Positions 1 through 64,000 of a stretch of DNA of 64,000 nt are shown here, piece after piece. Positions within the stretch are counted from its first letter, which is position 1, and each line of letters begins with the position of its first letter. The notes below the pieces were generated by a model. It had not been told where the DNA came from and did not search any database. It saw only the letters and a list, made by a program, of their open reading frames with translations. Source of the stretch: Gracilimonas mengyeensis (GTDB lineage: Bacteria > Bacteroidota > Rhodothermia > Balneolales > Balneolaceae); contig NZ_FXTP01000001.1 in NCBI RefSeq assembly GCF_900182705.1, positions 248,001 to 312,000 on the forward strand, written 5' to 3'. The translations under genes were made by a program, and so were the position numbers.

Positions 1-2
1 AG

Positions 3-1277
3 GCAGACAATAAAAAAGAAGCTCAGCTTAAGGTAGACCGCCTTTCCCGTACCAACGGACTTTCCATTAAGGCCCTGGATGAGAAAAAAATGTACCAGTA
101 TAAGGTGCAACGGCCCGGTAAACCCAAAGTGACCGGCGAGCAGGAAGCGTATAGCAAAGAAGAGCTGGAAAAGGCGCTGGTGAAGCTGGGTTATAAAGTC
201 ATTAGCATCAATAAAAAGCTGTTCGACTTTAAGGGCGGCGTACCGATGCAAGAGGTGGTGACCTTTATTCGCCTTTCCTCTGATCTGCTAAACCAACAGC
301 TTTCCTATGATGAAATTTTGAATCTCCTGTATGAGGATACGCAGAATAAGCGCATGAAGGAGGTTATTAAAACCATCCAGAAGGACTTAAAAGATGGAAA
401 GGAAGGTTCCGAGGTATATGGCAAGCACGAAGATGTTTTTGGAAAGTTTGCGGCCTATATGCTAAGTGTAGCTTCTACTTCTGGTAATATGGCTTTGGTA
501 TTTGAAAGTACAGCCAAGTTCCTGGAACGGGATGCGGATTTTAAGAAAAATCTCCGTCGAGCCCTGATGATGCCCGCAGTTACGGTTTTGGCTGTAATTG
601 GGGTGGTTTTGTTTTATGTAGGATATATTTTTCCTGCCACAGCCGAGTTATTTGTTGAGATGGACATCACCCTGCCACCGATGACGGCGGCTACCCTGGA
701 GCTGAGTTACTGGCTCAGGGATAACTGGATTATGATTATGCTGTCCTTTGTCATACCTATCGCAGGCTTTATATACTATATAAAAACACCCAAAGGGAAA
801 CTTAACCTTGATAAATATATTATTCATATTCCTGTTATTGGTGATCTGCTCCACAAAACCAGTATTGAGATTTTTTCCCGCGTATTCTATACGCTGTACA
901 GTGGATCAGGGCAAAATATTGAAGTGATAAAGGTAGCAGCTGAGGCCTGCCGGAATAAATACATGGAAAAACAGATTAAAGAAGTGGCCATTAAAATGAT
1001 GTTGAAGGACGGGGCCGGTCTGATTGAGTCCCTGGAAACCACCGGTGTGTTTACTAAAACGGCCTTAAGTCGGTTTAGGTTAGGTGCCGAGTCAGGAGCC
1101 TTGCGGGAAAATGCCAAGCAGCTGGCCGAGTATTACGAGATTCAAACTACTTATAAAATGCAGTCGGTGATTGACATCATAAACCTGTTTATCAACTTGT
1201 TTATCATGATTGCCCTGATTGCTATTACCATCGTCTCGTCCGAGTCTGCTATTATCCAGCCAAATACCGGAATGTAA
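3..1277 (+). CDS. Type II secretion/type IV pilus inner-membrane platform protein (GspF/PilC family), 5' end cut by window
   Basis: This is a polytopic platform protein that sits under the pilus or pseudopilus and couples the assembly ATPase to pilin polymerisation. The frame is open from the window edge without a stop. The ATG at 90 has no clear ribosome binding site, and the residues before it look coding, so the true start probably lies upstream. Counting from the ATG at 90, hydrophobic segments fall near residues 157-182, 211-230 and 361-384. This is the usual three-membrane-segment arrangement, with two cytoplasmic GspF repeats of which the second ends in a Gly-Ala-Glu-Ser-Gly motif. About 395 residues from the ATG matches the family length. 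The pilB-like ATPase follows 12 bp downstream, so they are probably cotranscribed. Family assignment is secure; pilus versus secretion role is not. Confidence 0.88.
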   Translation, partial: ADNKKEAQLKVDRLSRTNGLSIKALDEKKMYQYKVQRPGKPKVTGEQEAYSKEELEKALVKLGYKVISINKKLFDFKGGVPMQEVVTFIRLSSDLLNQQLSYDEILNLLYEDTQNKRMKEVIKTIQKDLKDGKEGSEVYGKHEDVFGKFAAYMLSVASTSGNMALVFESTAKFLERDADFKKNLRRALMMPAVTVLAVIGVVLFYVGYIFPATAELFVEMDITLPPMTAATLELSYWLRDNWIMIMLSFVIPIAGFIYYIKTPKGKLNLDKYIIHIPVIGDLLHKTSIEIFSRVFYTLYSGSGQNIEVIKVAAEACRNKYMEKQIKEVAIKMMLKDGAGLIESLETTGVFTKTALSRFRLGAESGALRENAKQLAEYYEIQTTYKMQSVIDIINLFINLFIMIALIAITIVSSESAIIQPNTGM

Positions 1278-1289
1278 TTGTTGATATAA

Positions 1290-3065
1290 ATGGGAAAGAT
1301 TAACATACGGAGACATATTGGCGACATCCTGGTAAATAAAGGAGTGATCACGGAAGATCAGCTCCAGAAGGGATTGGCTATACTTGCCGAAGAGCCCAAG
1401 GAAAGCAACCGTCGGCTGGGGCAGATCCTCTTTCAAGACTTAGGCCTGAACCGGCATATGATCATGAAAGAGATTGCCAAGATCTACGCTTTCCGTGAGG
1501 TATTGAAGGATGTAGAGGAGGTGCCTGGTGAAGTACTGGATCACATCAAAGAGAATATTGAAGACCTACCCAAAGAAGTGGTAGATGAACTGGTCCATCA
1601 CAAAGCACTTCCGTATCAAAAAACCAATAACTCAATAACTATTGCTGCAGCTGATCCCTCTGATCCCAATATTCAGGGGGTGATCAATAAGATCAATTTT
1701 AAGCAGACCGAGCTTGTCTACTGTAAGTACGAGGTTATTGAAGAGATCCTCTCTAAAGTATATGAGCAGAAGAATGAATTCCTGGATCTGTTGGAAGAGA
1801 TTGATTACGAAGAGCCCGATCTCGACAAAACTGAAGAGGAGATTGATGAGGAAGAAATAGATGCCGAAATCAATCAAAGTATGCTCAACTCCCTGGTAGA
1901 GGGGATGCTGGTTGAATCGGTGCGTCAGGGCGTGAGTGATATGCACATTGTGCCCAGTTCGCCGACTACCACAGATATTCGTTTTAGGATTGATGGTAAA
2001 CTGCAGCTTTGGTATCAACAAAAAAATGTGAAGCCGGAAGCCATTTCGGCCGTTATTAAGGATAAAACCCGTAATGTAGACCGTTTTGAGCGGGATGCCT
2101 CACAGGATGGTTTTATTCAGCGGCAGGTTGATGGTTTTGGTATTCGGTACCGCGTGTCGATCATGCCCATTGTAGGGAAACAGTTCGACCGCAAGTTTGA
2201 GTCTATTGTAATTCGGGTTCTGGATGACAGAAACGTAATTCGCGACCTGGATAAGCTGGGTTTACAGAAGGTTGCCAAACAAAATTTTATAAAATCAATC
2301 CAACAGCCTTCAGGCATCGTAATCATAACCGGACCTACCGGTAGTGGTAAATCAACCACGCTGGTAGCCGCCTTGTATTATGTAATTGATCCAACCAAAA
2401 ACGTACTTACGGTGGAGGAACCGGTAGAATATATCATTGAAGGGGCCCGGCAGCTTAAAATTAGCCATCACATGACTTTCGATCAGTCTATGAGAGGGAT
2501 TTTACGGCATGACCCGGATATTGTATTGGTAGGTGAGATCCGTGATTTGAAAACGGCAGAGATTGCTATCAAGCTGGCGAATACTGGTCACCTCACGTTC
2601 TCAACCTTGCACACCAATGATGCGCCAAGTGCTATCTCGAGGCTTTATAAGATGGGGGTAGAACCTTTCCTGATCGCTAACGCCGTGAACCTGGTAGTAG
2701 CTCAGCGACTGATTCGCCGCTTATGCAACAATTGTAAAGAGGCCTTTAAACCCCATCCTGAGACAGCCAAAGGCATTGGTTTTACCGATGAGGAAATTGA
2801 GAACACCACTTTCTATAAAGCAGTAGGATGTGATAAATGCAACGATACCGGCTACAAAGGTCGGGCGGGTATCCATGAGGCTCTATATTTCTCTAAAGAA
2901 ATTAAGAAAATGATTTTGGATGCCGGTGGAGATATTGACGAAGGTGCCATAAAAGACTTAGCGATGTCTCAGGGCATGTTAACGCTTCGTGGTTCCGGCC
3001 GTGAGCGAGTGAAAGAAGGTATTACCACCATAGAAGAAATTGTAGCAGTTACCATTGAGGATTAA
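1290..3065 (+). CDS. pilB: Assembly ATPase, GspE/PilB family
   Basis: This is a hexameric cytoplasmic ATPase powering extension of a type IV pilus or type II pseudopilus. The protein has 591 residues. An N-terminal GspE/MshE-like domain (about 1-155) is followed by an acidic linker (about 160-195) and the ATPase core. The Walker A motif GPTGSGKST is at about 348-356. The Asp box reads EEPVEY and is intact. The Walker B region reads VLVGEIRD, and a His box follows (TLHTND). A tetracysteine zinc site, CNNC near 479 and CDKC near 514, is typical of extension ATPases and absent from PilT. It follows the GspF-like gene by 12 bp and precedes a cyclic-nucleotide-binding-fold gene. All catalytic motifs are present, so it is expected to be active. 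The PilB versus GspE name rests on context. Confidence 0.9.
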   Translation: MGKINIRRHIGDILVNKGVITEDQLQKGLAILAEEPKESNRRLGQILFQDLGLNRHMIMKEIAKIYAFREVLKDVEEVPGEVLDHIKENIEDLPKEVVDELVHHKALPYQKTNNSITIAAADPSDPNIQGVINKINFKQTELVYCKYEVIEEILSKVYEQKNEFLDLLEEIDYEEPDLDKTEEEIDEEEIDAEINQSMLNSLVEGMLVESVRQGVSDMHIVPSSPTTTDIRFRIDGKLQLWYQQKNVKPEAISAVIKDKTRNVDRFERDASQDGFIQRQVDGFGIRYRVSIMPIVGKQFDRKFESIVIRVLDDRNVIRDLDKLGLQKVAKQNFIKSIQQPSGIVIITGPTGSGKSTTLVAALYYVIDPTKNVLTVEEPVEYIIEGARQLKISHHMTFDQSMRGILRHDPDIVLVGEIRDLKTAEIAIKLANTGHLTFSTLHTNDAPSAISRLYKMGVEPFLIANAVNLVVAQRLIRRLCNNCKEAFKPHPETAKGIGFTDEEIENTTFYKAVGCDKCNDTGYKGRAGIHEALYFSKEIKKMILDAGGDIDEGAIKDLAMSQGMLTLRGSGRERVKEGITTIEEIVAVTIED

Positions 3066-3100
3066 CATGCATATTTTTTGGATATTAACTACTAACTTGA

Positions 3101-3118
3101 AACATATTTATATATGTT
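3101..3118. promoter_or_regulatory. Short inverted repeat upstream of the cNMP-binding-fold gene
   Basis: AACATAT (3101-3107) and ATATGTT (3112-3118) form a perfect 7-bp inverted repeat with a 4-base spacer, about 30 bp before the start at 3149. It could be an operator or a weak hairpin. There is no T-run typical of a terminator, and AT-rich palindromes also arise by chance. Confidence 0.25.
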
Positions 3119-3148
3119 AAAGCTGGTACAACAACACAGGGATTTAGT

Positions 3149-3655
3149 ATGAGTAGCGAAATAACTAATTCTGGCGATGACATAATGAGCGATTACATCA
3201 AAAAGTTTTTGAAGGAGCCACCTATGCTTCTAAAAAACTTTCATTATGAAGATGTGCTGGAATTTCTTCAGTTAGGAAAAGAAGAACGATTTATGAGCGA
3301 TGAAATCATCCTCAACGAATCGGAGTATGTGAATTCGGCATACCTTGTGGCCGAAGGCAGAGTTAGTATATGGAAGGATAACATACAGTTGGCTACTCTT
3401 GGGGAAGGAAATTTTTTGGGTGAAGCCTTCCTTTTCAGCAAGAACAGCAGAATGGCAAAAGTTACTGCAGAAGGGGACAGCGTACTGTTACGATACGAAC
3501 GGTATGAAGCACTTAATTTTTTCCGGCGAAAACCAGAAAAGCTTTTCAATATATTCACAAAAAATATCATCGAAATACAGCAGCGCAAAATCAGCAATAT
3601 GAATGTTCAGTTATTAAATCTGAAGAAACGCTTGCTTAATGACTCCAATTGGTAA
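3149..3655 (+). CDS. Cyclic nucleotide-binding-fold regulatory protein
   Basis: A 168-residue cytoplasmic protein that is essentially one cNMP-binding beta-roll (about residues 35-145). The stretch with Gly-Glu-Gly, then Phe-Leu-Gly-Glu-Ala and Arg-Met-Ala-Lys-Val, aligns with the phosphate-binding cassette (consensus FGE-(x)n-RxAxV). The Glu and Arg that contact cyclic nucleotide therefore appear to be present. There is no helix-turn-helix, so it is not a CRP-type transcription factor. A start at 3149 is preceded by an AGGGA-like site; an in-frame ATG at 3185 is an alternative. It lies between the extension-type and retraction-type ATPase genes of the pilus operon, which suggests it tunes motor activity. 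That role is inference from position only. Confidence 0.75.
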   Translation: MSSEITNSGDDIMSDYIKKFLKEPPMLLKNFHYEDVLEFLQLGKEERFMSDEIILNESEYVNSAYLVAEGRVSIWKDNIQLATLGEGNFLGEAFLFSKNSRMAKVTAEGDSVLLRYERYEALNFFRRKPEKLFNIFTKNIIEIQQRKISNMNVQLLNLKKRLLNDSNW

Positions 3656-3807
3656 TCATTTAAATTCGGTTCTGGAAGCAGGACTGAAATAGATGTGTTT
3701 GTTATATTAAAATAATTTAATTTTTTTTGTAACATCTTGCTGGCTCAGGTATCTAATACATATCTGGAAACCGGCAACTGGTTATCATCAACACGATTAG
3801 GCTTTAT

Positions 3808-5049
3808 ATGGAGGCGGCAACTACAACTGCGATTTCAAAACTGGTAGATCCGGTTTTACAGCAAATTCCCCGTACGGTACGAGGGCTGGACCGCCATATG
3901 CGTATCGGAAATATTGTTGAGGAGCTGGATGAAGAGCACCGTTTGGCACTCACTGACATACTGGATTCTTATCTCAAACGGATGCTTAAGAATGAAGCAT
4001 CGGATATTGATTTGGGCGGCCCCGGTTGTAAAGGGCGGGTTTGGTACCGCATATATGGCGATAAGAAGCCGGCTGAAACTCCTACAGATCTTTCTCTCGA
4101 TGAAACCAATGTGCTGCTCCATAACGCTATTTTACCTTCTCAGCGAGAGAAACTGATAAAAGATAAAAACCTCGATTTTTCTTATTCCATTGAACTGGAA
4201 GACGGCAGCAGTCAGCGCTTCCGGGCAGACATGTATTTTGATCTGGAACACCTGGCTTTAAACATGCGGAAGATTGATAATACCATCCGCCCGTTTAAGA
4301 ATTTGGGTGCTCATACCGAAGTGGCAAAGGCGCTCAGTCTGAAGTATTACAAATATGGCCTCACCTTAATCACGGGTATCACCGGTTCAGGTAAATCATC
4401 CACCCTGGATACTATCATTGACGCCAACAACCGGACGGTAGACTCTCACATTGTGATTATTGCTTCTCCGGTTGAATTGATTCATGAACCCGTACGTTCG
4501 GTTGTACGCCATCGTGAAGTAGGACGGGATGTGCCTTCCTTTAAAGAAGGAGCGATACAATCGCTGCGTCAGGATCCCGATATCATTGTAATAGGTGAGC
4601 TTCGCGACCCGGAAACCATTATGACAGCCCTCGAAATAACAGATTCCGGGCACAAGACCTTCGGAACCTTGCACACATCTTCTGCGATGGAAAGCATCGA
4701 ACGTATTTTAGGTGAAGTACCTACTGAAGAGCAAAACAGGGTACGAACGCGTCTGGCAGATGTATTAACGTGTGTGATTAGCCAGAAACTAGTGCCAAGC
4801 CTGGATGGAAAACGGATTTTGGCTAAAGAAGTTTTGCTTGTAAATTCATCCGTCAAAGCGGCAATTAGAAATAACAACGTGGGCGAAATTTACCAAATGC
4901 TGATGGAAGGCAGCGAGCGGGGCATGAATACCATGGAGCAAGATCTTAAACGATTGTACTCGGAAGGCATCATTGCCAAAGAAACGGCAATCAATCACGC
5001 CAATAACAAAACCAAAATGGTACAACTGCTAAGCGAAGTGAATTACTAA
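3808..5049 (+). CDS. PilT-like ATPase with altered Asp box
   Basis: A secretion ATPase of the PilT/GspE superfamily with 413 residues, longer than typical PilT (about 345-370). Its N-terminal PAS-like domain precedes a RecA core with Walker A GITGSGKSST at about 190-199, Walker B VIGELRD around 261-267, and the His box GTLHTSS. The PilT-type C-terminal motif GMNTMEQ is present, and the Cys4 zinc site of PilB is missing. These features point to a retraction-type motor. The Asp box, normally Thr-Ile-Glu-Asp-Pro-Ile-Glu, reads Ile-Ile-Ala-Ser-Pro-Val-Glu at about residues 217-223, so both leading acidic residues are lost. It lies 6 bp before the PilM-PilN gene. A modified or slow motor, or a regulatory paralogue, is possible. 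Confidence 0.85.
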   Translation: MEAATTTAISKLVDPVLQQIPRTVRGLDRHMRIGNIVEELDEEHRLALTDILDSYLKRMLKNEASDIDLGGPGCKGRVWYRIYGDKKPAETPTDLSLDETNVLLHNAILPSQREKLIKDKNLDFSYSIELEDGSSQRFRADMYFDLEHLALNMRKIDNTIRPFKNLGAHTEVAKALSLKYYKYGLTLITGITGSGKSSTLDTIIDANNRTVDSHIVIIASPVELIHEPVRSVVRHREVGRDVPSFKEGAIQSLRQDPDIIVIGELRDPETIMTALEITDSGHKTFGTLHTSSAMESIERILGEVPTEEQNRVRTRLADVLTCVISQKLVPSLDGKRILAKEVLLVNSSVKAAIRNNNVGEIYQMLMEGSERGMNTMEQDLKRLYSEGIIAKETAINHANNKTKMVQLLSEVNY

Positions 5050-5055
5050 AGACGC

Positions 5056-6786
5056 ATGATCTCAGGAAAAACATATACGGGCTTGGTGGTAGATGGCGAT
5101 GCGCTTAAAGTGGCCATGGTTAAGGTTACAGGTAAAAAGTTAACCTTGGTGGGCATAGATAAAGTACGCCTGGTTGAAAACCTTAAAGAAGAAGGAATGC
5201 CGGCCACTATTGATGAAGATGGAGGCATTTTTGATTCTGTAGATGATCCCGTTGACAGTAGTGAGATTTTCGGTTTTGAAACGGAGGAAGAGGTAGAAGA
5301 TGCTGATGATGAACTGAAGCTGGAAGAAGTTGATGACGATATCGATGATCTTGGTTTTGACGACCTTGAGGATTCCGATCAAATTGTAGACTCGGATATG
5401 GTGGATGAAACCGAGACCCCGGCCTCCAATGAACTCCTGCTCTACAATTTATTTAGCCTGATAGATGCAAAGCGCATCAATTTGGGATTGAGCATTCCTG
5501 CCGGACAAACGATTTTTCAAATTCTTAAAGACAGCAACTTTTCCAAAACCAAGCGCAAAGATTTGGAAGTCATCGTGAATGACCGTCTGGAGGCTCTGCA
5601 TGGCGTTCCTAAAGCTGAAGATTACTATTCCTATTCCGTAGCGGATGATGGTACGCTTTTGCTTACTTCTATTGATGAAGAACCCGGAATTCTAAACCTT
5701 GTTAACAACACGCTGGAAATCTACCGCGGCAAGCTCTTTGTTGAGGATGTTGTACCAGATGAAGTGGCGTTGGTTGGCCTGGTTAGGGCTAATTATGAAC
5801 TTGAAGAAACGACCATAACGGGAGTCATTCAGTTTGGGGAGAAGAAGACCCGTATTATTTTTATGAAGGGTGAACAGCTTTGGATTGTATCCCCAATTAT
5901 AACCGAAGGTATTAAAGATCAGCGGTTCCTAAGTACAGTTTTTAGTAAGATATTATTCCAGTTAGATACGGGCGAAGTACCTAATCTGGACCGGCTTATT
6001 TTATGCAACAACTCTCTGGGTGAAAAAGCAGTCACCTTTTTTGAAGACCGTTTTCAGGATGTAGAAATCACAGAGTTTGAATTTTCGGATGAAATATTTG
6101 ATGCGGAAGGCATTAACAAATCTTCCTTGCCTGCTTTTACTACGGCTATAGGTGCTGCCTGGGCAGCCTCCGGATTTCAGCATAACAAATTCCCGGATAT
6201 ATCATTCTTACCTGATTATGTGCAGGAAAGGCAAAAGATATTTAAGCTTCAATGGCACGGGATTTTATTGCTGCTTCTCATTTTACTAACTCCCATTGTA
6301 TCCAATCATTTTTACACGCAAAATGCAGCTGAAATAAACCGTCTTGAAACAGACATCAGCCAGTTAAATGCGCAGATAGAGTCTTTAGAACCTACCGTAC
6401 AGGAATATAACCGCATCAGCTCCGAGCTTGAGCAAATACAAGCTCAGCTTCAATTGCTATCGGAATTAAGCCAGGGAACCCTGCGATGGAGTACCAACCT
6501 GGACCTTATAAATAACGGTGTTGATGATGTGAATATGGTATGGCTCACTTCCATGAACCAAAGCGATGGTGGAGTAGAAATTAACGGCATTGCCACTCGT
6601 CGGAGTGCCATAGCCGATGTTGCGGAGATATTTGATCGTGCTACATTACTGAATGTATCAACCTCCGAAATACGTGAACAAGACGTATATAATTTCCGGT
6701 ATCAGATTCAGGACTTCTTTGATACGGAAGACATCTATACGCCGGAAGCAGTGCAAGGAATAGAAGACTTAATCCAACAGCCATAA
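5056..6786 (+). CDS. PilM-PilN fusion protein (pilus alignment complex)
   Basis: A 576-residue protein that appears to join two usually separate alignment-complex subunits. Residues 1-390 resemble the actin-like PilM/FtsA fold, starting with a short GLVVDGDALKVA-type strand pair and interrupted by a very acidic insertion (about 58-120). A single hydrophobic segment at about 400-420 follows. A coiled coil (about 425-470) and a small periplasmic alpha/beta domain ending in PTS-rich residues match PilN topology. In most bacteria PilM is cytoplasmic and grips the short cytoplasmic tail of PilN; fusing them fixes the stoichiometry at 1:1. It starts 6 bp after the PilT-like gene and ends 2 bp before the PilO-like start, so it sits within the operon. 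Sequence similarity is weak; the call rests on topology and neighbours. Confidence 0.7.
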   Translation: MISGKTYTGLVVDGDALKVAMVKVTGKKLTLVGIDKVRLVENLKEEGMPATIDEDGGIFDSVDDPVDSSEIFGFETEEEVEDADDELKLEEVDDDIDDLGFDDLEDSDQIVDSDMVDETETPASNELLLYNLFSLIDAKRINLGLSIPAGQTIFQILKDSNFSKTKRKDLEVIVNDRLEALHGVPKAEDYYSYSVADDGTLLLTSIDEEPGILNLVNNTLEIYRGKLFVEDVVPDEVALVGLVRANYELEETTITGVIQFGEKKTRIIFMKGEQLWIVSPIITEGIKDQRFLSTVFSKILFQLDTGEVPNLDRLILCNNSLGEKAVTFFEDRFQDVEITEFEFSDEIFDAEGINKSSLPAFTTAIGAAWAASGFQHNKFPDISFLPDYVQERQKIFKLQWHGILLLLLILLTPIVSNHFYTQNAAEINRLETDISQLNAQIESLEPTVQEYNRISSELEQIQAQLQLLSELSQGTLRWSTNLDLINNGVDDVNMVWLTSMNQSDGGVEINGIATRRSAIADVAEIFDRATLLNVSTSEIREQDVYNFRYQIQDFFDTEDIYTPEAVQGIEDLIQQP

Positions 6787-6788
6787 AT

Positions 6789-7658
6789 TTGTCATACGCA
6801 GTACGAAATACCATCATTCTGTTAGTGACCCTTGCATTATTTGTAGGGGGCGCATTTTCCTATATCAAGTTTATCCAGGTGGCAGAGCTTGAGGAACTGG
6901 AAGAAACCTATGCCGAAAAGCAACAGGACTACCAGGAAAAACGACAAACCAGCGATGCTTTTCCCATATTGAATGAAACCTATCAGCGGGCAATAGCTAT
7001 TACCGAGAATTTCGACAAATCACTGTATCCTCATCCCACTCCGGATGATGTATACCACTACCTGGATTACATCAGTTACAGTGACACCAACTCAACCGTA
7101 TATTTTGATTTTGTATTTATAGATTCAACCGCTTCTGATCAATATGGAATCATGACGGCTGATATTAACGGATATGGCAACTACCAAAACTTTATGAATT
7201 TTATTAATAAACTGGAAAACAGTCGGTTACTTAACAAAGTATCCGGACTTTCTCTGACACCCCCCGGAGGCAGTGGGGAAGAACTGGATGAGGTCAGCTT
7301 TGGCTTTACCCTTGAGAGTTATTACCAACGGCTTGGCAACCAGCAAACCAGTTTACTGGACGATCAACTAAGCCTGAATCAAAGTATTTCTACTTTCAAT
7401 CCCTTTTATCCGCTTATACTTGCTTCGGTACCTCCAAATGAGGACAACCTGATTAATGTGGAGCAAAGTCGCTTAATAGGACTTACAAGCTCACGAGTAT
7501 TTATAGCGGATCAGGGCGGCAGTGTGCAGTCACTCAGAATAGGTGACAAGGTATATCTTGGCGAATTAAGCGAAATTGATACCGAAAATAATTCTGCTAC
7601 ATTTAATTTAAATAAAGGTGGTATCACAGAATTGGTTACCCTGGAGATAGAGCGATGA
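6789..7658 (+). CDS. PilO-like protein with C-terminal PilP-like domain
   Basis: A 289-residue inner-membrane protein. It has a TTG start, one membrane segment at about residues 8-27, a coiled-coil stretch (about 30-60), a ferredoxin-like periplasmic domain (about 70-180), and a C-terminal beta-rich segment (about 225-289). The C-terminal segment has the pattern Leu-Thr-Ser-Ser-Arg-Val-Phe then Leu-Arg-Ile-Gly-Asp, resembling the PilP/GspC HR domain that contacts the secretin. The architecture would combine PilO and PilP. The gene begins 2 bp after the PilM-PilN stop, and its own stop overlaps the secretin ATG (ATGA at 7655-7658), implying translational coupling. The PilO part follows from topology and position; the PilP part is a pattern-level inference. 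Confidence 0.62.
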   Translation: MSYAVRNTIILLVTLALFVGGAFSYIKFIQVAELEELEETYAEKQQDYQEKRQTSDAFPILNETYQRAIAITENFDKSLYPHPTPDDVYHYLDYISYSDTNSTVYFDFVFIDSTASDQYGIMTADINGYGNYQNFMNFINKLENSRLLNKVSGLSLTPPGGSGEELDEVSFGFTLESYYQRLGNQQTSLLDDQLSLNQSISTFNPFYPLILASVPPNEDNLINVEQSRLIGLTSSRVFIADQGGSVQSLRIGDKVYLGELSEIDTENNSATFNLNKGGITELVTLEIER

Positions 7659-9463
7659 AAACAGTAAAGAAAATGAGTTACGCATACAGCACGGCATTCG
7701 CCTTATTTTTATGTATGGCGGTTTTTTCAACCGGCCAGCAAGTGATGGCGCAGGAAATCATTGATCCACTCAGGGAATATACCAATCCCGAGGAAGTGGT
7801 AACCTTTGACCGAAATACCTCATACACTGAGGCTATAGAAGTAATTAACACCTTTGCGCAGGAGTTTGATGATAAGTTTATTGTTGATAACACGGCCCGA
7901 TCTGGAGAACTGGGGGTGAATTTGCCACCCATGCATTGGAAAGATGCATTGCGTTATATCCTTCGCTTTGAAAACCTCCAGCTCACAGAGTATGAAGATT
8001 TCTATGAAATCAGCGTCCCCAAAGAAGAAGCAAATGTAAGCAAACAGGCAAATGCTACCGGTGTCGGCCAGCAATCCGAAATTCTGGCCACAACCGATAC
8101 CCGTGAAGTTCGCATCAATGCTACTTTCTTTGAAGGTAACAAACGGGCATTGCAGGAAATTGGCATTGACTGGTCTACACTTACCAGCGACATACCCGAG
8201 AACCTAAGTGAATTTGTATCGGGAGAAGGGGGAGAGACAGTACCTTCTTCAACATTGAATGATCAATTTGTAGCCGTTAATTCTTTCAATGCTTCCAGCG
8301 TATCACAGAATGCCTTTAACGCGATGGTTAATTTCGGGGAATTTGGTCCTGGAATCAGTGTTCAGGCTCTTTTCAGTGCTTTTGAAGCAGATAACCTCGG
8401 TAAAGTTTTGGCCACGCCATCAATTAAAGTGGTTGACGGACAAGAAGGGAACATCCAGGTGGGACAGGATTTTTCCATCAAGCAAAGAGATATTGCCGGA
8501 AACGTTACCGACAACTTTGTAAGTACCGGTACTATCCTTACGGTCACCCCGAATATCATCACGCAAGGAGATACTTCTTTTATTTACCTTGATTTGGAGG
8601 TTGAACGTTCTACTGCCCAGCCTGATGTGGTAAGTACCATTGTGAACAAGCAGGAAGCAACAACTTCTGCTATTTTGATGGACGGTGAGTCAACCTACGT
8701 TGCCGGTTTATATCGTACAGAAGAGACCTCGGTGCGTCGCGGAGTTCCTATCCTGAAAGACTTGCCAGGCTGGTTTTTCGGTCTTCGTTACTTGTTTGGA
8801 TATAATTCCAATGACTATCTGGAAAATGAGCTTATCATCATTGTACAAGCGGAACTGATTGAACCGGTTAAAACTCGTATTTCAAACAAATTGGAAACCA
8901 AACGTGATGTATTAAACAGTACGCGTGACCGTATGCGGAATGATCTTGACCGGGTATTCGAATCCGCTGAATCACCTTTCCCACCAGAAGATGATGCAGC
9001 TGCTAAATCCCAGGATTCAGTAGCAGCTGAAGAGGAAGTTTTGGAGCCAGAAGTCACTGAAACCGAAACTACTGATGAGCCAGAGCTCACCGAAGAGCAA
9101 CAAGAAATGGCGGAAGAGCTTAGCATGCCCGTAGAACATCCCGAATTGATGATGGTGGTTCCAAAAGCCTTCGATTTAAATGAATTTTTGGAGCGACAGC
9201 AAAACGGAGAGGTAGTAGAAGAAACCGATTCTGATCTAAAGTATTTTGTGATTGGAGGATCCTTCCTGGTTCCAAGAAATGCTCAAAACTTTAAAGAAAC
9301 TTTAGCTGAAGAGGGATGGGACACACGGATTTTATTCAACCCTGAAACCCGCTTTAATTACGTAGCCTACGAGGGCTTCTCTGATTTTGATGAAGCAGTG
9401 GAAAGAACCTTGGAATTACGAGGTAGTATCAACGACGAGGCTTGGTTATTTACGCTTAGATAG
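7655..9463 (+). CDS. Secretin (PilQ/GspD family) with C-terminal SPOR-like domain
   Basis: This is an outer-membrane pore protein for pilus or secretion-substrate passage. The 602-residue precursor has a signal peptide with a likely cut after Met-Ala-Gln near residue 33. An N-domain/STN-like segment follows (about 45-125), then the secretin core (about 145-400). The core contains the conserved Val-Pro-Ile-Leu-Lys-Asp-Leu-Pro stretch and ends with Glu-Leu-Ile-Ile-Ile-Val. An acidic, Glu/Thr-rich linker (about 430-520) leads to a final 75 residues beginning Tyr-Phe-Val-Ile-Gly-Gly-Ser-Phe. This resembles a SPOR peptidoglycan-binding domain. Usual secretins carry AMIN domains at the N terminus rather than SPOR at the C terminus. 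The gene is translationally coupled to the PilO-like gene. Confidence 0.82.
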   Translation: MKTVKKMSYAYSTAFALFLCMAVFSTGQQVMAQEIIDPLREYTNPEEVVTFDRNTSYTEAIEVINTFAQEFDDKFIVDNTARSGELGVNLPPMHWKDALRYILRFENLQLTEYEDFYEISVPKEEANVSKQANATGVGQQSEILATTDTREVRINATFFEGNKRALQEIGIDWSTLTSDIPENLSEFVSGEGGETVPSSTLNDQFVAVNSFNASSVSQNAFNAMVNFGEFGPGISVQALFSAFEADNLGKVLATPSIKVVDGQEGNIQVGQDFSIKQRDIAGNVTDNFVSTGTILTVTPNIITQGDTSFIYLDLEVERSTAQPDVVSTIVNKQEATTSAILMDGESTYVAGLYRTEETSVRRGVPILKDLPGWFFGLRYLFGYNSNDYLENELIIIVQAELIEPVKTRISNKLETKRDVLNSTRDRMRNDLDRVFESAESPFPPEDDAAAKSQDSVAAEEEVLEPEVTETETTDEPELTEEQQEMAEELSMPVEHPELMMVVPKAFDLNEFLERQQNGEVVEETDSDLKYFVIGGSFLVPRNAQNFKETLAEEGWDTRILFNPETRFNYVAYEGFSDFDEAVERTLELRGSINDEAWLFTLR

Positions 9464-9480
9464 AAAAGGCTCGGGTAATT

Positions 9481-9503
9481 CCTGAATTGAAGCTTAATTC
9501 AGG
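9481..9503. terminator. Hairpin between converging secretin and hydrolase genes
   Basis: CCTGAATT (9481-9488) and AATTCAGG (9496-9503) form a perfect 8-bp stem with a 7-base loop. It lies between the secretin stop (9463) and the end of the opposite-strand hydrolase. The following bases (TGCTGTTTT) give only a modest T-run, so termination efficiency is uncertain. Confidence 0.45.
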
Positions 9504-10281
9504 AGTGCTGTTTTAAATACTGTATGGAAACACGGTTGAAAGACCCCGGTCGCTCTACATTGCACACATGCCCGCAGTTTTCAATCACCTTTAAGGTTGA
9601 ATTTTTGTGCTTCTCTACGATTTGTTTAACGGGCGGTAAAAACATGTGGTCTTCACTGCCCATCACATAAAGCATGGGAGATTTCACTTCTTTTTCTTTG
9701 AAGTATCTCAGCAGGGGATTCACCTCGTTGGTAAGCTTAAACCAGCGCAAAAACTCTTTTTGATATAATTTCTTTGCCTCCCGGATAAACATATTTCTGG
9801 ACTTAGCGTGATGTTTTCGGGGCATGATAATCCAGGCAAAAAAGCGGTAGAGCCACATATATGGGATGATTCTCTTGAACATATGTCCCAAAAATACCAG
9901 AATTCTGGAGCGAATGTTTAGCCGTGTGATGGCTCCGCAGAGAACAGAAGACTTCACGCGTTCGGGGGCCACTTCAGCAATGGTTCTTATAATGATGGTA
10001 CCTAACGAAACGCCAATAAAATGAGCCTTTTCAATGCCCAGATGATCCAGCACATCCAGTACATCACGGCTGATAAACTCAAAAGAATAATTCTCTTCGT
10101 AATACTTTTGCAGCAAATCCTTTGATTTACCGTGACCACGTAAATCTACCAACAACACATTAAAGTGCTCTTTAAAATCCCTCAGCTGGTTAAACCAGAT
10201 AGATGAGCTTCCACCGGCACCGTGTACAAACACAACCCAGTCTCTCTCTTCCGAGGATATAAATTCTTTATAGTACAACAT
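9499..10281 (-). CDS. Alpha/beta hydrolase-fold protein
   Basis: A 260-residue single-domain alpha/beta hydrolase without signal peptide. The oxyanion-hole motif His-Gly-Ala-Gly-Gly lies at about 20-24. The nucleophile elbow GVSLG places Ser92 at the active site. Asp211 (in GSEDH) and His238 (in NCGHV) complete a canonical Ser-Asp-His triad. Length and motifs fit the broad lipase/esterase/carboxylesterase group, and the substrate cannot be told from sequence. It lies convergent to the pilus operon and divergent from the OlsB-like acyltransferase gene across a 151-bp intergenic region. A lipid-related substrate would fit the neighbours on the other strand but is speculation. Confidence 0.85.
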   Translation of the reverse strand: MLYYKEFISSEERDWVVFVHGAGGSSSIWFNQLRDFKEHFNVLLVDLRGHGKSKDLLQKYYEENYSFEFISRDVLDVLDHLGIEKAHFIGVSLGTIIIRTIAEVAPERVKSSVLCGAITRLNIRSRILVFLGHMFKRIIPYMWLYRFFAWIIMPRKHHAKSRNMFIREAKKLYQKEFLRWFKLTNEVNPLLRYFKEKEVKSPMLYVMGSEDHMFLPPVKQIVEKHKNSTLKVIENCGHVCNVERPGSFNRVSIQYLKQHS

Positions 10282-10432
10282 ATAGTTAATAGAATTATCG
10301 CAGGCGGTACTAAATTAAAACCTTAATTATGATATAAAAAGGCCAGAACAATATCACAACAATTTGTAAATATAATGTTAAAGAACAGGGTATAGTTTCA
10401 ATGACAAACCAATTTTTAAGTACGGAGAAACT

Positions 10433-11224
10433 ATGCCAGGTATATTACAGAAAACTACACAGTCACCATCCACTATTGCAGGGCTTAATATTAAGTCCGG
10501 TAAGTACACCGTGCGTTTCGCGCAGGGTCGGAATGAAGTTGAAGAAGCTTTAAGGCTCAGGTTCAGGGTTTTTAACCTCGAAATGGGGAAGGGCTATACG
10601 CGTTCCTATTTTGATTTTTTGGATGAAGACGAGTTTGACCGTTATTGCCATCACCTGGTAGTGGTGGAAAACAGTACCCAAGAGGTTGTAGGGACTTATC
10701 GGCTTCAGGATGTTAACACGGCCGAGCAGGGCAGAGGGTTTTATACGGCCTCCGAGTTTGCCATTCACCTGTTTCCTTCCCGGATTTTATTAAATGCCAT
10801 CGAACTTGGCCGGGCCTGCATAGAAAAATCACACCGAAATAGCCGCGTGTTGTATTTGCTATGGAAAGGTATTGCCCAGTACGCTCAGCTGATGGGCATG
10901 CGATATCTTTTTGGATGTTGTTCCCTGAATACCATGGAAGCAGAAGAAGCATGGACCGTTTTCAGGCAATTAAAGCGTGGCGATCATCTTCATCCTGACT
11001 ATCACATTTTGCCTAGTCCAAAATTCAGATGTTTGAAACCGGATGCAGAGGCTAAAAGTGATACCCCGGTAATGCTTCCCCAGTTATTTGAACTATATCT
11101 GAAGTTAGGTGCAAAAGTCTGCAGTCCACCGGCATTGGATAAAGCATTTCAAACAACCGATTTCCTGATATTGTTGGATTTAGAACAATTATCAACCCAA
11201 ACAAAAAACCTGTTTTTCAAATAG
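10433..11224 (+). CDS. OlsB-like N-acyltransferase (GNAT fold, hemolysin/ornithine acyltransferase family)
   Basis: A 263-residue protein of the Acetyltransf_5-type family, which includes OlsB (ornithine N-acyltransferase, making lyso-ornithine lipid from 3-hydroxyacyl-ACP). N-terminal residues about 22-60 carry the family pattern Val-Arg-Phe-Ala-Gln then Ala-Leu-Arg-Leu-Arg-Phe-Arg-Val-Phe. A Glu-Leu-Gly-Arg-Ala-Cys motif near 125-130 is characteristic of the family. The gene after it, starting about 20 bp downstream, encodes a PlsC-type acyltransferase, the expected OlsA partner; this OlsB-OlsA pairing is the main support for a lipid role. An AGTACGGAGAAACT stretch before the ATG contains a GGAG ribosome binding site. 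An alternative is N-acylation of another amino acid or a PEP-CTERM-linked acyl transfer. Confidence 0.68.
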   Translation: MPGILQKTTQSPSTIAGLNIKSGKYTVRFAQGRNEVEEALRLRFRVFNLEMGKGYTRSYFDFLDEDEFDRYCHHLVVVENSTQEVVGTYRLQDVNTAEQGRGFYTASEFAIHLFPSRILLNAIELGRACIEKSHRNSRVLYLLWKGIAQYAQLMGMRYLFGCCSLNTMEAEEAWTVFRQLKRGDHLHPDYHILPSPKFRCLKPDAEAKSDTPVMLPQLFELYLKLGAKVCSPPALDKAFQTTDFLILLDLEQLSTQTKNLFFK

Positions 11225-11231
11225 AAATTGT

Positions 11232-11239
11232 TAATTTTG
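11232..11239 (+). promoter_or_regulatory. TAnnTTTG promoter-like box just upstream of the PlsC-type gene
   Basis: TAATTTTG at 11232-11239 matches the -7 consensus TAnnTTTG known from Bacteroidetes primary-sigma promoters. It sits 6 bases before the ATG at 11246, which would give a near-leaderless transcript. No convincing TTG -33 box is seen at the standard spacing. Confidence 0.35.
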
Positions 11240-11245
11240 CCCTCT

Positions 11246-12055
11246 ATGAATCTGATAAGGGCAATACTACGTTTATTGGTTTTTCTGATTGTAACCTTAG
11301 GCCTGTACACAGTGATTATGCTTTGTGCAATTGCTTCGTTTACAGGGTTGAATTATGAAAAATACAGAGGCTACCTGCTCAAAGTATGGGGCAGGTGTTC
11401 CTGTGCAATTCTGAATTTGAACATTCACACAGAAAACGAAGCCCCCGAGCCTCCCTTTTTGGTGGTTTCCAATCATTTAAGCTATCTGGACATCTTTGTG
11501 TTGTTTTCACAATTACGATGCCTTTTTGTGGCTAAAAGTGATGTAAAGGCATGGCCGCTGGCAGGTTTCATTATTCGAACCTGCGGCATTCTTTTTATAG
11601 ACCGAAACCGAAAAAGAGATGTAAAACGGGTAAACAGCCTCATATCCAGGAACATAAATGAAAATCAGGGGATCATTTTATTTCCCGAAGGCACAACTAG
11701 TCCGGGCATTGAAATACTGCCCCTTAAAACATCATTGTTAAATTACCCGGCCAGCCAAAGCTTTCCGGTACATTATGTAACCCTTTCTTACCAAACCAAA
11801 GATCCGGATTATCCGGCCCATACCCATGTGTGCTGGTGGCAGGATATTTCTTTTGTCCATCATTTTTGGGAATTTCTTAAAATCAAAGAAACCCATGTAA
11901 GCATGAAATTTGGGAAGTCCGGGATCGTTAACGCAGATCGTAAACAACTGGCAGAAACTTTACACAAAAAGATGAGTGGTGATTTGAAGCCTGTAATAAC
12001 AGCTTCAGAATTCTATAAAAAGCATGACGACTATAAATCTATGTTACCAGTATAG
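11246..12055 (+). CDS. PlsC-family lysophospholipid/lyso-ornithine lipid acyltransferase
   Basis: A 1-acyl-glycerol-3-phosphate acyltransferase fold of about 269 residues. An N-terminal membrane anchor lies at about residues 3-30. Catalytic block I, Asn-His-Leu-Ser-Tyr-Leu-Asp (an NHxxxxD motif), lies near 80. Block III, Phe-Pro-Glu-Gly-Thr-Thr-Ser, follows near 150. I chose ATG 11246 over the in-frame TTG at 11228 because the hydrophobic N-terminus begins right after it. With the OlsB-like gene upstream it most plausibly acylates lyso-ornithine lipid (OlsA role), although a general PlsC role on lysophosphatidate cannot be excluded. A GTG start of the DedA gene follows 2 bp after the stop, so the three genes form an operon. 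Confidence 0.8.
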   Translation: MNLIRAILRLLVFLIVTLGLYTVIMLCAIASFTGLNYEKYRGYLLKVWGRCSCAILNLNIHTENEAPEPPFLVVSNHLSYLDIFVLFSQLRCLFVAKSDVKAWPLAGFIIRTCGILFIDRNRKRDVKRVNSLISRNINENQGIILFPEGTTSPGIEILPLKTSLLNYPASQSFPVHYVTLSYQTKDPDYPAHTHVCWWQDISFVHHFWEFLKIKETHVSMKFGKSGIVNADRKQLAETLHKKMSGDLKPVITASEFYKKHDDYKSMLPV

Positions 12056-12057
12056 GA

Positions 12058-12894
12058 GTGACAGCCTTGAAGAGTATTGTTAGTACACTTTTAGCGTGGC
12101 TGTTGCTATCGTTTAGTGTTGTATCAGTTCATAGCTTAGCCAATGGATCAGTTAGGGGATACCAGGGTACTGAAATATCAGTGCTACAAGCAGATTCTTC
12201 AGAAAGCGATTCAGCAGCCTATCAGACTAACCGAAAGGATAGCCTGGAAGAAATCGTGCCATACTTGGACAGGGTAGAGAATGAGTCGGGGACCACACTA
12301 ATCGTTATATACTTTTTTCTGATTGTGTTAACCAGTTTTATGAGTGAAGACTTAGCCTGTATAGGGGCTGGTTTGATGGTTGCACAGGGATTGCTGGAAT
12401 TCTGGCCAGCCGCTGCTGCCGCCTTAACAGGTATCTTTGTGGGGGATTACGGATTATATTTTGCCGGACGGATATTGGGAGATTCTGTATTTAGAACAAA
12501 GCCGTTATCATGGATCATTAGTGAAGATACTTTGGAATCGTCTACAAAATGGTTTGAAAATAAAGGCCCCATTATAATGGTCATCAGTCGTTTTGTACCC
12601 GGCAGCCGTTTGCCGGTATATTTAAGTGCTGGAATGCTTAAAACAGGTTTCTGGACCTTCACACTTTACTTTGGAGTTACTGCCGCTCTTTGGACGCCTA
12701 TCTTTGTTTGGCTTTCCGTTATAGCCGGTCACGAAATTTTAGCTTATTACGATCACTACGACCAATATGCTATTTGGGTGATGCTGGCAGTTGTTGTTGT
12801 TTTGTATCTGATGTATAAATATTTGCTGCCATTATTTACGGTAAGGGGCCGTAGAATAGCCTGGCAGAAGATTAAGCAGTTACTTGGTAAATAG
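12058..12894 (+). CDS. DedA/VTT-domain membrane protein
   Basis: A 278-residue inner-membrane protein with a GTG start. Residues 1-26 form a signal-peptide-like helix followed by a polar, Ser-rich stretch (about 30-80) not usual in DedA. The VTT domain begins near 80 with a helix containing Ser-Glu-Asp-Leu. It contains the DedA hallmark Gly-Asp-Tyr-Gly-Leu-Tyr-Phe-Ala-Gly-Arg and the motif Arg-Phe-Val-Pro-Gly-Ser-Arg-Leu-Pro. DedA proteins act as lipid scramblases or flippases, for example recycling undecaprenyl phosphate or phosphatidylethanolamine. Its place 2 bp after a lipid acyltransferase suggests handling of the operon's lipid product, which is inference. Confidence 0.85.
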   Translation: MTALKSIVSTLLAWLLLSFSVVSVHSLANGSVRGYQGTEISVLQADSSESDSAAYQTNRKDSLEEIVPYLDRVENESGTTLIVIYFFLIVLTSFMSEDLACIGAGLMVAQGLLEFWPAAAAALTGIFVGDYGLYFAGRILGDSVFRTKPLSWIISEDTLESSTKWFENKGPIIMVISRFVPGSRLPVYLSAGMLKTGFWTFTLYFGVTAALWTPIFVWLSVIAGHEILAYYDHYDQYAIWVMLAVVVVLYLMYKYLLPLFTVRGRRIAWQKIKQLLGK

Positions 12895-13000
12895 TTATAG
12901 ATTGCACTATCGCTAATCGATTTCGGTAATATTGATCAGCTCTTGTGATAAAATATCTCAATACCTGATAATTTATCTGCAAGTGCAGCCAAATTCTTTG

Positions 13001-13008
13001 TAATTTTG
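13001..13008 (+). promoter_or_regulatory. TAnnTTTG promoter-like box of tmk
   Basis: TAATTTTG lies 4 bases before the tmk ATG at 13013 and matches the Bacteroidetes -7 consensus. With a TSS a few bases downstream the message would start at or next to the start codon. The upstream -33 element is not clear. Confidence 0.35.
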
Positions 13009-13012
13009 GGGC

Positions 13013-13630
13013 ATGCTGATAACATTTGAAGGAATAGACGGAAGTGGTAAATCCACACAAATAGCTTTGTTGAAAGAGGCTTTGGCTGAACAAGGTCTCA
13101 CTGCTCGTGTATTTCGGGAGCCCGGAGGTACCGATGTTTCTGAAATGATAAGGGGCATGCTGCTAAACCCTGAGCTGGATATTGATCCGGTGACTGAATT
13201 GCTGCTTTTTTCTTCTGCACGATCTCAACTGGTGGCCGAAAAGCTACAGCCGCTTTTAGAAGAAAACGAGATTGTAATTTTAGATCGTTTCTTTGACTCT
13301 ACAACTGCTTACCAAGGCTACGGCCGAAACAGCTTACCCATTGCCCAAATCCAGCAGATCAATGAGGTAGCCACGCACGGCATCAAACCCGATGTGACCT
13401 TTTATCTGCAAGTTTCTCCAGAAGAAGCAGCTGCCCGCACCAGCCGTTTTCAAAAAGACAGGATGGAGCAAGCAGGGAACAGCTTTTTCCAAAAAGTGTT
13501 TCATGGATTCGAAAAGATGGCCAAAGAATACCCACGTTTCAGGACGATTAAGTCTGCCGATGACCCAAAAACAGTTCATCAGGAAATACTAAAACACCTG
13601 GAACCATTATTAAAAGAGATAGGGGACTGA
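13013..13630 (+). CDS. tmk: Thymidylate kinase
   Basis: Phosphorylates dTMP to dTDP in the cytoplasm for DNA synthesis. The 205-residue protein has the P-loop GIDGSGKST at about 7-15, the Arg-Glu-Pro-Gly-Gly-Thr motif near 35-40 and the Asp-Arg-Phe motif at 91-93 (DR[YFH] in the family). The LID region contains several Arg/Lys residues near 140-155. Length is standard. The ATG lies directly after a TAATTTTG box, with no Shine-Dalgarno. It stands alone, about 120 bp after the DedA gene. Confidence 0.95.
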   Translation: MLITFEGIDGSGKSTQIALLKEALAEQGLTARVFREPGGTDVSEMIRGMLLNPELDIDPVTELLLFSSARSQLVAEKLQPLLEENEIVILDRFFDSTTAYQGYGRNSLPIAQIQQINEVATHGIKPDVTFYLQVSPEEAAARTSRFQKDRMEQAGNSFFQKVFHGFEKMAKEYPRFRTIKSADDPKTVHQEILKHLEPLLKEIGD

Positions 13631-13816
13631 ATAGGCCTTTTAAATTATATTTCTTTAAAAACAGGAAAAAAAAAGTATTTATAAAGGATGATAATTGAGG
13701 CTTAATCAATTTATCCTTAAATTTAGAACAATCTGGATGAGTCCTGCCTATTTCCATGACAACCAGTTCATCAAAAGAATACAATTCTAACGATCATAAC
13801 TACCAAGTAATAAATT

Positions 13817-14308
13817 ATGGCGCACGAAAGAATCGAAATTGATTTACCTCTTGCCAAAGTGTATGAGCTTCTCAGCAACCCCGTTGAATTCCCTAAGTTT
13901 TTGGAGCGCATAGACAAAGTGGAGCGAGTCAACTCTCAAACCTTCGAATATAAAACTACCATCGAAGACGAAGAGTTCCAGTGGACAACCAATATTATTG
14001 ACAATCTCCGGAACACCCGTTTTGCTTGGATTACCATCAATGGTAACCTGAATCAAACCGGAACTATTCGTTTTACTCCGCTTGATAATGGTGAGCGCAC
14101 GCGCGTAGAATTCTCTTTAGACTACCGGACTTTCTTCGGAGAGCCTGAAGATGGTCTCGCTTCTTTTATTGAAGATTCCCCAAAACAGCTGGCTGAAGAT
14201 CTTAAAAAATTCAAAGAATTGGCTGAAAGCGGAACCTTCAAAGATATGTCTCTTGAGTCAGACAGCGACGCAGAGTCGGAAGAAGCTGAAGAGGAAGTTA
14301 CCGCCTAA
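13817..14308 (+). CDS. SRPBCC/AHSA1-like START-domain protein
   Basis: A 163-residue cytoplasmic protein of the SRPBCC superfamily. It begins with the pattern Ile-Asp-Leu-Pro-Leu-Ala-Lys-Val-Tyr-Glu-Leu-Leu-Ser-Asn-Pro, typical of the first strand and helix of polyketide-cyclase/AHSA1 domains. Beta strands with a Trp-Thr-Thr-Asn pattern follow, then a long C-terminal helix (about 115-145). The last 20 residues are a Glu/Asp/Ser-rich acidic tail outside the fold. Ligand and role are unknown; related proteins bind small hydrophobic ligands or act as HSP90 ATPase activators. A strong terminator directly follows, so it is transcribed separately from aroE. Confidence 0.72.
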   Translation: MAHERIEIDLPLAKVYELLSNPVEFPKFLERIDKVERVNSQTFEYKTTIEDEEFQWTTNIIDNLRNTRFAWITINGNLNQTGTIRFTPLDNGERTRVEFSLDYRTFFGEPEDGLASFIEDSPKQLAEDLKKFKELAESGTFKDMSLESDSDAESEEAEEEVTA

Positions 14309-14340
14309 GGTATTTCAAATTAATTTATTTACATTTATCA

Positions 14341-14370
14341 ATGCGCATCTAAACGATGCGCATTTTTTTT
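14341..14370 (+). terminator. Rho-independent terminator after the SRPBCC gene
   Basis: ATGCGCATC (14341-14349), loop TAAAC and GATGCGCAT (14355-14363) form a perfect 9-bp stem followed by seven T residues (14364-14370). It is a textbook intrinsic terminator on the + strand, 33 bp after the SRPBCC stop. The T-run overlaps the upstream TTG alternative start of aroE, which argues for the ATG at 14390. Confidence 0.85.
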
Positions 14371-14389
14371 GTCCATCAAACCCTTTTAC

Positions 14390-15244
14390 ATGGAATTTGC
14401 TGAATTTCTAAAGTCTCAAACCTCACAAAAACCCCATTACCTGCTTATAGGGAGTCCGGTTACGCATAGTGTTTCCCCGCTGATGCATAATACGGCCTTG
14501 GAACACCACGGATTAAAGGCGGAGTATCATGCAGTCTCGGTCAAAAATAGCGAAATAAGCACACTCATCGCGCATTTCAATCGACTGGAGTTCTTAGGGG
14601 CCAATGTGACCATTCCCTACAAAGAAACACTTTTTGATGCCATGGATACGCTGGGCATGGAAGCAGCCCAGATTGAGGCCATTAATACCATCGTAAAGAG
14701 GGACGGCAAGATTATAGGCGAAAACACCGATGAATATGGTTTCAGAGTTCCTATTGAGGAGTTTGAAGATGTATTGCCTGGTGAACGTGCTGTTATTTTT
14801 GGAACCGGAGGCGCTACCAAAGCTATTTGTTACGCTCTGCGGGAAATGGGAATTGAGGAAATTGTAATGGTTTCCCGTCGGCCGGGTAATTATGATGCAC
14901 AGCCCTCAGATATTGTGATGTGCAATTACGACAACTGGGCGGCCTATGGGGAAGAGGCTACCATCATCATAAATGCTACACCTTTGGGCATGGTGCCCAA
15001 TACGGATGCCTCACCGGTTCCGCCCGAAGACACAGGAATTCTGGAAGGCAAAATCTGTTATGACATTGTGTACAATCCACGCGAAACTACGTTCTTAAAA
15101 CAAGCAAAAGAGGCGGGCGGAGAGCCTGTAGGAGGTCTGGATATGCTCATCTATCAGGGAGCGAAGTCATTTAAACTGTGGACCGGGCAAGAATTTCCTT
15201 TAGGAAAAATTAAAATGAAACTGGATGATGTCTTCCCAAATTAA
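14390..15244 (+). CDS. aroE: Shikimate dehydrogenase (NADP+)
   Basis: Reduces 3-dehydroshikimate to shikimate in the aromatic amino acid pathway. The 284-residue protein shows the substrate motif Ser-Val-Ser-Pro (27-30) and the catalytic Lys in Asn-Val-Thr-Ile-Pro-Tyr-Lys. It also has Glu-Asn-Thr-Asp carrying the paired Asp, and the NADP-binding GTGGATKA loop. Near the C terminus Gly-Gly-Leu-Asp-Met-Leu-Ile-Tyr-Gln-Gly matches the family. I chose ATG 14390 because the in-frame TTG at 14369 lies within the preceding terminator. The stop overlaps the start of the downstream pgeF-like gene by about 20 bp, indicating coupling. Confidence 0.94.
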   Translation: MEFAEFLKSQTSQKPHYLLIGSPVTHSVSPLMHNTALEHHGLKAEYHAVSVKNSEISTLIAHFNRLEFLGANVTIPYKETLFDAMDTLGMEAAQIEAINTIVKRDGKIIGENTDEYGFRVPIEEFEDVLPGERAVIFGTGGATKAICYALREMGIEEIVMVSRRPGNYDAQPSDIVMCNYDNWAAYGEEATIIINATPLGMVPNTDASPVPPEDTGILEGKICYDIVYNPRETTFLKQAKEAGGEPVGGLDMLIYQGAKSFKLWTGQEFPLGKIKMKLDDVFPN

Positions 15245-15980
15245 GTGTATTCGTCCTTCAAATTTGAATACAGATACCATTTCAAGCTGGTTTAGTTTGA
15301 GAAATCAAGAGTTGGTTCATCCCAACAAAAAGATTGCTGGTTTAAATCTGGGCTTAAACACTAGTGAAGATGACGATATAGTATTTGCAAACCGCGAAGA
15401 ACTACTGGATGAAATTGGTGTAGAAGTACATGAAATAGCCTATGCCATACAAGTGCATGGCACCTCGATAAAAGTGGTAGACCAGGGCGGTACTTTCCCT
15501 AATACGGATGGGTTTGTATGCAATACACCCGGACTAGCGCTAACTATTCAGGTAGCTGATTGCGCAGCGGTTTTACTGGGGGATGATAAGAATGAGGTGA
15601 TTGGTGCGGCCCATGCCGGTTGGAGAGGAGCGGCAGGTGATATCGTCCCGAAAACGATACAAGAAATGAAACAGCTGGGTGCAGATCCAAAAGCGATCAA
15701 AGCCTTTATAAGTCCGTGTATATCCCTCAAGAATTTTGAAGTAGGGGAAGAGGTGGCTGTGGAATTTCCGGATGCTTTTGTAGACCGAACGAATTACGCT
15801 AAACCTCATGTTGATTTGAAAGCTTTTTTAAAGCATCAGCTAATTGAAACCGGAGTACCGGAGCTACAAATATCAATTGATGAACACTGCACCATCGCAA
15901 ATGAAGATTTCTATTCCTATCGCCGACAGAAAGGTGAAAGTGGTCGTATGATGGGAATCATTAAATTGAATAAGCAATGA
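15225..15980 (+). CDS. pgeF: Peptidoglycan editing factor / laccase-domain purine nucleoside phosphorylase
   Basis: A 251-residue member of the YfiH/PgeF/LACC1 family, reported to act on purine nucleosides and, in E. coli, to prevent misincorporation of L-Ser into peptidoglycan precursors. Conserved metal-site motifs are visible: Gln-Val-His-Gly-Thr near 73, Ala-Asp-Cys-Ala-Ala-Val-Leu-Leu near 109, and Ala-His-Ala-Gly-Trp-Arg-Gly near 129. The C-terminal Tyr-Ser-Tyr-Arg-Arg also fits. The ATG lies inside the end of aroE (overlap 20 bp), and a second ATG codon follows immediately. Confidence 0.9.
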   Translation: MMSSQIKCIRPSNLNTDTISSWFSLRNQELVHPNKKIAGLNLGLNTSEDDDIVFANREELLDEIGVEVHEIAYAIQVHGTSIKVVDQGGTFPNTDGFVCNTPGLALTIQVADCAAVLLGDDKNEVIGAAHAGWRGAAGDIVPKTIQEMKQLGADPKAIKAFISPCISLKNFEVGEEVAVEFPDAFVDRTNYAKPHVDLKAFLKHQLIETGVPELQISIDEHCTIANEDFYSYRRQKGESGRMMGIIKLNKQ

Positions 15981-16020
15981 ACTCCGGGCTTTACAGATTC
16001 AACCATAAAGACTATTCCGT

Positions 16021-16920
16021 TTGAGAGTAAGTTATAATCCCGGCTATGTGGCCGATATCCCCGATGATCACGTTTTCCCGATGAAGAAATTTTCGGGATT
16101 ACATGCCTATTTGATTGCAAACAGAGTCATCAAAGAAGAGGAAGTAGTGGCTCCGTCTATGGTTGATTTTTCAAATTTGATTACAGCTCACACTTCCAGG
16201 TATGCCCGTGCTATTTGGGATGGTACGCTTACACACAAAGAGGAGCGAAGGATGGGCTTGCCGTGGAGTAAATCCCTGGCTATTCGTTCTCGTTTGGCGG
16301 TGCAAGGCACCATTAATGCAGGACTGATGGCTTTACAGGATGGATTAGCTGGTAACCTTGCGGGAGGAACGCATCACTCCATGCCGGATCATGGCGAAGG
16401 ATTTTGTGTGTATAATGATGTAGCCGTCGCCATCAGGGTATTGCAGCATTCGAAATGGGCCAGCAAGATTTTAGTTGTAGATTGTGATGTTCATCAAGGC
16501 AATGGGACAGCACATATTTTTGCAAATGATCCGGATGTGTACACTTTTTCCATTCATGGTGAAAAGAACTACCCATTTAAAAAGCCCCCCTCAGATCTCG
16601 ATGTTGGACTGCCTGACAAGACCGGAGATCCCGATTATCATAAAGCCTTGATAGATGCTTTAGATAAGGTTCTTTCAGAGTTTGAACCGGATTTAGTGTT
16701 TTACCTTGGCGGGATTGATCCGCTGGCGGCTGATCACTTTGGAAGACTATCGCTTACGCTGGCCGGACTGCGCGAACGGGAGCGGATTGTCATCGAAACC
16801 ATCACCCAAAAAAATTACCCGCTGGTGCTACTTCTTTCTGGGGGCTATGCACCAACTTTGCAAGATACGGTGAAGGCCCATGCCCAAATGTATGAAGTGG
16901 CAAAAGAAATGGGCTTTTGA
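16021..16920 (+). CDS. Histone deacetylase-family (acetylpolyamine/AcuC-like) amidohydrolase
   Basis: A zinc-dependent deacetylase fold of 299 residues. Catalytic signatures are Gly-Gly-Thr-His-His-Ser-Met-Pro-Asp-His-Gly-Glu-Gly-Phe-Cys (tandem His) near 117-131 and Val-Asp-Cys-Asp-Val-His-Gln-Gly-Asn-Gly (zinc Asp and His) near 156-165. A late Asp occurs in Gly-Gly-Ile-Asp-Pro. A TTG start at 16021 is used, because the frame upstream is closed by a stop at 16006-16008 and no ATG lies before the conserved region. Members hydrolyse acetyl-lysine or acetylpolyamines; the substrate here is unknown. It begins 40 bp after pgeF. Confidence 0.87.
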   Translation: MRVSYNPGYVADIPDDHVFPMKKFSGLHAYLIANRVIKEEEVVAPSMVDFSNLITAHTSRYARAIWDGTLTHKEERRMGLPWSKSLAIRSRLAVQGTINAGLMALQDGLAGNLAGGTHHSMPDHGEGFCVYNDVAVAIRVLQHSKWASKILVVDCDVHQGNGTAHIFANDPDVYTFSIHGEKNYPFKKPPSDLDVGLPDKTGDPDYHKALIDALDKVLSEFEPDLVFYLGGIDPLAADHFGRLSLTLAGLRERERIVIETITQKNYPLVLLLSGGYAPTLQDTVKAHAQMYEVAKEMGF

Positions 16921-16954
16921 TCTATGAATGCTTAATTTAGGCGTCGATTATCAG

Positions 16955-16980
16955 GGCGCAGTTAATGCGCCTTTACTGTT
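16955..16980 (+). terminator. Probable terminator after the deacetylase gene
   Basis: GGCGCA (16955-16960) and TGCGCC (16966-16971) form a perfect 6-bp GC-rich stem with a 5-base loop, followed by TTTACTGTTT. The T-run is interrupted, so the strength is uncertain. It separates the deacetylase gene from dxr. Confidence 0.5.
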
Positions 16981-17016
16981 TGGATCGACTGCACTTTCTC
17001 ATGCCTTCAGGTATGA

Positions 17017-18189
17017 ATGACTAACCAAGATCAAAAACTTTTGAGCATACAAAAACTGGCAATTTTAGGTTCAACCGGCTCTATCGGCACGCAAGCGCTG
17101 GATATTGTTCGGCAGCACCCGGACAAATTTGAGATTGTGGCCCTTACGGCACATTCAAACTGGGAATTGTTGGCTGAACAGGTTAATGAGTTTCAACCAC
17201 GATATACGGTTATCAGTGATGAGGAGCATGTAGAAGTGTTATCAGACACTGTATCCGACACCGAAGTACTTTCCGGATCAACAGAGTTGGCTGATATTGC
17301 AAGCCTCGATGAAGTAGATACGGTTTTAAATGCTCTGGTGGGCTTTGCAGGTTTTGAGTCAACTCTTTCTGCCATCAATGCTGGAAAAAAGGTGGCGCTA
17401 GCCAACAAAGAGTCACTGGTAGTTGGCGGTGCGTTGATAAAAAATGCATTGCAGCAATCAGGTGCTCAACTTTTACCGGTAGATTCTGAGCACAGCGCTA
17501 TGTTTCAATGCCTGACAGGAGAAAACCGGAAGGATATTGAGAAGATTATTATCACAGCCAGCGGCGGACCTTTCCGGGAGCTCAACCGCAGTGAAATGCA
17601 GGAAGTGACAGTGGAACAAGCCCTGGATCATCCCAACTGGAATATGGGTGCTAAAATCACTATTGATTCGGCCACGATGATGAACAAGGGGCTGGAAATA
17701 ATTGAAGCACACTGGTTATTTGATTTGCCCGTTAAACAGATTGAGCCGGTTATTCATCCCCAAAGTATCATACATTCGATGATCACTTTTGTAGATGGTT
17801 CCAGCAAAGCGCAACTGGGACTGCCGGATATGAAAGTGCCCATCATTTATGCACTTAGTTATCCGGAAAGATGGACCTTAGATACACCAAGAATGGACTG
17901 GAAAGAGGCGCAAAACCTGACTTTTGAACCGGTTGACTACGAGAAGTTCCCTTGCGTAAAATTGGCAATGGATAGTATCACGGAAGGTCCTTATGCTCCG
18001 GCTGTTTTAAACGCAGCCAATGAAGTAGCAGTAGATCGATTTTTAAAACGTGAAATTGGTTATATTGACATCCCTAAAATTGTGGAAAAAAGTTTGGCAA
18101 ATATCCAATCTAAGGATAGTTTAAACGTTGAGACGCTAAAAGAAATTGACAAAGAGACGCGTAGCTACGCGGAATCACTCACTAAATAA
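17017..18189 (+). CDS. dxr: 1-deoxy-D-xylulose 5-phosphate reductoisomerase
   Basis: Second enzyme of the MEP isoprenoid pathway, converting DXP to MEP with NADPH. The 390-residue protein carries the NADPH loop Gly-Ser-Thr-Gly-Ser-Ile-Gly near residues 18-24, Ala-Asn-Lys-Glu-Ser-Leu-Val near 128, and the metal/substrate motif Asp-Ser-Glu-His-Ser-Ala near 156. Ser-Ala-Thr-Met-Met-Asn-Lys-Gly-Leu-Glu near 222 and His-Pro-Gln-Ser-Ile-Ile-His-Ser near 247 complete the signature. Length is normal. rseP follows 5 bp downstream, the dxr-rseP order common in bacteria, so the two are probably cotranscribed. Confidence 0.96.
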   Translation: MTNQDQKLLSIQKLAILGSTGSIGTQALDIVRQHPDKFEIVALTAHSNWELLAEQVNEFQPRYTVISDEEHVEVLSDTVSDTEVLSGSTELADIASLDEVDTVLNALVGFAGFESTLSAINAGKKVALANKESLVVGGALIKNALQQSGAQLLPVDSEHSAMFQCLTGENRKDIEKIIITASGGPFRELNRSEMQEVTVEQALDHPNWNMGAKITIDSATMMNKGLEIIEAHWLFDLPVKQIEPVIHPQSIIHSMITFVDGSSKAQLGLPDMKVPIIYALSYPERWTLDTPRMDWKEAQNLTFEPVDYEKFPCVKLAMDSITEGPYAPAVLNAANEVAVDRFLKREIGYIDIPKIVEKSLANIQSKDSLNVETLKEIDKETRSYAESLTK

Positions 18190-18194
18190 GTTAC

Positions 18195-19529
18195 ATGGAC
18201 TGGTTTCTAAATCTATTAAATACACTGCTCATTTTTGGCGGGGCGCTGATGCTCCTCGTTTTTGTACACGAACTTGGGCACTTCCTTGCAGCAAAACTCT
18301 TTGGGATGCGTGTAGAACGCTTCTCCATCGGTTTCCCGCCCCGTGTATGGGGTTTCCAGAAGGGAGAGACTGACTACTGTATCGGAGCAACTCCGCTGGG
18401 CGGATATGTTAAAATTTCCGGGATGATTGACGAGAGTCTGGATACCGATCATCTTGAAAAAGAACCCGAACCCTGGGAGTTTCGAAGCAAGCCTGTTTGG
18501 CAGCGAATTATTACCATTACAGCTGGTGTAATATTCAATATGATTCTGGCAGTGATGATCTACTTCGGAATGACTTACACACAGGGTAAAGCCGTACTGC
18601 CTATTGAAGAGACAGAAGGTATTTATGTACCTGAGACCTCGCTTTTACATGAAGTGGGCTTCCAAACCGGGGATAAAATTGTTGGTGTAAATGGTGAACG
18701 AGCTACTTATTTCAATGACTTGGTTTCACTGTCTAACCTGACTTCCGATAATCTGAATTATACGGTTATAAGAGATGGTAATGAGGTGAATATTCCCGTT
18801 TCGCCAAACTATTTAGACAGTTTGAAGACCCGCGGTTTTATCAGTCCTGAATACACATATCCATCCACGATATCTTCTGTTCAGGCAGGAAGTCCGGCAG
18901 CGTCAGCGGGCCTTGAAGCCGGAGATAAATTTATATCGGCAAATGGTAATTCTGTTAAATATTGGGTACAGCTGGTTGATATTATACAAAATGCTGAGGG
19001 AGCCATTGATTTTGGCATTCAACGGGGTGACTCCGTGTTTTATACTTCCATTGCGCCAGACCCTGAAACCCAAACGGTAGGCATTGTTTCCCCCACACTT
19101 GACATGGCTGGGGCTACTCGCATTGATTACGGTTTATTTGAGTCAATCAGTGAAGGCTATCATGAAACCGTTGATCGGACAGTTGGTACCGTACAGGCAT
19201 TTGCCCGCATGTTTAGTGGTGATATTTCTGTAACCCAGAATCTTGGTGGTCCCATAGCAATTGCAAATATGACCCGCGAAGCAACAGATAGAGCCGGATG
19301 GATTGGTTTTTGGAATATTACAGCATTACTAAGTATCACCTTGGCTATTTTAAACATTTTGCCCATTCCAGCTTTGGATGGAGGTCATCTTGTATTCCTA
19401 ATATATGAAGGGATTACCCGGCGAGAGCCTTCTGAAAAGGTTCGCATGGTGGCTCAGCAGATTGGCTTCTTCATCATGATAGCCATCTTCATATTTGTAA
19501 TGTTCAACGATGCATTCAGGTATTTTTAA
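18195..19529 (+). CDS. rseP: RIP-type site-2 metalloprotease RseP
   Basis: An intramembrane zinc protease that cleaves membrane anchors such as anti-sigma factors and signal-peptide remnants. The 444-residue protein has HELGH at residues 25-29 within the first membrane helix. Two central PDZ-like domains lie at about 135-205 and 215-300, and the C-terminal metal motif Asn-Ile-Leu-Pro-Ile-Pro-Ala-Leu-Asp-Gly-Gly-His is near 395. The last helix is near 420-440. It begins 5 bp after dxr. No membrane anti-sigma factor is encoded next to it, so its substrate here is open. Confidence 0.93.
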   Translation: MDWFLNLLNTLLIFGGALMLLVFVHELGHFLAAKLFGMRVERFSIGFPPRVWGFQKGETDYCIGATPLGGYVKISGMIDESLDTDHLEKEPEPWEFRSKPVWQRIITITAGVIFNMILAVMIYFGMTYTQGKAVLPIEETEGIYVPETSLLHEVGFQTGDKIVGVNGERATYFNDLVSLSNLTSDNLNYTVIRDGNEVNIPVSPNYLDSLKTRGFISPEYTYPSTISSVQAGSPAASAGLEAGDKFISANGNSVKYWVQLVDIIQNAEGAIDFGIQRGDSVFYTSIAPDPETQTVGIVSPTLDMAGATRIDYGLFESISEGYHETVDRTVGTVQAFARMFSGDISVTQNLGGPIAIANMTREATDRAGWIGFWNITALLSITLAILNILPIPALDGGHLVFLIYEGITRREPSEKVRMVAQQIGFFIMIAIFIFVMFNDAFRYF

Positions 19530-19693
19530 TTTCTAAATTGGGCATTGCTGTAAGGACCAGAAATTGAATGAATTCTACTGTCTGAAGTGAACCGTTATTG
19601 GTCTATGTGGATTGGTTATGAGTTTTTAACTGAACCTACTATCCTTTCCCAATAAATGCGTAACCGTTTGCCGAATAACCATTTACTAATGTT

Positions 19694-20344
19694 ATGATCT
19701 CACGTGAAGGATTTGCTACCATTGCCATTGTAGGCATTGTTTCTGCACTGATAAGTATTTTTGCCGTCTACTTTTTACCGCAATGGATTGCTTATGCTAT
19801 TATGGCAGTTTTTGTGGTTTTAACGGCACTCACGGTATTCTTTTTTAGAGATCCAGAGCGTACTCCTCCTGCTAATCAGGATTTGATTATATCTCCTGCT
19901 GATGGAAAAGTGGTGTTCGTGAAAGAAGTGGAAGAGGATGTATATCTAAAAGAGAAGGCTACACAAATCAGCATTTTTCTTTCCCCGCTGAATGTGCATG
20001 TGAACCGTAACCCTGTTTCTGGTTTGTTAGAGTATGTGAAGTACCATCCGGGCGAATACCTTATGGCCTGGACGGAGCACGCCTCTGAGCTCAATGAACG
20101 GGCTGATTTTGGAGTGAAGCATCCGTCCGGTACTAAAATATTCTTCCGGCAGATTACCGGATTTTTGGCTCGTCGCATCGTTTACAATATTGGAGAAGGG
20201 GATCAGCTTAAAGCCGGGGAGCGCTTCGGTATCATGAAATTCGGCTCCAGAATGGATATTGTGGTGCCAGGCAATGTGAAGGTTAAGGTACAGCCGGGCG
20301 ATACAACTGTTGCTGGAGAGTCGATTTTAGGAGAGATTAAGTGA
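19694..20344 (+). CDS. psd: Phosphatidylserine decarboxylase, short (archaeal-type) form
   Basis: Makes phosphatidylethanolamine from phosphatidylserine at the inner membrane. The 216-residue proenzyme has two N-terminal membrane helices (about 5-50) and the Ser-Pro-Ala-Asp-Gly motif near 75. The self-cleavage site is Phe-Gly-Ser-Arg, where Ser185 should become the pyruvoyl group of the alpha chain. The short form with GS rather than LGST is typical for Psd-related proteins of Bacteroidota. The gene stands 164 bp after rseP and is likely transcribed on its own. Confidence 0.9.
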   Translation: MISREGFATIAIVGIVSALISIFAVYFLPQWIAYAIMAVFVVLTALTVFFFRDPERTPPANQDLIISPADGKVVFVKEVEEDVYLKEKATQISIFLSPLNVHVNRNPVSGLLEYVKYHPGEYLMAWTEHASELNERADFGVKHPSGTKIFFRQITGFLARRIVYNIGEGDQLKAGERFGIMKFGSRMDIVVPGNVKVKVQPGDTTVAGESILGEIK

Positions 20345-20572
20345 TATAGTGATGGGGTGATATGGTATTGAAAGGTCAGGCTTATTTGTAAAATTTCAGT
20401 TTACATTATTTTCTGTCATTGGTGTGATGCCGATCTTTATAGCGATACAATCACAGCCCATATAGTCTTCTCAAATATCACCGTTTCGCTTTACTTTTTT
20501 GTGATAGATAGTCTCTTCAATATTGTAAATATTTAGCCCTTCAGAAGAGTTATCCCGCAATACTATCCGCAT

Positions 20573-20602
20573 AAAAAAAAGCCTGAAAGATTACTTCCAG
20601 GC
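20573..20602 (-). terminator. Rho-independent terminator of the FKBP gene
   Basis: Read on the - strand, GCCTGGAAG / CTTTCAGGC (20602 down to 20581) form a 9-bp stem with one mismatch and a 4-base loop, followed by eight T (A-run at 20573-20580 on the + strand). It lies 32 bp beyond the FKBP gene stop. Confidence 0.82.
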
Positions 20603-20633
20603 TCTGAATTTATAATAAATTAATAAGTGTAAA

Positions 20634-21341
20634 TTATTGTGCTTCTTTAACTTCCAGTAGCTCTACTTTAAAAATCAATGTTTGATTTGGTCCAATGGGG
20701 CTGCCTTGTGGAGGACGAGCGCCATAGGCTAAATCAGAAGGAATGTAGAACTCATACGTTGCACCTTCCTGCATCAGTTGTACGCCTTCGGTCCAGCCTG
20801 GAATAACACGGTTAAGCGGGAATTCAGCCGGCTCGCCTCTTTCGTAAGAGCTGTCAAAAACTTCACCGTTAAGCAGTTTTCCTTCGTAATGCACACGCAC
20901 TACATTTTCAGCAGTAGGGGAGGCACCGTCACCTTCTTCAATAACTTTGTACTGTAAACCGGAGTCGGTTACCTGAACACCTTCTTTGGATTTATTTTCT
21001 TCCAGGAAGGATTCGCCTTCTTCGGCGTTATCAGAACTTTGTTTTTCATTCAGTTCTTGAAGATAACTATTGGTAACGGCCATGATTTGTTCTTGTGTTA
21101 ACAAGCCGTCTTCACCAGAAATACCAGTACTCATACCGGCGTTATAGTTTCCGTAGTTTAACTCTTCAACGCCTTCACGAGCCAGAAATGAACCGTTTTG
21201 ATACCCCAAAGCATAACTAACACTGTCCAGTTTAGTTGAAAGATTCGCTTCAGGACTGTTATTGCTTTGTGTTTGGTTACAGGCCGATACAAAGAGGAAC
21301 GAGCCTACAACCGTACCAAGAATTAACTTTTGAAATGTCAT
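20634..21341 (-). CDS. FKBP-type peptidyl-prolyl cis-trans isomerase lipoprotein
   Basis: A 235-residue envelope foldase. The start at 21341 places a lipoprotein signal peptide (lipobox Val-Ser-Ala-Cys, Cys21) at the N terminus; a longer in-frame ATG at 21392 would add a non-signal extension, so it is rejected. Residues about 35-125 form an FKBP_N dimerisation domain. The C-terminal FKBP domain (about 135-232) begins Val-His-Tyr-Glu-Gly-Lys-Leu and contains the active-site Val-Ile-Pro-Gly-Trp-Thr-Glu-Gly-Val-Gln and Ala-Tyr-Gly. It is similar to FkpA/Mip. It likely faces the periplasm from the inner leaflet of the outer membrane. Confidence 0.9.
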   Translation of the reverse strand: MTFQKLILGTVVGSFLFVSACNQTQSNNSPEANLSTKLDSVSYALGYQNGSFLAREGVEELNYGNYNAGMSTGISGEDGLLTQEQIMAVTNSYLQELNEKQSSDNAEEGESFLEENKSKEGVQVTDSGLQYKVIEEGDGASPTAENVVRVHYEGKLLNGEVFDSSYERGEPAEFPLNRVIPGWTEGVQLMQEGATYEFYIPSDLAYGARPPQGSPIGPNQTLIFKVELLEVKEAQ

Positions 21342-21485
21342 ATTATGGATTTTAAAATTAAGATTTGTGAAAGGTTTAAAATCAATTACCACAAAATAGG
21401 GTAAATCACGGCAAAGTGGAATAAATAATCTTCTATCTGTGTATATTGAAAGGCTATTTAAATAATTTTAAAAACAGACGATATT

Positions 21486-23033
21486 TTGACTTTTAACGAC
21501 TTTAGCTTTCATGAAGCCTTGCAGAGCGGTTTGAGAGATACGGGCTACTCAGAACCCACGCCTATCCAAGAGCAAGCCATACCCATTATTTTAGAACAAA
21601 AAGATCTTATTGGGGCTGCCCAAACAGGTACAGGAAAAACTGGTGCCTTTGTAATTCCCATCCTGCAGAAAATCCTGGAAAACAAATCGGATCATACGCA
21701 GGCGCTGATTTTATCACCAACAAGAGAATTGGCCCAGCAGATAGACGAACAAATTTTTGCACTGGGATACCATACCGGGATCTCATCGGCTAACGTAATA
21801 GGCGGAGCTAACTTTGCCCAGCAGGCCAATGCAATCCGTGGCGGAGTTGATATAATTGTAGCCACTCCCGGGCGTCTGATTGACCAAATGAAAGTGCTGG
21901 ATATGGATTTAAGCCATATCAAATACCTTGTATTGGATGAAGCTGACCGGATGTTGGATATGGGATTCTTGCCCGATGTAACCAAGATCATCAAGCAGCT
22001 GCCTCAAGAGCGGCAGACGCTGTTATTCTCAGCAACCATGCCCGGGGAGATCAAGAAACTGGCCAACCAGTTCATGAAAAATCCCGAGAAGATTGAAATA
22101 GAAATTGAGAAACCTTCCGGAAGTATCACTCAAAAGGGATATTTCGTAGACCAACGCCAAAAATTAAAATTGGTACAACAAGTACTGGACGAGCTGGAGT
22201 GGGAGTCGTGTATCATTTTCTGTGCTACCAAGCGTGGCACAGACCAGTTGGAACAACTATTGGTGAAGAATGGCATTAATGCCGGCAGTATTCATGGTGA
22301 CCGTGACCAGGATGAGCGGAACAAAGCACTGCATGATTTCAAAAGCGGTAAAGTACCTGTTATTGTAGCCACAGATGTACTGGCTCGTGGTATTGATATT
22401 GACAATGTTTCTTTGATTATCAATTACGATGTACCTCGTCAGGTTGAGGATTATGTCCATCGCATTGGCCGAACGGGGCGATATGATAAGACTGGTATCG
22501 CTGTAACCTTCGTCAATAAAAAGGACAAAAGGGCTTTCTCTGCTATTCAGGACAAAGTGGGGGATCAGTTGGAAATTATGGAGCAACAATCTTCCCGAAA
22601 GAAAAGCTCACGAAAAAGCTCCAGGAAAAGTGATGACAATCAGTCCAGTAAAAAGAGCGATTCAAAATCTGCTTCAAATAATTCGAATAAGAATGAGGAT
22701 TCAAAATCATCAGATAACAATTCAGTGCGGAAAAAGAAATTGAGTGACAAAGAAATTCAGGCTGCAAATAAGCGCGTAGAAAACCTGAAAAGTGTGAAGG
22801 TAGTGCTTAAGCACAACCTTAAGAAGGATAAAAAGCAAGACAACAAGCCAGCTTCAAAAGACAAGGGTAAAAGTAGTAAAAGCTCATCCGGGAAGTCATC
22901 TTCTTCCAGCAAAAAAAGCAGCAGAAAGAATGTGATGCCGGCAGAACGAATAAAGAAAGCTACCAAGCGCAATCAAAATGCACCAAAGCCAGCTAAAGGA
23001 CTGTGGGGTTTGATCAAATCGTTCTTTTCCTGA
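21486..23033 (+). CDS. rhlE: DEAD-box RNA helicase, RhlE-like
   Basis: An ATP-dependent RNA helicase of 515 residues, with a TTG start giving the usual Met-Thr-Phe N terminus. Motifs in order: Q motif (Pro-Thr-Pro-Ile-Gln), AQTGTGKT (motif I), Pro-Thr-Arg-Glu-Leu, DEAD in Val-Leu-Asp-Glu-Ala-Asp, SAT, Ala-Arg-Gly-Ile-Asp-Ile, and His-Arg-Ile-Gly-Arg-Thr-Gly-Arg. Residues from about 370 to the end are a long basic, low-complexity Ser/Lys/Asn tail typical of RhlE/CsdA-like RNA-binding extensions. It is separate from the surrounding genes; a role in ribosome assembly or RNA decay is general to the family. Confidence 0.9.
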   Translation: MTFNDFSFHEALQSGLRDTGYSEPTPIQEQAIPIILEQKDLIGAAQTGTGKTGAFVIPILQKILENKSDHTQALILSPTRELAQQIDEQIFALGYHTGISSANVIGGANFAQQANAIRGGVDIIVATPGRLIDQMKVLDMDLSHIKYLVLDEADRMLDMGFLPDVTKIIKQLPQERQTLLFSATMPGEIKKLANQFMKNPEKIEIEIEKPSGSITQKGYFVDQRQKLKLVQQVLDELEWESCIIFCATKRGTDQLEQLLVKNGINAGSIHGDRDQDERNKALHDFKSGKVPVIVATDVLARGIDIDNVSLIINYDVPRQVEDYVHRIGRTGRYDKTGIAVTFVNKKDKRAFSAIQDKVGDQLEIMEQQSSRKKSSRKSSRKSDDNQSSKKSDSKSASNNSNKNEDSKSSDNNSVRKKKLSDKEIQAANKRVENLKSVKVVLKHNLKKDKKQDNKPASKDKGKSSKSSSGKSSSSSKKSSRKNVMPAERIKKATKRNQNAPKPAKGLWGLIKSFFS

Positions 23034-23106
23034 TCTGGTTAAGGTAATATTTACAATGCCTTAATTTAAAGGAAGCTTGTTAAGTTGTACTTTTAAAATA
23101 AAATCT

Positions 23107-24276
23107 ATGAAAAATTTTATTCTTGTTACTCTAACATTCATTCTGGCATTGGCCTGCCAGCAAGCGGAGATGGAGGATAAGACCGAAGCCTTCCAGCTTT
23201 CCAGTTCTGTAAGTGCTGAAAAACCTCCTATGCTTTCCATGTCAGATAAAACAACCGTTAAAAATGTAATCTTTTTGATAGGAGACGGAACAGGCTTTGC
23301 CCAGATCACAGCCGGTCAGTATGCCTTGGTTGGGCCTGAAGGTCGACTTCATCTCCAAACAATGCCTGTAACAGGAACGGTAAAAACTTCCTCTTCAGAT
23401 AACTTAATTACCGATTCTGCTGCCGGTGCAACGGCTTATTCTTGCGGTATCAAAACCTACAACGGAGCCATTGGGGTTAACCCTGAACAAGTTCCCTGCA
23501 CCACCATTTTAGAGCTCGCTGAACAAGAAGGACTTAGTACCGGATTGATATCCACATCTTCCATCACACATGCAACGCCGGCCAGTTATGCCGCACATGT
23601 GAACGACAGGGGGATGCAGGAGGATATTGCTGCTGATTTTCTGGATTCTGGAGCTGAAGTATTCCTCGGGGGCGGATGGAAGTGGTTTGCGCCTGAACTA
23701 CGCTCAGATTCACTGGACTTAGTAACCCAATTTGAAGAGTCTGGATACCAGGTTCTGAGAAATGCTACGCAGTTGATCAATGCCAATGGGGAACGCCTTT
23801 TAGGACTTTTTGCCGAAGATGGCATGGAACGCGAGGAGGGAGAGCCTTCCAGTTCTCAAATGGTAGAGAAGGCCCTGGAGCTTTTGACTAAAGATGAAGA
23901 CGGCTTTTTCCTGATGTTGGAAGGGAGCCAAATTGACTGGGCAGGTCATTCTAATGATATTGAATATCTTAAACGAGAGATGAAGGATTTTGATGATGCG
24001 GTAAAAACCGTGTTGGATTTTGCCGAACAAGATGGTGAAACACTGGTAGTGTTTACCGCTGATCATGAAACCGGTGGTTTAACACTTTTAGATCAAACAG
24101 CAAGCGATTCCCTTCAGGTTTACTGGGCAACAACACATCATAGCGGGGTTCCGGTACCTTTGATGGCTTACGGTCCTCAGGCTCAGGAATTCATGGGATG
24201 GATGGATAACACAGAAGTAGGTATTAAGTTGGCCCGCTTGCTTCAGGTAGGGGATTTACCGATTCTTTCTGAGTAA
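23107..24276 (+). CDS. phoA: Alkaline phosphatase (PhoA family), lipoprotein
   Basis: A phosphomonoesterase of about 389 residues. The start at 23107 gives a lipoprotein-type signal peptide with a Cys near residue 16 (Leu-Ala-Cys-Gln). The metal-site Asp occurs in Ile-Gly-Asp-Gly-Thr-Gly near 58, and the nucleophile Ser in Thr-Asp-Ser-Ala-Ala-Gly-Ala-Thr-Ala near 100. Later metal ligands occur in Asp-Trp-Ala-Gly-His-Ser and Thr-Ala-Asp-His-Glu-Thr-Gly-Gly. Asp-Ser-Ala-Ala is the classical PhoA signature, unlike the Thr nucleophile of PafA-type enzymes. It should work in the periplasm or on the cell surface to obtain phosphate. No Pho box was identified. Confidence 0.9.
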   Translation: MKNFILVTLTFILALACQQAEMEDKTEAFQLSSSVSAEKPPMLSMSDKTTVKNVIFLIGDGTGFAQITAGQYALVGPEGRLHLQTMPVTGTVKTSSSDNLITDSAAGATAYSCGIKTYNGAIGVNPEQVPCTTILELAEQEGLSTGLISTSSITHATPASYAAHVNDRGMQEDIAADFLDSGAEVFLGGGWKWFAPELRSDSLDLVTQFEESGYQVLRNATQLINANGERLLGLFAEDGMEREEGEPSSSQMVEKALELLTKDEDGFFLMLEGSQIDWAGHSNDIEYLKREMKDFDDAVKTVLDFAEQDGETLVVFTADHETGGLTLLDQTASDSLQVYWATTHHSGVPVPLMAYGPQAQEFMGWMDNTEVGIKLARLLQVGDLPILSE

Positions 24277-24305
24277 TATCTTTGGTTCGCGATAATATAG
24301 AGCAT

Positions 24306-24338
24306 AAAAAAAGCCTGTAAAGAACACAGGCTTTTTTT
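24306..24338. terminator. Bidirectional terminator between phoA and the REC-PAS kinase
   Basis: AAAAAAAGCCTGT (24306-24318) and ACAGGCTTTTTTT (24326-24338) form a long inverted repeat with a 7-base loop. It has T-runs on both strands, so it can end both the phoA transcript and the converging kinase transcript. Confidence 0.88.
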
Positions 24339-24359
24339 ATGGATGAAATATGTCATGAA

Positions 24360-27300
24360 TTAGAATTCCATACTGTTACTTCCAATTCCACTTTTTTGGA
24401 TTTGCCGTTCAAAGCAAATAGTAAACTGTGTTCCTGGTTGAACATTTTCATAGCTATATTCTGCTTCTATTTGTTGCGCAAGCACTTCAATGAGATGAAG
24501 CCCTAAGGAGCTTTGGTTGGAATATTCCTCGTCTTCAGGAAGCCCAACTCCGTTGTCTGTAATAGAAATGAGGATTTTGTCATTGGGTTTTTCTTTTAAC
24601 TCAAAGACTAATGTTCCATCTTTTCTGTCTTTGAAAGCATGCTTGAAAGAATTTGTGATCACCTCATTAACAATTAATGAAGCTGGAATAGCCTGGTTGA
24701 TATTAAGTTTTATGGGGTCACATTCAATCTTAAGGTCTACTTTAGAACCTGTTTGAAGGGTCTCAGAAACATTTTCAACTAATTTTACAAGAGTATCTGA
24801 GAAATCAAGCTGAGAAAAACTATTTGAGTTGTACAGCAATTCGTGTACCGTAGCCATTGTTTTTATTCGAACTACACTATCATACAATTTAGCTTTTAGA
24901 TCTTCATTGGTTGAATCGAAGGCTTGCAGCTGCATCATCCCGGAAACCACGGCAAGATTATTTTTAACTCGATGGTGGATCTCGGCAAGCAAGGTCTCTT
25001 TTTCAGAAAGGGAAGCTTTGATTTCGGCTTCGTAGTTCTTTTGATCCGTTACATCGCGCCCAATGGCAACCCAATGCGTGTAATTACCGTTATTATCGGC
25101 TACAGGAACCATGGAGGTATTTACCCAGAAAGGAGTCCCGTCCTTTTTGTAGTTGATAAATTCAACTTCAACAGGGGTAAAATTCTTCATTGCTGTCCGA
25201 AGCTGTTCTCTTACTTCATCATCAGTTTCAGGGCCATTTAAGAAATGCAGGGTACGGCCAATGACTTCATCTTTAGAGTATCCGGTTAGCTTGGTGAAAG
25301 CTTCATTTGCATACACTATTTCTCTTCCAAATTTGCCAGGCTCTGCCTGTAATATGGTCACCGATTCGGAAGTATTGGTAATGACTGATTCAAGGAGTTT
25401 CAGCCGCTCTTGTTCCTGTACTTCATGGGTAACATCTTGCATGGCACCAATCATACGAACTGCCTTTCCCTTGTCGTCTTTAAGCACATATGCCCGGTCA
25501 AAAACATGTTTGTAGGAACCATCCGAGGCTTTGTATCTGTATTCAATTTGGAATCGTTCTTTCTTGTTGTTTTTGAGTACATCAGCCAACGCCTCATCAA
25601 CTTTTCCAAGATCTTCCGGGTGAATTTTATCACGCCACCAAGAGCCTACATTTTCTATTTGAGTTTGATTGTACCCAAAAATAGACCTGAAATTATCGTT
25701 ATAGACCATAAGGTCTGATTCCAGGTCAAGATCCCAGATTGCTTCACTGGTTGCCTTATTGACCGCATCATAACGTTCAAGGCTGCTTTGTAACTCTTTA
25801 GATTTTTCTATCTTTTCAGTTACGTCTTTAAGGATTGAGATGATGTGAGTGCATTCTCCATCTTCATTAAGAATGGGATCGATACTAAGGTTCAGCCAGA
25901 ATGGTTCTCCATTCTTCTTGTAATAAAGGTTGGTATCCTCAATAGACTCGTAATTAGCCTGTGCCTTGCGGAGCCTTTTACTCACCTCCAAATCGGTATT
26001 ACGACCTTGTAGAATATCTCCTGGCCTTATTCCCTTTATGTCCTCAAGTTCAAAGCCGGTAGTTTTTTCAAATGCACTATTTACCCACGTAACCCGACTT
26101 TGGTTGTCACTAATTACAACCATTTCTGTGGTTTTAGAGGCAACAAGAGAAAGTTCATAAAGCTTCTCTTCGCGCTTAATCTGGCCGGTTATATTTCTGG
26201 AGTTTGCTACATATCCACCCACAGCCGGCTCATCCATCAAATTGGTGATGATAGTTTCAACCCAGTGATACCGGCCATCTTTGGCTTGCAGGCGGTAGGG
26301 GTCCAATACAATGCGTTTTTCGTGGGCCAGGGTTCTAATTTTTTCCTTAACCTTTGCTTGGTCTTCAGGATGGATAAAGTCTACGGCAGGCATGTGAAGG
26401 TATTCCTCAAAGTTTTCACCGGAAGTGGGACTAATATAGCTGAACCTAAAATCTTCATCCAGAATGGCTATTAAGTCAGAGCCTTCCTGAACCAGTGCTT
26501 TAAAGCGTTTTTCACGTAAGGCAAGTTTTTGTTCTGCCTGTACTTTTTCTTCACTTTCAAATAAAATACGCAGGATATGGGCCGCCCTTTCAACGGTATT
26601 ATGTTCATACTGAGTAGGGAAGGCTGGTTTCTCGTAATAAACAGCAAAACTGGCTATCAGTTCACCTCTATTATTGAAAACGGGCTGGGACCAGGAGCCG
26701 ATAAAATTATATTTTTCACCAAAATCCGTAAATCCTTCCCAAAGCGGACTTTCGAAAATATTTTCGACAATTACAGGCTCACCTCTGTAGGCAGCAGTTC
26801 CACAAGAACCACTGTTTTCAGCTATTGGTATACCATCAAGTTCCTCCATAAAACTGGCAGGGAAGGAGGGTGTTGCAAAACAGCGCAGTTGATTCCCTTC
26901 AGCTAAAGTGACAGAAGTACGAATACCCGTATGCAAGTGTTCAATGCCCAATAAAAATTCTTTGATGATGTCTCTGACATTACGTTCTTGCAAAGCATTT
27001 TTTTCGAGAACATCGCGTTCAAGCCGCTGAAGTTCACTGTAATATTTTTGTTGTGTGATATCTGAAGCGGTTATAAGGAAACCACTAATGATGGGATCAT
27101 CCGCTAAATTAGAGCCTGTACATTTAAGCCATTTATATTTTCCGTCCTTATGTTGAAAACGAAATGATCGCAGGTTTACATACTTGCTGGATCTTAATTC
27201 TTCAAAATCCTGTTTGGCTGCTTCAAGTTCATCAGGATGTATGAAATCAAACATGGTTTTGTCTTTAATTTCATCATATTGCCATCCCAAAATTTTGGTA

Positions 27301-28706
27301 AGGTTTGGACTGATGAAATTGAAACCACCATGCTTATCCAATATTTCTATCAAGTCGCCGCCTTCTTCCACCATAGACTTAAACTTATACTCGCTCATTT
27401 GCAGTTCGCGGGTGGTGTTACGAAGTTGAATTGTACTTGAAATATTGGATGAGATAGTACGCAGGTACTGAATTTCTTCCTTATTCCATTGCCTTTCGGT
27501 TTGGCAGTCATCAAAGCCGATATAGCCATAGAATTCGTCTTTAACAAAGATCGGGAAGATGAGGATGGACAGGATGTCTTGTGCTTCAAGAGCTTCTTTC
27601 AACAAAGAATCGGGCAAATCCTTCACTAAGGATTTAAAGATCTTACCTTTTCGAAGAAGGTCATACAATTCTTTAAAGTCAGTCTGGTTAAGGTTTTGTA
27701 ATTCCGGGTTATCAAGTTGTGGAGTTGCAGAATCGGTTGTCCATTCAATTTTTTGGCTGGTCATTTTTTGACCGGTTTCAGGATCCTCGTGGTTTTCAAA
27801 ATAATAAACCCGGTCTACCTCGATGGCTTCACCAATAATCTGGAAGGTTTCAGATAATACATTCAGCCAGTTTTCATTTTTTATGAGCGCACTTGCCACT
27901 TTTGCGTTTGCCGATAAAAGTTGACTTTTTTGTGCTAAAGAATGCTCCGTTTTAAGCTTCTGAGTTACATCCTCGGCCAGCTCTATCTTTGCTTTATCTC
28001 CCAGATAGTCAATAATGTCTGCCTTAATTCGAACTTGTATCTCGGATCCATCTTTTTTCTTATGGGTAACGGTGAGCTCTTTTTGATCTTCTCTGACTAC
28101 TTGTGCAGAATTTAAATCAGGGGAGGGGTTAGCATTTAAATCTCTTATCGTCATCGATAGAAATTCTTCTCGGCTGTAACCATAATGGTCGATGGCAGCC
28201 TGGTTCACATCCAAAAAACGTAAACTTTCAATCTCAAAAACCCACATTGGCTGTGGGCTTAGATTAAATATGTCACGGTATTTTTTCTCTGACTCTTTTA
28301 GAGAACGGCCAATTCTGTTCCGCTCAATACTATAGGCTATAACTTTGCCCAAAATAAATGGAGTGATCTCATCTTTCAGTAAATAATCAGCAATACCCAT
28401 ACTTAAGGTACGCAGCCCGAATTCCTGATTTTCATACCCTGTAAGTACAATAATTGGAATACTTTCGGAAATGGAGGTCATTTTCTTGACCAATTCTTCT
28501 CCTTTGGCATCCGGCAGGGTAAGGTCGAGCAGAATTACATTGAAGTTGTGATTGGAGCTAAGTTCTTTTTCTGCCTGCGAGAAAGTTGTAACGTGTGTGG
28601 TTTCCGGATCCTTGAAATTCTCTGAGAGATATTCCTCAATAAGTACAAAATCCCCGGGATTGTCTTCTACGACCAGCACTTTAAGGTTTAGCTGTGTTTG
28701 ATACAT
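24360..28706 (-). CDS. Hybrid REC-PAS/GAF histidine kinase (HisKA_2 family)
   Basis: A cytoplasmic signalling protein of 1448 residues without membrane segments. Order seen: receiver domain (about 1-125, phospho-Asp in Ile-Leu-Leu-Asp-Leu-Thr-Leu-Pro), PAS, GAF, PAS, GAF, then four more PAS modules. The kinase core follows, with Glu-Ile-His-His-Arg-Val-Lys-Asn-Asn-Leu (HisKA_2 phospho-His) and an HATPase with Asn-Glu-Val-Ile-Thr-Asn-Ser-Phe-Lys-His-Ala-Phe. Two PAS modules resemble LOV domains in their GRxxxFL-like helix but lack the photoactive Cys. The receiver at the N terminus rather than the C terminus implies input from another kinase. It lies 12 bp after an Rcp1-like response regulator. 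Confidence 0.9.
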   Translation of the reverse strand: MYQTQLNLKVLVVEDNPGDFVLIEEYLSENFKDPETTHVTTFSQAEKELSSNHNFNVILLDLTLPDAKGEELVKKMTSISESIPIIVLTGYENQEFGLRTLSMGIADYLLKDEITPFILGKVIAYSIERNRIGRSLKESEKKYRDIFNLSPQPMWVFEIESLRFLDVNQAAIDHYGYSREEFLSMTIRDLNANPSPDLNSAQVVREDQKELTVTHKKKDGSEIQVRIKADIIDYLGDKAKIELAEDVTQKLKTEHSLAQKSQLLSANAKVASALIKNENWLNVLSETFQIIGEAIEVDRVYYFENHEDPETGQKMTSQKIEWTTDSATPQLDNPELQNLNQTDFKELYDLLRKGKIFKSLVKDLPDSLLKEALEAQDILSILIFPIFVKDEFYGYIGFDDCQTERQWNKEEIQYLRTISSNISSTIQLRNTTRELQMSEYKFKSMVEEGGDLIEILDKHGGFNFISPNLTKILGWQYDEIKDKTMFDFIHPDELEAAKQDFEELRSSKYVNLRSFRFQHKDGKYKWLKCTGSNLADDPIISGFLITASDITQQKYYSELQRLERDVLEKNALQERNVRDIIKEFLLGIEHLHTGIRTSVTLAEGNQLRCFATPSFPASFMEELDGIPIAENSGSCGTAAYRGEPVIVENIFESPLWEGFTDFGEKYNFIGSWSQPVFNNRGELIASFAVYYEKPAFPTQYEHNTVERAAHILRILFESEEKVQAEQKLALREKRFKALVQEGSDLIAILDEDFRFSYISPTSGENFEEYLHMPAVDFIHPEDQAKVKEKIRTLAHEKRIVLDPYRLQAKDGRYHWVETIITNLMDEPAVGGYVANSRNITGQIKREEKLYELSLVASKTTEMVVISDNQSRVTWVNSAFEKTTGFELEDIKGIRPGDILQGRNTDLEVSKRLRKAQANYESIEDTNLYYKKNGEPFWLNLSIDPILNEDGECTHIISILKDVTEKIEKSKELQSSLERYDAVNKATSEAIWDLDLESDLMVYNDNFRSIFGYNQTQIENVGSWWRDKIHPEDLGKVDEALADVLKNNKKERFQIEYRYKASDGSYKHVFDRAYVLKDDKGKAVRMIGAMQDVTHEVQEQERLKLLESVITNTSESVTILQAEPGKFGREIVYANEAFTKLTGYSKDEVIGRTLHFLNGPETDDEVREQLRTAMKNFTPVEVEFINYKKDGTPFWVNTSMVPVADNNGNYTHWVAIGRDVTDQKNYEAEIKASLSEKETLLAEIHHRVKNNLAVVSGMMQLQAFDSTNEDLKAKLYDSVVRIKTMATVHELLYNSNSFSQLDFSDTLVKLVENVSETLQTGSKVDLKIECDPIKLNINQAIPASLIVNEVITNSFKHAFKDRKDGTLVFELKEKPNDKILISITDNGVGLPEDEEYSNQSSLGLHLIEVLAQQIEAEYSYENVQPGTQFTICFERQIQKSGIGSNSMEF

Positions 28707-28718
28707 ATCTCTACCGTA

Positions 28719-29156
28719 TTATTTAGTCTTAGGGAATTGTACAATAGATATCCAAAAATTTTCGATGGTAGAGATGACATCCAGAAAATCATTTATATCA
28801 ATAGGTTTTGTGATATAACAGTTAGAATGATTTTTGTACGATTTATTGATATCTATCTCATCTGAGGAAGTGGTTAGCATGATAACCGGAATTTGTTTTA
28901 AATGCCCGCTGGTTTTAATATGCTTCAGTACTTTATGCCCGTTTATTTTCGGAAGGTTTATATCCAATAAAATTAAGTCAGGTGTCTCAACATCTTCGTA
29001 CCCTTCCTCTTTTTCGAGATACTGTATGGCTTGCCAGCCATCACGCACAACGGAAATGCTGTTATTTAATTTACCTTCTTCGAGAGCCTCTGTGGTTAGT
29101 ACGATATCGCCCTCGTTATCTTCAACCAAAAGTATATGAATTTCCTTTTTTTCCAT
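28719..29156 (-). CDS. Rcp1-like single-domain response regulator
   Basis: A 145-residue stand-alone receiver. The acidic pair is seen in Val-Glu-Asp-Asn-Glu-Gly-Asp near residues 11-17. The phospho-acceptor Asp is in Leu-Ile-Leu-Leu-Asp-Ile-Asn-Leu-Pro, Thr-Thr-Ser occurs near 95, and the conserved Lys in Tyr-Ile-Thr-Lys-Pro. There is no output domain. The extended insertion with Asp-Gly-Trp-Gln-Ala-Ile-Gln and Leu-Pro-Lys-Ile-Asn-Gly-His matches the Rcp1/CheY-like group paired with phytochrome-type and PAS-rich kinases. It lies 12 bp upstream of the REC-PAS kinase and downstream of two other kinases, so it probably shuttles phosphate between them. Confidence 0.9.
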   Translation of the reverse strand: MEKKEIHILLVEDNEGDIVLTTEALEEGKLNNSISVVRDGWQAIQYLEKEEGYEDVETPDLILLDINLPKINGHKVLKHIKTSGHLKQIPVIMLTTSSDEIDINKSYKNHSNCYITKPIDINDFLDVISTIENFWISIVQFPKTK

Positions 29157-29543
29157 GATCTTAGCCTTAGACTACTTTCTTTTATGTGGCCTGTTTTTGA
29201 CTTTCAATAAAACCGATTGAATTCCGCTATAATTAACACCACTCATAAAATGATTAAACCATTGCGGAATTAAGGTAGTTGTACAATTCCAATGAACAGA
29301 CATTATCCATTGGATGAATAACATTAGTACTGTGCGACTCCTTAAATCTGAGCAATATCTATCCGTAGATACCTGTGCTCCCAAAACTATAGCACTATTT
29401 TTATGATGCTTTTTTGGGTAAATCAACATTTTTTGTTGTGTTAGGTCAACTTGGACTAAAATGGCATTAAAATCAATCACTTCTTTCTGGTTAACTAACA
29501 TTTTTAAAAACCGGCATTCTAAATTTTATAGTATATGCTGCAT
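29157..29543. other. Intergenic stretch without a convincing gene
   Basis: The 387 bp between the response regulator and the membrane kinase contain only a 109-codon reverse-strand frame (29172-29501). It has no recognisable domain or family pattern. A promoter for the response regulator may lie here, but no clear box was recognised. Confidence 0.5.
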
Positions 29544-30902
29544 TTATTTGGATATTGTGAAATAAAAAATACTTCCAGCTCCTTCTTTTGATTCAATCCA
29601 AATTTGTCCTTTATGTTGTTCTATGATTTTCTTGCACATGGCTAAGCCCATGCCGGTTCCCGAGTATTCACTGCGGGCATGCAGGCGTTTGAACATTCCA
29701 AATACTTCATGATGGTGCTCAGTAGCTATACCTATACCATTATCTTTAACAGCAAATTCCCAATGGTTTTCTAATTCCTTGCAGGATATATCGATCTGTG
29801 GCTGGGTATCTTTTTGCTGATATTTCAGAGCATTGGATACCAGGTTTTGCATCAAAATTTTTAAAGTAACAGGTACGCCTGTTACAGTGGGTAATGTGCC
29901 AACAACAACATTTGCGTTCTTATGGGATATTTGCCCATCAAGTAATTTTAAAACATCCTGAACTATAGCTTCCATAACTACTTCTTCTGTCTCATTATAC
30001 AAGCGGCTAATACGAGAATATTCAAGCAACTCGTCTATAGAAGATGTCATCCGGGCAGCACCATCCACGGCAAAATGAATATACTGGCGGGCTTTATCAT
30101 CCAACTGGGTAGCATATCGCTTTTCAAGCAGCTGCATAAAACTACGGATCATCCGTAAGGGTTCTTTTAAATCATGAGAGGCCGTGTAAGCGAATTGCTC
30201 AAGTTCCTTGTTTTTGTTATTGAGCTGCTTGATACTGCTTTGAAGTTTTCCCCGTTCGATTTCCAATTCTGATCGTAGCCGGTTTTCTTGAGTAATGGCA
30301 GATTCCAATCCATTAAACAAAATGGGAATTAGAATAGCAGACATAGCACTTAGAAAAACAAGATTGGAAGAGATAGCTATCCAGGCGCCCAACTCGTTTT
30401 GTCCCAGCACTGCAAAGTTTCCCACCTCCATATACAATAAAAGTCCCACAGAAATACAGATCAAAGTGTTAAACACTACAGCAATATATCCGAACTTTTT
30501 ATCCAGGCTTAATACCGTAAAAATGGTGATGCCCAGCAGGTACAATAAGCCGGGCCCCGCAGTGCCAAGATATAGCAGTAGCATGGCGGAAATGAGGTAC
30601 AACACACCATTGAAAAGTAATTTTCGGGCAAAAACGGTGATACCCGGTATAAATGCTACACAGAAGATTACGACAACCCCGATGCTGTCAACTACAATCA
30701 TCCCGTCTAAATTATTAATATAAGCCATGTATATGCCTGGGATCAGGGCCATCATGCTTAAAGGAATTAGATAAACAACTGAATTAGCGAAAAGACGGTT
30801 TTGCCAGTACGAAAGGGAAGTAGTAGCTACAAAGTCATTCGTACAATGATGAAAAATGATCCCCTTGTAAGCTTGCCATATGTTATTAAATAAGTTTTTC
30901 AT
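29544..30902 (-). CDS. Membrane histidine kinase
   Basis: A 452-residue sensor kinase. The first 200 residues contain about five to six hydrophobic helices without a large periplasmic loop, a MASE-like or 7TM-like arrangement. They are followed by a short coiled coil (about 210-240). The HisKA phospho-acceptor lies in Ala-Ser-His-Asp-Leu-Lys-Glu-Pro-Leu-Arg near 245. The HATPase_c domain shows Asn-Leu-Val-Ser-Asn-Ala-Leu-Lys-Tyr (N box), Asp-Asn-Gly-Ile-Gly-Ile (G1) and Gly-Thr-Gly-Met-Gly-Leu (G2). The core closely resembles the C terminus of the giant kinase encoded immediately upstream, suggesting a shared origin. The membrane stimulus is unknown. Confidence 0.88.
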   Translation of the reverse strand: MKNLFNNIWQAYKGIIFHHCTNDFVATTSLSYWQNRLFANSVVYLIPLSMMALIPGIYMAYINNLDGMIVVDSIGVVVIFCVAFIPGITVFARKLLFNGVLYLISAMLLLYLGTAGPGLLYLLGITIFTVLSLDKKFGYIAVVFNTLICISVGLLLYMEVGNFAVLGQNELGAWIAISSNLVFLSAMSAILIPILFNGLESAITQENRLRSELEIERGKLQSSIKQLNNKNKELEQFAYTASHDLKEPLRMIRSFMQLLEKRYATQLDDKARQYIHFAVDGAARMTSSIDELLEYSRISRLYNETEEVVMEAIVQDVLKLLDGQISHKNANVVVGTLPTVTGVPVTLKILMQNLVSNALKYQQKDTQPQIDISCKELENHWEFAVKDNGIGIATEHHHEVFGMFKRLHARSEYSGTGMGLAMCKKIIEQHKGQIWIESKEGAGSIFYFTISK

Positions 30903-30956
30903 CAGAAAAAAAGGGGGTTAAAAAATAAGGCTGTTCGTTGACAACATAGCGAGAAA

Positions 30957-33900
30957 TCATGACTGACCGTTGGTATTGGGTTTCTTGGGAATTGTAAACA
31001 AGAAATTACACCCTTTGCCTTCCTCTGATTCTACCCAGATTTTACCACCATGGCGCTCCACAATCTTTTTGCTAATAGCGAGTCCAATCCCGGTACCTGA
31101 GTATTCATCACGGGTATGAAGTCTCTGAAATATTTGGAAGATGGTATCCTGGAATTCTTCTTTAATTCCAATTCCATTATCCTTGACAGAGATTTTCCAA
31201 AACAGGCCAGCATCTTCAGCACTAACTATAATTTTCGGAGTGGTATCAGGTTTATGATATTTTAATGCGTTGTTTATGAGGTTTTGGAATAATTGTTTTA
31301 TTGCTCCTGGATTCACAGATACTTTTGGAAGTTCCCCAACCTCGATCATGGCCTGCTTTTCATCAATATGAGTTCGTTCCAGCGATTGAACTTCTATTAG
31401 TAACCTGTTAAGCTCTACATCAGAACGTTGTTTATCCCCATTATTTAGTCTGGAATAGTTGAGCAGGTCAAGAATAATTTGACGCATTCTCTGAGCACCA
31501 TCTACAGCAAAATGAATGTACTGATTGGCTTTCTCATCCAGCTTATCAGCGTATTTTTTATCTAACTGGGTGAGGAAGCTTGTAACCATACGGAGGGGTT
31601 CCTGGAGGTCATGAGAAGCTACGTAGGCAAATTGTTCAAGTTCAGCGTTAGAGGCTGCAAGTTCTTTGGCGTGCTCCTCTAACTCATTATTCAAACTTTT
31701 TAGTTCAGCCTCATACTCTTTTTGACTGGTAATATCAGTCATAGCTCCAACTACACGTATTACATTTCCTTGTTGATTCCGAATAAAATTGGCCCGGTCG
31801 ATGGTATAGGCATAGGAGCCGTCTTTTCTTTTAAACCGGTACTCTTCTTGCCAATTCGATTTTTTAGAATCGTTCATATACTGATTGATCTTTGTTGCAA
31901 TCCGCTCACGGTCATCAGGGTGAATTCTTGACAACAAGAAATCAAGGCTAGGGGTTATTTCATTCAAATCATAACCAAATAGTGTTTCAAAACCTTTACC
32001 CCAGAACAGAGAATTTTCGACTACATTAAAATCCCAAATGGCATCATTGGTGGCTTCTGTAACTTTTTCGAAGCGTTCATTTATGTGACGTATTTTTTCT
32101 TCGTTTTTCTTTCGATCCGTAATGTCTTTGAAGAATACAGAGATACCCTTAGCAGAAGGGTAGGCATTGATATCGTACCACTTATCTTCTTTTTCGTAAT
32201 AATCTTCAAAATGAACATTCACCCGCTCAAACATTACCCGGTGAAAGTGAGTGTAGGAAGGCTGGTCAATCCAGGATTCAAAAATATCCCAAAGGTTTTC
32301 TTTAAGTATGTTTTGTTTAGGTACTTTCAATAATTGTTCTGCCGCTCGATTCCAGTAAGTAACCTGCCAATTTTGGTCCAAGGTGAAGAAACCATCTCCA
32401 ATACTTTCCAGAATAATTTCCTTCTCTTCATAGGCTTTCTGCAGCTTAACTTCCGTGGCTTTTTTCTCAGTGATATCCTGAACTGTGCCTTCCAAGATAG
32501 CTTCTTCCGAATTTTCTGGTTTTACCACATTGCCTAAAATATGCAACCATTTTACCGAACCATCCGGCATTTTCAGGCGATGTTCCATATTCACCGGATC
32601 ATGGTTTGTGATGGCGTTGGTATTCTGCTCTAAAAACAGTTCTCGTTCTCCGGGGTACAAGCGCTCCAAAATGGTCTCAAAATCAATTTCATCTTGCTCC
32701 GGATCCATTCCCCAAATTTCATAGGCCTGTTCCGACCAATAGATATCACCCGATTCCATGCCCACTCGCCAATATCCCAGTTTGGCTATTTTTTGGGCCG
32801 TTTTTAGTTTTTTATTTGAAGCCTGTAATTCTTCCGCGGCCTGCTTACGCTCCGAGATATCCCTGAAAAACACACTTAAGCCTTCTTTAGAAGGATAGCC
32901 ATTAGCTTCAAACCATTTACCCAGGCGTGGGTAATATTCTTCAAAATGGACCGCTTCCTGTTGCTCCAAGGCCCGTTCATATTCACTAAAAAATTTAAGT
33001 TCTTTAGCATCTTCAAAACTATCCCACAGATTATTGCCTAACACTTCCTCACGGGATATACCAGTAATGTCTTCGGCCTGCTTGTTCCAATAGGTTACCG
33101 TCCAGTTTTCGTCTATAGCAAAAAAGGCTTCGGTAATGCGTTCCAAAATACGTTGGCGTTCTTTATGGGCTTCCAGCATATTTAGCTGGGCTTCCTTTCT
33201 TTCATGGATATCCTGGAAGCTTCCATACAGGCCCACACAGTCGCCATCTATAATTTGTGCTTCACCTTTCACCCTAATCCATTTTTCGTTGCCCAGGGCT
33301 GTTACTATTTGTAATTCCACATCCCAGGGGGTTCCTTTTTCAATGGCTTGATCTAGTGCCTGTTGTATGGCTTCCCGGCTTTCACCTTCTTTATAAAAAA
33401 GAATGCCTTCTTCCAGAGTGGGCTCGTACTCTTCATCTACCTCGTGTATTTCGCGTGTGATGGGAGACCAGTACACTTCTTCTTTTTCAAAGTCTACTTC
33501 CCATGCACCAATCTGAGCCATTTTTTGCGCCTGGTTCAGCAACTGTTCCAACTCTGTTTTTTCTGTTACATCCCGGCCGTAAGTAAATACAAAACCATCT
33601 TCCCCAAATACATCCGATGAGCTCCAGGATATCCACCGGTATTCTCCATTTTTGGTTCGCCACCGATTTACATAGTTATTGGCCTGACGCTCCCCGGAAA
33701 TGGTTTCACTGTATTCTTTCTGGGTTTCCTGCAGGTCATCCGGGTGTACAAAGTTCTCGTAATTTTGGGATGTGAGCTCTTCTTCAGTGTATCCCAGCAA
33801 ATCACAAAAAGCGGGATTAACTTTTACAAATCGCTTGTCAGAAGCGGTGATAGCAAGAATATCCGGGGCGCTTTCAAATAACAACAGCATTTCTTCTTCC

Positions 33901-36900
33901 TGTTGTTTTCGTTTGATTTCTGCCCCAAGGAAATCAGTTAAGGATTCATATGGCATCATTTTTCTGCGAATGGCCTCCGAACTTCTACTGCTACCCAGCA
34001 CTAATACGCCTACCAACCTACCATTATGAAATAGGGGAAACCCGGCGGCAGATTTTAACCCCGCTTTATCGGCCGCTTCATGCCTGAGAAATGATTGGTT
34101 ATTGTCAATATCATCCCAAACCAGAAGTTCCTGCGCTTCCCAAACCATGCCAGGAAGGCCGGTTCCTTTTTTGAAGGTTGTAATTTCTCTGCTATTGCGT
34201 AGAAATTCAGCTCCATTCATACTCACTGAGTAGGAAGATATCATGTGCAGCACTTTTTCATCAGTACTGGTTAGCCAAATTTCAGCCGTATCAAATTTTT
34301 CATACTCTGCAAGAAACTCCGTCAGGTTACCTAAAATAGGCGATAGCCGTTTCTCCTCTTTAAAAAATTGGGATACCTGTTGTTGTAGTTTAGTATGTAT
34401 TTCGGCTTGTTTCTTTTCGCTGATATCCCGCAAGGCCCCAATCATGCGTGTAGGTTGGCCGTCTTCATCCCGAATAATATAGCCGTGTTCCACAACATGG
34501 GCATAGCTTCCGTCGGCTTTTTTAAAACGGTATTCGTAAGACCATTTATTCATAGAAGCATCGCGCAGGGTATAGGAAAGGTCTCGCTGTACTTCTTCAA
34601 GGTCGTCGGGATACACCAATTTTTCCCATTCTTTAAGTGGAAATGGATCCTCTTTTTGAGTGTGTCCGAACAAAGCTTCAAAGCCATCCCCCCACTGCAC
34701 ATGATCTTTTTTTATGTCCCATTCATAGATGGCATCCATAGAAGCTTTACTTACATAATTGTAGCGTTCAAGGCTTTCTTTCAGCTGCTCCTCGTACCGT
34801 TTACGTTCTGTAATATTAGTTAGGGCGCCTACAATACCAACCACTTCACCATTTTTCTTCAATGGAGCTTCGTTTACTTCTACCCAAATTATTTCCCCAT
34901 CGGCTTTCCTTAGCTGTAACTCGTAGGCGGGCTGTATCTCTCCAGTTTTTATGGCTTTGTGGGTTAAGGCTTCTCCCTTTTTATTCAGGGGATGGTCGGT
35001 AATAAACTCCGTCCATTTCAGCTTGGCATCATCCGGAGAGTAGCCTAAAAACTCCATGCTTTGTGCACTCACATAGGTTAAAAGGCCATCCGTATCGTGC
35101 TGGTAGAACATGTTGGAACTGTGCTCCACAACATTGCGATATTTCTCTTCGGTTTTTTTAAGCTTCTCCCGCTTCTGTATTTGATCAATTTTTTGGGATA
35201 ACTGAAGCGCTATAGCCTGTAATAATTCTTTTTCTTCGGCTAAAAAAGGATGCTCGGTCAAATTATCATCTACATCACGATAAATAATCTCAACGGTTAA
35301 AAACTTGTCAGATAATCGTTTGCCGGATTCAGCTAACTTATATCTACTATCTTCAAAGTTTTTGGTTTGATACTTTTGATTATCCCATTTGATACAGCAT
35401 TCCGAAAGCTCATTGTATTTAAAACCCTGGGGAATAATGTGTGAGGCTTTTTCCAACAGTTGGTCAATAGAAAGTTCTTGTTCTTCAATGTTGCTAATTT
35501 CATACAAGCATCGCTGTTCTTTTACACGCTCAAGAAAATTGCTATGCGATTGTTTAAGCTCCTGCTCTACATTTTTGATCTCTGTGATATCCTGCGTACT
35601 GCCATACACCCGTTTACACTCTCCATCCTGAAATTCAGCCTCACCAACAGCCCTGATCCATTTTTCATTACCCTTAGCAGTAACAATCTCTAATTCCAGG
35701 TCAAAAGAGGAACCTTCATTAATGGTTTTTTCTATTGCTTCCGTAATCTTTTCCTGGCTCCAGCCTTCTTTATAAAAGCCAAGGGCTGACTCCAGATCAG
35801 GTTCATAATCAGGAGCTACTTCATGCACTTCCTTTACAAAAGTAGACCAATAGAGCTTTTGCTTTTCAACGTTTAGTTCCCAATTCCCAATTTTGGCCAG
35901 TTTATAAGCTTGCTCCAGTTTTTGTTCCAGCTCTTTTTCAGGAGTAATGTCAATCATTAAGCCGCGCAGGTGAACTGGCTGGCCATCTTCTTTAATTACA
36001 GTTACTACATCCCGTATCCAAATGTATTCCCCGTCAGCCCTTTGCATACGGTACTCAAAAGTGTGATTAATGCCTTCCTGCGTTTGGCTTTTACAAAAAC
36101 CTACGGCTTCCTCACGATCTTGTGGATGTATTTTGTTTTGCCAAAACTCTGAGGAGCCCTGCCATTCTGCTGGAGAATACCCCAAAATACGCTGCACCTG
36201 CGGACTTACATAGGTGAAAGTAAATGAGGTCGCATCTGCTTCCCAAATCACCCCATCTATGGTTTGTACCAGCGATTGATACTTTTCCTTGGTTTTTTTA
36301 ATTCGTTTTTCCGCTTTTACCCGGTCGGTAATTTCCCTGAAATTGTCCACAATTCCGCCCACATTGGGATCATGCAGCATGTTGGTGATGGTACCTTCAA
36401 ACCAGTGCCAGCTGCCATCTTTATGCTGCATACGGGCAGGGGTTACTTCCATGGGCATCCCCGGCTGCTGCAGGCATTTTTCAAGCTCGCTGTAAATAAT
36501 ATGGATATCATCCGGGTGCACAACAGCTTCAACATCCAAATTCATGGCTTCATCAACCTCGTAGCCCAAAACCTTTTTTAAGGAGGGAGATACATATGAA
36601 GGGCTGCCATCAGGCTGTAAAATAAATAACACATCGTTCCCGGTTTCTACCAACGCACGGTACCGGGCTTCGCTTTCTTCAAGCTGGGCTTTGTAGTACA
36701 ACTCGTCCGTTTTTTCATAGATGGAAACCAACGCTCCGTAAATGTTACCATTCTCGTTAAAAGCGGGACGATACGTCGTATAAAAGTAGCGATTTTGTCC
36801 ATTGGTGTTGGTCATGGACAAATCGGCTTTTATCACTTCTCCGTCAAATACTTGATCTAAAATATCATGGACTTTTTCTACCCGATCTGGCAAGGCAAAT

Positions 36901-37463
36901 TCTATGATACTTGTGCTTTTCCGGGGTCTTTTATCAAATATATCCTGGCATTTTTCGGCATAGGCTTCATTAAAGTTCAGGATATTTAAATCCCGGTTTA
37001 TCAGAACAAAGCTGTCCTCTGCGCTATTTAGCATTAAGTTGGCTTCGCGTTCGCTAATTTTATTGTCTGTGATATCATGTATGGTGTTGATGATATAGTC
37101 AACGCCGCCGGAATCATTGCAAACAGGAGTATTTATGACTTCCCAATATCTTTCATCAAAATCCTGATCCCTTTTTACCAAGTCATAACGGAGGCTTGTA
37201 ATACGGTCGGTAATCTTCTTCTGTAGTACTTTTCGAAATGACTTGAGTAACTCAGAGGTGCCATCTCCGCGTATATCAATCTGATTGGGAGGGAAGGCTT
37301 CAAACAGAGGTTGGCCCAGCAATACATTCTCTTGTTGATCCAAAATATCTAAGGCAGCTTTATTTACTTCTAAGATGGTAAAGTCAGGATCATCTGCTCT
37401 AAGAATGAGCGTAGGCGTAGGGGAAGCTTTAAAAATCTTGATGATCGTATCTTGGTTATCCAT
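30957..37463 (-). CDS. Giant multi-PAS/GAF histidine kinase
   Basis: A cytoplasmic kinase of about 2168 residues, one of the largest genes in the window. I count about thirteen PAS or PAS-PAC modules and two GAF-like modules. One GAF follows the fifth PAS and the other follows the seventh. A coiled coil and a HisKA/HATPase core close the protein (Ala-Ser-His-Asp-Leu-Gln-Glu-Pro-Leu-Arg, N box Asn-Leu-Ile-Asn-Asn-Ala-Leu-Lys-Tyr, G2 Gly-Thr-Gly-Ile-Gly-Leu). I use ATG 37463, which begins Met-Asp-Asn-Gln directly before the first PAS; the longer ATG at 37520 adds non-PAS residues. No membrane segments or receiver domain are visible. Several PAS blocks are clear duplicates. The ligands are unknown. 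Confidence 0.88.
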   Translation of the reverse strand: MDNQDTIIKIFKASPTPTLILRADDPDFTILEVNKAALDILDQQENVLLGQPLFEAFPPNQIDIRGDGTSELLKSFRKVLQKKITDRITSLRYDLVKRDQDFDERYWEVINTPVCNDSGGVDYIINTIHDITDNKISEREANLMLNSAEDSFVLINRDLNILNFNEAYAEKCQDIFDKRPRKSTSIIEFALPDRVEKVHDILDQVFDGEVIKADLSMTNTNGQNRYFYTTYRPAFNENGNIYGALVSIYEKTDELYYKAQLEESEARYRALVETGNDVLFILQPDGSPSYVSPSLKKVLGYEVDEAMNLDVEAVVHPDDIHIIYSELEKCLQQPGMPMEVTPARMQHKDGSWHWFEGTITNMLHDPNVGGIVDNFREITDRVKAEKRIKKTKEKYQSLVQTIDGVIWEADATSFTFTYVSPQVQRILGYSPAEWQGSSEFWQNKIHPQDREEAVGFCKSQTQEGINHTFEYRMQRADGEYIWIRDVVTVIKEDGQPVHLRGLMIDITPEKELEQKLEQAYKLAKIGNWELNVEKQKLYWSTFVKEVHEVAPDYEPDLESALGFYKEGWSQEKITEAIEKTINEGSSFDLELEIVTAKGNEKWIRAVGEAEFQDGECKRVYGSTQDITEIKNVEQELKQSHSNFLERVKEQRCLYEISNIEEQELSIDQLLEKASHIIPQGFKYNELSECCIKWDNQKYQTKNFEDSRYKLAESGKRLSDKFLTVEIIYRDVDDNLTEHPFLAEEKELLQAIALQLSQKIDQIQKREKLKKTEEKYRNVVEHSSNMFYQHDTDGLLTYVSAQSMEFLGYSPDDAKLKWTEFITDHPLNKKGEALTHKAIKTGEIQPAYELQLRKADGEIIWVEVNEAPLKKNGEVVGIVGALTNITERKRYEEQLKESLERYNYVSKASMDAIYEWDIKKDHVQWGDGFEALFGHTQKEDPFPLKEWEKLVYPDDLEEVQRDLSYTLRDASMNKWSYEYRFKKADGSYAHVVEHGYIIRDEDGQPTRMIGALRDISEKKQAEIHTKLQQQVSQFFKEEKRLSPILGNLTEFLAEYEKFDTAEIWLTSTDEKVLHMISSYSVSMNGAEFLRNSREITTFKKGTGLPGMVWEAQELLVWDDIDNNQSFLRHEAADKAGLKSAAGFPLFHNGRLVGVLVLGSSRSSEAIRRKMMPYESLTDFLGAEIKRKQQEEEMLLLFESAPDILAITASDKRFVKVNPAFCDLLGYTEEELTSQNYENFVHPDDLQETQKEYSETISGERQANNYVNRWRTKNGEYRWISWSSSDVFGEDGFVFTYGRDVTEKTELEQLLNQAQKMAQIGAWEVDFEKEEVYWSPITREIHEVDEEYEPTLEEGILFYKEGESREAIQQALDQAIEKGTPWDVELQIVTALGNEKWIRVKGEAQIIDGDCVGLYGSFQDIHERKEAQLNMLEAHKERQRILERITEAFFAIDENWTVTYWNKQAEDITGISREEVLGNNLWDSFEDAKELKFFSEYERALEQQEAVHFEEYYPRLGKWFEANGYPSKEGLSVFFRDISERKQAAEELQASNKKLKTAQKIAKLGYWRVGMESGDIYWSEQAYEIWGMDPEQDEIDFETILERLYPGERELFLEQNTNAITNHDPVNMEHRLKMPDGSVKWLHILGNVVKPENSEEAILEGTVQDITEKKATEVKLQKAYEEKEIILESIGDGFFTLDQNWQVTYWNRAAEQLLKVPKQNILKENLWDIFESWIDQPSYTHFHRVMFERVNVHFEDYYEKEDKWYDINAYPSAKGISVFFKDITDRKKNEEKIRHINERFEKVTEATNDAIWDFNVVENSLFWGKGFETLFGYDLNEITPSLDFLLSRIHPDDRERIATKINQYMNDSKKSNWQEEYRFKRKDGSYAYTIDRANFIRNQQGNVIRVVGAMTDITSQKEYEAELKSLNNELEEHAKELAASNAELEQFAYVASHDLQEPLRMVTSFLTQLDKKYADKLDEKANQYIHFAVDGAQRMRQIILDLLNYSRLNNGDKQRSDVELNRLLIEVQSLERTHIDEKQAMIEVGELPKVSVNPGAIKQLFQNLINNALKYHKPDTTPKIIVSAEDAGLFWKISVKDNGIGIKEEFQDTIFQIFQRLHTRDEYSGTGIGLAISKKIVERHGGKIWVESEEGKGCNFLFTIPKKPNTNGQS

Positions 37464-37610
37464 ATCATTATACCTAAACAAATTCCGGCCCTGAAAGCTC
37501 AATTTATTACTACCAACCACTAAGTTGTATTCGTTTATCGCGCTACTATTTGTGAAACCTAAACAACTATTTGATTATTAAAATAAATTAATCTTCATCA
37601 TATGGCAATA

Positions 37611-37638
37611 AAAAAAGCCGCTAGCTTGCGGCTTTTTT
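37611..37638. terminator. Bidirectional terminator downstream of the small lipoprotein gene
   Basis: AAAAAAGCCGC (37611-37621) and GCGGCTTTTTT (37628-37638) form a perfect inverted repeat with a 6-base loop and T-runs on either strand. On the - strand it lies about 90 bp after the lipoprotein stop and insulates it from the giant kinase gene. Confidence 0.85.
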
Positions 37639-37729
37639 CCTAATCATTTTTTTGATAAAAATTTAAGTGATAATTATGTAATAGCTTAATATGCATTCTT
37701 AATAATAGCCATATCGATATATTTTAAGG

Positions 37730-38227
37730 TTACGGATCCAGACCGTAGTACTCTGCTACCATTTCATAATTCCGGTAATCCATACCTTTGCTGCGTACGA
37801 TTTCAGAAGGAGGTATGGCTATCACACGTAGAACATCACGATCAAAAAGAGCAACATTAGCGTTGTTGTTGTCAGCCACTTCACCTTCTATTATTAAACT
37901 GAAGTCTTCAACATCGAAGGAGTATCGAAGGTTAACTAAATCATTTTCGTAGGGAACGGAAAATGGGAGGGCTTGCCAGGCTGTGGTTCCTTCAAATCGC
38001 AAATAGCCCATCACCAGTCCCTGGTCTACCATATATTCATCTAAATTATCCCATCCATAGCTTGCTACACTAACAAATTCATCTTCATGAATAAAATCAT
38101 TAGCACGTATGGTAATGGTGCTGGAATAAACAAGGTCTACATCAGCTTCAATGTCATTTTCATAAACGGTACACGATGAGATTATAAATAAGCCGGCAAG
38201 TATAAGTGTAAATTTTATTGCTTTCAT
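37730..38227 (-). CDS. Small predicted lipoprotein of unknown function
   Basis: A 165-residue protein. The start at 38227 is chosen because a GGAGAAG ribosome binding site lies at good distance and the signal peptide (Lys-Ala-Ile-Lys-Phe then a hydrophobic core) follows at once; upstream ATGs at 38239 and 38257 are in frame. The lipobox Ile-Ile-Ser-Ser-Cys puts the lipid on a Cys near residue 19. The mature part is predicted mostly beta, with aromatic/Asp-rich strands. No family is recognised. It is flanked by a terminator downstream and about 300 bp of non-coding DNA upstream. Confidence 0.75.
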   Translation of the reverse strand: MKAIKFTLILAGLFIISSCTVYENDIEADVDLVYSSTITIRANDFIHEDEFVSVASYGWDNLDEYMVDQGLVMGYLRFEGTTAWQALPFSVPYENDLVNLRYSFDVEDFSLIIEGEVADNNNANVALFDRDVLRVIAIPPSEIVRSKGMDYRNYEMVAEYYGLDP

Positions 38228-38522
38228 GATCTTCTCCATTATTAGTGTTTGTTCCATTGGAACTGAGAGAAGAATACGGCTCTAAGACGAATGCTATAAT
38301 CGCATGTTTGGGTTATTCCAGTTGGTCATTGTCTGATTATCATCAGGTCTTTATCCAACTATATCAATGCTAATTAAAATCGAGAGGAGTGGTTTTGGGT
38401 TGCAAGCTGATACATAGCGAAGTTAATCTTAATTCCAGATTTAGGTTGGAATAGGTCAATAAAGACGCCATAAGGATCATGAATGATCACAAAGAGGGAT
38501 GTGCAGCAAAGCCAGCAATATA

Positions 38523-39590
38523 TCAACTTGTAAGCAGATCATACGTTTCTTTCGGCTTTAAGACAAAACGTGGATTTTGATTTAATCTTTTGCCGAGGGC
38601 GGGAGAGGTCATTTCAACCGCAACCGTTTGAACAGTATCCTCTGAAATTTGGACTACACTGATTTGCCCCATAATCACTACAATCTGCTCCACTTGACCA
38701 ATGGCATTGGCCAGTTGTTGTGCCGCATCGGCTACTTTCTTATTAACTTTATCATTCTCCTTTTTCATGAAAACAGCTTCAAGGGCTTCTTTTCCTGGCG
38801 CAAAGATATTGTAGATATTTTCCTTGTCATTCTCTCTTTTACGGAGGTAGGTCAAATGTTGGAAAAATGGAGCATAGGTAGGTTCGTCAAAAATCTCTAA
38901 TTGGAAACCAAGTGACTCCATTAGCTTTTTGCCAGCTTCAAGAATTTCTGCGGATACTTGTTTTGAGATACCATGATCCGGTATCCCTATATAAATGTCA
39001 GAGAGAAAACGGCTGGAGGATGCAGTAGTTAAGGTATCTTTGGGTTCCGCATCGGAGGTCGCATCGCCTTTATCTGATGAGGTTGCGTTATCAGAAGGTG
39101 AAGCTTTTTCTTCTTGTTTGTGTTCTTTCTTTTGATCTGTTGATTCTTCTTTGGTCTCTTTTTTTGCAGCTTTCTCAACTTCTTCTGCAGGCTTCTTTTG
39201 TTCACTTTGCCCATTGGTTGATATTGCGCCGGGATTATCCAAGTCGATCTGTACATTTGCACCCGATTTGATATCAGCATTAACCGTGGCGCCTTCTTCA
39301 ATAGCAAAATGTTTGGCAAATATTTGTCCGTCGATACTGGCGCTACCGCTCACGGTCAGTTTTTCTTTTGCATGAAGTTCTCCTTCAACTTTACCAGAGA
39401 TCTCTATATTCATGGCTACAAAAATGCCCTTTAGCCTACCGGTATTGCTGAGAATAATTTTTTCGTTAGAATGCAGGTTACCTTCAACCACGCCGGCTAT
39501 GCGAATGCTTTGATCGGTTTTAATATCAGCCCGGAGAGTAGTGCCTTCAGCAATCTGTGTAATACTTTTGGTAGGGTCTTTGGTTTCCAC
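38523..39590 (-). CDS. Bactofilin with additional C-terminal domain
   Basis: A 355-residue polymer-forming cytoskeletal protein with a GTG start. Residues about 10-110 form the bactofilin beta-helix, with repeated turns such as Ile-Arg-Ile-Ala-Gly-Val-Val-Glu-Gly-Asn-Leu and Gly-Lys-Val-Glu-Gly-Glu-Leu. Residues about 125-195 are a Lys/Glu/Ser/Asp-rich linker. Residues about 195-355 form a further alpha/beta-looking domain with Glu-Ser-Leu-Gly-Phe-Gln-Leu-Glu-Ile-Phe, of no family I can name. Typical bactofilins are about 100-180 residues, so this is a fusion. Bactofilins shape cells or position cell-wall enzymes. It is transcribed away from holA; no M23 peptidase lies next to it. Confidence 0.85.
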   Translation of the reverse strand: METKDPTKSITQIAEGTTLRADIKTDQSIRIAGVVEGNLHSNEKIILSNTGRLKGIFVAMNIEISGKVEGELHAKEKLTVSGSASIDGQIFAKHFAIEEGATVNADIKSGANVQIDLDNPGAISTNGQSEQKKPAEEVEKAAKKETKEESTDQKKEHKQEEKASPSDNATSSDKGDATSDAEPKDTLTTASSSRFLSDIYIGIPDHGISKQVSAEILEAGKKLMESLGFQLEIFDEPTYAPFFQHLTYLRKRENDKENIYNIFAPGKEALEAVFMKKENDKVNKKVADAAQQLANAIGQVEQIVVIMGQISVVQISEDTVQTVAVEMTSPALGKRLNQNPRFVLKPKETYDLLTS

Positions 39591-40011
39591 GGTGTATAAA
39601 TTTGGTTAACCATTTATGTTAGCAGCATTTAAAATATCCAAAGTGTAGGATAGATGCGGAAGAGTTTTTAGATGCTTCACAAACCCATTCCCTTATAAAT
39701 GTCTTATCGGCGATACTTACGAATTTATTAAATCATTGAATGTTCAAGCACTCAAATCTATTATTTTTTTTGAGCAATAAGCTATAAAGTCAATAAAATT
39801 TATGTATGTAGATGCAGATAAAATCGAAATAAAAAACATTACACTGATTATATGAAGTATCTAATAGCTTGAGTTAGACGATGGGGTATATACATAATTT
39901 CGCCTCTCTTTTTCTAATTAAGAATGGCATCAGTTTCCATTAGCTATTGCATTTTTAAATTAGCGGAAATTGGCATTTCATTCATGTTCACTTTCCTTAT
40001 CTTTGCCACCG
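39591..40011. other. Divergent intergenic region, AT-rich
   Basis: The 421 bp between the bactofilin start and holA hold no convincing ORF, tRNA or hairpin. The region is AT-rich and must carry both divergent promoters. The only recognisable element is the TATCTTTG box just before holA. Confidence 0.5.
39998..40005 (+). promoter_or_regulatory. TAnnTTTG promoter-like box of holA
   Basis: TATCTTTG lies 6 bases before the holA ATG (40012). A TTG at 39970-39972 is a possible -33 element, but the 25-base gap is longer than usual. The arrangement implies a near-leaderless mRNA. Confidence 0.35.
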
Positions 40012-41079
40012 ATGGCACGCAAACCCAACAGCAATCAAATATATAAACAGGTAGCAGGTGAACTAAAATCAGGGAACCTGAAACCCGTGTACTATCTATT
40101 CGGGGAGGAAGAATTCTATCTCGACCGTTTGCTGAATCACTTTTCAAAGATCATCCCCGAAGAACAAAAGGATTTTAACTTTGATTTGCTATATGGCCAA
40201 GAGGTAAGCCCGGCCAAAGCCTTATCTATTGCCCGAAGCTTTCCCATGATGGCAGAGCGACGGGTACTCATCATCCGTAACTTTATGCAGATTAGTAAAG
40301 GAGGGACAGATGAGGGAGCAGCCAGTGGCCACATCAACGATTTCATTTCTTATATAGAAAATCCCAACCCCAGCACCTTGCTGGTTTTGTTTGATGAAAA
40401 GAAACCTCCGGGGAATACCAATTTGGGTAAAACTGTCAAGAAAAATAATAATGTCGGTTTTCATGAATTTGAACGCATGGCGGATTACCTGATCCCTGAT
40501 TGGGTAATAGAGTGGGTGCAAAGTCATCATGATAAAAGAATAGAGCCTGCAGCAGCCCAGTTGTTGGCCCAGTTTGTGGGTAATAACCTGCAGGTACTGT
40601 CCACAGAAATAGATAAAGTGTGTACTTTTGTGGACACTTCTGATACCGTTTCAGAAGCCGATGTAAAAAAAATAATCGGCTCATATCGCGAATTTACGGC
40701 CATAGAGCTTAAAGAGGCCATTATTTCGCGAAATATGGAACAAGCCCTGTATATCTCGGAACAGATGTTGCAACATACTAAGTCAGACACGGGAGAATTA
40801 ATTCGTCTCGTGGGGTTCTTTAACAGTGTGTTTGTAAATATCTGGCAGATTTTGAGGTTATCCGAGAAAGGGCTGGTCAAGAGTCAAATCCAGAAAGAGT
40901 TGGGTATCGGCAGCAGCTGGTACTTCAACAAACTCTGGGAGGATGCCTCAAATTTTCGATACAGTGACATGCCACGTATTTTTGAAGCTTTACTGGATGC
41001 AGATCGCTCCGCTAAAGGCTTCAGCACATTAGACTCCACTTCGATTTTATTCTTCCTGGTCAAGCGAATCATCGGGTAA
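40012..41079 (+). CDS. holA: DNA polymerase III subunit delta
   Basis: Clamp-loader subunit that opens the beta clamp. The 355-residue protein starts Met-Ala-Arg-Lys and soon shows Pro-Val-Tyr-Tyr-Leu-Phe-Gly-Glu-Glu-Glu-Phe-Tyr-Leu, the HolA N-terminal pattern. The AAA-like domain I (about 1-150) is followed by Asn-Leu-Gln-Val-Leu-Ser-Thr-Glu-Ile-Asp-Lys near 185, also typical. An upstream in-frame ATG at 39970 is rejected because it lies before the promoter box. Length fits the family. An ECF sigma gene follows 46 bp downstream. Confidence 0.92.
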   Translation: MARKPNSNQIYKQVAGELKSGNLKPVYYLFGEEEFYLDRLLNHFSKIIPEEQKDFNFDLLYGQEVSPAKALSIARSFPMMAERRVLIIRNFMQISKGGTDEGAASGHINDFISYIENPNPSTLLVLFDEKKPPGNTNLGKTVKKNNNVGFHEFERMADYLIPDWVIEWVQSHHDKRIEPAAAQLLAQFVGNNLQVLSTEIDKVCTFVDTSDTVSEADVKKIIGSYREFTAIELKEAIISRNMEQALYISEQMLQHTKSDTGELIRLVGFFNSVFVNIWQILRLSEKGLVKSQIQKELGIGSSWYFNKLWEDASNFRYSDMPRIFEALLDADRSAKGFSTLDSTSILFFLVKRIIG

Positions 41080-41081
41080 GG

Positions 41082-41106
41082 ACGATTCGCGACTAACGAG
41101 AATCGT
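41082..41106. promoter_or_regulatory. Inverted repeat upstream of the ECF sigma gene
   Basis: ACGATTC (41082-41088) and GAATCGT (41100-41106) form a perfect 7-bp inverted repeat with an 11-base spacer, right after the holA stop and 20 bp before the sigma ATG. The following run is A rather than T on the + strand, so it is not a + strand terminator. An operator or part of an autoregulated promoter is possible. Confidence 0.35.
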
Positions 41107-41125
41107 AAAAAAATGGAGTTTTATT

Positions 41126-41734
41126 ATGAATGCGTTCCAAGCATCATCTGTGAAGAAATATGACGATGAAGATTTAATGGAATATTTTCAAAATGGTGAG
41201 GAGACCGCTTTTAATGAACTGGTTTTCCGCTATGAAGATCGCCTCCATAACTTCTTATACCGATATACCCACGACCATCAGGATTGCGAAGACCTGGTAC
41301 AGGAAACTTTTTTAAGAGTACATAAAAGCAAGCATTCCTATGAACGGATTGCCAAGTTTTCTACCTGGATGTACACCATTGCTTTGAACCTGGCTAAGAG
41401 TTTATATAAAAAGAAGCAACGCATGTATAAAGTGTCGATTCACAAGGATGAGTCTGACCCCGATGATAGAGAGCTTCTCCTGGAGGATAGTAACATCCTT
41501 CAGGATGATGCTCTCCATGAACAATTATGCATGGAGCAGCTTGAAAAAGCACTTCAAGAACTTCCGGACGATTTCCGGGAAGTGGTTGTGCTCAGAGACT
41601 TACAACAGCTTACATACGAAGAAATTTCGGAAATTACCGACACGCCGATGGGCACGGTTAAATCCCGAATCAACCGTGGTCGTTCTCAGGTTCAAGCCCT
41701 GATAAAAGATTACGTAAAGTTGGGAACAAATTAG
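41126..41734 (+). CDS. ECF-type RNA polymerase sigma factor
   Basis: A 202-residue sigma-70 family regulator with only regions 2 and 4. Region 2 (about 15-95) includes Asp-Leu-Val-Gln-Glu-Thr-Phe-Leu-Arg-Val and Phe-Ser-Thr-Trp-Met-Tyr-Thr-Ile-Ala. Region 4 (about 130-185) includes Pro-Asp-Asp-Phe-Arg-Glu-Val-Val-Val-Leu-Arg-Asp and Gly-Thr-Val-Lys-Ser-Arg-Ile-Asn-Arg-Gly. The linker is acidic. The overall type resembles RpoE-like, SigW-like ECFs. A 66-codon gene of anti-sigma-like layout follows 51 bp downstream; no membrane-anchored anti-sigma is present. Confidence 0.92.
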   Translation: MNAFQASSVKKYDDEDLMEYFQNGEETAFNELVFRYEDRLHNFLYRYTHDHQDCEDLVQETFLRVHKSKHSYERIAKFSTWMYTIALNLAKSLYKKKQRMYKVSIHKDESDPDDRELLLEDSNILQDDALHEQLCMEQLEKALQELPDDFREVVVLRDLQQLTYEEISEITDTPMGTVKSRINRGRSQVQALIKDYVKLGTN

Positions 41735-41785
41735 AAAACAAAGGCTATGAGGGATTGATGACCCTTAACTAAACATCAATCCCTT

Positions 41786-41986
41786 ATGTCTTACTTAGAA
41801 AAAGAATATCATCCGGTTATCGAGGATTATATAACCGATTACGTAGATGAAAACCTGAGTTCGGTGGAGAGAGAAACTTTTGAGGAAGTGCTGGTTCACG
41901 ATGATGACCTGCGTGAACTGGCATTTTCTGCGAAAGAAGGAAAAAAATTGCTTGAACAATACCGATTATTAAAGATGAAGAAATAA
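41786..41986 (+). CDS. Small anti-sigma-like protein lacking zinc ligands and membrane anchor
   Basis: A 66-residue protein downstream of the ECF gene. The region Asp-Tyr-Val-Asp-Glu-Asn-Leu-Ser-Ser-Val-Glu-Arg-Glu-Thr-Phe-Glu-Glu looks like the N-terminal helix pair of zinc-finger anti-sigma domains. The His-x3-Cys-x2-Cys ligands are absent and the protein ends before a membrane helix. It could be a soluble minimal anti-sigma factor or an unrelated helical protein. Gene order is the main support. The coding region is followed convergently by a GNAT-like gene 12 bp away. Confidence 0.6.
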   Translation: MSYLEKEYHPVIEDYITDYVDENLSSVERETFEEVLVHDDDLRELAFSAKEGKKLLEQYRLLKMKK

Positions 41987-41998
41987 AAGGGTAAAGAG

Positions 41999-42280
41999 CT
42001 ACTTTAGCACATCCGACCATTCTTGCTTCTTGTCGAATACGCTGCGTGCAAATGGACAGAGTGGTAAAATGGATATTTCATTATTTCTGGCAAATTCAAC
42101 GCTTGCTTTAACCAATTGTACACCCAGATGTTGGCCTCTGTAGTCATCTGATACCTGGGTATGATCAATAATTATTTTTGAAGGCCCCGCTTTAGAGTAG
42201 GTCATTTCTGCTACATCAGTCCCATCTTGTTCAATAAAAAAGCGACCTTTGGTATCCTTTTCTTCGTGCTGTACGTTCAT
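41999..42280 (-). CDS. Small GNAT-like N-acetyltransferase (YidJ/COG2388 type)
   Basis: A 93-residue protein with the compact GNAT core: Arg-Gly-Gln-His-Leu-Gly (acetyl-CoA pyrophosphate loop, R/Q-x-x-G-x-G/A-like) near 52, and Ile-Leu-Pro-Leu-Cys-Pro-Phe-Ala near 78. This is the pattern of the small Gcn5-like COG2388 family, which includes human GTLF3/NATD1. It has no signal or membrane segment. The substrate is unknown. It is convergent with the ECF pair and adjoins the MITE-like element on its upstream side. Confidence 0.8.
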   Translation of the reverse strand: MNVQHEEKDTKGRFFIEQDGTDVAEMTYSKAGPSKIIIDHTQVSDDYRGQHLGVQLVKASVEFARNNEISILPLCPFARSVFDKKQEWSDVLK

Positions 42281-42427
42281 ATGCGGCTAATTTTTTAGTG
42301 TGATGTATTTCTTACTTCTAAAAATATTTTGTCAGCCCATCTAATGTACATAAGTATTCGATATTCATCATTAGGTTCTGTTGAAACTGTCTGAGCCAGC
42401 CTATTTATCTATTCTATCTTTTATTAA

Positions 42428-42701
42428 CGTCAGTTCCAGATAAAATCTCAACTTTAACTGTAATTGCTCCGGCCTTCAGGCCGGTGGAGAATGAAAAGAA
42501 AAATAAAGTTTTGCCCCAGTGGAGCTACAAAATTATTCGTTCTTCAAATCTTTGGCTGTATGGTCTTTTACCATTCGTGCCGCCAACCCTCAACAAACGT
42601 ATGGACTTTAATACCACCAAAATTCGGGTACTTTATTAAAGAGGTTCGCTTTCACCGGCCTGAAGTTCGGAGCAACTTATTTCTTATCTCGAACTGACGT
42701 T
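42428..42701. mobile_element. MITE-like non-autonomous element with nested inverted repeats
   Basis: Outer inverted repeats AACGTCAGTTCCAGATAA (42428-42445) and TTATCTCGAACTGACGTT (42684-42701) match at 17 of 18 positions. They are flanked by TTATT on both sides (42423-42427 and 42702-42706), which looks like a 5-bp target-site duplication. Inner repeats at 42466-42488 and 42653-42675 match at 21 of 23. The left inner repeat is itself a perfect hairpin (CCGGCCT, loop TC, AGGCCGG). No transposase fits within about 274 bp; the 77-codon frame at 42464-42697 runs through both repeats and is not gene-like. It could be mobilised by a full-length relative elsewhere. Confidence 0.72.
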
Positions 42702-42772
42702 TTATTAATAAAAATAGATTGATATCTGTTATCTTGTTTCCGTTTAAAAATAACAGTCCATCAATTTTTAGT

Positions 42773-43663
42773 ATGCAGATTTCAGCTCGTTTGGGTGTTA
42801 AAAATTTCACTTACAGTATAGTATTCTTTTGTTTGTTTTGCATTTCATGTGCTGATCAATCCAAGAAAAACGACTCTTTTGATTTAGATTCTTATGCTCG
42901 TATAGAAGAACCAGCAAGGGATGAAGTTTCAGGTATTGTCAAAAGTAGCAGGGAAGAAGAGGTTTACTGGGTACACGGAGATTCGGGTACGGATCCTAAA
43001 ATATTTCCCATTAAAAAGACTGGCAAAATCGCATCCCAAAATCATAAAGAAGGAGTAGAGCTTTATGATGTAGACAATAATGATTGGGAAGAAATTGCAA
43101 TGGATGATGAATCTAACCTGATTGTGGCTGATATTGGTAACAACTGCCTTTGCAGGGATGATTTATCGCTTATTTATTTTCCTGAGCCTGGAATTGAACG
43201 AAAAGCGGTTGGAAATTACCAGCAGGTTTATATTCAATACCCACAGGCTATGGAAACAAGCCCACCCGATGCAGAAGCCGTTTTTTATAGCAATGACTAC
43301 CTCTATATCATCACCAAGGTTGATGTCAGTTCCCAATCTCAATTGTATAAACTTCCCTGGCCGGCGAGTTCAAATGCACGCAACAGTGCCTATACCGTAA
43401 CCCATGTGGATGGCTTTCATTTTGATGATACAGTTACCGCAGCAGATTTCTCTCGCAATGGAGATACCCTGGCTGTTTTAACTTCATCATCCCTTTGGAT
43501 GTTCACGGATTTTGAGGGAGAGAACTTTTTTGAAGGCAATTCAAAGAAAATCCGGTTTAAAGCAGACCAGGTTGAATCCGTAGCATTTACCGGACAAGGC
43601 TCCGTTCTAATTGCCGAAGAAGAAGGCCAATTGTATGAGCTTCCACTGTTTGAATTAAAATAG
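42773..43663 (+). CDS. Predicted lipoprotein, beta-propeller-like
   Basis: A 296-residue protein. Start at ATG 42773 is chosen because the signal peptide (hydrophobic core then Cys-Ile-Ser-Cys lipobox near residue 29) follows at normal distance; the in-frame start at 42719 would bury it. The mature part has repeated strands such as Val-Ser-Gly-Ile-Val, His-Gly-Asp-Ser-Gly-Thr-Asp-Pro, Asp-Trp-Glu-Glu-Ile-Ala-Met-Asp and Ala-Asp-Ile-Gly-Asn-Asn, a pattern seen in a family of secreted beta-propeller proteins. No enzymatic function is evident. It is convergent with the menaquinone operon. Confidence 0.72.
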   Translation: MQISARLGVKNFTYSIVFFCLFCISCADQSKKNDSFDLDSYARIEEPARDEVSGIVKSSREEEVYWVHGDSGTDPKIFPIKKTGKIASQNHKEGVELYDVDNNDWEEIAMDDESNLIVADIGNNCLCRDDLSLIYFPEPGIERKAVGNYQQVYIQYPQAMETSPPDAEAVFYSNDYLYIITKVDVSSQSQLYKLPWPASSNARNSAYTVTHVDGFHFDDTVTAADFSRNGDTLAVLTSSSLWMFTDFEGENFFEGNSKKIRFKADQVESVAFTGQGSVLIAEEEGQLYELPLFELK

Positions 43664-43682
43664 CTGTGTTAGTCGCTTATTT

Positions 43683-44519
43683 CTAAGAAGGGGAGCGATC
43701 AAACTTATCCCAATCTGGCTTTCGTTTTTCGAGGAAAGCATTACGGCCTTCTTCGGCTTCATCGGTCATGTAAGCCAGGCGGGTAGCTTCGCCGGCAAAC
43801 ACTTGTTGTCCCACCATGCCGTCATCAATGGCATTAAAGGCAAATTTGATCATTTTGATGGCCGTCGGACTTTTCGCAAGGATTTCTTGTGCCCATTCAT
43901 AAGCCGTTTCTTCCAGTTTTTCGTGAGGAACTACCTTGTTTACCATTCCCATTTCAAAAGCTTCCTTAGCGGAATAGTTGGCACCAAGGAAGAAGATTTC
44001 CCGGGCACGTTTTTGTCCAACCTGACGTGCAAGCAAAGCAGAACCAAAGCCACCGTCAAAACTGGCTACATCGGCATCGGTTTGTTTAAAGATGGCGTGT
44101 TCTTCACTGGCAATGGTTAAGTCACAGACCACATGCAGGCTGTGCCCACCGCCTACGGCCCAGCCAGGTACCACGGCAATCACCACTTTAGGCATGAAAC
44201 GGATAAGTCGCTGAACTTCCAGGATGTTGAGCCGAGCAATGCCGTCATCGGCCTTGTAGCCGGTCTTGGAGCGTACGTTTTGATCACCGCCCGAGCAAAA
44301 GGCCCATTTTCCATCTTTTGGCGAAGGACCTTCACCGCTAATCAACACTACACCGATGTCGTTGTCTTCTTTGGCATCGCTGAGTGCTTCATACAATTCA
44401 AACACCGTTTTAGGTCGAAAGGCATTACGAATCTCCGGTCGATTAAACGCCACACGGGCAACGCCATTGGATTTTTTATAGGTGATGTCTTCGTATTCTT
44501 TAACGGTTTGCCAGTTCAT
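43683..44519 (-). CDS. menB: 1,4-dihydroxy-2-naphthoyl-CoA synthase
   Basis: Menaquinone pathway ring-closure enzyme of the crotonase family, 278 residues. Visible features: Val-Ala-Phe-Asn-Arg-Pro-Glu-Ile-Arg-Asn-Ala-Phe-Arg-Pro-Lys-Thr near 24-40, the oxyanion motif Cys-Ser-Gly-Gly-Asp-Gln near 75, and the Trp-Ala-Val-Gly-Gly-Gly-His-Ser-Leu region near 121. Phe-Asp-Gly-Gly-Phe-Gly-Ser-Ala near 153 and the C-terminal Lys-Pro-Asp-Trp-Asp-Lys-Phe are MenB hallmarks. It is the last menaquinone gene in the cluster, 214 bp after menH. Confidence 0.95.
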   Translation of the reverse strand: MNWQTVKEYEDITYKKSNGVARVAFNRPEIRNAFRPKTVFELYEALSDAKEDNDIGVVLISGEGPSPKDGKWAFCSGGDQNVRSKTGYKADDGIARLNILEVQRLIRFMPKVVIAVVPGWAVGGGHSLHVVCDLTIASEEHAIFKQTDADVASFDGGFGSALLARQVGQKRAREIFFLGANYSAKEAFEMGMVNKVVPHEKLEETAYEWAQEILAKSPTAIKMIKFAFNAIDDGMVGQQVFAGEATRLAYMTDEAEEGRNAFLEKRKPDWDKFDRSPS

Positions 44520-44669
44520 AAACGGGAATGGTTTGAAATGAATGGGTTTATTTATCGGAGCAGAAGGTAAGGGCTGCGGCGGTTAAAATACAGGATGTTA
44601 GTTGTTTGAATAGGTCTAATAAGAACCCTTCAGGTTTTTTCCAATACATTCAAGCTTCGAGATCACCAT

Positions 44670-44735
44670 AAACCTCCAAGGTTTTAAACGGTGCTGCCGA
44701 AACTCAAAAGACTTGATAGAAACCTTGGAGGTTTT
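44670..44735. repeat. Long-spaced inverted repeat at the menH 3' end
   Basis: AAACCTCCAAGGTTT starting at 44670 and AAACCTTGGAGGTTT starting at 44720 are exact reverse complements, separated by about 35 bases. The right arm overlaps the end of menH. Similar AAACCTTGGAGGTTT motifs are often dispersed in Bacteroidota genomes. It may act as an mRNA end or processing hairpin between menH and menB. Confidence 0.6.
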
Positions 44736-45543
44736 ACACCGCCAACGCCTTTTCCATCACCGAAATCACCGCCTCCGGCTGATCCAAATGCACGCGATGG
44801 CCGGCCTCTTTTATACTGTGCAGCTTGGCATCGGCAATTTCCTTTTCCATAGTGCGGTTGATATGCACAAACTTGGAATCCTTCTCGCCGGCAATCAGGT
44901 GTACGGGTACTTTAAGTTCACCTAACCGGTCGCGCGCACACGGCATAGTTCCTGTGCCAAAGCCCTGTAAGCTGTTGGCCAGCCAAAAAGGATTTTGATG
45001 CTGCTGAATTTCTTTATTCCGTTTCAAAAGTTCCTTCTCAGCTGTGGATGAAGCAAAAAGGGGCATTTTCTGCCAGGATTCCAGGAAGCCTTTAAAGTTG
45101 CCGGTCAGGTCATCCGAGCGTCGGGCATCCAACGATTGACGGGCTTGACGTTCGGTTTCATCCTCTATACCAAAGGTGCTGCTTTCCAATATCAACCCGC
45201 GAAATAAATGCGGTTGATGCAAGGCCAATTGTAGCGCCAGACGTCCGCCCATGCTATAGCCGTAAAGATAGAGGGGAATGTGTAGCTGCTCACTGATCAA
45301 CTTTGAGAGATCCGCCACTTGTTCTTTGGTCGAAAAACGATAATGTAGTTCCGCACCTTCCGACTTCCCATGCCCTAATAAATCAATGGTGATAGGATTA
45401 CAAAATGATCTTAACTCAGGGATGAGGTGATCAAAACTTTGGAAGCTCCCCATAAAGCCATGTAACAATACCAATGCAGGAAGTTGTTCCTTATCCTGAT
45501 GAATCACAAAATGATAGGAAATACCGCGAACGCGAATGTTCAT
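44734..45543 (-). CDS. menH: 2-succinyl-6-hydroxy-2,4-cyclohexadiene-1-carboxylate synthase (MenH)
   Basis: A 269-residue alpha/beta hydrolase that eliminates pyruvate from SEPHCHC in menaquinone synthesis. The oxyanion His-Gly-Phe-Met-Gly is near 28-32 and the nucleophile elbow Gly-Tyr-Ser-Met-Gly-Gly near 94-99. The catalytic His occurs in Gly-His-Arg-Val-His-Leu-Asp-Gln-Pro near 246. The MenH name rests on its tight coupling to menD: the start overlaps the menD stop by 4 bp (ATGA). A general hydrolase would look similar out of context. Confidence 0.88.
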   Translation of the reverse strand: MNIRVRGISYHFVIHQDKEQLPALVLLHGFMGSFQSFDHLIPELRSFCNPITIDLLGHGKSEGAELHYRFSTKEQVADLSKLISEQLHIPLYLYGYSMGGRLALQLALHQPHLFRGLILESSTFGIEDETERQARQSLDARRSDDLTGNFKGFLESWQKMPLFASSTAEKELLKRNKEIQQHQNPFWLANSLQGFGTGTMPCARDRLGELKVPVHLIAGEKDSKFVHINRTMEKEIADAKLHSIKEAGHRVHLDQPEAVISVMEKALAV

Positions 45544-47264
45544 GAACCAGGGTTCAGTTTCAATTTAAAATTCCATAGTGCGTGGCGCTGTTCCATCGAT
45601 TTTTCTGCATCAGTCATACATTCCATTACATGAAGACCATTTCTTTTCTTTAGCTTATGAAAAACAGGAGCAATCTGATCCGGTTTGGAAACCAGCGTGT
45701 GATGTATGCCGTGTGCCCGGCAGAGGGCTGCAATTTTAACCTGTTGGGGCGTCTCAAAATACTCGGTGTATTTGCTGCGAATATCATGCACCGGCAGCAT
45801 TCTGAAAATGGTACCGCCGCCGTTATTCAACACAATCACAACCAGGGGTTTATCAACCGATGCGGCTTGCAACAGCGCGTTGGAATCATGAAGGAAAGCA
45901 ATATCTCCGACAAATAACACCCCGGGTTTTTGGGATGAAAGGCTCAAACCAATAGCGGTTGAAGTGATTCCGTCAATGCCAGCAGCTCCACGGTTCATGT
46001 ACACTTCCCGACCGTCAAAATCTCCAAAAAGTGACATATCCCGGGCCGGAAAAGAGTTGGAGAGCATGGTAAAAGATTCATCCGGAAACTGGTTGGTAAC
46101 GGTGGAAAATATCAACCCATCAGTTAAGGGTGTAGATGGTTCAAGCTGTTCATTCCTAAATACATTAAAAGCCTGTTCCGCTTGCTTCCACGTTGCAAGC
46201 CAGCTTTCTTGGGCTGAGCCCGTTACTTCAGGAATGGCTATCGGCCCTGTTAGATCGATGTGTTTATGACCAGAAAGTGAACCATCATTCCATCGGCCCG
46301 CTCTCCGAAAAACGATCTGCATAGCTTCGGATTGTTCCATATACAGATTCAGAGCCTTGCTAACGGGCTGTGCTCCAAATCGTAAAATTAGATCAGCGTT
46401 CAGCAGGTTTCTGTTTTTCTCATTCCGCAAAAAGCCGTCAAACCCCTGTATGTTTTGGGGTGATGAGGGGAGGGCCGCACCAGGCTCGGCAATTACCGGG
46501 GCTTTAAGCGTCTGCGCCAGCTCATGGATATATTCATTCTTTTCAGGATGATCGGAAGCGGAAGCAGGTCCTACGACAATTAGTGGTCTTTCAGCTGAAA
46601 CCAAATCCGACCAAAAAGTCTCGCCTAATTCCATATTCCCTTGTTTTATGGAATAGGAAGGAGGGGGCTGAAGAAGTTTCCCATTTTCAAATTCAACTTC
46701 TTCGAGATATTCAGCTTTGGGCTCAAAGGGCTTGGAAAAGGCAAAATTCAGGTGCGCTACACCTTCTTGTTCCATGGCATGCTGTACAGCCTGTCGTGAC
46801 GCCATTTTCAGGCGTTTGGTGCTTTGCTCTCTTTCGTTTGGTTCTCCCGCTTCGTGGAAAAAAACCGGGTAATCGCCAAAAATTTTAAGCTGATCGATGG
46901 TTTGGGAAGCTCCCAGTCCACGCTGATGCGGCGGACGATCTGCACTGGCCACAATCATAGGAACGCCGGATTGTGTGGCTTCAATCACCGCAGGAAAATA
47001 GTTAGCTACAGCCGTACCCGAAGTACAAACCAACACCGCAGGAATGCCACTTTCTTTGGCTATCCCCAAAGCGGTAAAAGCAGCCGAACGTTCATCAATA
47101 ATAACGTGCGTCTTGAAACCAGGGTGAGCTGAAAAAGCTAAGGTTAAAGCTGTGGATCGAGATCCGGGAGATATAATGACGTGTCGTACACCTTCTTCAT
47201 AAAGTGCACGAACAAAGGTTGTGCTCCATTTAAATGCAGCATTTTGCAGATTATCGTCGGGCAT
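45540..47264 (-). CDS. menD: 2-succinyl-5-enolpyruvyl-6-hydroxy-3-cyclohexene-1-carboxylate synthase
   Basis: Thiamine-diphosphate enzyme of 574 residues that joins isochorismate and 2-oxoglutarate. N-terminal Ser-Pro-Gly-Ser-Arg-Ser-Thr and Ile-Asp-Glu-Arg-Ser-Ala-Ala-Phe carry the ThDP-activating Glu. Thr-Ser-Gly-Thr-Ala-Val-Ala-Asn-Tyr follows near 82. The C-terminal ThDP/Mg motif Gly-Asp-Ile-Ala-Phe-Leu-His-Asp near 447, then Asn-Asn-Gly-Gly-Gly-Thr-Ile-Phe, is characteristic of MenD. Its start overlaps menF by 14 bp and its end overlaps menH by 4 bp. Confidence 0.95.
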   Translation of the reverse strand: MPDDNLQNAAFKWSTTFVRALYEEGVRHVIISPGSRSTALTLAFSAHPGFKTHVIIDERSAAFTALGIAKESGIPAVLVCTSGTAVANYFPAVIEATQSGVPMIVASADRPPHQRGLGASQTIDQLKIFGDYPVFFHEAGEPNEREQSTKRLKMASRQAVQHAMEQEGVAHLNFAFSKPFEPKAEYLEEVEFENGKLLQPPPSYSIKQGNMELGETFWSDLVSAERPLIVVGPASASDHPEKNEYIHELAQTLKAPVIAEPGAALPSSPQNIQGFDGFLRNEKNRNLLNADLILRFGAQPVSKALNLYMEQSEAMQIVFRRAGRWNDGSLSGHKHIDLTGPIAIPEVTGSAQESWLATWKQAEQAFNVFRNEQLEPSTPLTDGLIFSTVTNQFPDESFTMLSNSFPARDMSLFGDFDGREVYMNRGAAGIDGITSTAIGLSLSSQKPGVLFVGDIAFLHDSNALLQAASVDKPLVVIVLNNGGGTIFRMLPVHDIRSKYTEYFETPQQVKIAALCRAHGIHHTLVSKPDQIAPVFHKLKKRNGLHVMECMTDAEKSMEQRHALWNFKLKLNPGS

Positions 47265-48717
47265 GTTCCAGGGCAGTTAACATGGGGATAAACTTGAGGT
47301 TGGTTTCGTCCCATTCTTTCTTGGGATCGGAATCTTCCACAATACCACATCCGGCAAAAAAGCGCACTTCGTCTTCTTTTATAAGTCCGCTGCGAATGGC
47401 TACTACAAATTCACCCTCACCGCTGGTGTTAATCCAGCCAATAGGGGCAGCATACCAACCACGATCAAAATGCTCCAGTTTGCTGATGTACGGCATGGCT
47501 TCTTCTCGTGGATATCCGCCTACAGCGGGAGTGGGATGGAGGCGTGAAAGCACCTCGGTACGTGATACCCCTTTCTTAATTCTGGCATGTACAGGGGTAT
47601 ACAAATGTTGCACATTCGACAGTTTTTTTATACCCGGTTTTTCAGGATATTCGTACACCTCGGAATATTGCTCAAGATGTTCACCAATGGCATCCAATAC
47701 AAAAGCGTGTTCACTTAGATCTTTGTGAGAATGCAATAGCTGGTGCTCCAGTACGGCGTCTTCGCTGGCTGTTTTACCCCGCGAGATACTTCCGGCCAGA
47801 CCTTCGGTAAGTACATGACGCTCTTTAAAAGAAGCAAGGCGTTCAGGGGTACTTCCAATAAAGCTGGATTTCCCATTTTGACTCACTAAAAAGGAATAAC
47901 AATCCGGATACTGGCTGCGCAAATAGTTTAGGATATGAGTATCAGAGACCGATTCCTGAAGCTGTACTTTGAGCTCCCGTGCCAATACAATTTTTTTAAA
48001 AGCTTCATTTTTTATCAGCTCCGTAGCATTTTCTACAGATTCTTTCCAGTTTTTGAATGCAGGAGAGTTAGCACCCGGGGTATCAACTTTAGAATTAAAA
48101 AGGGGACGTTTCTGAATTTTGTATCCTTCCACACTGCAAATTTCATGCAGTTGATTTATAGTTTCTACAAACTGCTCATAAATATCTGAAGCCCGATCAC
48201 CGGATTTAACCTTTTGAGTGACGGTAAGCAAACTCAAATCACCATTATTAATGATAAGCCACTCCGGGAGGGTAAAAGAACCGGCACCATAATCCCGCCA
48301 GTTCTGGCCAATGTTGTGATCGAAGAAAGAGAATCCTCCCAACAGGTGCACGGAAGCCATGTGGTGCTGCACTTTCGTGAGGTGATGAACTTTTTCAAGC
48401 AGTTTTTTTCCTTCAGTTGATGCCTCACGAAAACGCTGGTCTCCGGTAGTTTGAATGCGTTCAACTTGTCCTCCTGCTGCAATAGCAAATTCATCCGATG
48501 GTTTTTCCCAATAGTAGCGGAACGTCTTTTGGGGAGCATGCTGCTCAAGAACCGCCAGAACATCCACTTTTGGTATTCGGATAGAAACCGAGAGGTAATG
48601 ATATTTATTTACGGGTTGATTGGCTACGATGTCGATAGCGTCTTTCAGCTCAATTTGAGAAATCTGCTGCCGAAAGCATTCTTTGACGTTGTTCAAAACA
48701 GGATTCTCTGAATCCAT
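47251..48717 (-). CDS. menF: Isochorismate synthase
   Basis: A 488-residue chorismate-utilising enzyme catalysing the first step of menaquinone synthesis. The N-terminal half (about 1-215) is variable. The C-terminal chorismate-binding domain shows Lys-Ile-Val-Leu-Ala-Arg-Glu near 240, Gly-Ser-Thr-Pro-Glu-Arg-Leu near 290, and Glu-Gly-Leu-Ala-Gly-Ser near 305. His-Pro-Thr-Pro-Ala-Val-Gly-Gly and Phe-Asp-Arg-Gly-Trp-Tyr-Ala-Ala-Pro-Ile-Gly-Trp follow. These identify isochorismate rather than anthranilate synthase. It is the first gene of the menF-menD-menH-menB unit. Confidence 0.94.
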   Translation of the reverse strand: MDSENPVLNNVKECFRQQISQIELKDAIDIVANQPVNKYHYLSVSIRIPKVDVLAVLEQHAPQKTFRYYWEKPSDEFAIAAGGQVERIQTTGDQRFREASTEGKKLLEKVHHLTKVQHHMASVHLLGGFSFFDHNIGQNWRDYGAGSFTLPEWLIINNGDLSLLTVTQKVKSGDRASDIYEQFVETINQLHEICSVEGYKIQKRPLFNSKVDTPGANSPAFKNWKESVENATELIKNEAFKKIVLARELKVQLQESVSDTHILNYLRSQYPDCYSFLVSQNGKSSFIGSTPERLASFKERHVLTEGLAGSISRGKTASEDAVLEHQLLHSHKDLSEHAFVLDAIGEHLEQYSEVYEYPEKPGIKKLSNVQHLYTPVHARIKKGVSRTEVLSRLHPTPAVGGYPREEAMPYISKLEHFDRGWYAAPIGWINTSGEGEFVVAIRSGLIKEDEVRFFAGCGIVEDSDPKKEWDETNLKFIPMLTALEHARR

Positions 48718-48929
48718 AAGCTACTTCTGTTTTAATTTTCAATCTAAATTGAAAATACGGATAATCACACCAATGTTAAACTATTTTTAAGATTGTTTTT
48801 CTAATGCCTTAATAGATAGAACAAAATTGGCTGTCAATAACTATTAGATGGGCTAAGAATAGAGAGAAGGGAGTAGGTATAAATAGTGAACTGAAGCAGT
48901 TCAGAGATTTTCAGAAGATCTTGATCTAA

Positions 48930-49205
48930 CTACTCGGCGTCGTCATCTTCACCGTTAGAGTAGGGATTATGAATGCCATACTCGTCGGGATTATATTCGG
49001 CCAGCTTAAAGAAATGCTCCCATGCTGCTTCGCTCTTTCCATTATCACCAACCCAGGTTGGGTGACTTTGCTTGATAAGTCCCACTACGCGTTTGGCATA
49101 TTTCACCCGCTCACCGGTATCCTCAATGCGGGGCAGTGCTGCAATCATTAGGTCTAGATTGTAGCCACAGTCAAAGTCTTTGGGTTTCTTTTGATCTATA
49201 AACAT
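48930..49205 (-). CDS. DUF4290-like small protein
   Basis: A 91-residue soluble protein. The stretch Leu-Asp-Leu-Met-Ile-Ala-Ala-Leu-Pro then Glu-Arg-Val-Lys-Tyr-Ala-Lys-Arg-Val-Val matches the start of DUF4290, a Bacteroidota-specific family. It is followed by Glu-Ala-Ala-Trp-Glu-His-Phe-Phe-Lys-Leu-Ala-Glu-Tyr. Usual members are about 200 residues, so this is a short form. Function is unknown. The C terminus is a Glu/Asp-rich tail. The gene is separated from the CbiX-like gene by about 250 bp of divergent promoter DNA. Confidence 0.62.
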   Translation of the reverse strand: MFIDQKKPKDFDCGYNLDLMIAALPRIEDTGERVKYAKRVVGLIKQSHPTWVGDNGKSEAAWEHFFKLAEYNPDEYGIHNPYSNGEDDDAE

Positions 49206-49355
49206 GAAAGGTATTTGGTTGAATGAATAGCTGTTCTAAAATAAGTCATATTAGAGATAGATTACAATGGTTTTTTGATTGCTTTTTCTGAAATGGTACA
49301 AGTAATGAACTCGTAGTTCTAACTTTTTTCAATGATCTCTCTCAAATGGAGAGGG

Positions 49356-49363
49356 TAATTTTG
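49356..49363 (+). promoter_or_regulatory. TAnnTTTG promoter-like box upstream of the CbiX-like gene
   Basis: TAATTTTG lies 95 bp before the ATG at 49459 in the divergent region. It matches the -7 consensus, but no clear -33 TTG was identified at standard spacing. It is weaker evidence than the close-to-ATG boxes. Confidence 0.25.
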
Positions 49364-49458
49364 ACGCTAAAATCATTTATCAAAGAAAGTCGTTGTTATT
49401 TATATCGAGTCTAAATAAATTTAGTAACGTTAAAATTCAATCTTAACCAACTCGATTC

Positions 49459-51165
49459 ATGCACTCACAGATAGTACAAAAATGGCTGGCAGCACTCTTT
49501 ATGACACTGATTTCAGTATCCGCTTTGGCTCAACATAGTGAAACCGGCTTTTTAGTTATTGCTCCCGACCGGGGATTTATGGGTAACCAAGAAATCCGGG
49601 ACATCCACGCCAGTTTCGATGAGCACTATAGCACCAGCTTGTCTTTTGTAACTCCCGAAGAAACCGATCGCTTTCTAAAGGAAGGCATTGAAGCGCTGGA
49701 AAAGGAAGGGGTGAATGAGTTAGTGGTGCTTCCTTTGTTTGTATCTGATGCTCATCCGTTATATAAATTAGCCTCCGAGCGTTTATCCGGCCAAAATCTA
49801 ACCGAATTACCAGTTCAATTCGCTGAAACTATGAGCCAAAGTTACCTGGCGGCAGAGATTTTGGTTGATCGTGTTCTTGAACTAAGCCAAAATTCTAAGG
49901 AAGAATCATTGGTATTGGTCGCTACAGGAGCTTCCAACCAAGAAGAAAAAGAAGCTATTAAAGCTGATGTGAAGCGAGTATTGAATATGAATCATGGCTT
50001 TTTTGATTTTGATGAAGAAGCTGTGGTGGTATTTGGTGATACAGGTGGTCGTTCTGAAAACGCACAAAAAGAGCTCGAAAAAAATCTGGCAAGTATAAAT
50101 GAGAAAGGCTTTACTCCGGTAGTTATTCCTTTTGATTTTACTCAGAAGCTGGACGATATGATGGCATTCAGTTCCAGAATTCGTCCCACCGTTCACAAAA
50201 ACGGAGCTTTATACAACGGCCGGGACATCACCCCACACGAAAATGTAGAGCTGTGGCTGGCCAAACAGGCCAACAGCTACCTGCCCGTGAATAAAGAAAA
50301 CCTGGGTGTCATCTTTATGCCACACGGTTCTGATTATAACTGGAATCGCACCATGATGGACGCCATTGATGAATTGCGGGACGATTACATGATTGAGCAC
50401 GCTTTCAGTATGGGCGATGCTGATCTGATTGAAAAAGCAACCCGAAAGCTCGAAAAGCGAGGAGCCACAGCCATCACGGTACTGCGTATTTTCTCGCTGG
50501 AATCCAGCTTTAAGTCGTCTACGGAATTTACCTTAGGTCTGCGTGAAAGCATGGGTCACGGCGGTATGATGATGCACGGAATGGGCATGCCTAAACGCGT
50601 GGTGAGCAGCAGCGAGTTCTACACTACGGGCGGACTGGAAGATTCTCCGCTTTTTGCCGAAGCACTCCTGGACCGCGCTATAGGCCTGAGTGATAATCCC
50701 GAAAAAGAAACGGTGATATTGGTTGGCCATGGTACGAGAACCGAAGAAGGGAATGCACGCTGGCTGAAAAACCTGGAGAGTATTACGGCACACATGGAAA
50801 AAACGGCCAAAGAAAAAGGATACAACTTCCGTGATTTTAAATTTGAGAACTGGCGGGAAGATTGGCCGGACATCCGCGACAAGCATATTGCCAATGTGCG
50901 CAAGATGGTGACCGAAGCCCAAAAAGATGGCGGTACAGCCATTGTGGTGCCAGCCCGAACCACCCAGGGCGGACATGCTCAGCGCTGGCTGGGTGATCTG
51001 GAATTTAAGCATAATGGAGAGGGATTTGCCCCGCATCCGCTTTTTGTAGAATGGGTGGAAGGGCTGATCCAGGAATCGCTGGATCACTTCAACAACGGCG
51101 AGAAAGTTTCGGAGGGAGCAACTACCTTAAGAAGTACTTCTGAGTCTTCTCATCACGACCACTGA
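49459..51165 (+). CDS. Secreted multi-domain CbiX/sirohydrochlorin-chelatase-like protein
   Basis: A 568-residue protein with a signal peptide cut near Ala-Leu-Ala-Gln (about 25). The rest reads as four chelatase-like repeats of the CbiX/SirB fold: about 30-155, 160-275, 280-405 and 415-560. His residues at typical active-site positions are seen in Asp-Ala-His-Pro (His99), Met-Pro-His-Gly-Ser (His289), Val-Gly-His-Gly-Thr-Arg (His424) and Gly-Gly-His-Ala-Gln (His506). The first strand of repeat 1 lacks its usual His. Residues 365-378 are a Met/His/Gly-rich segment (Gly-His-Gly-Gly-Met-Met-Met-His) and the C terminus ends His-His-Asp-His. Classic CbiX is cytoplasmic and about 120-320 residues, so location and size are unusual. 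Confidence 0.75.
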   Translation: MHSQIVQKWLAALFMTLISVSALAQHSETGFLVIAPDRGFMGNQEIRDIHASFDEHYSTSLSFVTPEETDRFLKEGIEALEKEGVNELVVLPLFVSDAHPLYKLASERLSGQNLTELPVQFAETMSQSYLAAEILVDRVLELSQNSKEESLVLVATGASNQEEKEAIKADVKRVLNMNHGFFDFDEEAVVVFGDTGGRSENAQKELEKNLASINEKGFTPVVIPFDFTQKLDDMMAFSSRIRPTVHKNGALYNGRDITPHENVELWLAKQANSYLPVNKENLGVIFMPHGSDYNWNRTMMDAIDELRDDYMIEHAFSMGDADLIEKATRKLEKRGATAITVLRIFSLESSFKSSTEFTLGLRESMGHGGMMMHGMGMPKRVVSSSEFYTTGGLEDSPLFAEALLDRAIGLSDNPEKETVILVGHGTRTEEGNARWLKNLESITAHMEKTAKEKGYNFRDFKFENWREDWPDIRDKHIANVRKMVTEAQKDGGTAIVVPARTTQGGHAQRWLGDLEFKHNGEGFAPHPLFVEWVEGLIQESLDHFNNGEKVSEGATTLRSTSESSHHDH

Positions 51166-51198
51166 TTTTTGTAAGGATACTTTTTCCGGCATAAGAAG

Positions 51199-51230
51199 CC
51201 TCATCCGATTTTCGGGTGGGGTTTTCTTTT
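51199..51230 (+). terminator. Probable rho-independent terminator after the CbiX-like gene
   Basis: CCTCATCCGA (51199-51208) pairs with TCGGGTGGGG (51212-51221) over ten positions, including G-T wobbles, followed by TTTTCTTTT. It lies 34 bp after the stop codon. Confidence 0.75.
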
Positions 51231-51398
51231 ATCTGATCTCAGATTGAGATAGAAATCAATTCAAAACTCACTTCAATGTTCCTTGTTCAATGTTGAATGT
51301 TCGATATTCAAAACTTCCTCAGCCTGTCGGCAAATTATTTCTTAGTTTTAGCCTTGCGATAAATAACGACCGAAATTCATCAGACTTAATAACAATAC

Positions 51399-52382
51399 AT
51401 GTATTTGAATTCCATTCTTGAGGCGGTAGGGAATACGCCGCTGGTTAAATTAAACCACGTTAACGGCAACTCAGAAGGCACCTTGCTGGCCAAAGTAGAA
51501 TATTTAAATCCCGGCAACAGCATTAAGGATCGTATTGCCATTAAAATGATTGACGATGCCGAGGAAAAAGGATTGCTCAAACCGGGCGGCACAATCATTG
51601 AAGGAACATCCGGGAATACCGGTATGGGGCTGGCCCTGGTGGCTGTTACCCGTGGATATGATTGTATTTTTACCACCACCGATAAGCAAAGCAAATCCAA
51701 AGTAGATTTGCTGCGAGCTTTAGGGGCAGAAGTCATTGTATGTCCCACCAATGTGGAAGCTGATCACCCCGACAGTTACTATTCGGTAGCTAAGCGGTTA
51801 AGCGAGGAAATTGAGAATTCATACTATCCCAACCAGTACGATAATCAGAGTAACCTGCAGGCGCATTATGAAACTACCGGACCTGAAATCTGGGAACAGA
51901 CTGAGGGCAAGATTACCCATTATGTGGCGGGCATGGGCACTGGAGGAACTATTTCCGGCGTGGGTAAATATCTGAAGGAGCAGAATCCTGATATCAAAGT
52001 GATTGGTATTGATAGCTACGGTTCGGTATACAAAAAGTATTTTGAGACCGGGGAGTTCGACAAGAATGAAATCAAACCATACATGACAGAAGGAATTGGG
52101 GAAGATATCATCCCGGGAACCATTGATTTTGATTATGTAGATGAAGTGGTACAAGTGAATGACAAAGATTCTGCCGTTATCACTCGTCGGTTGGCCAGAG
52201 AAGAGGGCTTGCTGGTGGGATGGTCGTGCGGAGCCGCTACGAAAGGTGCCCTCGATTATATTTCCGAGAATCCTTTAGGAAAGGACGATATAATGGTTAT
52301 CATAATGCCGGATAGCGGTACACGCTATATCAATAAAGTCTATAACGATGAATGGATGAAGGAACAAGGCTTTCTTGAATAA
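51399..52382 (+). CDS. PLP-dependent cystathionine beta-synthase / cysteine synthase family enzyme
   Basis: A 327-residue fold-type II PLP enzyme. Asn-Pro-Gly-Asn-Ser-Ile-Lys-Asp-Arg places the PLP Lys at residue 43. Glu-Gly-Thr-Ser-Gly-Asn-Thr-Gly-Met-Gly near 68 is the substrate loop, and Gly-Thr-Gly-Gly-Thr-Ile-Ser-Gly-Val-Gly near 183 is the phosphate-binding loop. Tyr-Pro-Asn-Gln-Tyr-Asp-Asn-Gln-Ser-Asn near 143 favours the CBS-like branch (homocysteine plus serine) over classic CysK. No CBS tandem domain is present at the C terminus. It is flanked by a terminator upstream and a DUF3467 gene downstream. With riboswitch-linked metH elsewhere in the window, methionine/cysteine interconversion is plausible. 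Confidence 0.88.
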   Translation: MYLNSILEAVGNTPLVKLNHVNGNSEGTLLAKVEYLNPGNSIKDRIAIKMIDDAEEKGLLKPGGTIIEGTSGNTGMGLALVAVTRGYDCIFTTTDKQSKSKVDLLRALGAEVIVCPTNVEADHPDSYYSVAKRLSEEIENSYYPNQYDNQSNLQAHYETTGPEIWEQTEGKITHYVAGMGTGGTISGVGKYLKEQNPDIKVIGIDSYGSVYKKYFETGEFDKNEIKPYMTEGIGEDIIPGTIDFDYVDEVVQVNDKDSAVITRRLAREEGLLVGWSCGAATKGALDYISENPLGKDDIMVIIMPDSGTRYINKVYNDEWMKEQGFLE

Positions 52383-52466
52383 TTAGTTTGTTATTGGCTT
52401 AGGAAAGGGCGATTTAAATGATGCCCTGTTGATTAGATAGAATTAGAAATTAAGCAAAGGAGTATT

Positions 52467-52790
52467 ATGAGTAAGAAAGATCAGACAATGAATCCCGGTA
52501 AAATGGAAATCGAATTAAAAGAGGATGAAGCTACCGGGACGTATTCCAACCTGGTAATGATCACACATTCTCCCTCTGAGTTTATTCTGGATTTTATAGC
52601 GGTGATGCCGGGAGTTCCCAAAGCAAGAGTAGTGAAACGGATGATTTTAACTCCCGACCACGCAAAACGACTTGCCAAAGCATTGAATGACAATGTAAAC
52701 CGCTACGAAAGTGAGCACGGTGCTATCAATAACAACGATAACGACGGCGTTGATATGCACATGTATCGCGGCCCCCAACCGGAAGCGTGA
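52467..52790 (+). CDS. DUF3467 family protein
   Basis: A 107-residue soluble protein. Ala-Thr-Gly-Thr-Tyr-Ser-Asn-Leu near 22, Ser-Pro-Ser-Glu-Phe-Ile-Leu-Asp-Phe near 35 and the Pro-Asp-His-Ala-Lys-Arg-Leu-Ala-Lys-Ala-Leu stretch near 70 match DUF3467, a widespread family of unknown function. A strong AAAGGAG ribosome binding site precedes the ATG. It follows the CBS/CysK gene by 84 bp. Confidence 0.85.
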   Translation: MSKKDQTMNPGKMEIELKEDEATGTYSNLVMITHSPSEFILDFIAVMPGVPKARVVKRMILTPDHAKRLAKALNDNVNRYESEHGAINNNDNDGVDMHMYRGPQPEA

Positions 52791-52865
52791 TATAATTGAA
52801 GATTTAAGATTAAAAATGGAAGATTTTTAACGCTTCGCTGTGAAGAATTGGAATTTTCTACCTAC

Positions 52866-52890
52866 TGGTGCAAGCGTCACGCTTGTACCA
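52866..52890. repeat. REP-like palindrome
   Basis: TGGTGCAAGCG (52866-52876) and CGCTTGTACCA (52880-52890) are reverse complements at 10 of 11 positions with a TCA loop. Such short GC-rich palindromes in otherwise AT-rich intergenic DNA are typical of dispersed REP-type repeats. No RAYT transposase is in the window. Confidence 0.55.
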
Positions 52891-52937
52891 ATATATTTAG
52901 TGATCCCAAATGGAGTGGGAGCCAACAAGAAGGATTC

Positions 52938-53066
52938 CTTTACCTGAGTTGCTTTACCCAAGCAGGACAGTTGCGATAGGTAAAGAAAATCGAATATTGA
53001 GTAAAGAATATTGAATTCAGAACGAAGAGCACTTCGAAATTCGATATTGAATGTTCAATATTCGAA
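52938..53066. repeat. AT-rich intergenic palindromes after the DUF3467 gene
   Basis: CTTTACCT (52938-52945) is exactly complementary to AGGTAAAG (52978-52985). Further on, TTCGATATTGAA and TTCAATATTCGAA form an imperfect palindrome near 53040-53066. A related Ttg-ttcaatgttgaatgttcgatattc stretch occurs near 51283-51320. These may be copies of a dispersed repeat, or help end the lptG-side transcript on the - strand. Confidence 0.4.
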
Positions 53067-53074
53067 ATTCAACA

Positions 53075-54154
53075 TCACTTCCTGGCTTGGAGGAGCAGGC
53101 CTATTCCCACGATGAAGAAGAAAATATGGGGCAGGGTTGCAGCCATGAAAGGGGAAAGGGTGCCATAGTAGCCGAATGGCTCAATGATTTTCATGAAAGC
53201 CAGGTATAGAAAACTGATAGTGAGCCCCGCTGCGAGATAGGCTCCTTTTCCACCTCTGCGGCGAACGCTTGCAAAAGCAAATCCAACGATCATCACTACT
53301 ACAATAGAAAAAGGATAGGCTAATCTCCCATAGAAATGTACTTGTGGAATTTCTACCCCTCCGGCTCCACTGCGTTCAATAGAGGCAATGTAATCGCTGG
53401 CTTCCTGGTAGGTCAACTGGTAGATGTCTGAGGTGCTTCGGGATAAATCTCTTGGATACACATTCAACACAGTGTCTTTTTGCGGGTATGAGAATTCCTG
53501 ATATCCCTTTTCCGTAAAGATACGATCAGTGACCGTTTCCATTCTCCAGCTTTGGGTTGAGTCTTGCCACTCCATACGATTGGCACGCGTGGTTCGGGTA
53601 ATTTTACGCTGATCAAACTCAGTAAGACGTACCCTGTAGGCGATCTGCTGATTCTTGTCGAAATAATTGACCTGCAGTTTGGTATTGGGTGAGGGTTGCC
53701 GGTAGATATCACTTTGATCCATCCGATCGTTTTTGGAGCTCAGGTATTTTTCCTCAAAAGCAATCCGGTCAGCGTTGGATTTTGGTATGATATGGGCATC
53801 CAGCCAACTTATGCCTGCTGCACAAAGAATAGCGAAAACCAGATAGGGTACAATCAGCCGGTACAAGCTGACACCCGCAGCTTTCAGAGCCGTAATTTCC
53901 AAACGATCGGATAACTGTCCGGTTAAGAATAAGCAGGCTACAAATACAGCTACCGGCAAGACAAGGCGGGTCATTTCCGGCACATAATTCAAGTAATACA
54001 CTCTGAAAATCTCCGCCATTTCTGCACCCTGATCGGCAAAGTCATCGCTGTTCTCCGAAAAGTCGATCATCACAAAAATGAAGATCAGCATCAACAGCAC
54101 GGTGGCCGTAATGACGAATAGCCGGCTAAAAATGTATCTGTCAAATCTGTTCAT
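53075..54154 (-). CDS. LptF/LptG-family lipopolysaccharide export permease
   Basis: An inner-membrane permease of the YjgP/YjgQ family, 359 residues, with membrane helices near 12-35, 55-80, 100-120 and then three clustered helices near 270-355. The middle part is a periplasmic beta-jellyroll-like domain (about 125-260). Conserved Glu-Ile-Thr-Ala-Leu-Lys-Ala-Ala-Gly-Val-Ser near 85 is the coupling-helix motif that contacts the LptB ATPase. It starts 6 bp after the second permease gene. The standard subunit length suggests the LptG-like partner of the larger gene product. Confidence 0.85.
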   Translation of the reverse strand: MNRFDRYIFSRLFVITATVLLMLIFIFVMIDFSENSDDFADQGAEMAEIFRVYYLNYVPEMTRLVLPVAVFVACLFLTGQLSDRLEITALKAAGVSLYRLIVPYLVFAILCAAGISWLDAHIIPKSNADRIAFEEKYLSSKNDRMDQSDIYRQPSPNTKLQVNYFDKNQQIAYRVRLTEFDQRKITRTTRANRMEWQDSTQSWRMETVTDRIFTEKGYQEFSYPQKDTVLNVYPRDLSRSTSDIYQLTYQEASDYIASIERSGAGGVEIPQVHFYGRLAYPFSIVVVMIVGFAFASVRRRGGKGAYLAAGLTISFLYLAFMKIIEPFGYYGTLSPFMAATLPHIFFFIVGIGLLLQARK

Positions 54155-54160
54155 GGATGA

Positions 54161-55594
54161 TTATTGGGGATTTTTCGTAAAGAGGTCTCTTAGCCTGAAA
54201 CCGGTAGATAGCCTCACCACCAGGTAAATCCCGGCCAGGGTTAGTGCAATATTAAAAGTCCACATCCCCCAAAAAGGAGAGATAAAAAGTCGGTCAGCCA
54301 GTTTCTCACCTTGTATCAGTGATACCCAATAGAAAGTTAGTACCACCGTGCTAACGAGCGCTGCAATACCAAAATTACCACGTTTTAGCATGATACCTAC
54401 CGGGGCACCGAACAAAATAAATACCACACAGGCAAAGGGGATAGAGAACTTTTTGTGAACTTCTACCAGGTAACGGGAAATCCTTTTCTCGCGCCATTCT
54501 ATATTTGATTGTATGGACTCCAGCGAATTTTCATACTCCCTGAGCTGGCGGGTTGATTCCGCAAGCAGCGAACGTTGAATAGAGGCTTTGGGAAACATGT
54601 TGGGTACCATGTATTCGCTTTGTACCGCTTTGATACTGTCGGCTTTGTCCTTCATCAACGCTTCGGGGGCAAAATAGCTATTTCGGCCACTTATATTTTT
54701 TGTAGGGATGACGGAGCTGTCTCGGGAGGCTATGGATATTTGTTGTTCAATTTCTTTGTAGAGAGAATCTACCACGGCCAGCATAGCTCGTGAGCTCATC
54801 GTTCGGTCACTGCGATTTCGGTTTTCAGGATCGGAACGCATGAATGATAAATCAGACAAGTCCATAATCATGCTGTGGCGTGCAAAAGAATGTCGCTCAA
54901 ACCGGTCGGAGGGACCACGACCGGCATTTGCAAACTGTAGCATATTTCCATTGATGAGAATGAGATTTAAGGCCTGATCCCCTTTACTCTCCAAAAATCC
55001 TTTTTCAGCTGAGATGTATGCGCGCTGTTTGTTGTCATTGGGTTCCTGAAACAAAGTGATATCGTAAAGGCTGTCGGTCTCGCTGTCAATACGCTCAACC
55101 AGGAAAGTGTAGCCTTCAATTCCGTTATAAAATGTATTCGGTTTTAGATCAAAACCCGGTTTTTTTAGACGAATATCAATAAAAAGTGAGCGCGCTTTTT
55201 GATTAGCCTCAGGCAGAACATTATTTGAAAACCAGGCTAAACCCACGCAGAGCAACAATGAGGCGACCAAAACGGGCCGCATAATCTTGAACGGGTTCAC
55301 TCCGGAAGAACGTAAAGCCGTTAATTCGTTAAACTCGGAAAATTTTCCGAAGGCCATCAACGTTGCAACTAGGACGGCCATGGGGGCCGCCAGTACCACC
55401 ATGTACGCTAAATTAGTTAAAATCAGTTCTATAATGATGGAAATAGGAATGTCCTTACCGATTAATTTGTCGATATGCAGGATCAGAAACTGCATCAGCA
55501 ACAAAAACATCAGGGTAAAAAAACAAAACAGAAAAGGATTTATATGCCTTTTTAGTAAGTCGGTCTGTAATTTATTTACCAATTTTGACAACAA
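54161..55594 (-). CDS. LptF/LptG-family permease, long form
   Basis: A 477-residue paralogue of the neighbouring permease, TTG start at 55594. Helices occur near 20-45, 60-80, 100-120 and three more at 390-470. The coupling motif Glu-Leu-Thr-Ala-Leu-Arg-Ser-Ser-Gly-Val is near 88. The central periplasmic part is about 100 residues longer than in the smaller gene product, including a Ser/Arg/Asn-rich segment with coiled-coil character. LptF/LptG form a heterodimer that extracts LPS from the inner membrane; the two genes here lie 6 bp apart and likely encode the pair. Which is F and which is G cannot be assigned from sequence. Confidence 0.82.
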   Translation of the reverse strand: MLSKLVNKLQTDLLKRHINPFLFCFFTLMFLLLMQFLILHIDKLIGKDIPISIIIELILTNLAYMVVLAAPMAVLVATLMAFGKFSEFNELTALRSSGVNPFKIMRPVLVASLLLCVGLAWFSNNVLPEANQKARSLFIDIRLKKPGFDLKPNTFYNGIEGYTFLVERIDSETDSLYDITLFQEPNDNKQRAYISAEKGFLESKGDQALNLILINGNMLQFANAGRGPSDRFERHSFARHSMIMDLSDLSFMRSDPENRNRSDRTMSSRAMLAVVDSLYKEIEQQISIASRDSSVIPTKNISGRNSYFAPEALMKDKADSIKAVQSEYMVPNMFPKASIQRSLLAESTRQLREYENSLESIQSNIEWREKRISRYLVEVHKKFSIPFACVVFILFGAPVGIMLKRGNFGIAALVSTVVLTFYWVSLIQGEKLADRLFISPFWGMWTFNIALTLAGIYLVVRLSTGFRLRDLFTKNPQ

Positions 55595-55818
55595 GGTTGT
55601 ATTGGTTCAACTTTAGTACTATTCTTGATGCCTGATAATAGACATTTTTTAGTTTCATATTTAGCCATGTTATTTGTGATTAAACTTTCAACAAACACAA
55701 ATATATGGTATTATCGAACGCACCCATTCATACGTAAATTTTTAAAAAAATTAGATCTGCCTATCGCCTAACGCTACAGACGACAATACGTAAAAAAACG
55801 AGTTAGTTTATAAAGCAG

Positions 55819-58800
55819 GTGCATTCTTACTTGAGATTTTTATATATCCTGCCATTGCTATATTTAGCAGGCAACGCGGCAGGGGTGGATTTAATTTATG
55901 CGCAGGAGACAGCAGATACTCTTAACACCGTATCTGAACCCGACAGTGTATTAGCTGATAGTACATTAGAAGGATTCCGGTTCATATTTAGAGCCCCCAA
56001 AAACGAATATACATTACCGGACGTAATCAATCCCAGCGGATTATATTCCATCAGGCCTTCCAATGATCAGGTGGTTACCGAGTGGGATTCGGCCAATACC
56101 TATACTCAGCAGCACATTATTAACGGTGTTGAGGTAGGTCCGCCTCGTATTTATAATTTTGACGAATACGCACAGGAAAAGAGACGAGAACAAGAGAAAC
56201 TGATACGACGGCAATTGGTGCAGGAAGGCCGCAGGGAAGAACAAGAGGGCGGAGGCCTGCTTGATTTTAGTTTACAGATTCCCGGAGGAGAGTCATCGGT
56301 ATTTTCCACCATATTTGGCAAACCCGAAGTGAACCTGCGGGTAAACGGCTCGGCCAATATGAATGTAGGAGCTTCTATTCAGAATATTGATAATCCCAAC
56401 TTGCCCCCCGAATCACAAAGGAGGGTAGATCCGACTTTCAACCAAAACCTCCAGTTAAATATTCAAGGTACTATTGGAGATAAGCTTACTATTGCCACCG
56501 ATTGGGATACCGAGCGTGCTTTTGACTTCCAAAATAGGCTGAGTATTGTGTATGAGGGCTATGAGGATGAGATCATTAAAAGTATCGAACTTGGTAATGT
56601 ATCGATGGAGACCGGGAACTCACTCATTAGTGGAGGGGCTTCGCTTTTTGGGATAAAATCGGTAGCGGAGCTGGGTAACTTAAAGCTGACCACCGTTGTT
56701 TCACAGCAAAAAGGAGAAAGCAATACTCAAACTATTACGGGTGGTTCGGAAGAAATTGAATTTCAGCTTAGTCCGCTGGATTATCAAGACAACAGGCACT
56801 TTTTCATAGATTTCTTTAACCGCCAGGTATTTGAGGATAATATGTCCAATCCTCAACAAACGACTACGGCTTACCAGATTGCGGATTTGAAAGTTTTTAT
56901 AGCCGAGCCTCAAATAAATACGACCTCAGATGATGCTTTCAAAGCTGCTGCTTTTGTGGATTTGGGAGTGGTACCTACGGAAAATGGGTACGGTCTGCCA
57001 CATCCTGACAGAGATACCATAAACCAAGACTCTTTGGATGAGAACAGAGATAACACCAGTGCCTCAGCGAGCGATTTTGGTGTCTCGGGAAATGACTTTT
57101 ATAATGGATACTTTCGTCCCTTACAAGCCGGTGTGGATTATACTGTTGATTTGACCTTAGGAATTATAAGTTTAAACCGCTCTCTAAGTTCAGGGTCATA
57201 TTTAGCTGTTTCTTTTATACGTGAGCCTAGACCCGGTGAAGCGGGCGGACCTGTACAGATTGGTGATATTTCATCACGTTCCACTGGTTTGACCTACCTG
57301 AAGTTGTTAAGAGGTAATAACCCGACCCCTGAGCAAAGTACCTGGCCTTTGACTTTACGTAATGTGTATTCGCTGGGTGTTACTAATTTATCACAAGAGA
57401 ATACACAGATGGAGATCAATTATATCCAGGGTAATGTTCCCAGTACCACTTTGGAGGGAAGGAACGAAAACCTTTTGGCAGAGTTGGGGTTAGATCGTTT
57501 AAATTCTCAAGGTGGCGCAGAATCTGATAACCAGCTGGATTTTAGTAATAGCAGAACCTTAGATGCTATTAGTGGAACCATCATGTTTCCTTATTTGGAA
57601 CCATTTGGAAGTCGTATCGCGGAGTTGTTAGAACAATCAGGTGCTTCTGACTCTCTAATCAGCAAATTGAGTTTTACAGAATTATATAATGAGAAACAGA
57701 GTACTGCGCGATTATCTGAAAAGAGTAATTATTATGAAATTGCAGGTTTAGTTAAAGGAGGGGTAAGCGGCAATTTTAATTTAGGCTTTAGCTTGGTAGA
57801 AGGCTCGGTTAAAGTGTTTGCTAATGGGAATGAGCTTATAGAAGGCACTGATTACCAGGTTGATTATTCTTTTGGTAGTATTACGATTTTGAATGAACAA
57901 TATCTGGCCCCGGGACAGGAGATATCTGTTGAATTCGAGAATAACCAACTAAATGTTGTAGGCCAGAAGAACTTTACCGGAGTTAGAGCAGAATATGCCG
58001 TAACCGATGATATTAGTGTGGGAGGCACCTTTTTTAAACTCAAAGAGCAACCACTATCCGACAAGATCAGAATTGGAAATGAATCCATTAACAACACTGT
58101 ATTGGGAGTAGATGCCAATGCGGATTTTGATGCGCCCTGGATGACCCGTTTTATTGATCAAATTCCGCTACTCCAAACCAAAGCCCCCTCCAACGTTAGT
58201 TTTAGCGGGGAATTTGCCCAGTTGCGTCCCGGGGTATCTCAGACTAATGCAGTTCGGGATGCCATTGACCGCGGGGATTTATATAAAGATGAAGAAAACG
58301 GGTTGGCTTTTATTGATGATTTTGAAGGATCTGAACTTAGTATTTCACTTTCTAGTCCTACCAGATGGAACCTGGCGGCCGCTCCGGCAGTAGTACCAGG
58401 CTATGAACCTGACGAGGCCTTTTTCGAAAATTCAAATATTACTCCGGTTAACAGTCTTGGATCTAAAATTGCTCGGTCTGATTTAAGGAGTCAATTTGCC
58501 TGGTATACCATTCCAAGAAATGTTGATGAATTGACAGGTGCATCCCGAAATACTCCTGAATCTCGTCTAGTAAATACCCGTGATGTATTTCCAGGCAGGG
58601 AAACCAACAATGCTGATGAACAAATCATAAATACCCTTGATGTTTATTATAATCCACAGGAAAGAGGTCAATACAATTACAACGAAAATTTAAAGGAAAA
58701 CTTAGAGCAAAATCCTCAGAACCAATGGGGAGGTATGACTACAAGTTTACCCTCAGGCCAAGAAGATCTAACGCAGAGCAATATCGAATTCATCGAATTT

Positions 58801-61800
58801 TGGGTACAACCTTTATTGCCGGGTGCAAGAGAACCAACAGCGGAAGATCTGGAAGCCTATGATGGTAAAATATATATTGAAATTGGGGTGATTTCGGAAG
58901 ATGTGGTACCCAATTTTAGTTTGAATAGTGAAGACGGTCTGGAAAACGTTTTAGACGACTTAATTTTGGATAATTTTACGGAAGATCCCCGTTCTTATAT
59001 TCCCGAAAACCGCCCGGCACCCCAGGGACAATTTTCAAATAATGATCGGGAATACGCTGATGTAGGTTTGGACGGTGTGCCAAGTGAGAATGGCTATGAC
59101 CCAAACAAACAAGAAGATGCACTTTTTAGTGATTTCCTTGCGGCCATGCGGAATGCTTATGGTGAGGGCGCCCCTGAATATGACCGTATTGTACGCGATC
59201 CTTCCAATGATGACTATGTCTATTATGGTTCAGATTTAGTTAATGACTTACCCCTACAGGAGCGGTTCTACCGTTATCAGGGATTTTACGAAGGTAATAC
59301 CCCAGTTGCAGGTGGAGATAATAGAGGTTCTACCGATCGTCCGGACACAGAAGGTTTGGTTAGCCGGTCCACTGTTGAGCGAAATAATAATTACTACCAA
59401 TATGAACTCGATATAAATCCAGCAGATTTTAGCAGTTTGGAGATTGGAAGTCCCGGTACATACATCGTAGATAAAGTACCAGGTGGCAGTCAACAACAGC
59501 GGTGGCACTTGGTGCGTATTCCGCTTAATGAGTTTGCCCGAAAAATCGGAGACATTCAGGGTTTCCAAAATATTACCCACGTTAGAATGTGGATGAGCGG
59601 CTATGAAAAGCCATTTACGCTTCGTTTCGCCTCTTTTGAGTTTATTGGAAGCCAGTGGAGAAAAGTTGAAAATATTTCTGAAACCAGGGATGCAACCGGG
59701 GAATTCCGGACTACGACCATCAATATTGAAGAAAACGCTAACCGCGAACCGGTACCATATCGTCAGCCTGAAGGTTCTATTAGGGCTCAGGATCGTGGAA
59801 GCCAAATCAACACGCTGGCCAACGAGCAATCCTTAGTACTTCAGATTGAAAACCTTGGCCCTCAGCAACTGCGAATGGTTAAGAGAGTGTATCCCGGTGG
59901 ACAAGATCTTTTGAATTATTCTAACCTTCGAATGTTTGTTCATGGTGAAGGATTTAATGAGCGGGGAGAAGCTGAACTGGTTGTCCGTTTGGGTACAGAT
60001 CTTGAGTCAAATTATTATGAATATCGCCAGCCTGTAACTCCTTCAGATCCCAATTACCCTTATTCAAACTATCAACCGGATGGTGGAAGTAACCTTGCTG
60101 ATGACGCACAGGAGGTATGGCTATATGAAGAAAACAGCATGAATATTGTCCTTTCAGCTTTCAACGAGCTAAAGCAAATAAGAAATGACCGACAAGAGAT
60201 AGACCCGACAGAAAAGTTTGAAATGGTTCTGGATCCAGAAGAATATGATTCGGCACCAGGGGCTGTTATAGCTATCAAAGGCAACCCATCTCTAAGTAAA
60301 ATAAATGAAATAGGTATGGGGGTTTTGAATCCTTTTGATCCTTCTGATGTAAATTCAACTGGCACCAATAGCTTAAATGCTGAATTCTGGCTAAATGAGT
60401 TAAGGGTTTCCGGTTTTGATAATGAGAAAGGCTGGAAAGCCAATGCTAAAGCCAACTTCAAGTTTGCTGATTTTGCTACATTGAATACTAATTTCTCCAG
60501 AACCACCACTGGCTTCGGTAGTTTGGATTCACGACTGGGTACCCGTCAACGCTCTGATGATCTGGCCTATGATATTAACTCAACGGTGAATTTACATAAA
60601 CTCATTCCAGATCGTTTTGGGTGGAATTTCCCCGTTTCTGTATCAACCCGTAAGAATATTTCCACGCCTCAATACTTGCCTAATCAGGGAGATACTCGCT
60701 TAAGTGAATTTAATAGTGCCATCAGAAACAGAGATGATCTATCTCAATCGGAGAAGGACGCTCTGATTGAAGAGAAACTGAATGAAGTTGAGACTATCAG
60801 AGATAATTTTTCATTAAATGTCTCCAACTTCTCCAAGGATAATTCAAAGAGTAAGTTGATGCAGTATACCGTGGATAACACGCGTCTCAATTTTGTTTAC
60901 AACCAGGGCTATGCCAAAAATCCCCAGTATCAGTTTCAGGATAACTGGAGTTTTAACTCTTCTATCCAGTACAACCTTTCATTTAATAATGTAAGTGTGG
61001 TTCGCCCTCTAACTTTCCTGGATGATATTCCGGTTTTAGAAGTTTTCTCTGATTTAGGTTTGGGCTACATGCCAACCTCGGTTAATGCCTCCGCGAGTAT
61101 GAGTCGTTCTTATGATGAATCACGCCGGAGGGTACAACAGGTGGATAGCGAAGGAAATCCGCAACTGCAGCCATTACAGCAGCAGCATACCTTCAATCAA
61201 AAATCATCATTCGGAGTCAATTATAACCTGACACCGTCCATTCCGCTCTCATTCAACAGCAATACTAATTTTGACTTGTCAGATGCAGGAATACGAAACA
61301 GTAATAAGACAGGCATAGATAGTTCTTCATTCAGTATTGTACCAACTTTTGACGTTATCGATGGCCTGTTGACTGATACCTTGAGTGCCCGAAGATCAAG
61401 TTACGATGAAAGCTACTCGGCTAGCTGGCGTCCGCCTTTACGGAATATTTCCGGACTGGAATGGCTGAGTTACTCCGCTTCTTATGGTGGTGGTTTTAAC
61501 TGGACCAACAGCGGCCGGGGATCTGGTTTGGGAGCTACCGTAAGTAACTCATTCCGATTAGACCATACGCTTAAATTTGCCACCGGTGATTTATTTGAAA
61601 AGATTGGATTCATCCGGCGAATGCAGGAACGTGACGAAGCAGCTGCCGATCAACGTTCAAAGAACTCCAATGCCGAAGAAGGAGAGTCTCTCAGCCTGGC
61701 TGATCATGCTAAATATTATGGTCGGAAGTTATTTTTAGGTTTGTTTAGCTTTAACAGCATTGATTTGGCCTATAAGACCAACAAGACTTCAAACCAAGCG

Positions 61801-63090
61801 GGCTACCGGGGCGATTCACAGCTATATTATGCCTTTGCAAGTCAGGGAGAGGGCAATTTCTCTCCGCCACTCGGATATAGACTGGGACTTAGTGAAGAAG
61901 TACCACGAACCCAGCTTATTCAGCAAGGACCATTTGGACAAACCGTAAATCTGCCCAAAGTCAATAACTACTCGGATAACCTTAGCTTGGGCACTCGTCT
62001 TGTATTATTTGAAGATATTAGTATCGATCTGGATTGGTCTACCCAATGGAGTGAGCGCCAGCGTGATAATATTTCACTGAATTCAGCCGGCGAATTTGGC
62101 TCTACGGTTTCTTCAAGCGGCGAGATAAACTCATCGGTCTGGGCTTTTGGAATGGGATATGAAGATTTATTTCACCGACAGCTACAGGCTGCCTTTGACG
62201 ATATTAATGGAAATGAGATTATTGATGAGTCGGGTAATGATGACGGCCGTACCGTGCTGAACCGTAATACCCTGCAGGAAGACTTTAGGCATGCATATCT
62301 AGGGTCAAATACGGGCGGCGTAGGAGAAAGAGGATATACTCCATTCCCTAAACCAAACTGGCGTATTACCTGGTCGGGGATCGAAGACCTGCTACCTTTT
62401 ATCGGTGATATGATGAATCGAGCGACGCTTACGCATCAATATTCCGGTTCTTACCGGTTGGGATGGAGCTTGAATACCCTCACCGGGCAGCAATCTCCTC
62501 TGACATTGGGTAATTACCGTGTTACTGATTATAAAGATAGGTATGAGCCCAGTACGATAAATGTTGAGAGGAATTTCTCTCCGTTGCTGCAGCTCAATAT
62601 TACCTGGCAATCATCCCTGAGAACCCAAATTGGTTTTGACCGGAGTAAAATTACCAGCCTTGCCATGTCGAGTAAAAAGGTAACCGAGAGTACTACTCAG
62701 GGGATCAATGTATCCATCAATTATGCCTTTAAGAATCTTAAGATTCCTTTCTTTCCTGAAATTAGAAATAATATAGATGTAACACTTACCGGTGGTTTGG
62801 CTGATGATAAAGATGAGACTTTCGATTTAAGTAGAGACTTGTCTGATGCTCTAAGTGGGGATCCTGATAATATTATTACCGACCCAAACCAATATGAAAT
62901 CAATAAACCTCAGATTACAGGCCAAAAACGACTTAATGCTTCCTTAGTGCTCGGATATCGCTTCTCACAAACCGTGAGTTCAAACTTTGAATACAAGTAT
63001 ACCCAGATTGATCCTCGTTCCTCAGGATATTTCGCACGCCGCAATCACGAAATCCGATTCAATTTCCGCATCGCCATTCAATCAAGATAA
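55819..63090 (+). CDS. sprA: Type IX secretion translocon / gliding-type outer-membrane protein SprA
   Basis: A 2423-residue outer-membrane protein with a GTG start and a signal peptide ending near residue 29 (Ile-Tyr-Ala-Gln). SprA is the large 36-strand beta-barrel channel of the type IX secretion system. The size (2300-2500 residues is normal) fits, as does the series of repeated aromatic/Asn-rich strands and the N-terminal Pro-Gly-Gly-Glu-Ser-Ser-Val-Phe-Ser-Thr-Ile-Phe-Gly-Lys-Pro-Glu motif. Strand ends Phe-Glu-Tyr-Lys-Tyr and Arg-Phe-Asn-Phe-Arg occur at the C terminus. No other T9SS gene (por/gld) is adjacent. The gene has an upstream region of about 220 bp divergent from lptF/G. Confidence 0.92.
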   Translation: MHSYLRFLYILPLLYLAGNAAGVDLIYAQETADTLNTVSEPDSVLADSTLEGFRFIFRAPKNEYTLPDVINPSGLYSIRPSNDQVVTEWDSANTYTQQHIINGVEVGPPRIYNFDEYAQEKRREQEKLIRRQLVQEGRREEQEGGGLLDFSLQIPGGESSVFSTIFGKPEVNLRVNGSANMNVGASIQNIDNPNLPPESQRRVDPTFNQNLQLNIQGTIGDKLTIATDWDTERAFDFQNRLSIVYEGYEDEIIKSIELGNVSMETGNSLISGGASLFGIKSVAELGNLKLTTVVSQQKGESNTQTITGGSEEIEFQLSPLDYQDNRHFFIDFFNRQVFEDNMSNPQQTTTAYQIADLKVFIAEPQINTTSDDAFKAAAFVDLGVVPTENGYGLPHPDRDTINQDSLDENRDNTSASASDFGVSGNDFYNGYFRPLQAGVDYTVDLTLGIISLNRSLSSGSYLAVSFIREPRPGEAGGPVQIGDISSRSTGLTYLKLLRGNNPTPEQSTWPLTLRNVYSLGVTNLSQENTQMEINYIQGNVPSTTLEGRNENLLAELGLDRLNSQGGAESDNQLDFSNSRTLDAISGTIMFPYLEPFGSRIAELLEQSGASDSLISKLSFTELYNEKQSTARLSEKSNYYEIAGLVKGGVSGNFNLGFSLVEGSVKVFANGNELIEGTDYQVDYSFGSITILNEQYLAPGQEISVEFENNQLNVVGQKNFTGVRAEYAVTDDISVGGTFFKLKEQPLSDKIRIGNESINNTVLGVDANADFDAPWMTRFIDQIPLLQTKAPSNVSFSGEFAQLRPGVSQTNAVRDAIDRGDLYKDEENGLAFIDDFEGSELSISLSSPTRWNLAAAPAVVPGYEPDEAFFENSNITPVNSLGSKIARSDLRSQFAWYTIPRNVDELTGASRNTPESRLVNTRDVFPGRETNNADEQIINTLDVYYNPQERGQYNYNENLKENLEQNPQNQWGGMTTSLPSGQEDLTQSNIEFIEFWVQPLLPGAREPTAEDLEAYDGKIYIEIGVISEDVVPNFSLNSEDGLENVLDDLILDNFTEDPRSYIPENRPAPQGQFSNNDREYADVGLDGVPSENGYDPNKQEDALFSDFLAAMRNAYGEGAPEYDRIVRDPSNDDYVYYGSDLVNDLPLQERFYRYQGFYEGNTPVAGGDNRGSTDRPDTEGLVSRSTVERNNNYYQYELDINPADFSSLEIGSPGTYIVDKVPGGSQQQRWHLVRIPLNEFARKIGDIQGFQNITHVRMWMSGYEKPFTLRFASFEFIGSQWRKVENISETRDATGEFRTTTINIEENANREPVPYRQPEGSIRAQDRGSQINTLANEQSLVLQIENLGPQQLRMVKRVYPGGQDLLNYSNLRMFVHGEGFNERGEAELVVRLGTDLESNYYEYRQPVTPSDPNYPYSNYQPDGGSNLADDAQEVWLYEENSMNIVLSAFNELKQIRNDRQEIDPTEKFEMVLDPEEYDSAPGAVIAIKGNPSLSKINEIGMGVLNPFDPSDVNSTGTNSLNAEFWLNELRVSGFDNEKGWKANAKANFKFADFATLNTNFSRTTTGFGSLDSRLGTRQRSDDLAYDINSTVNLHKLIPDRFGWNFPVSVSTRKNISTPQYLPNQGDTRLSEFNSAIRNRDDLSQSEKDALIEEKLNEVETIRDNFSLNVSNFSKDNSKSKLMQYTVDNTRLNFVYNQGYAKNPQYQFQDNWSFNSSIQYNLSFNNVSVVRPLTFLDDIPVLEVFSDLGLGYMPTSVNASASMSRSYDESRRRVQQVDSEGNPQLQPLQQQHTFNQKSSFGVNYNLTPSIPLSFNSNTNFDLSDAGIRNSNKTGIDSSSFSIVPTFDVIDGLLTDTLSARRSSYDESYSASWRPPLRNISGLEWLSYSASYGGGFNWTNSGRGSGLGATVSNSFRLDHTLKFATGDLFEKIGFIRRMQERDEAAADQRSKNSNAEEGESLSLADHAKYYGRKLFLGLFSFNSIDLAYKTNKTSNQAGYRGDSQLYYAFASQGEGNFSPPLGYRLGLSEEVPRTQLIQQGPFGQTVNLPKVNNYSDNLSLGTRLVLFEDISIDLDWSTQWSERQRDNISLNSAGEFGSTVSSSGEINSSVWAFGMGYEDLFHRQLQAAFDDINGNEIIDESGNDDGRTVLNRNTLQEDFRHAYLGSNTGGVGERGYTPFPKPNWRITWSGIEDLLPFIGDMMNRATLTHQYSGSYRLGWSLNTLTGQQSPLTLGNYRVTDYKDRYEPSTINVERNFSPLLQLNITWQSSLRTQIGFDRSKITSLAMSSKKVTESTTQGINVSINYAFKNLKIPFFPEIRNNIDVTLTGGLADDKDETFDLSRDLSDALSGDPDNIITDPNQYEINKPQITGQKRLNASLVLGYRFSQTVSSNFEYKYTQIDPRSSGYFARRNHEIRFNFRIAIQSR

Positions 63091-63204
63091 AGGTAGTCTG
63101 TTAACACTAACAAACACACAACTCAACACTCAAAACTCAAACTTCAATTAACATTGCCCAAAGGTGTTCTTAGCCTTATATTCTCTGCGTAATATTTAAT
63201 GAAT

Positions 63205-63350
63205 GCTTATAGAGAAAGACCGAGGGAATGGGCCCGTGGACGTCTTGGCAACCACTTCTGGAAAGGGGCAGGTGCCAAATCCCACTTCGCTTCCGCGAAG
63301 AAAGATAAGCGAGCTAATCCCTCACAGACTCTTTCTATATAAGCTCATCT
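63205..63350 (+). promoter_or_regulatory. SAM-I riboswitch controlling metH
   Basis: The aptamer core reads GAGGGA, TGGGCCC, GTGGACG, CTTGGCAACC, GGTGCCAAATCCC and GAAGAAAGATAAG between 63221 and 63310, which is the S-box/SAM-I consensus order. P1 closes with GCTTAT (63205-63210) and ATAAGC (63305-63310). The 15 bases starting at 63205 can instead pair with 63330-63344 at 14 of 15 positions. That gives a classic alternative switch just before the metH start. Binding of S-adenosylmethionine should stabilise P1 and lower metH expression. Confidence 0.9.
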
Positions 63351-63362
63351 AAGCAGGAAAGA

Positions 63363-64000
63363 GTGAACATACAAGAAGCTTTAGAACAACGTATTTTAAT
63401 CCTTGATGGGGCCATGGGCACCATGATTCAGCGCTATAAGCTGGGAGAAGAGGATTACAGGGGAGAGCAATTCAAAGATCACCCCGATGACTTAAAAGGG
63501 AATAACGACTTATTGAGCCTTACCCGGCCGGATATCATCAAAGCCATCCATGAGGAATATTTGGAAGCGGGGGCTGATATTGTTGAAACCAACACGTTCA
63601 GCGGCACCACCATTGCTCAGGCTGATTATAACCTGGAAGAAGTGGTGTATGAGCTGAACAAGAAATCGGCCGAAATTGCCCGCGAGGCTGCTGGTGCTTT
63701 CACAAAAAAGAATCCTGATAAGCCACGCTTTGTAGCGGGTTCCATGGGACCTACTAACAAAACGGCTTCCATTTCACCGGAAGTTACCGATCCCGGCTAC
63801 CGTGCCGTTACTTTTGATGAACTGGCGGAAGCTTATAAGCTACAAGCTCGTGGCCTTATGGACGGCGGGGCAGATGTATTGCTGGTAGAAACCATTTTTG
63901 ATACGCTGAACGCTAAAGCCGCGCTCTTTGCCATTCAGGAACTTTTTGAAGAACGGGGTGAGGAAATTCCCATCATGGTTTCTGGAACGATAACGGATGC
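63363..64000 (+). CDS. metH: Methionine synthase, cobalamin-dependent (N-terminal part; cut by window end)
   Basis: The first 212 residues are present; the frame stays open to position 64000. GTG 63363 follows an AGGAAAG ribosome binding site and begins Asn-Ile-Gln-Glu-Ala-Leu-Glu-Gln-Arg. The homocysteine-binding domain shows [10 protein letters not shown] and [10 protein letters not shown], plus Ala-Gly-Ser-Met-Gly-Pro-Thr-Asn-Lys. These match MetH (methyltransfer from methyl-folate to homocysteine via B12). The later zinc-Cys motifs and the B12 domain lie beyond the window. The SAM-I riboswitch upstream supports the assignment. Confidence 0.92.

Follow-up and report, generated by a model that had tools for sequence, protein, structure and literature searches.

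The genome of Gracilimonas mengyeensis, a member of the Balneolaceae, contains an operon that resembles the envelope machinery of type IV filaments. It lies at the start of the 64,000-nucleotide stretch of contig 1 that was analysed (the window), and neither that window nor the neighbourhood of pilC in this genome yielded a pilin gene. The locus raises the question of what such a machine assembles, and from which subunits; the original prediction had left a pilus and a dedicated exporter side by side, with the substrate unspecified.

Anatomy and distribution of the envelope operon

Seven genes on the + strand occupy positions 3-9463 of the window, in agreement with the coordinates first proposed. 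They form a tight operon, as predicted, apart from gaps of 83 and 152 bp flanking the gene for a cyclic-nucleotide-binding (cNMP) protein. The pilC gene is clipped by the window edge, its start codon lying 61 bp further upstream (L002:15940). The features are:

1..1277, +: PilC/GspF inner-membrane platform (T2SSF, 5e-28; TIGR02120, 161 bits)
1290..3065, +: PilB assembly ATPase with an N-terminal MshEN (c-di-GMP-type) domain (TIGR02538, 453 bits, model cut-off 676 bits; MshEN, 1e-6)
3149..3655, +: cyclic-nucleotide-binding-fold protein (PF00027, 3.4e-12)
3808..5049, +: PilT retraction ATPase (TIGR01420, 306 bits, model cut-off 319)
5056..6213, +: PilM half of a PilM-PilN fusion, residues 1-386 (AlphaFold2 model; PilM, Z 24)
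6214..6786, +: PilN half of the fusion, with a membrane helix, a coiled coil and a ferredoxin-like end (PF05137, 23.4 bits, model cut-off 22.8)
6789..7373, +: PilO part (PF04350 in 12/16 homologues, best 1e-8)
7374..7658, +: C-terminal tail of the PilO protein, a conserved domain, possibly PilP/GspC-like
7655..9226, +: PilQ secretin lacking AMIN (PF00263, 1.7e-28)
9227..9463, +: SPOR domain at the secretin C-terminus (PF05036 in 7/16 homologues, best 1.6e-8; alignment)

Family scans bore out the calls of PilC, PilB, the cNMP-binding protein and PilT. PilB, PilC, PilT and a secretin, the only one in the genome, are all present, as are the type IVa alignment-complex proteins PilM, recognized by its fold, and PilN and PilO, recognized by Pfam matches within their families. 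The MshEN domain of PilB and the adjacent cNMP protein suggest that the machine is under nucleotide control.

The 576-residue protein was modelled with AlphaFold2 (pLDDT 74.8) and proved to be PilM followed by PilN in one chain, as originally proposed. Its N-terminal part adopts the PilM fold (Foldseek E 2.6e-12), and in a VIA comparison it scored Z 24.1 (5eou) and 24.0 (2ych) against PilM versus 19.6 against FtsA. We therefore regard this half, which also contains a low-confidence acidic insert (residues 46-119), as actin-like. The 289-residue protein had been described as PilO with a PilP-like tail. The PilO assignment held in 12 of 16 homologues; in profile comparison the tail reached an hhalign probability of 14%, and the operon has no separate pilP gene. 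The conserved tail could be a PilP/GspC-like domain. Fusions of this kind would fix the stoichiometry of their parts.

The secretin was predicted to end in a SPOR-like domain, and its family supports that view: SPOR was matched in 7 of 16 homologues, the tail could be aligned through all 16, and AMIN gave no match at E 0.1 in any of them. The tail of the window's own secretin falls below Pfam significance by itself and is assigned through alignment to these homologues. The tail probably binds denuded peptidoglycan and would anchor the secretin there, with some doubt arising from the side of the membrane that its C-terminus faces. In Pseudomonas, the AMIN domains of PilQ recognize denuded peptidoglycan (PMC5285504). 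The closest likeness is Legionella LspD, the only type II secretin that PMC9239104 names as having its own SPOR peptidoglycan-binding domain; there the domain is N-terminal, before N0, whereas in G. mengyeensis it is C-terminal, after an acidic linker.

A survey of relatives, which the original prediction had proposed, found the gene order and the fusions again in genomes from across the class and from families elsewhere in the phylum. Within the Balneolaceae, 21 loci share both, a few of them ending at contig ends. Another 20 loci, in 20 genomes of other families of the class and phylum, keep PilB, PilT, PilM-PilN, PilO and PilQ within the stretch covered; most of them lack the cNMP gene and the SPOR tail. 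Such recurrence argues that the order is not due to chance. PilT is conserved across the surveyed loci of both groups. Among the loci examined, a cNMP gene at this place in the operon occurs only in the Balneolaceae and one sister family. The SPOR tail is restricted to most Balneolaceae, in which secretin frames span ~615-665 residues, versus mostly ~410-510 in other families, where most secretins are short.

In some families, response regulators and large sensor-like proteins follow the secretin gene (L055, L058, L061, L064 and L065), and regulation therefore appears to differ by lineage.

Pilin genes, start sites and the prepilin peptidase

For type IV filaments in general, removal of the leader by a dedicated prepilin peptidase counts as a defining step, and Glu5 as almost a defining feature. 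It had been suggested that pilins with a GFxxxE-type signal be sought upstream of the window. A family-model search detected no N_methyl pilins in the G. mengyeensis genome, and the pilins that are present are leaderless. A single major-pilin gene, matched by our major-pilin alignment A2 (E 1.6e-45), lies on the same contig 4.9 kb beyond the window end (L109:5864-6295, contig 1:316864-317295). Two three-gene sets of minor pilins are found on contig 11 (L068:6003-8399 and L068:9017-11295), and a K-like alignment identifies two relatives in the genome, each the last gene of its set. In all pilins of this genome the membrane helix begins almost at the first residue ('MGQQQLLLVILVTIIVG...'). The earlier statement that no pilin is visible thus holds for the window and fails for the genome. 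In many relatives, one or two major-pilin genes lie directly upstream of pilC, and other families have short ORFs that open with a hydrophobic helix, sited either upstream of pilC or in the pilB-pilT interval. Among cultured relatives, Balneola sp. EhC07 carries both operon and pilin (L014), and Gracilimonas amylolytica LA399 carries the operon (L006).

That these proteins are pilins was supported by both predicted structure and sequence profile. The major pilin of a relative was modelled (pLDDT 89.7) with an N-terminal helix of 54 residues and a beta sheet. Foldseek alone returned no significant match; in the VIA comparison type IV pilins filled the first 17 rows (Z 9.3 to 5.2), and unrelated structures scored at or below 4.9. 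A profile of the pilins searched against all PDB sequences gave type IV pilins as its first seven matches (best 2.7e-4) in one consistent register; those matches that are numbered as mature chains set profile position 9 equal to mature position 6. The full-length pilins 1oqw and 3sok likewise place mature residue 1 at residue 4 of the model. By this register the invariant Gly17 matches Gly14 of canonical pilins, and Leu takes the place of Glu5.

To count residues ahead of the mature N-terminus, we took the earliest possible start codon and applied no motif filter. On that count, mature +1 is preceded by exactly three residues, M-G-Q or a variant, in every one of the 62 distinct major pilins. 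Canonical pilins from the same collection, which served as a control, have at least 11. In most of the 62 genes a stop codon in the same frame lies only a few codons further upstream, and no other start codon is available; misannotation of the start site was therefore rejected. In the 29 minor pilins examined, the hydrophobic segment begins at residue 3-8, and these proteins may also start M-N, M-S or M-H. Members share 85% identity over their first five residues; for canonical leaders the figure is 28%. The class III signal peptide of type IVa pilins, a leader ending in Gly ahead of a helix with Glu5, is missing from these proteins.

No A24 prepilin peptidase was detected in this genome, a 33-contig draft assembly that is 97.5% complete, by three models (PF01478, A3 and A8), a negative result only as good as those models. 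Where the phylum has canonical systems, these models do pick up A24, divergent forms included; A8, for instance, recovers the enzymes of families f10 and f19, which are divergent. An enzyme overlooked by Pfam was rejected as an explanation, the two further models also being negative here. Across a sample of the phylum, leaderless pilins were present in 55 of 148 genomes, a count that leaves out one further match at E 0.004; all 55 have a secretin, and 48 lack A24. Each of the remaining seven has a second, canonical secretin and N_methyl pilins. The class was sampled with 164 genomes; leaderless pilins occur in 114, of which no more than 15 show an A24 match (two of these weak).

Two genomes (G046, locus L110; G078, locus L115) contain isolated canonical N_methyl pilin genes and no detectable A24; these genes apparently survive from a second system that was lost.

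A pilus weighed against other products

Given a major pilin and two minor-pilin sets in the genome, a pilus is the likelier product, and the choice between pilus and exporter is largely answered. We consider it quite probable that the seven genes specify the envelope machinery of a dynamic, type IVa-like pilus, whose subunits are the leaderless, mature-like pilins encoded elsewhere in the genome. Leaderless pilins and operon machine would then make one filament. In outline, PilC, PilM-PilN and PilO would form the platform and alignment complex, PilQ the outer-membrane pore, and PilB would extend the pilus, with retraction implied by the presence of PilT.

The pilins are translated as M-G-Q or M-A-N followed at once by the assembly helix, and so would enter the membrane mature-like, essentially lacking a cytoplasmic tail. 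In canonical systems that state is reached by removal of the leader on the cytoplasmic side, which leaves a pilin without a cytoplasmic domain (PMC4471445). Subunits born in this form would need neither cleavage nor N-methylation by a prepilin peptidase. With Gly or Ala at residue 2, the initiator Met of the major pilins is predicted to be removed by methionine aminopeptidase; several Met-Asn minor pilins would probably retain it. Glu5 mutants form no homopolymeric pili in model systems (PMC4471445), and assembly of the leaderless pilins must tolerate its absence. As the leader is absent and the cutting enzyme was not found, filaments apparently assemble without a cleavage step. It is likely that the lineage (the Balneolaceae, their class and other families in the phylum) has given up prepilin processing, its leaderless pilins, free of Glu5 and N-methylation, being assembled by PilB, PilC and PilT with PilM-PilN, PilO and PilQ.

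Several observations speak against a pilus: the pilin genes lie outside the operon in this genome, Glu5 is absent, and Foldseek by itself gave the pilin no significant match. A fixed exporter resembling a type II secretion system (T2SS) would also fit the C-terminal SPOR tail; in it, leaderless pseudopilins would act as a short periplasmic piston and form no surface pilus. The minor-pilin sets do resemble I/J/K pseudopilins, and related Bacteroidota systems have been called T2SS (PMC5553014). That label, however, belongs to a different, A24-linked system. Type II secretion is characterized by GspO-processed pseudopilins and no retraction ATPase; here PilT is present and conserved, A24 was not found, and PilB prefers the pilus model (453 bits) over GspE (416 bits). 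We judge an exporter to be unlikely.

Two other explanations concern the pilins themselves. If Gly2 were the remnant of the conserved Gly(-1), an unrecognized peptidase might cut, for example, after it, and the system would be a conventional one with a very short leader. This is quite improbable: the register puts mature +1 at residue 4 and so leaves Gly2 outside position -1, conservation peaks over residues 1-5, all three A24 models were negative, and minor pilins can have Asn, Ser or His in place of Gly2. That the MGQQQ proteins are ordinary secreted proteins carrying a Sec signal peptide, as their hydrophobic N-terminus and a weak MacB_PCD match (0.0016, below the cut-off) might suggest, is hardly credible. 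A basic n-region is absent (net charge 0 in 20/20) and the N-terminus is the best-conserved part, findings on which a Sec signal peptide was rejected; the pilin fold, the profile matches and the pil-operon neighbourhood in relatives also contradict it. The type IVa-like pilus remains the reading that we prefer.

Known systems and the genes beside the minor pilins

The machine shares PilB, PilC, PilT, PilM, PilN, PilO, a secretin and a pilin fold with the conserved Gly14 position with the type IVa pili of Pseudomonas, Myxococcus and Thermus. It differs in its fused PilM-PilN, in having SPOR instead of AMIN in the secretin, and in lacking the leader, Gly(-1), Glu5 and the prepilin peptidase. Since it appears to work like a type IVa pilus, yet the class III signal peptide and prepilin peptidase are missing, we set it apart as a variant. 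The T2SS of Bacteroidota (Cytophaga hutchinsonii, PMC5553014) and the canonical second systems of some relatives (G065, G077, G139 and G143) also have a secretin, a GspE/F-type ATPase and platform, and pilin-like subunits. Unlike in the leaderless system, their prepilins, GFSLTE-type or related, carry leaders, and an A24 peptidase is encoded alongside.

In the 2013 genome paper on Melioribacter roseus, pilT, pilQ, pilB and pilC were reported, pilA and pilD were missing, and the pilus was judged incomplete (PMC3534657). Relatives from the same phylum carry leaderless pilins that a search of that kind would miss, and such pilins could explain the absence of pilA and pilD. A search of the literature, outside preprints and most subscription journals, found no mention of leaderless pilins, the MGQQQ sequence or prepilin-peptidase-independent pili; the novelty of leaderless pilins is not fully established. 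If our interpretation is correct, a natural, conserved family without cleavage or Glu5 would mean that neither is intrinsically required, would offer a clean system for testing the roles of cleavage, N-methylation and Glu5, and would explain the pil gene sets called incomplete in these bacteria. Pili in much of the phylum would escape searches that look for the class III motif or for A24.

The minor-pilin region on contig 11 has several further features. The K-like minor pilin of the first set (L068:7059-8399) carries DUF4900 (1.9e-12), a match suggesting that this Pfam family, so far without a function, may be a minor-pilin domain. Directly upstream of the two sets, and divergent from them, are genes for two methyl-accepting chemotaxis proteins (L068:1564-5608), and the pilus may thus be under chemosensory control. 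Three small secreted proteins are encoded after the minor pilins (L068:11472-13158), the first with a DUF4402 match (8e-8) and the second with a weak one; proteins of this type could be pilus-associated adhesins.

Follow-up and report, generated by a model that had tools for sequence, protein, structure and literature searches.

The intergenic DNA upstream of a GNAT acetyltransferase gene in Gracilimonas mengyeensis (contig NZ_FXTP01000001.1; the window is the whole 64,000-nucleotide stretch analysed, positions 248,001 to 312,000) contains a short inverted-repeat element. It raises three questions: whether this DNA has been mobile, which transposase family could have moved it, and where its interior comes from.

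Anatomy and copies of the element

The short inverted-repeat element of the preliminary description is confirmed, and its length, put there at roughly 274 bp, is 274 bp (Table 1). Both layers of inverted repeats reported there are present: the outer arms of 18 nt (42426-42443 and 42684-42701) are 94% complementary, and the inner arms of 23 nt (42464-42486 and 42653-42675) are 91% complementary. The inner hairpin, described as perfect, is so in the left REP (CCGGCCTTCAGGCCGG at 42470-42485), and the partner REP carries substitutions. The TTATT noted at both ends is a real flanking repeat abutting the AACG...CGTT ends, and is longer than was thought by one base on each side; with the convention that IS982 elements begin with AC, the duplication is TTTATTA (7 bp). 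As had been stated, no transposase lies inside: the single listed ORF (77 aa, TTG start) crosses the repeats and is unsupported. No consensus promoter or terminator was found in the intergenic region, and the element, its siblings and the cores gave only sub-threshold matches to Rfam, none reaching the gathering score of any family.

Table 1. Features of the element and its neighbours (window positions).
Feature	Position	Strand	Basis or remark
Left target-site duplication TTTATTA	42420..42426	.	sequence
IS982-type MITE, 274 bp	42427..42700	.	IS982 convention (elements begin with AC), repeats, copies
Left terminal inverted repeat ACGTCAGTTCCAGATAA	42427..42443	+	one mismatch vs family ACGTSAGTTCGAKATAA
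Inner arm 1 = REP hairpin TTGCTCCGGCCTTCAGGCCGGTG	42464..42486	+	
Conserved ~150-bp core	42502..42654	-	read on minus strand; stems A and B
Core stem A: ACCC...GAGGGTT	within 42502..42654	-	
Core stem B: AAAGATTTG...CAAAACTTT	within 42502..42654	-	degenerate in window copy
Inner arm 2 = inverted REP hairpin CACCGGCCTGAAGTTCGGAGCAA, substituted	42653..42675	+	
Right terminal inverted repeat, exact family sequence	42684..42700	-	
Right target-site duplication TTTATTA	42701..42707	.	sequence
Neighbour GNAT acetyltransferase	41999..42280	-	PF14542 1.5e-23; divergent from other neighbour
Neighbour 295-aa frame	42776..43663	+	"lipoprotein" in preliminary description; no Pfam match

We searched the G. 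mengyeensis genome (a draft of 4.67 Mb in 33 contigs) and found 40 matches to the element at E ≤ 0.001. Ten copies align over at least 250 bp; besides that of the window, these are eight at 79-91% identity and one at 67%, and the copies are now diverged and decaying. All matches in the 56 other genomes searched as relatives were of 32 bp or less, and the 274-bp family as such was found in its own genome only (57 genomes, own included). The end motif occurs at 57 + 52 sites in this genome at up to three mismatches, vs 0 + 5 for a reversed-pattern control, and at 124 + 114 sites in one congener (G008) at up to two mismatches (control: 0 + 1); with at most one mismatch, 51 of the 128 genomes of the order have at least one site. 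Exact duplications of 6-7 bp flank 17 of 39 own-genome elements (10 of 7 bp, seven of 6 bp) and are absent at 22, and shuffling the right flanks among elements 2000 times gave a mean of 1.4 and a maximum of 6. The 39 end pairs used for the duplication and nesting tests exclude duplicate views, overlapping longer pairings and pairs from other genomes. Exact duplications are also found at 17 of 34 MITEs with the same ends from other taxa. That the locus is a chance set of inverted repeats or a decayed intergenic region deserves practically no credence, being refuted by copy number: it would have to face the 40 matches, the 109 end sites against five control sites, and duplications above the shuffled level.

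No orthologous empty site was obtained for the window copy because the gene flanking it has no homologue in the nine congeners in which it was sought. Within the genome, a 271-bp MITE is nested in another MITE with an exact duplication for each (L089:282-756), and the relatives of the host MITE (L095 and L013) continue through the insertion point without the insert. This is an internal empty site for a sibling of the element, with a loose alignment near the point. The preliminary description had named single-copy occurrence without an empty-site allele as evidence against a MITE; the element is multicopy, and a sibling has this internal empty site.

Several other arrangements were seen. Two adjacent MITEs with these ends, of 477 and 273 bp, have one short direct repeat in common between them (L077:1080-1834). 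Two chimeras (L013:1501-1700 and L012) join a 274-type half to a palindrome repeat of GTCAT...ATGAC type. Short forms of ~90 bp (L016, L017, L020 and L025) retain a single REP hairpin with its loop in either orientation. We considered these as ancestors of the element and rejected this, since the loops occur in both orientations (TTCA in L017, TGAA in L016), a pattern that deletions from one REP arm to the other in a 274-bp parent would give; the ~90-bp forms are probably such deletions.

IS982-type ends and the search for their transposase

A public genome collection was scanned for the ends, which returned at least 119 stretches (from Bacteroidota, Calditrichota, Acidobacteria, Legionella and others). 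Transposon-size end pairs were found in four of the 80 stretches inspected out of at least 119: L154 (1033 bp), L141 (1032 bp), L140 (1070 bp) and L172 (1452 bp, gene interrupted). Their frames are IS982 transposases (NF033520: 9e-75, 5.7e-76, 5.5e-72 and 1.9e-38, respectively). With the L141 protein as query, an IS982 protein match was obtained in 13 of the 128 genomes of the order; one locus from the same family, Balneolaceae (L237), has AACGTGAGTTCGAGATAA at both ends of its IS982 gene. The exact motif is present at both ends of L237 and at one end of L241 and L244, most other IS982 loci of the order having the variant AACCTGAGTTCGATT. Exact 6- or 7-bp duplications flank all five IS982 elements checked (L154, L141, L140, L172 and L237), as they do in the MITEs. 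Because the ends and the 6-7-bp duplications are common to transposase-bearing IS982 elements, we assign the window element to the IS982-type MITEs, presumably mobilised in trans. Movement in trans had been predicted in the preliminary description, and the multiple copies, the excess of end motifs, the presence of the ends on several interiors and the duplications agree with it.

The window element resembles the five IS982 elements at the ends only (17-24 bp; in one element 32 bp at 81%), with no significant similarity to any of them in the interior. The element is thus classified by its ends only and not as a deletion derivative. The earlier remark that the interior does not clearly derive from a known insertion sequence holds for the interior, and fails for the ends, which are IS982 ends. 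Otherwise the element has the AC start, a 7-bp repeat within the 2-10 bp of the family, multiple copies, a short length and no transposase; what was not found is an internal remnant of a parental IS and a source of transposase in the genome. Searches by PF13612 and by the L141 protein gave no IS982 transposase in any of the 10 genomes of the genus (own and nine congeners). These are draft assemblies, and IS copies often lie in assembly gaps. With no such gene found in these genomes the family looks stranded; as far as draft assemblies allow a judgement, it appears to have lost its mover. In the richest congener (G008), the end pairs among ~100 of 166 sites are all MITE-size, with none at transposon spacing. 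G008 has ~240 end sites, yet the IS982 gene was not found there.

Ends of the IS982 family are mostly AC-initial, and direct repeats, when present, are of 2-10 bp, with 7 bp in IS1187 of Bacteroides fragilis, according to the passages on this family in PMC7335449; the elements described there are ~1 kb long with a transposase, which the window element lacks. IS982-derived MITEs are already published in Cardinium, and the present end motif is already published in MITEs of Porphyromonas gingivalis. MITECca01 of Cardinium cOegib derives from ISCca4, which is intact in that genome, and resembles our element in being short (~240 bp), gene-free, IS982-ended, mostly intergenic and of high copy number (sections on MITECca01 in PMC9769881). 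Unlike MITECca01, which shares a short subterminal stretch with ISCca4 (PMC9769881, same sections), the element described here has no parent in the genus, and its interior consists of nested REP hairpins and a core. The P. gingivalis ends are ACGTGAGTTCGATATAAAGGAA (MITE239), TCGAACTCACGT (MITE700) and ACGTCAGTTCGA (ISPg3); MITE239 and MITE700 have the same end motif as our element, and no comparable interior appears in the passages of PMC4596501 that describe them. Table 2 of that paper places ISPg3 under IS5, though its end ACGTCAGTTCGA equals the ends of the IS982 elements found here. The suggestion that this may be a new miniature family stands for the 274-bp family, which was seen in one genome, and does not extend to its ends (PMC4596501, PMC9769881).

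The REP hairpins and the core between them

The inner arms are REP hairpins. In one congener (G002, L032), exact copies of the 16-mer CCGGCCTTCAGGCCGG at 1508 and 2140 flank a Y1 transposase gene (1674-2105; 143 aa, RAYT-type, PF01797 8.2e-26), and in a second (G001, L033) the REP hairpin adjoins a 78%-identical homologue of that gene. The hairpin is thus common to the flanks of RAYT genes in both, and a cognate RAYT was not found in the own genome, where none of the five Y1_Tnp genes has the REP at up to two mismatches within 1.5 kb. With neither an IS982 transposase nor a Y1 gene with this REP found, both layers lack their likely mover in this genome. Two of its Y1 transposase genes (L072 and L073) have hairpins of a different sequence at their flanks, so it may hold more than one REP/RAYT set.

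One could take the whole as a RAYT/REP (REPIN-type) element whose outer ends are incidental, given that its inner arms are the hairpins of a RAYT gene in two congeners and that the core plus REP arrays exist without IS982 ends. We regard this as very unlikely: the outer ends are sharply defined, are common to other interiors and are duplication-flanked, and target duplications are not expected from Y1 transposition. The boundaries of the window copy coincide with IS982 ends and duplications, and the REP is absent within 1.5 kb of all five own Y1 genes. As in the REP/RAYT (REPtron) systems treated in sections of PMC6006769, the palindromic hairpins form inverted pairs and the same hairpin flanks a Y1 gene in congeners; unlike in them, the pair is enclosed by ends with target duplications, and no GTAG tag was noticed in an unsystematic look. 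REP/RAYT class 2.6, mostly from Bacteroidetes, is described there as having no GTAG consensus (PMC6006769).

For the ~150-bp core we built two covariance models. The first (R1), made solely from 12 copies of the 274-bp family, matched four of five 477-583-bp elements (E from 1.4e-6 to 2.8e-4) and the fifth partially (L078:1521-2001, E = 0.041); over the order it matched six of 128 genomes, all of the own genus. The broader model (R2, 23 sequences) matched eight of 394 genomes in a sample of the phylum, namely four from the own genus, three from elsewhere in the family, one from elsewhere in the order and none from outside it. This places the core in five genera of Balneolales, with weak and partial matches in G026 and G044. 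Against 100 of the at least 119 end-bearing stretches from the public collection, the best match of R2 had E = 0.11. No IS982 end (up to four mismatches) lies within 400 bp of 21 of 23 core loci checked outside the 274-bp family, and most of these loci stand between inverted hairpins that differ in sequence from the REP.

It is possible, though on balance doubtful, that the core is conserved as a structured RNA or as a signal in single-stranded DNA, with the MITE a mere carrier, a reading compatible with an IS982-type MITE. The core motif blocks have near-constant spacing, and the core is present in five genera. Over 30 sequences, pairing is kept in 96.4% of cells of the two stems (AACCC/GGGTT and AAGCTTYG/CRAAGCTT), with five pairs changed on both sides vs a shuffled mean of 1.2 (0 of 500 as high; slid partners gave 0-3). 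Four of these five compensated pairs, however, come from one sequence each, and on average the sequence enclosed by the stem arms is no more stably folded than its shuffles (mean z = -0.6 and -0.07). The core alignment (A5) excludes L283, L284, L290 and L296 (second stem not found), the second core in L270 and the near-duplicates L265, L269 and L276. In the MITE copies of the own genome, only one of 42 stem pairs is changed on both sides, and the second stem of the window copy is broken; this uncompensated decay argues that the structure of the core is not maintained after insertion, and weakens a functional-RNA reading within those copies. An attC-like reading of the GTTGGGC motif in the core was considered and dropped. 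We lean towards a core that is a hairpin element of DNA or RNA, disseminated along with REP arrays and captured once or more between IS982 ends.

Many interiors between one set of ends

Pairing of the ends in the own genome gave elements of 90, ~200, 264-273, 274 and 477-583 bp, and in G008 elements of 193, 204 and 313-364 bp. The paired elements form several groups, the interiors of which are mostly unalignable between groups. We folded the interiors of 33 MITEs from other taxa, trimmed by 25 bp per end: the mean z was -5.0, with 22 of 33 below -3, vs a mean z of -0.23 and two of 64 below -3 for equal-length segments of the same loci, a control that is probably mostly coding and not ideal. 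The 33 come from 39 MITE-size pairs in the 80 inspected loci (of at least 119), after exclusion of L118 and L139 (own genus), L119 and L182 (too short), and L166 and the second L156 pair (repeats of one element). The same ends enclose several unrelated interiors, both in this genome and in other phyla, and these interiors are mostly self-folding. Minimal end-to-end palindromes of 58-60 bp, with little beyond two IS982 ends, were also seen (L182:3087-3146, 60 bp; L119:7-64).

Taken together, the element is very probably a non-autonomous IS982-family MITE with a cargo of REP hairpins and core, whose transposase was lost or transient. Judging from its anatomy, an IS982 transposase acting in trans would have recognised the 17-18-bp ends and moved the element, leaving a 6-7-bp A+T-rich target duplication. 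The interior would be a cargo of folding DNA and not an IS remnant, namely a RAYT-type pair of REP hairpins around the ~150-bp core. The core, which elsewhere in Balneolales is mostly found free of IS982 ends, would have been captured between such ends to produce the composite, which would then have multiplied in this genome; the transposase, none being found in the genus, would later have been lost or have acted only transiently.

The self-folding interiors and the minimal elements suggest, rather than show, that IS982-ended palindromes receive further palindromic DNA in their middle. We put forward only tentatively, at less than even credence, that the core represents a structured mobile element of Balneolales not described before (hairpins of RNA or single-stranded DNA, with the REP family of the host on either side) and that, more generally, IS982-ended MITEs are nesting vehicles, in which minimal palindromes (60 bp in L182) repeatedly take up palindromic repeats centrally and carry them between genomes. 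Literature searches gave no match on MITEs in Balneola and, among the matches listed, none on a MITE or insertion sequence in Gracilimonas; neither one end set across many unrelated folding interiors nor the Balneolales core was found in these searches or in those on IS982 MITEs.

An orphan repeat family is hereby tied to a named transposase family, and one set of ends is seen with unrelated folding interiors across phyla. The core in Balneolales is a candidate for RNA sequencing. If nesting holds, it would provide a concrete route of dispersal for palindromic repeats and a testable claim on why genomes without the transposase hold up to hundreds of end sites, and would help to explain the spread of hairpin repeats in Bacteroidota.
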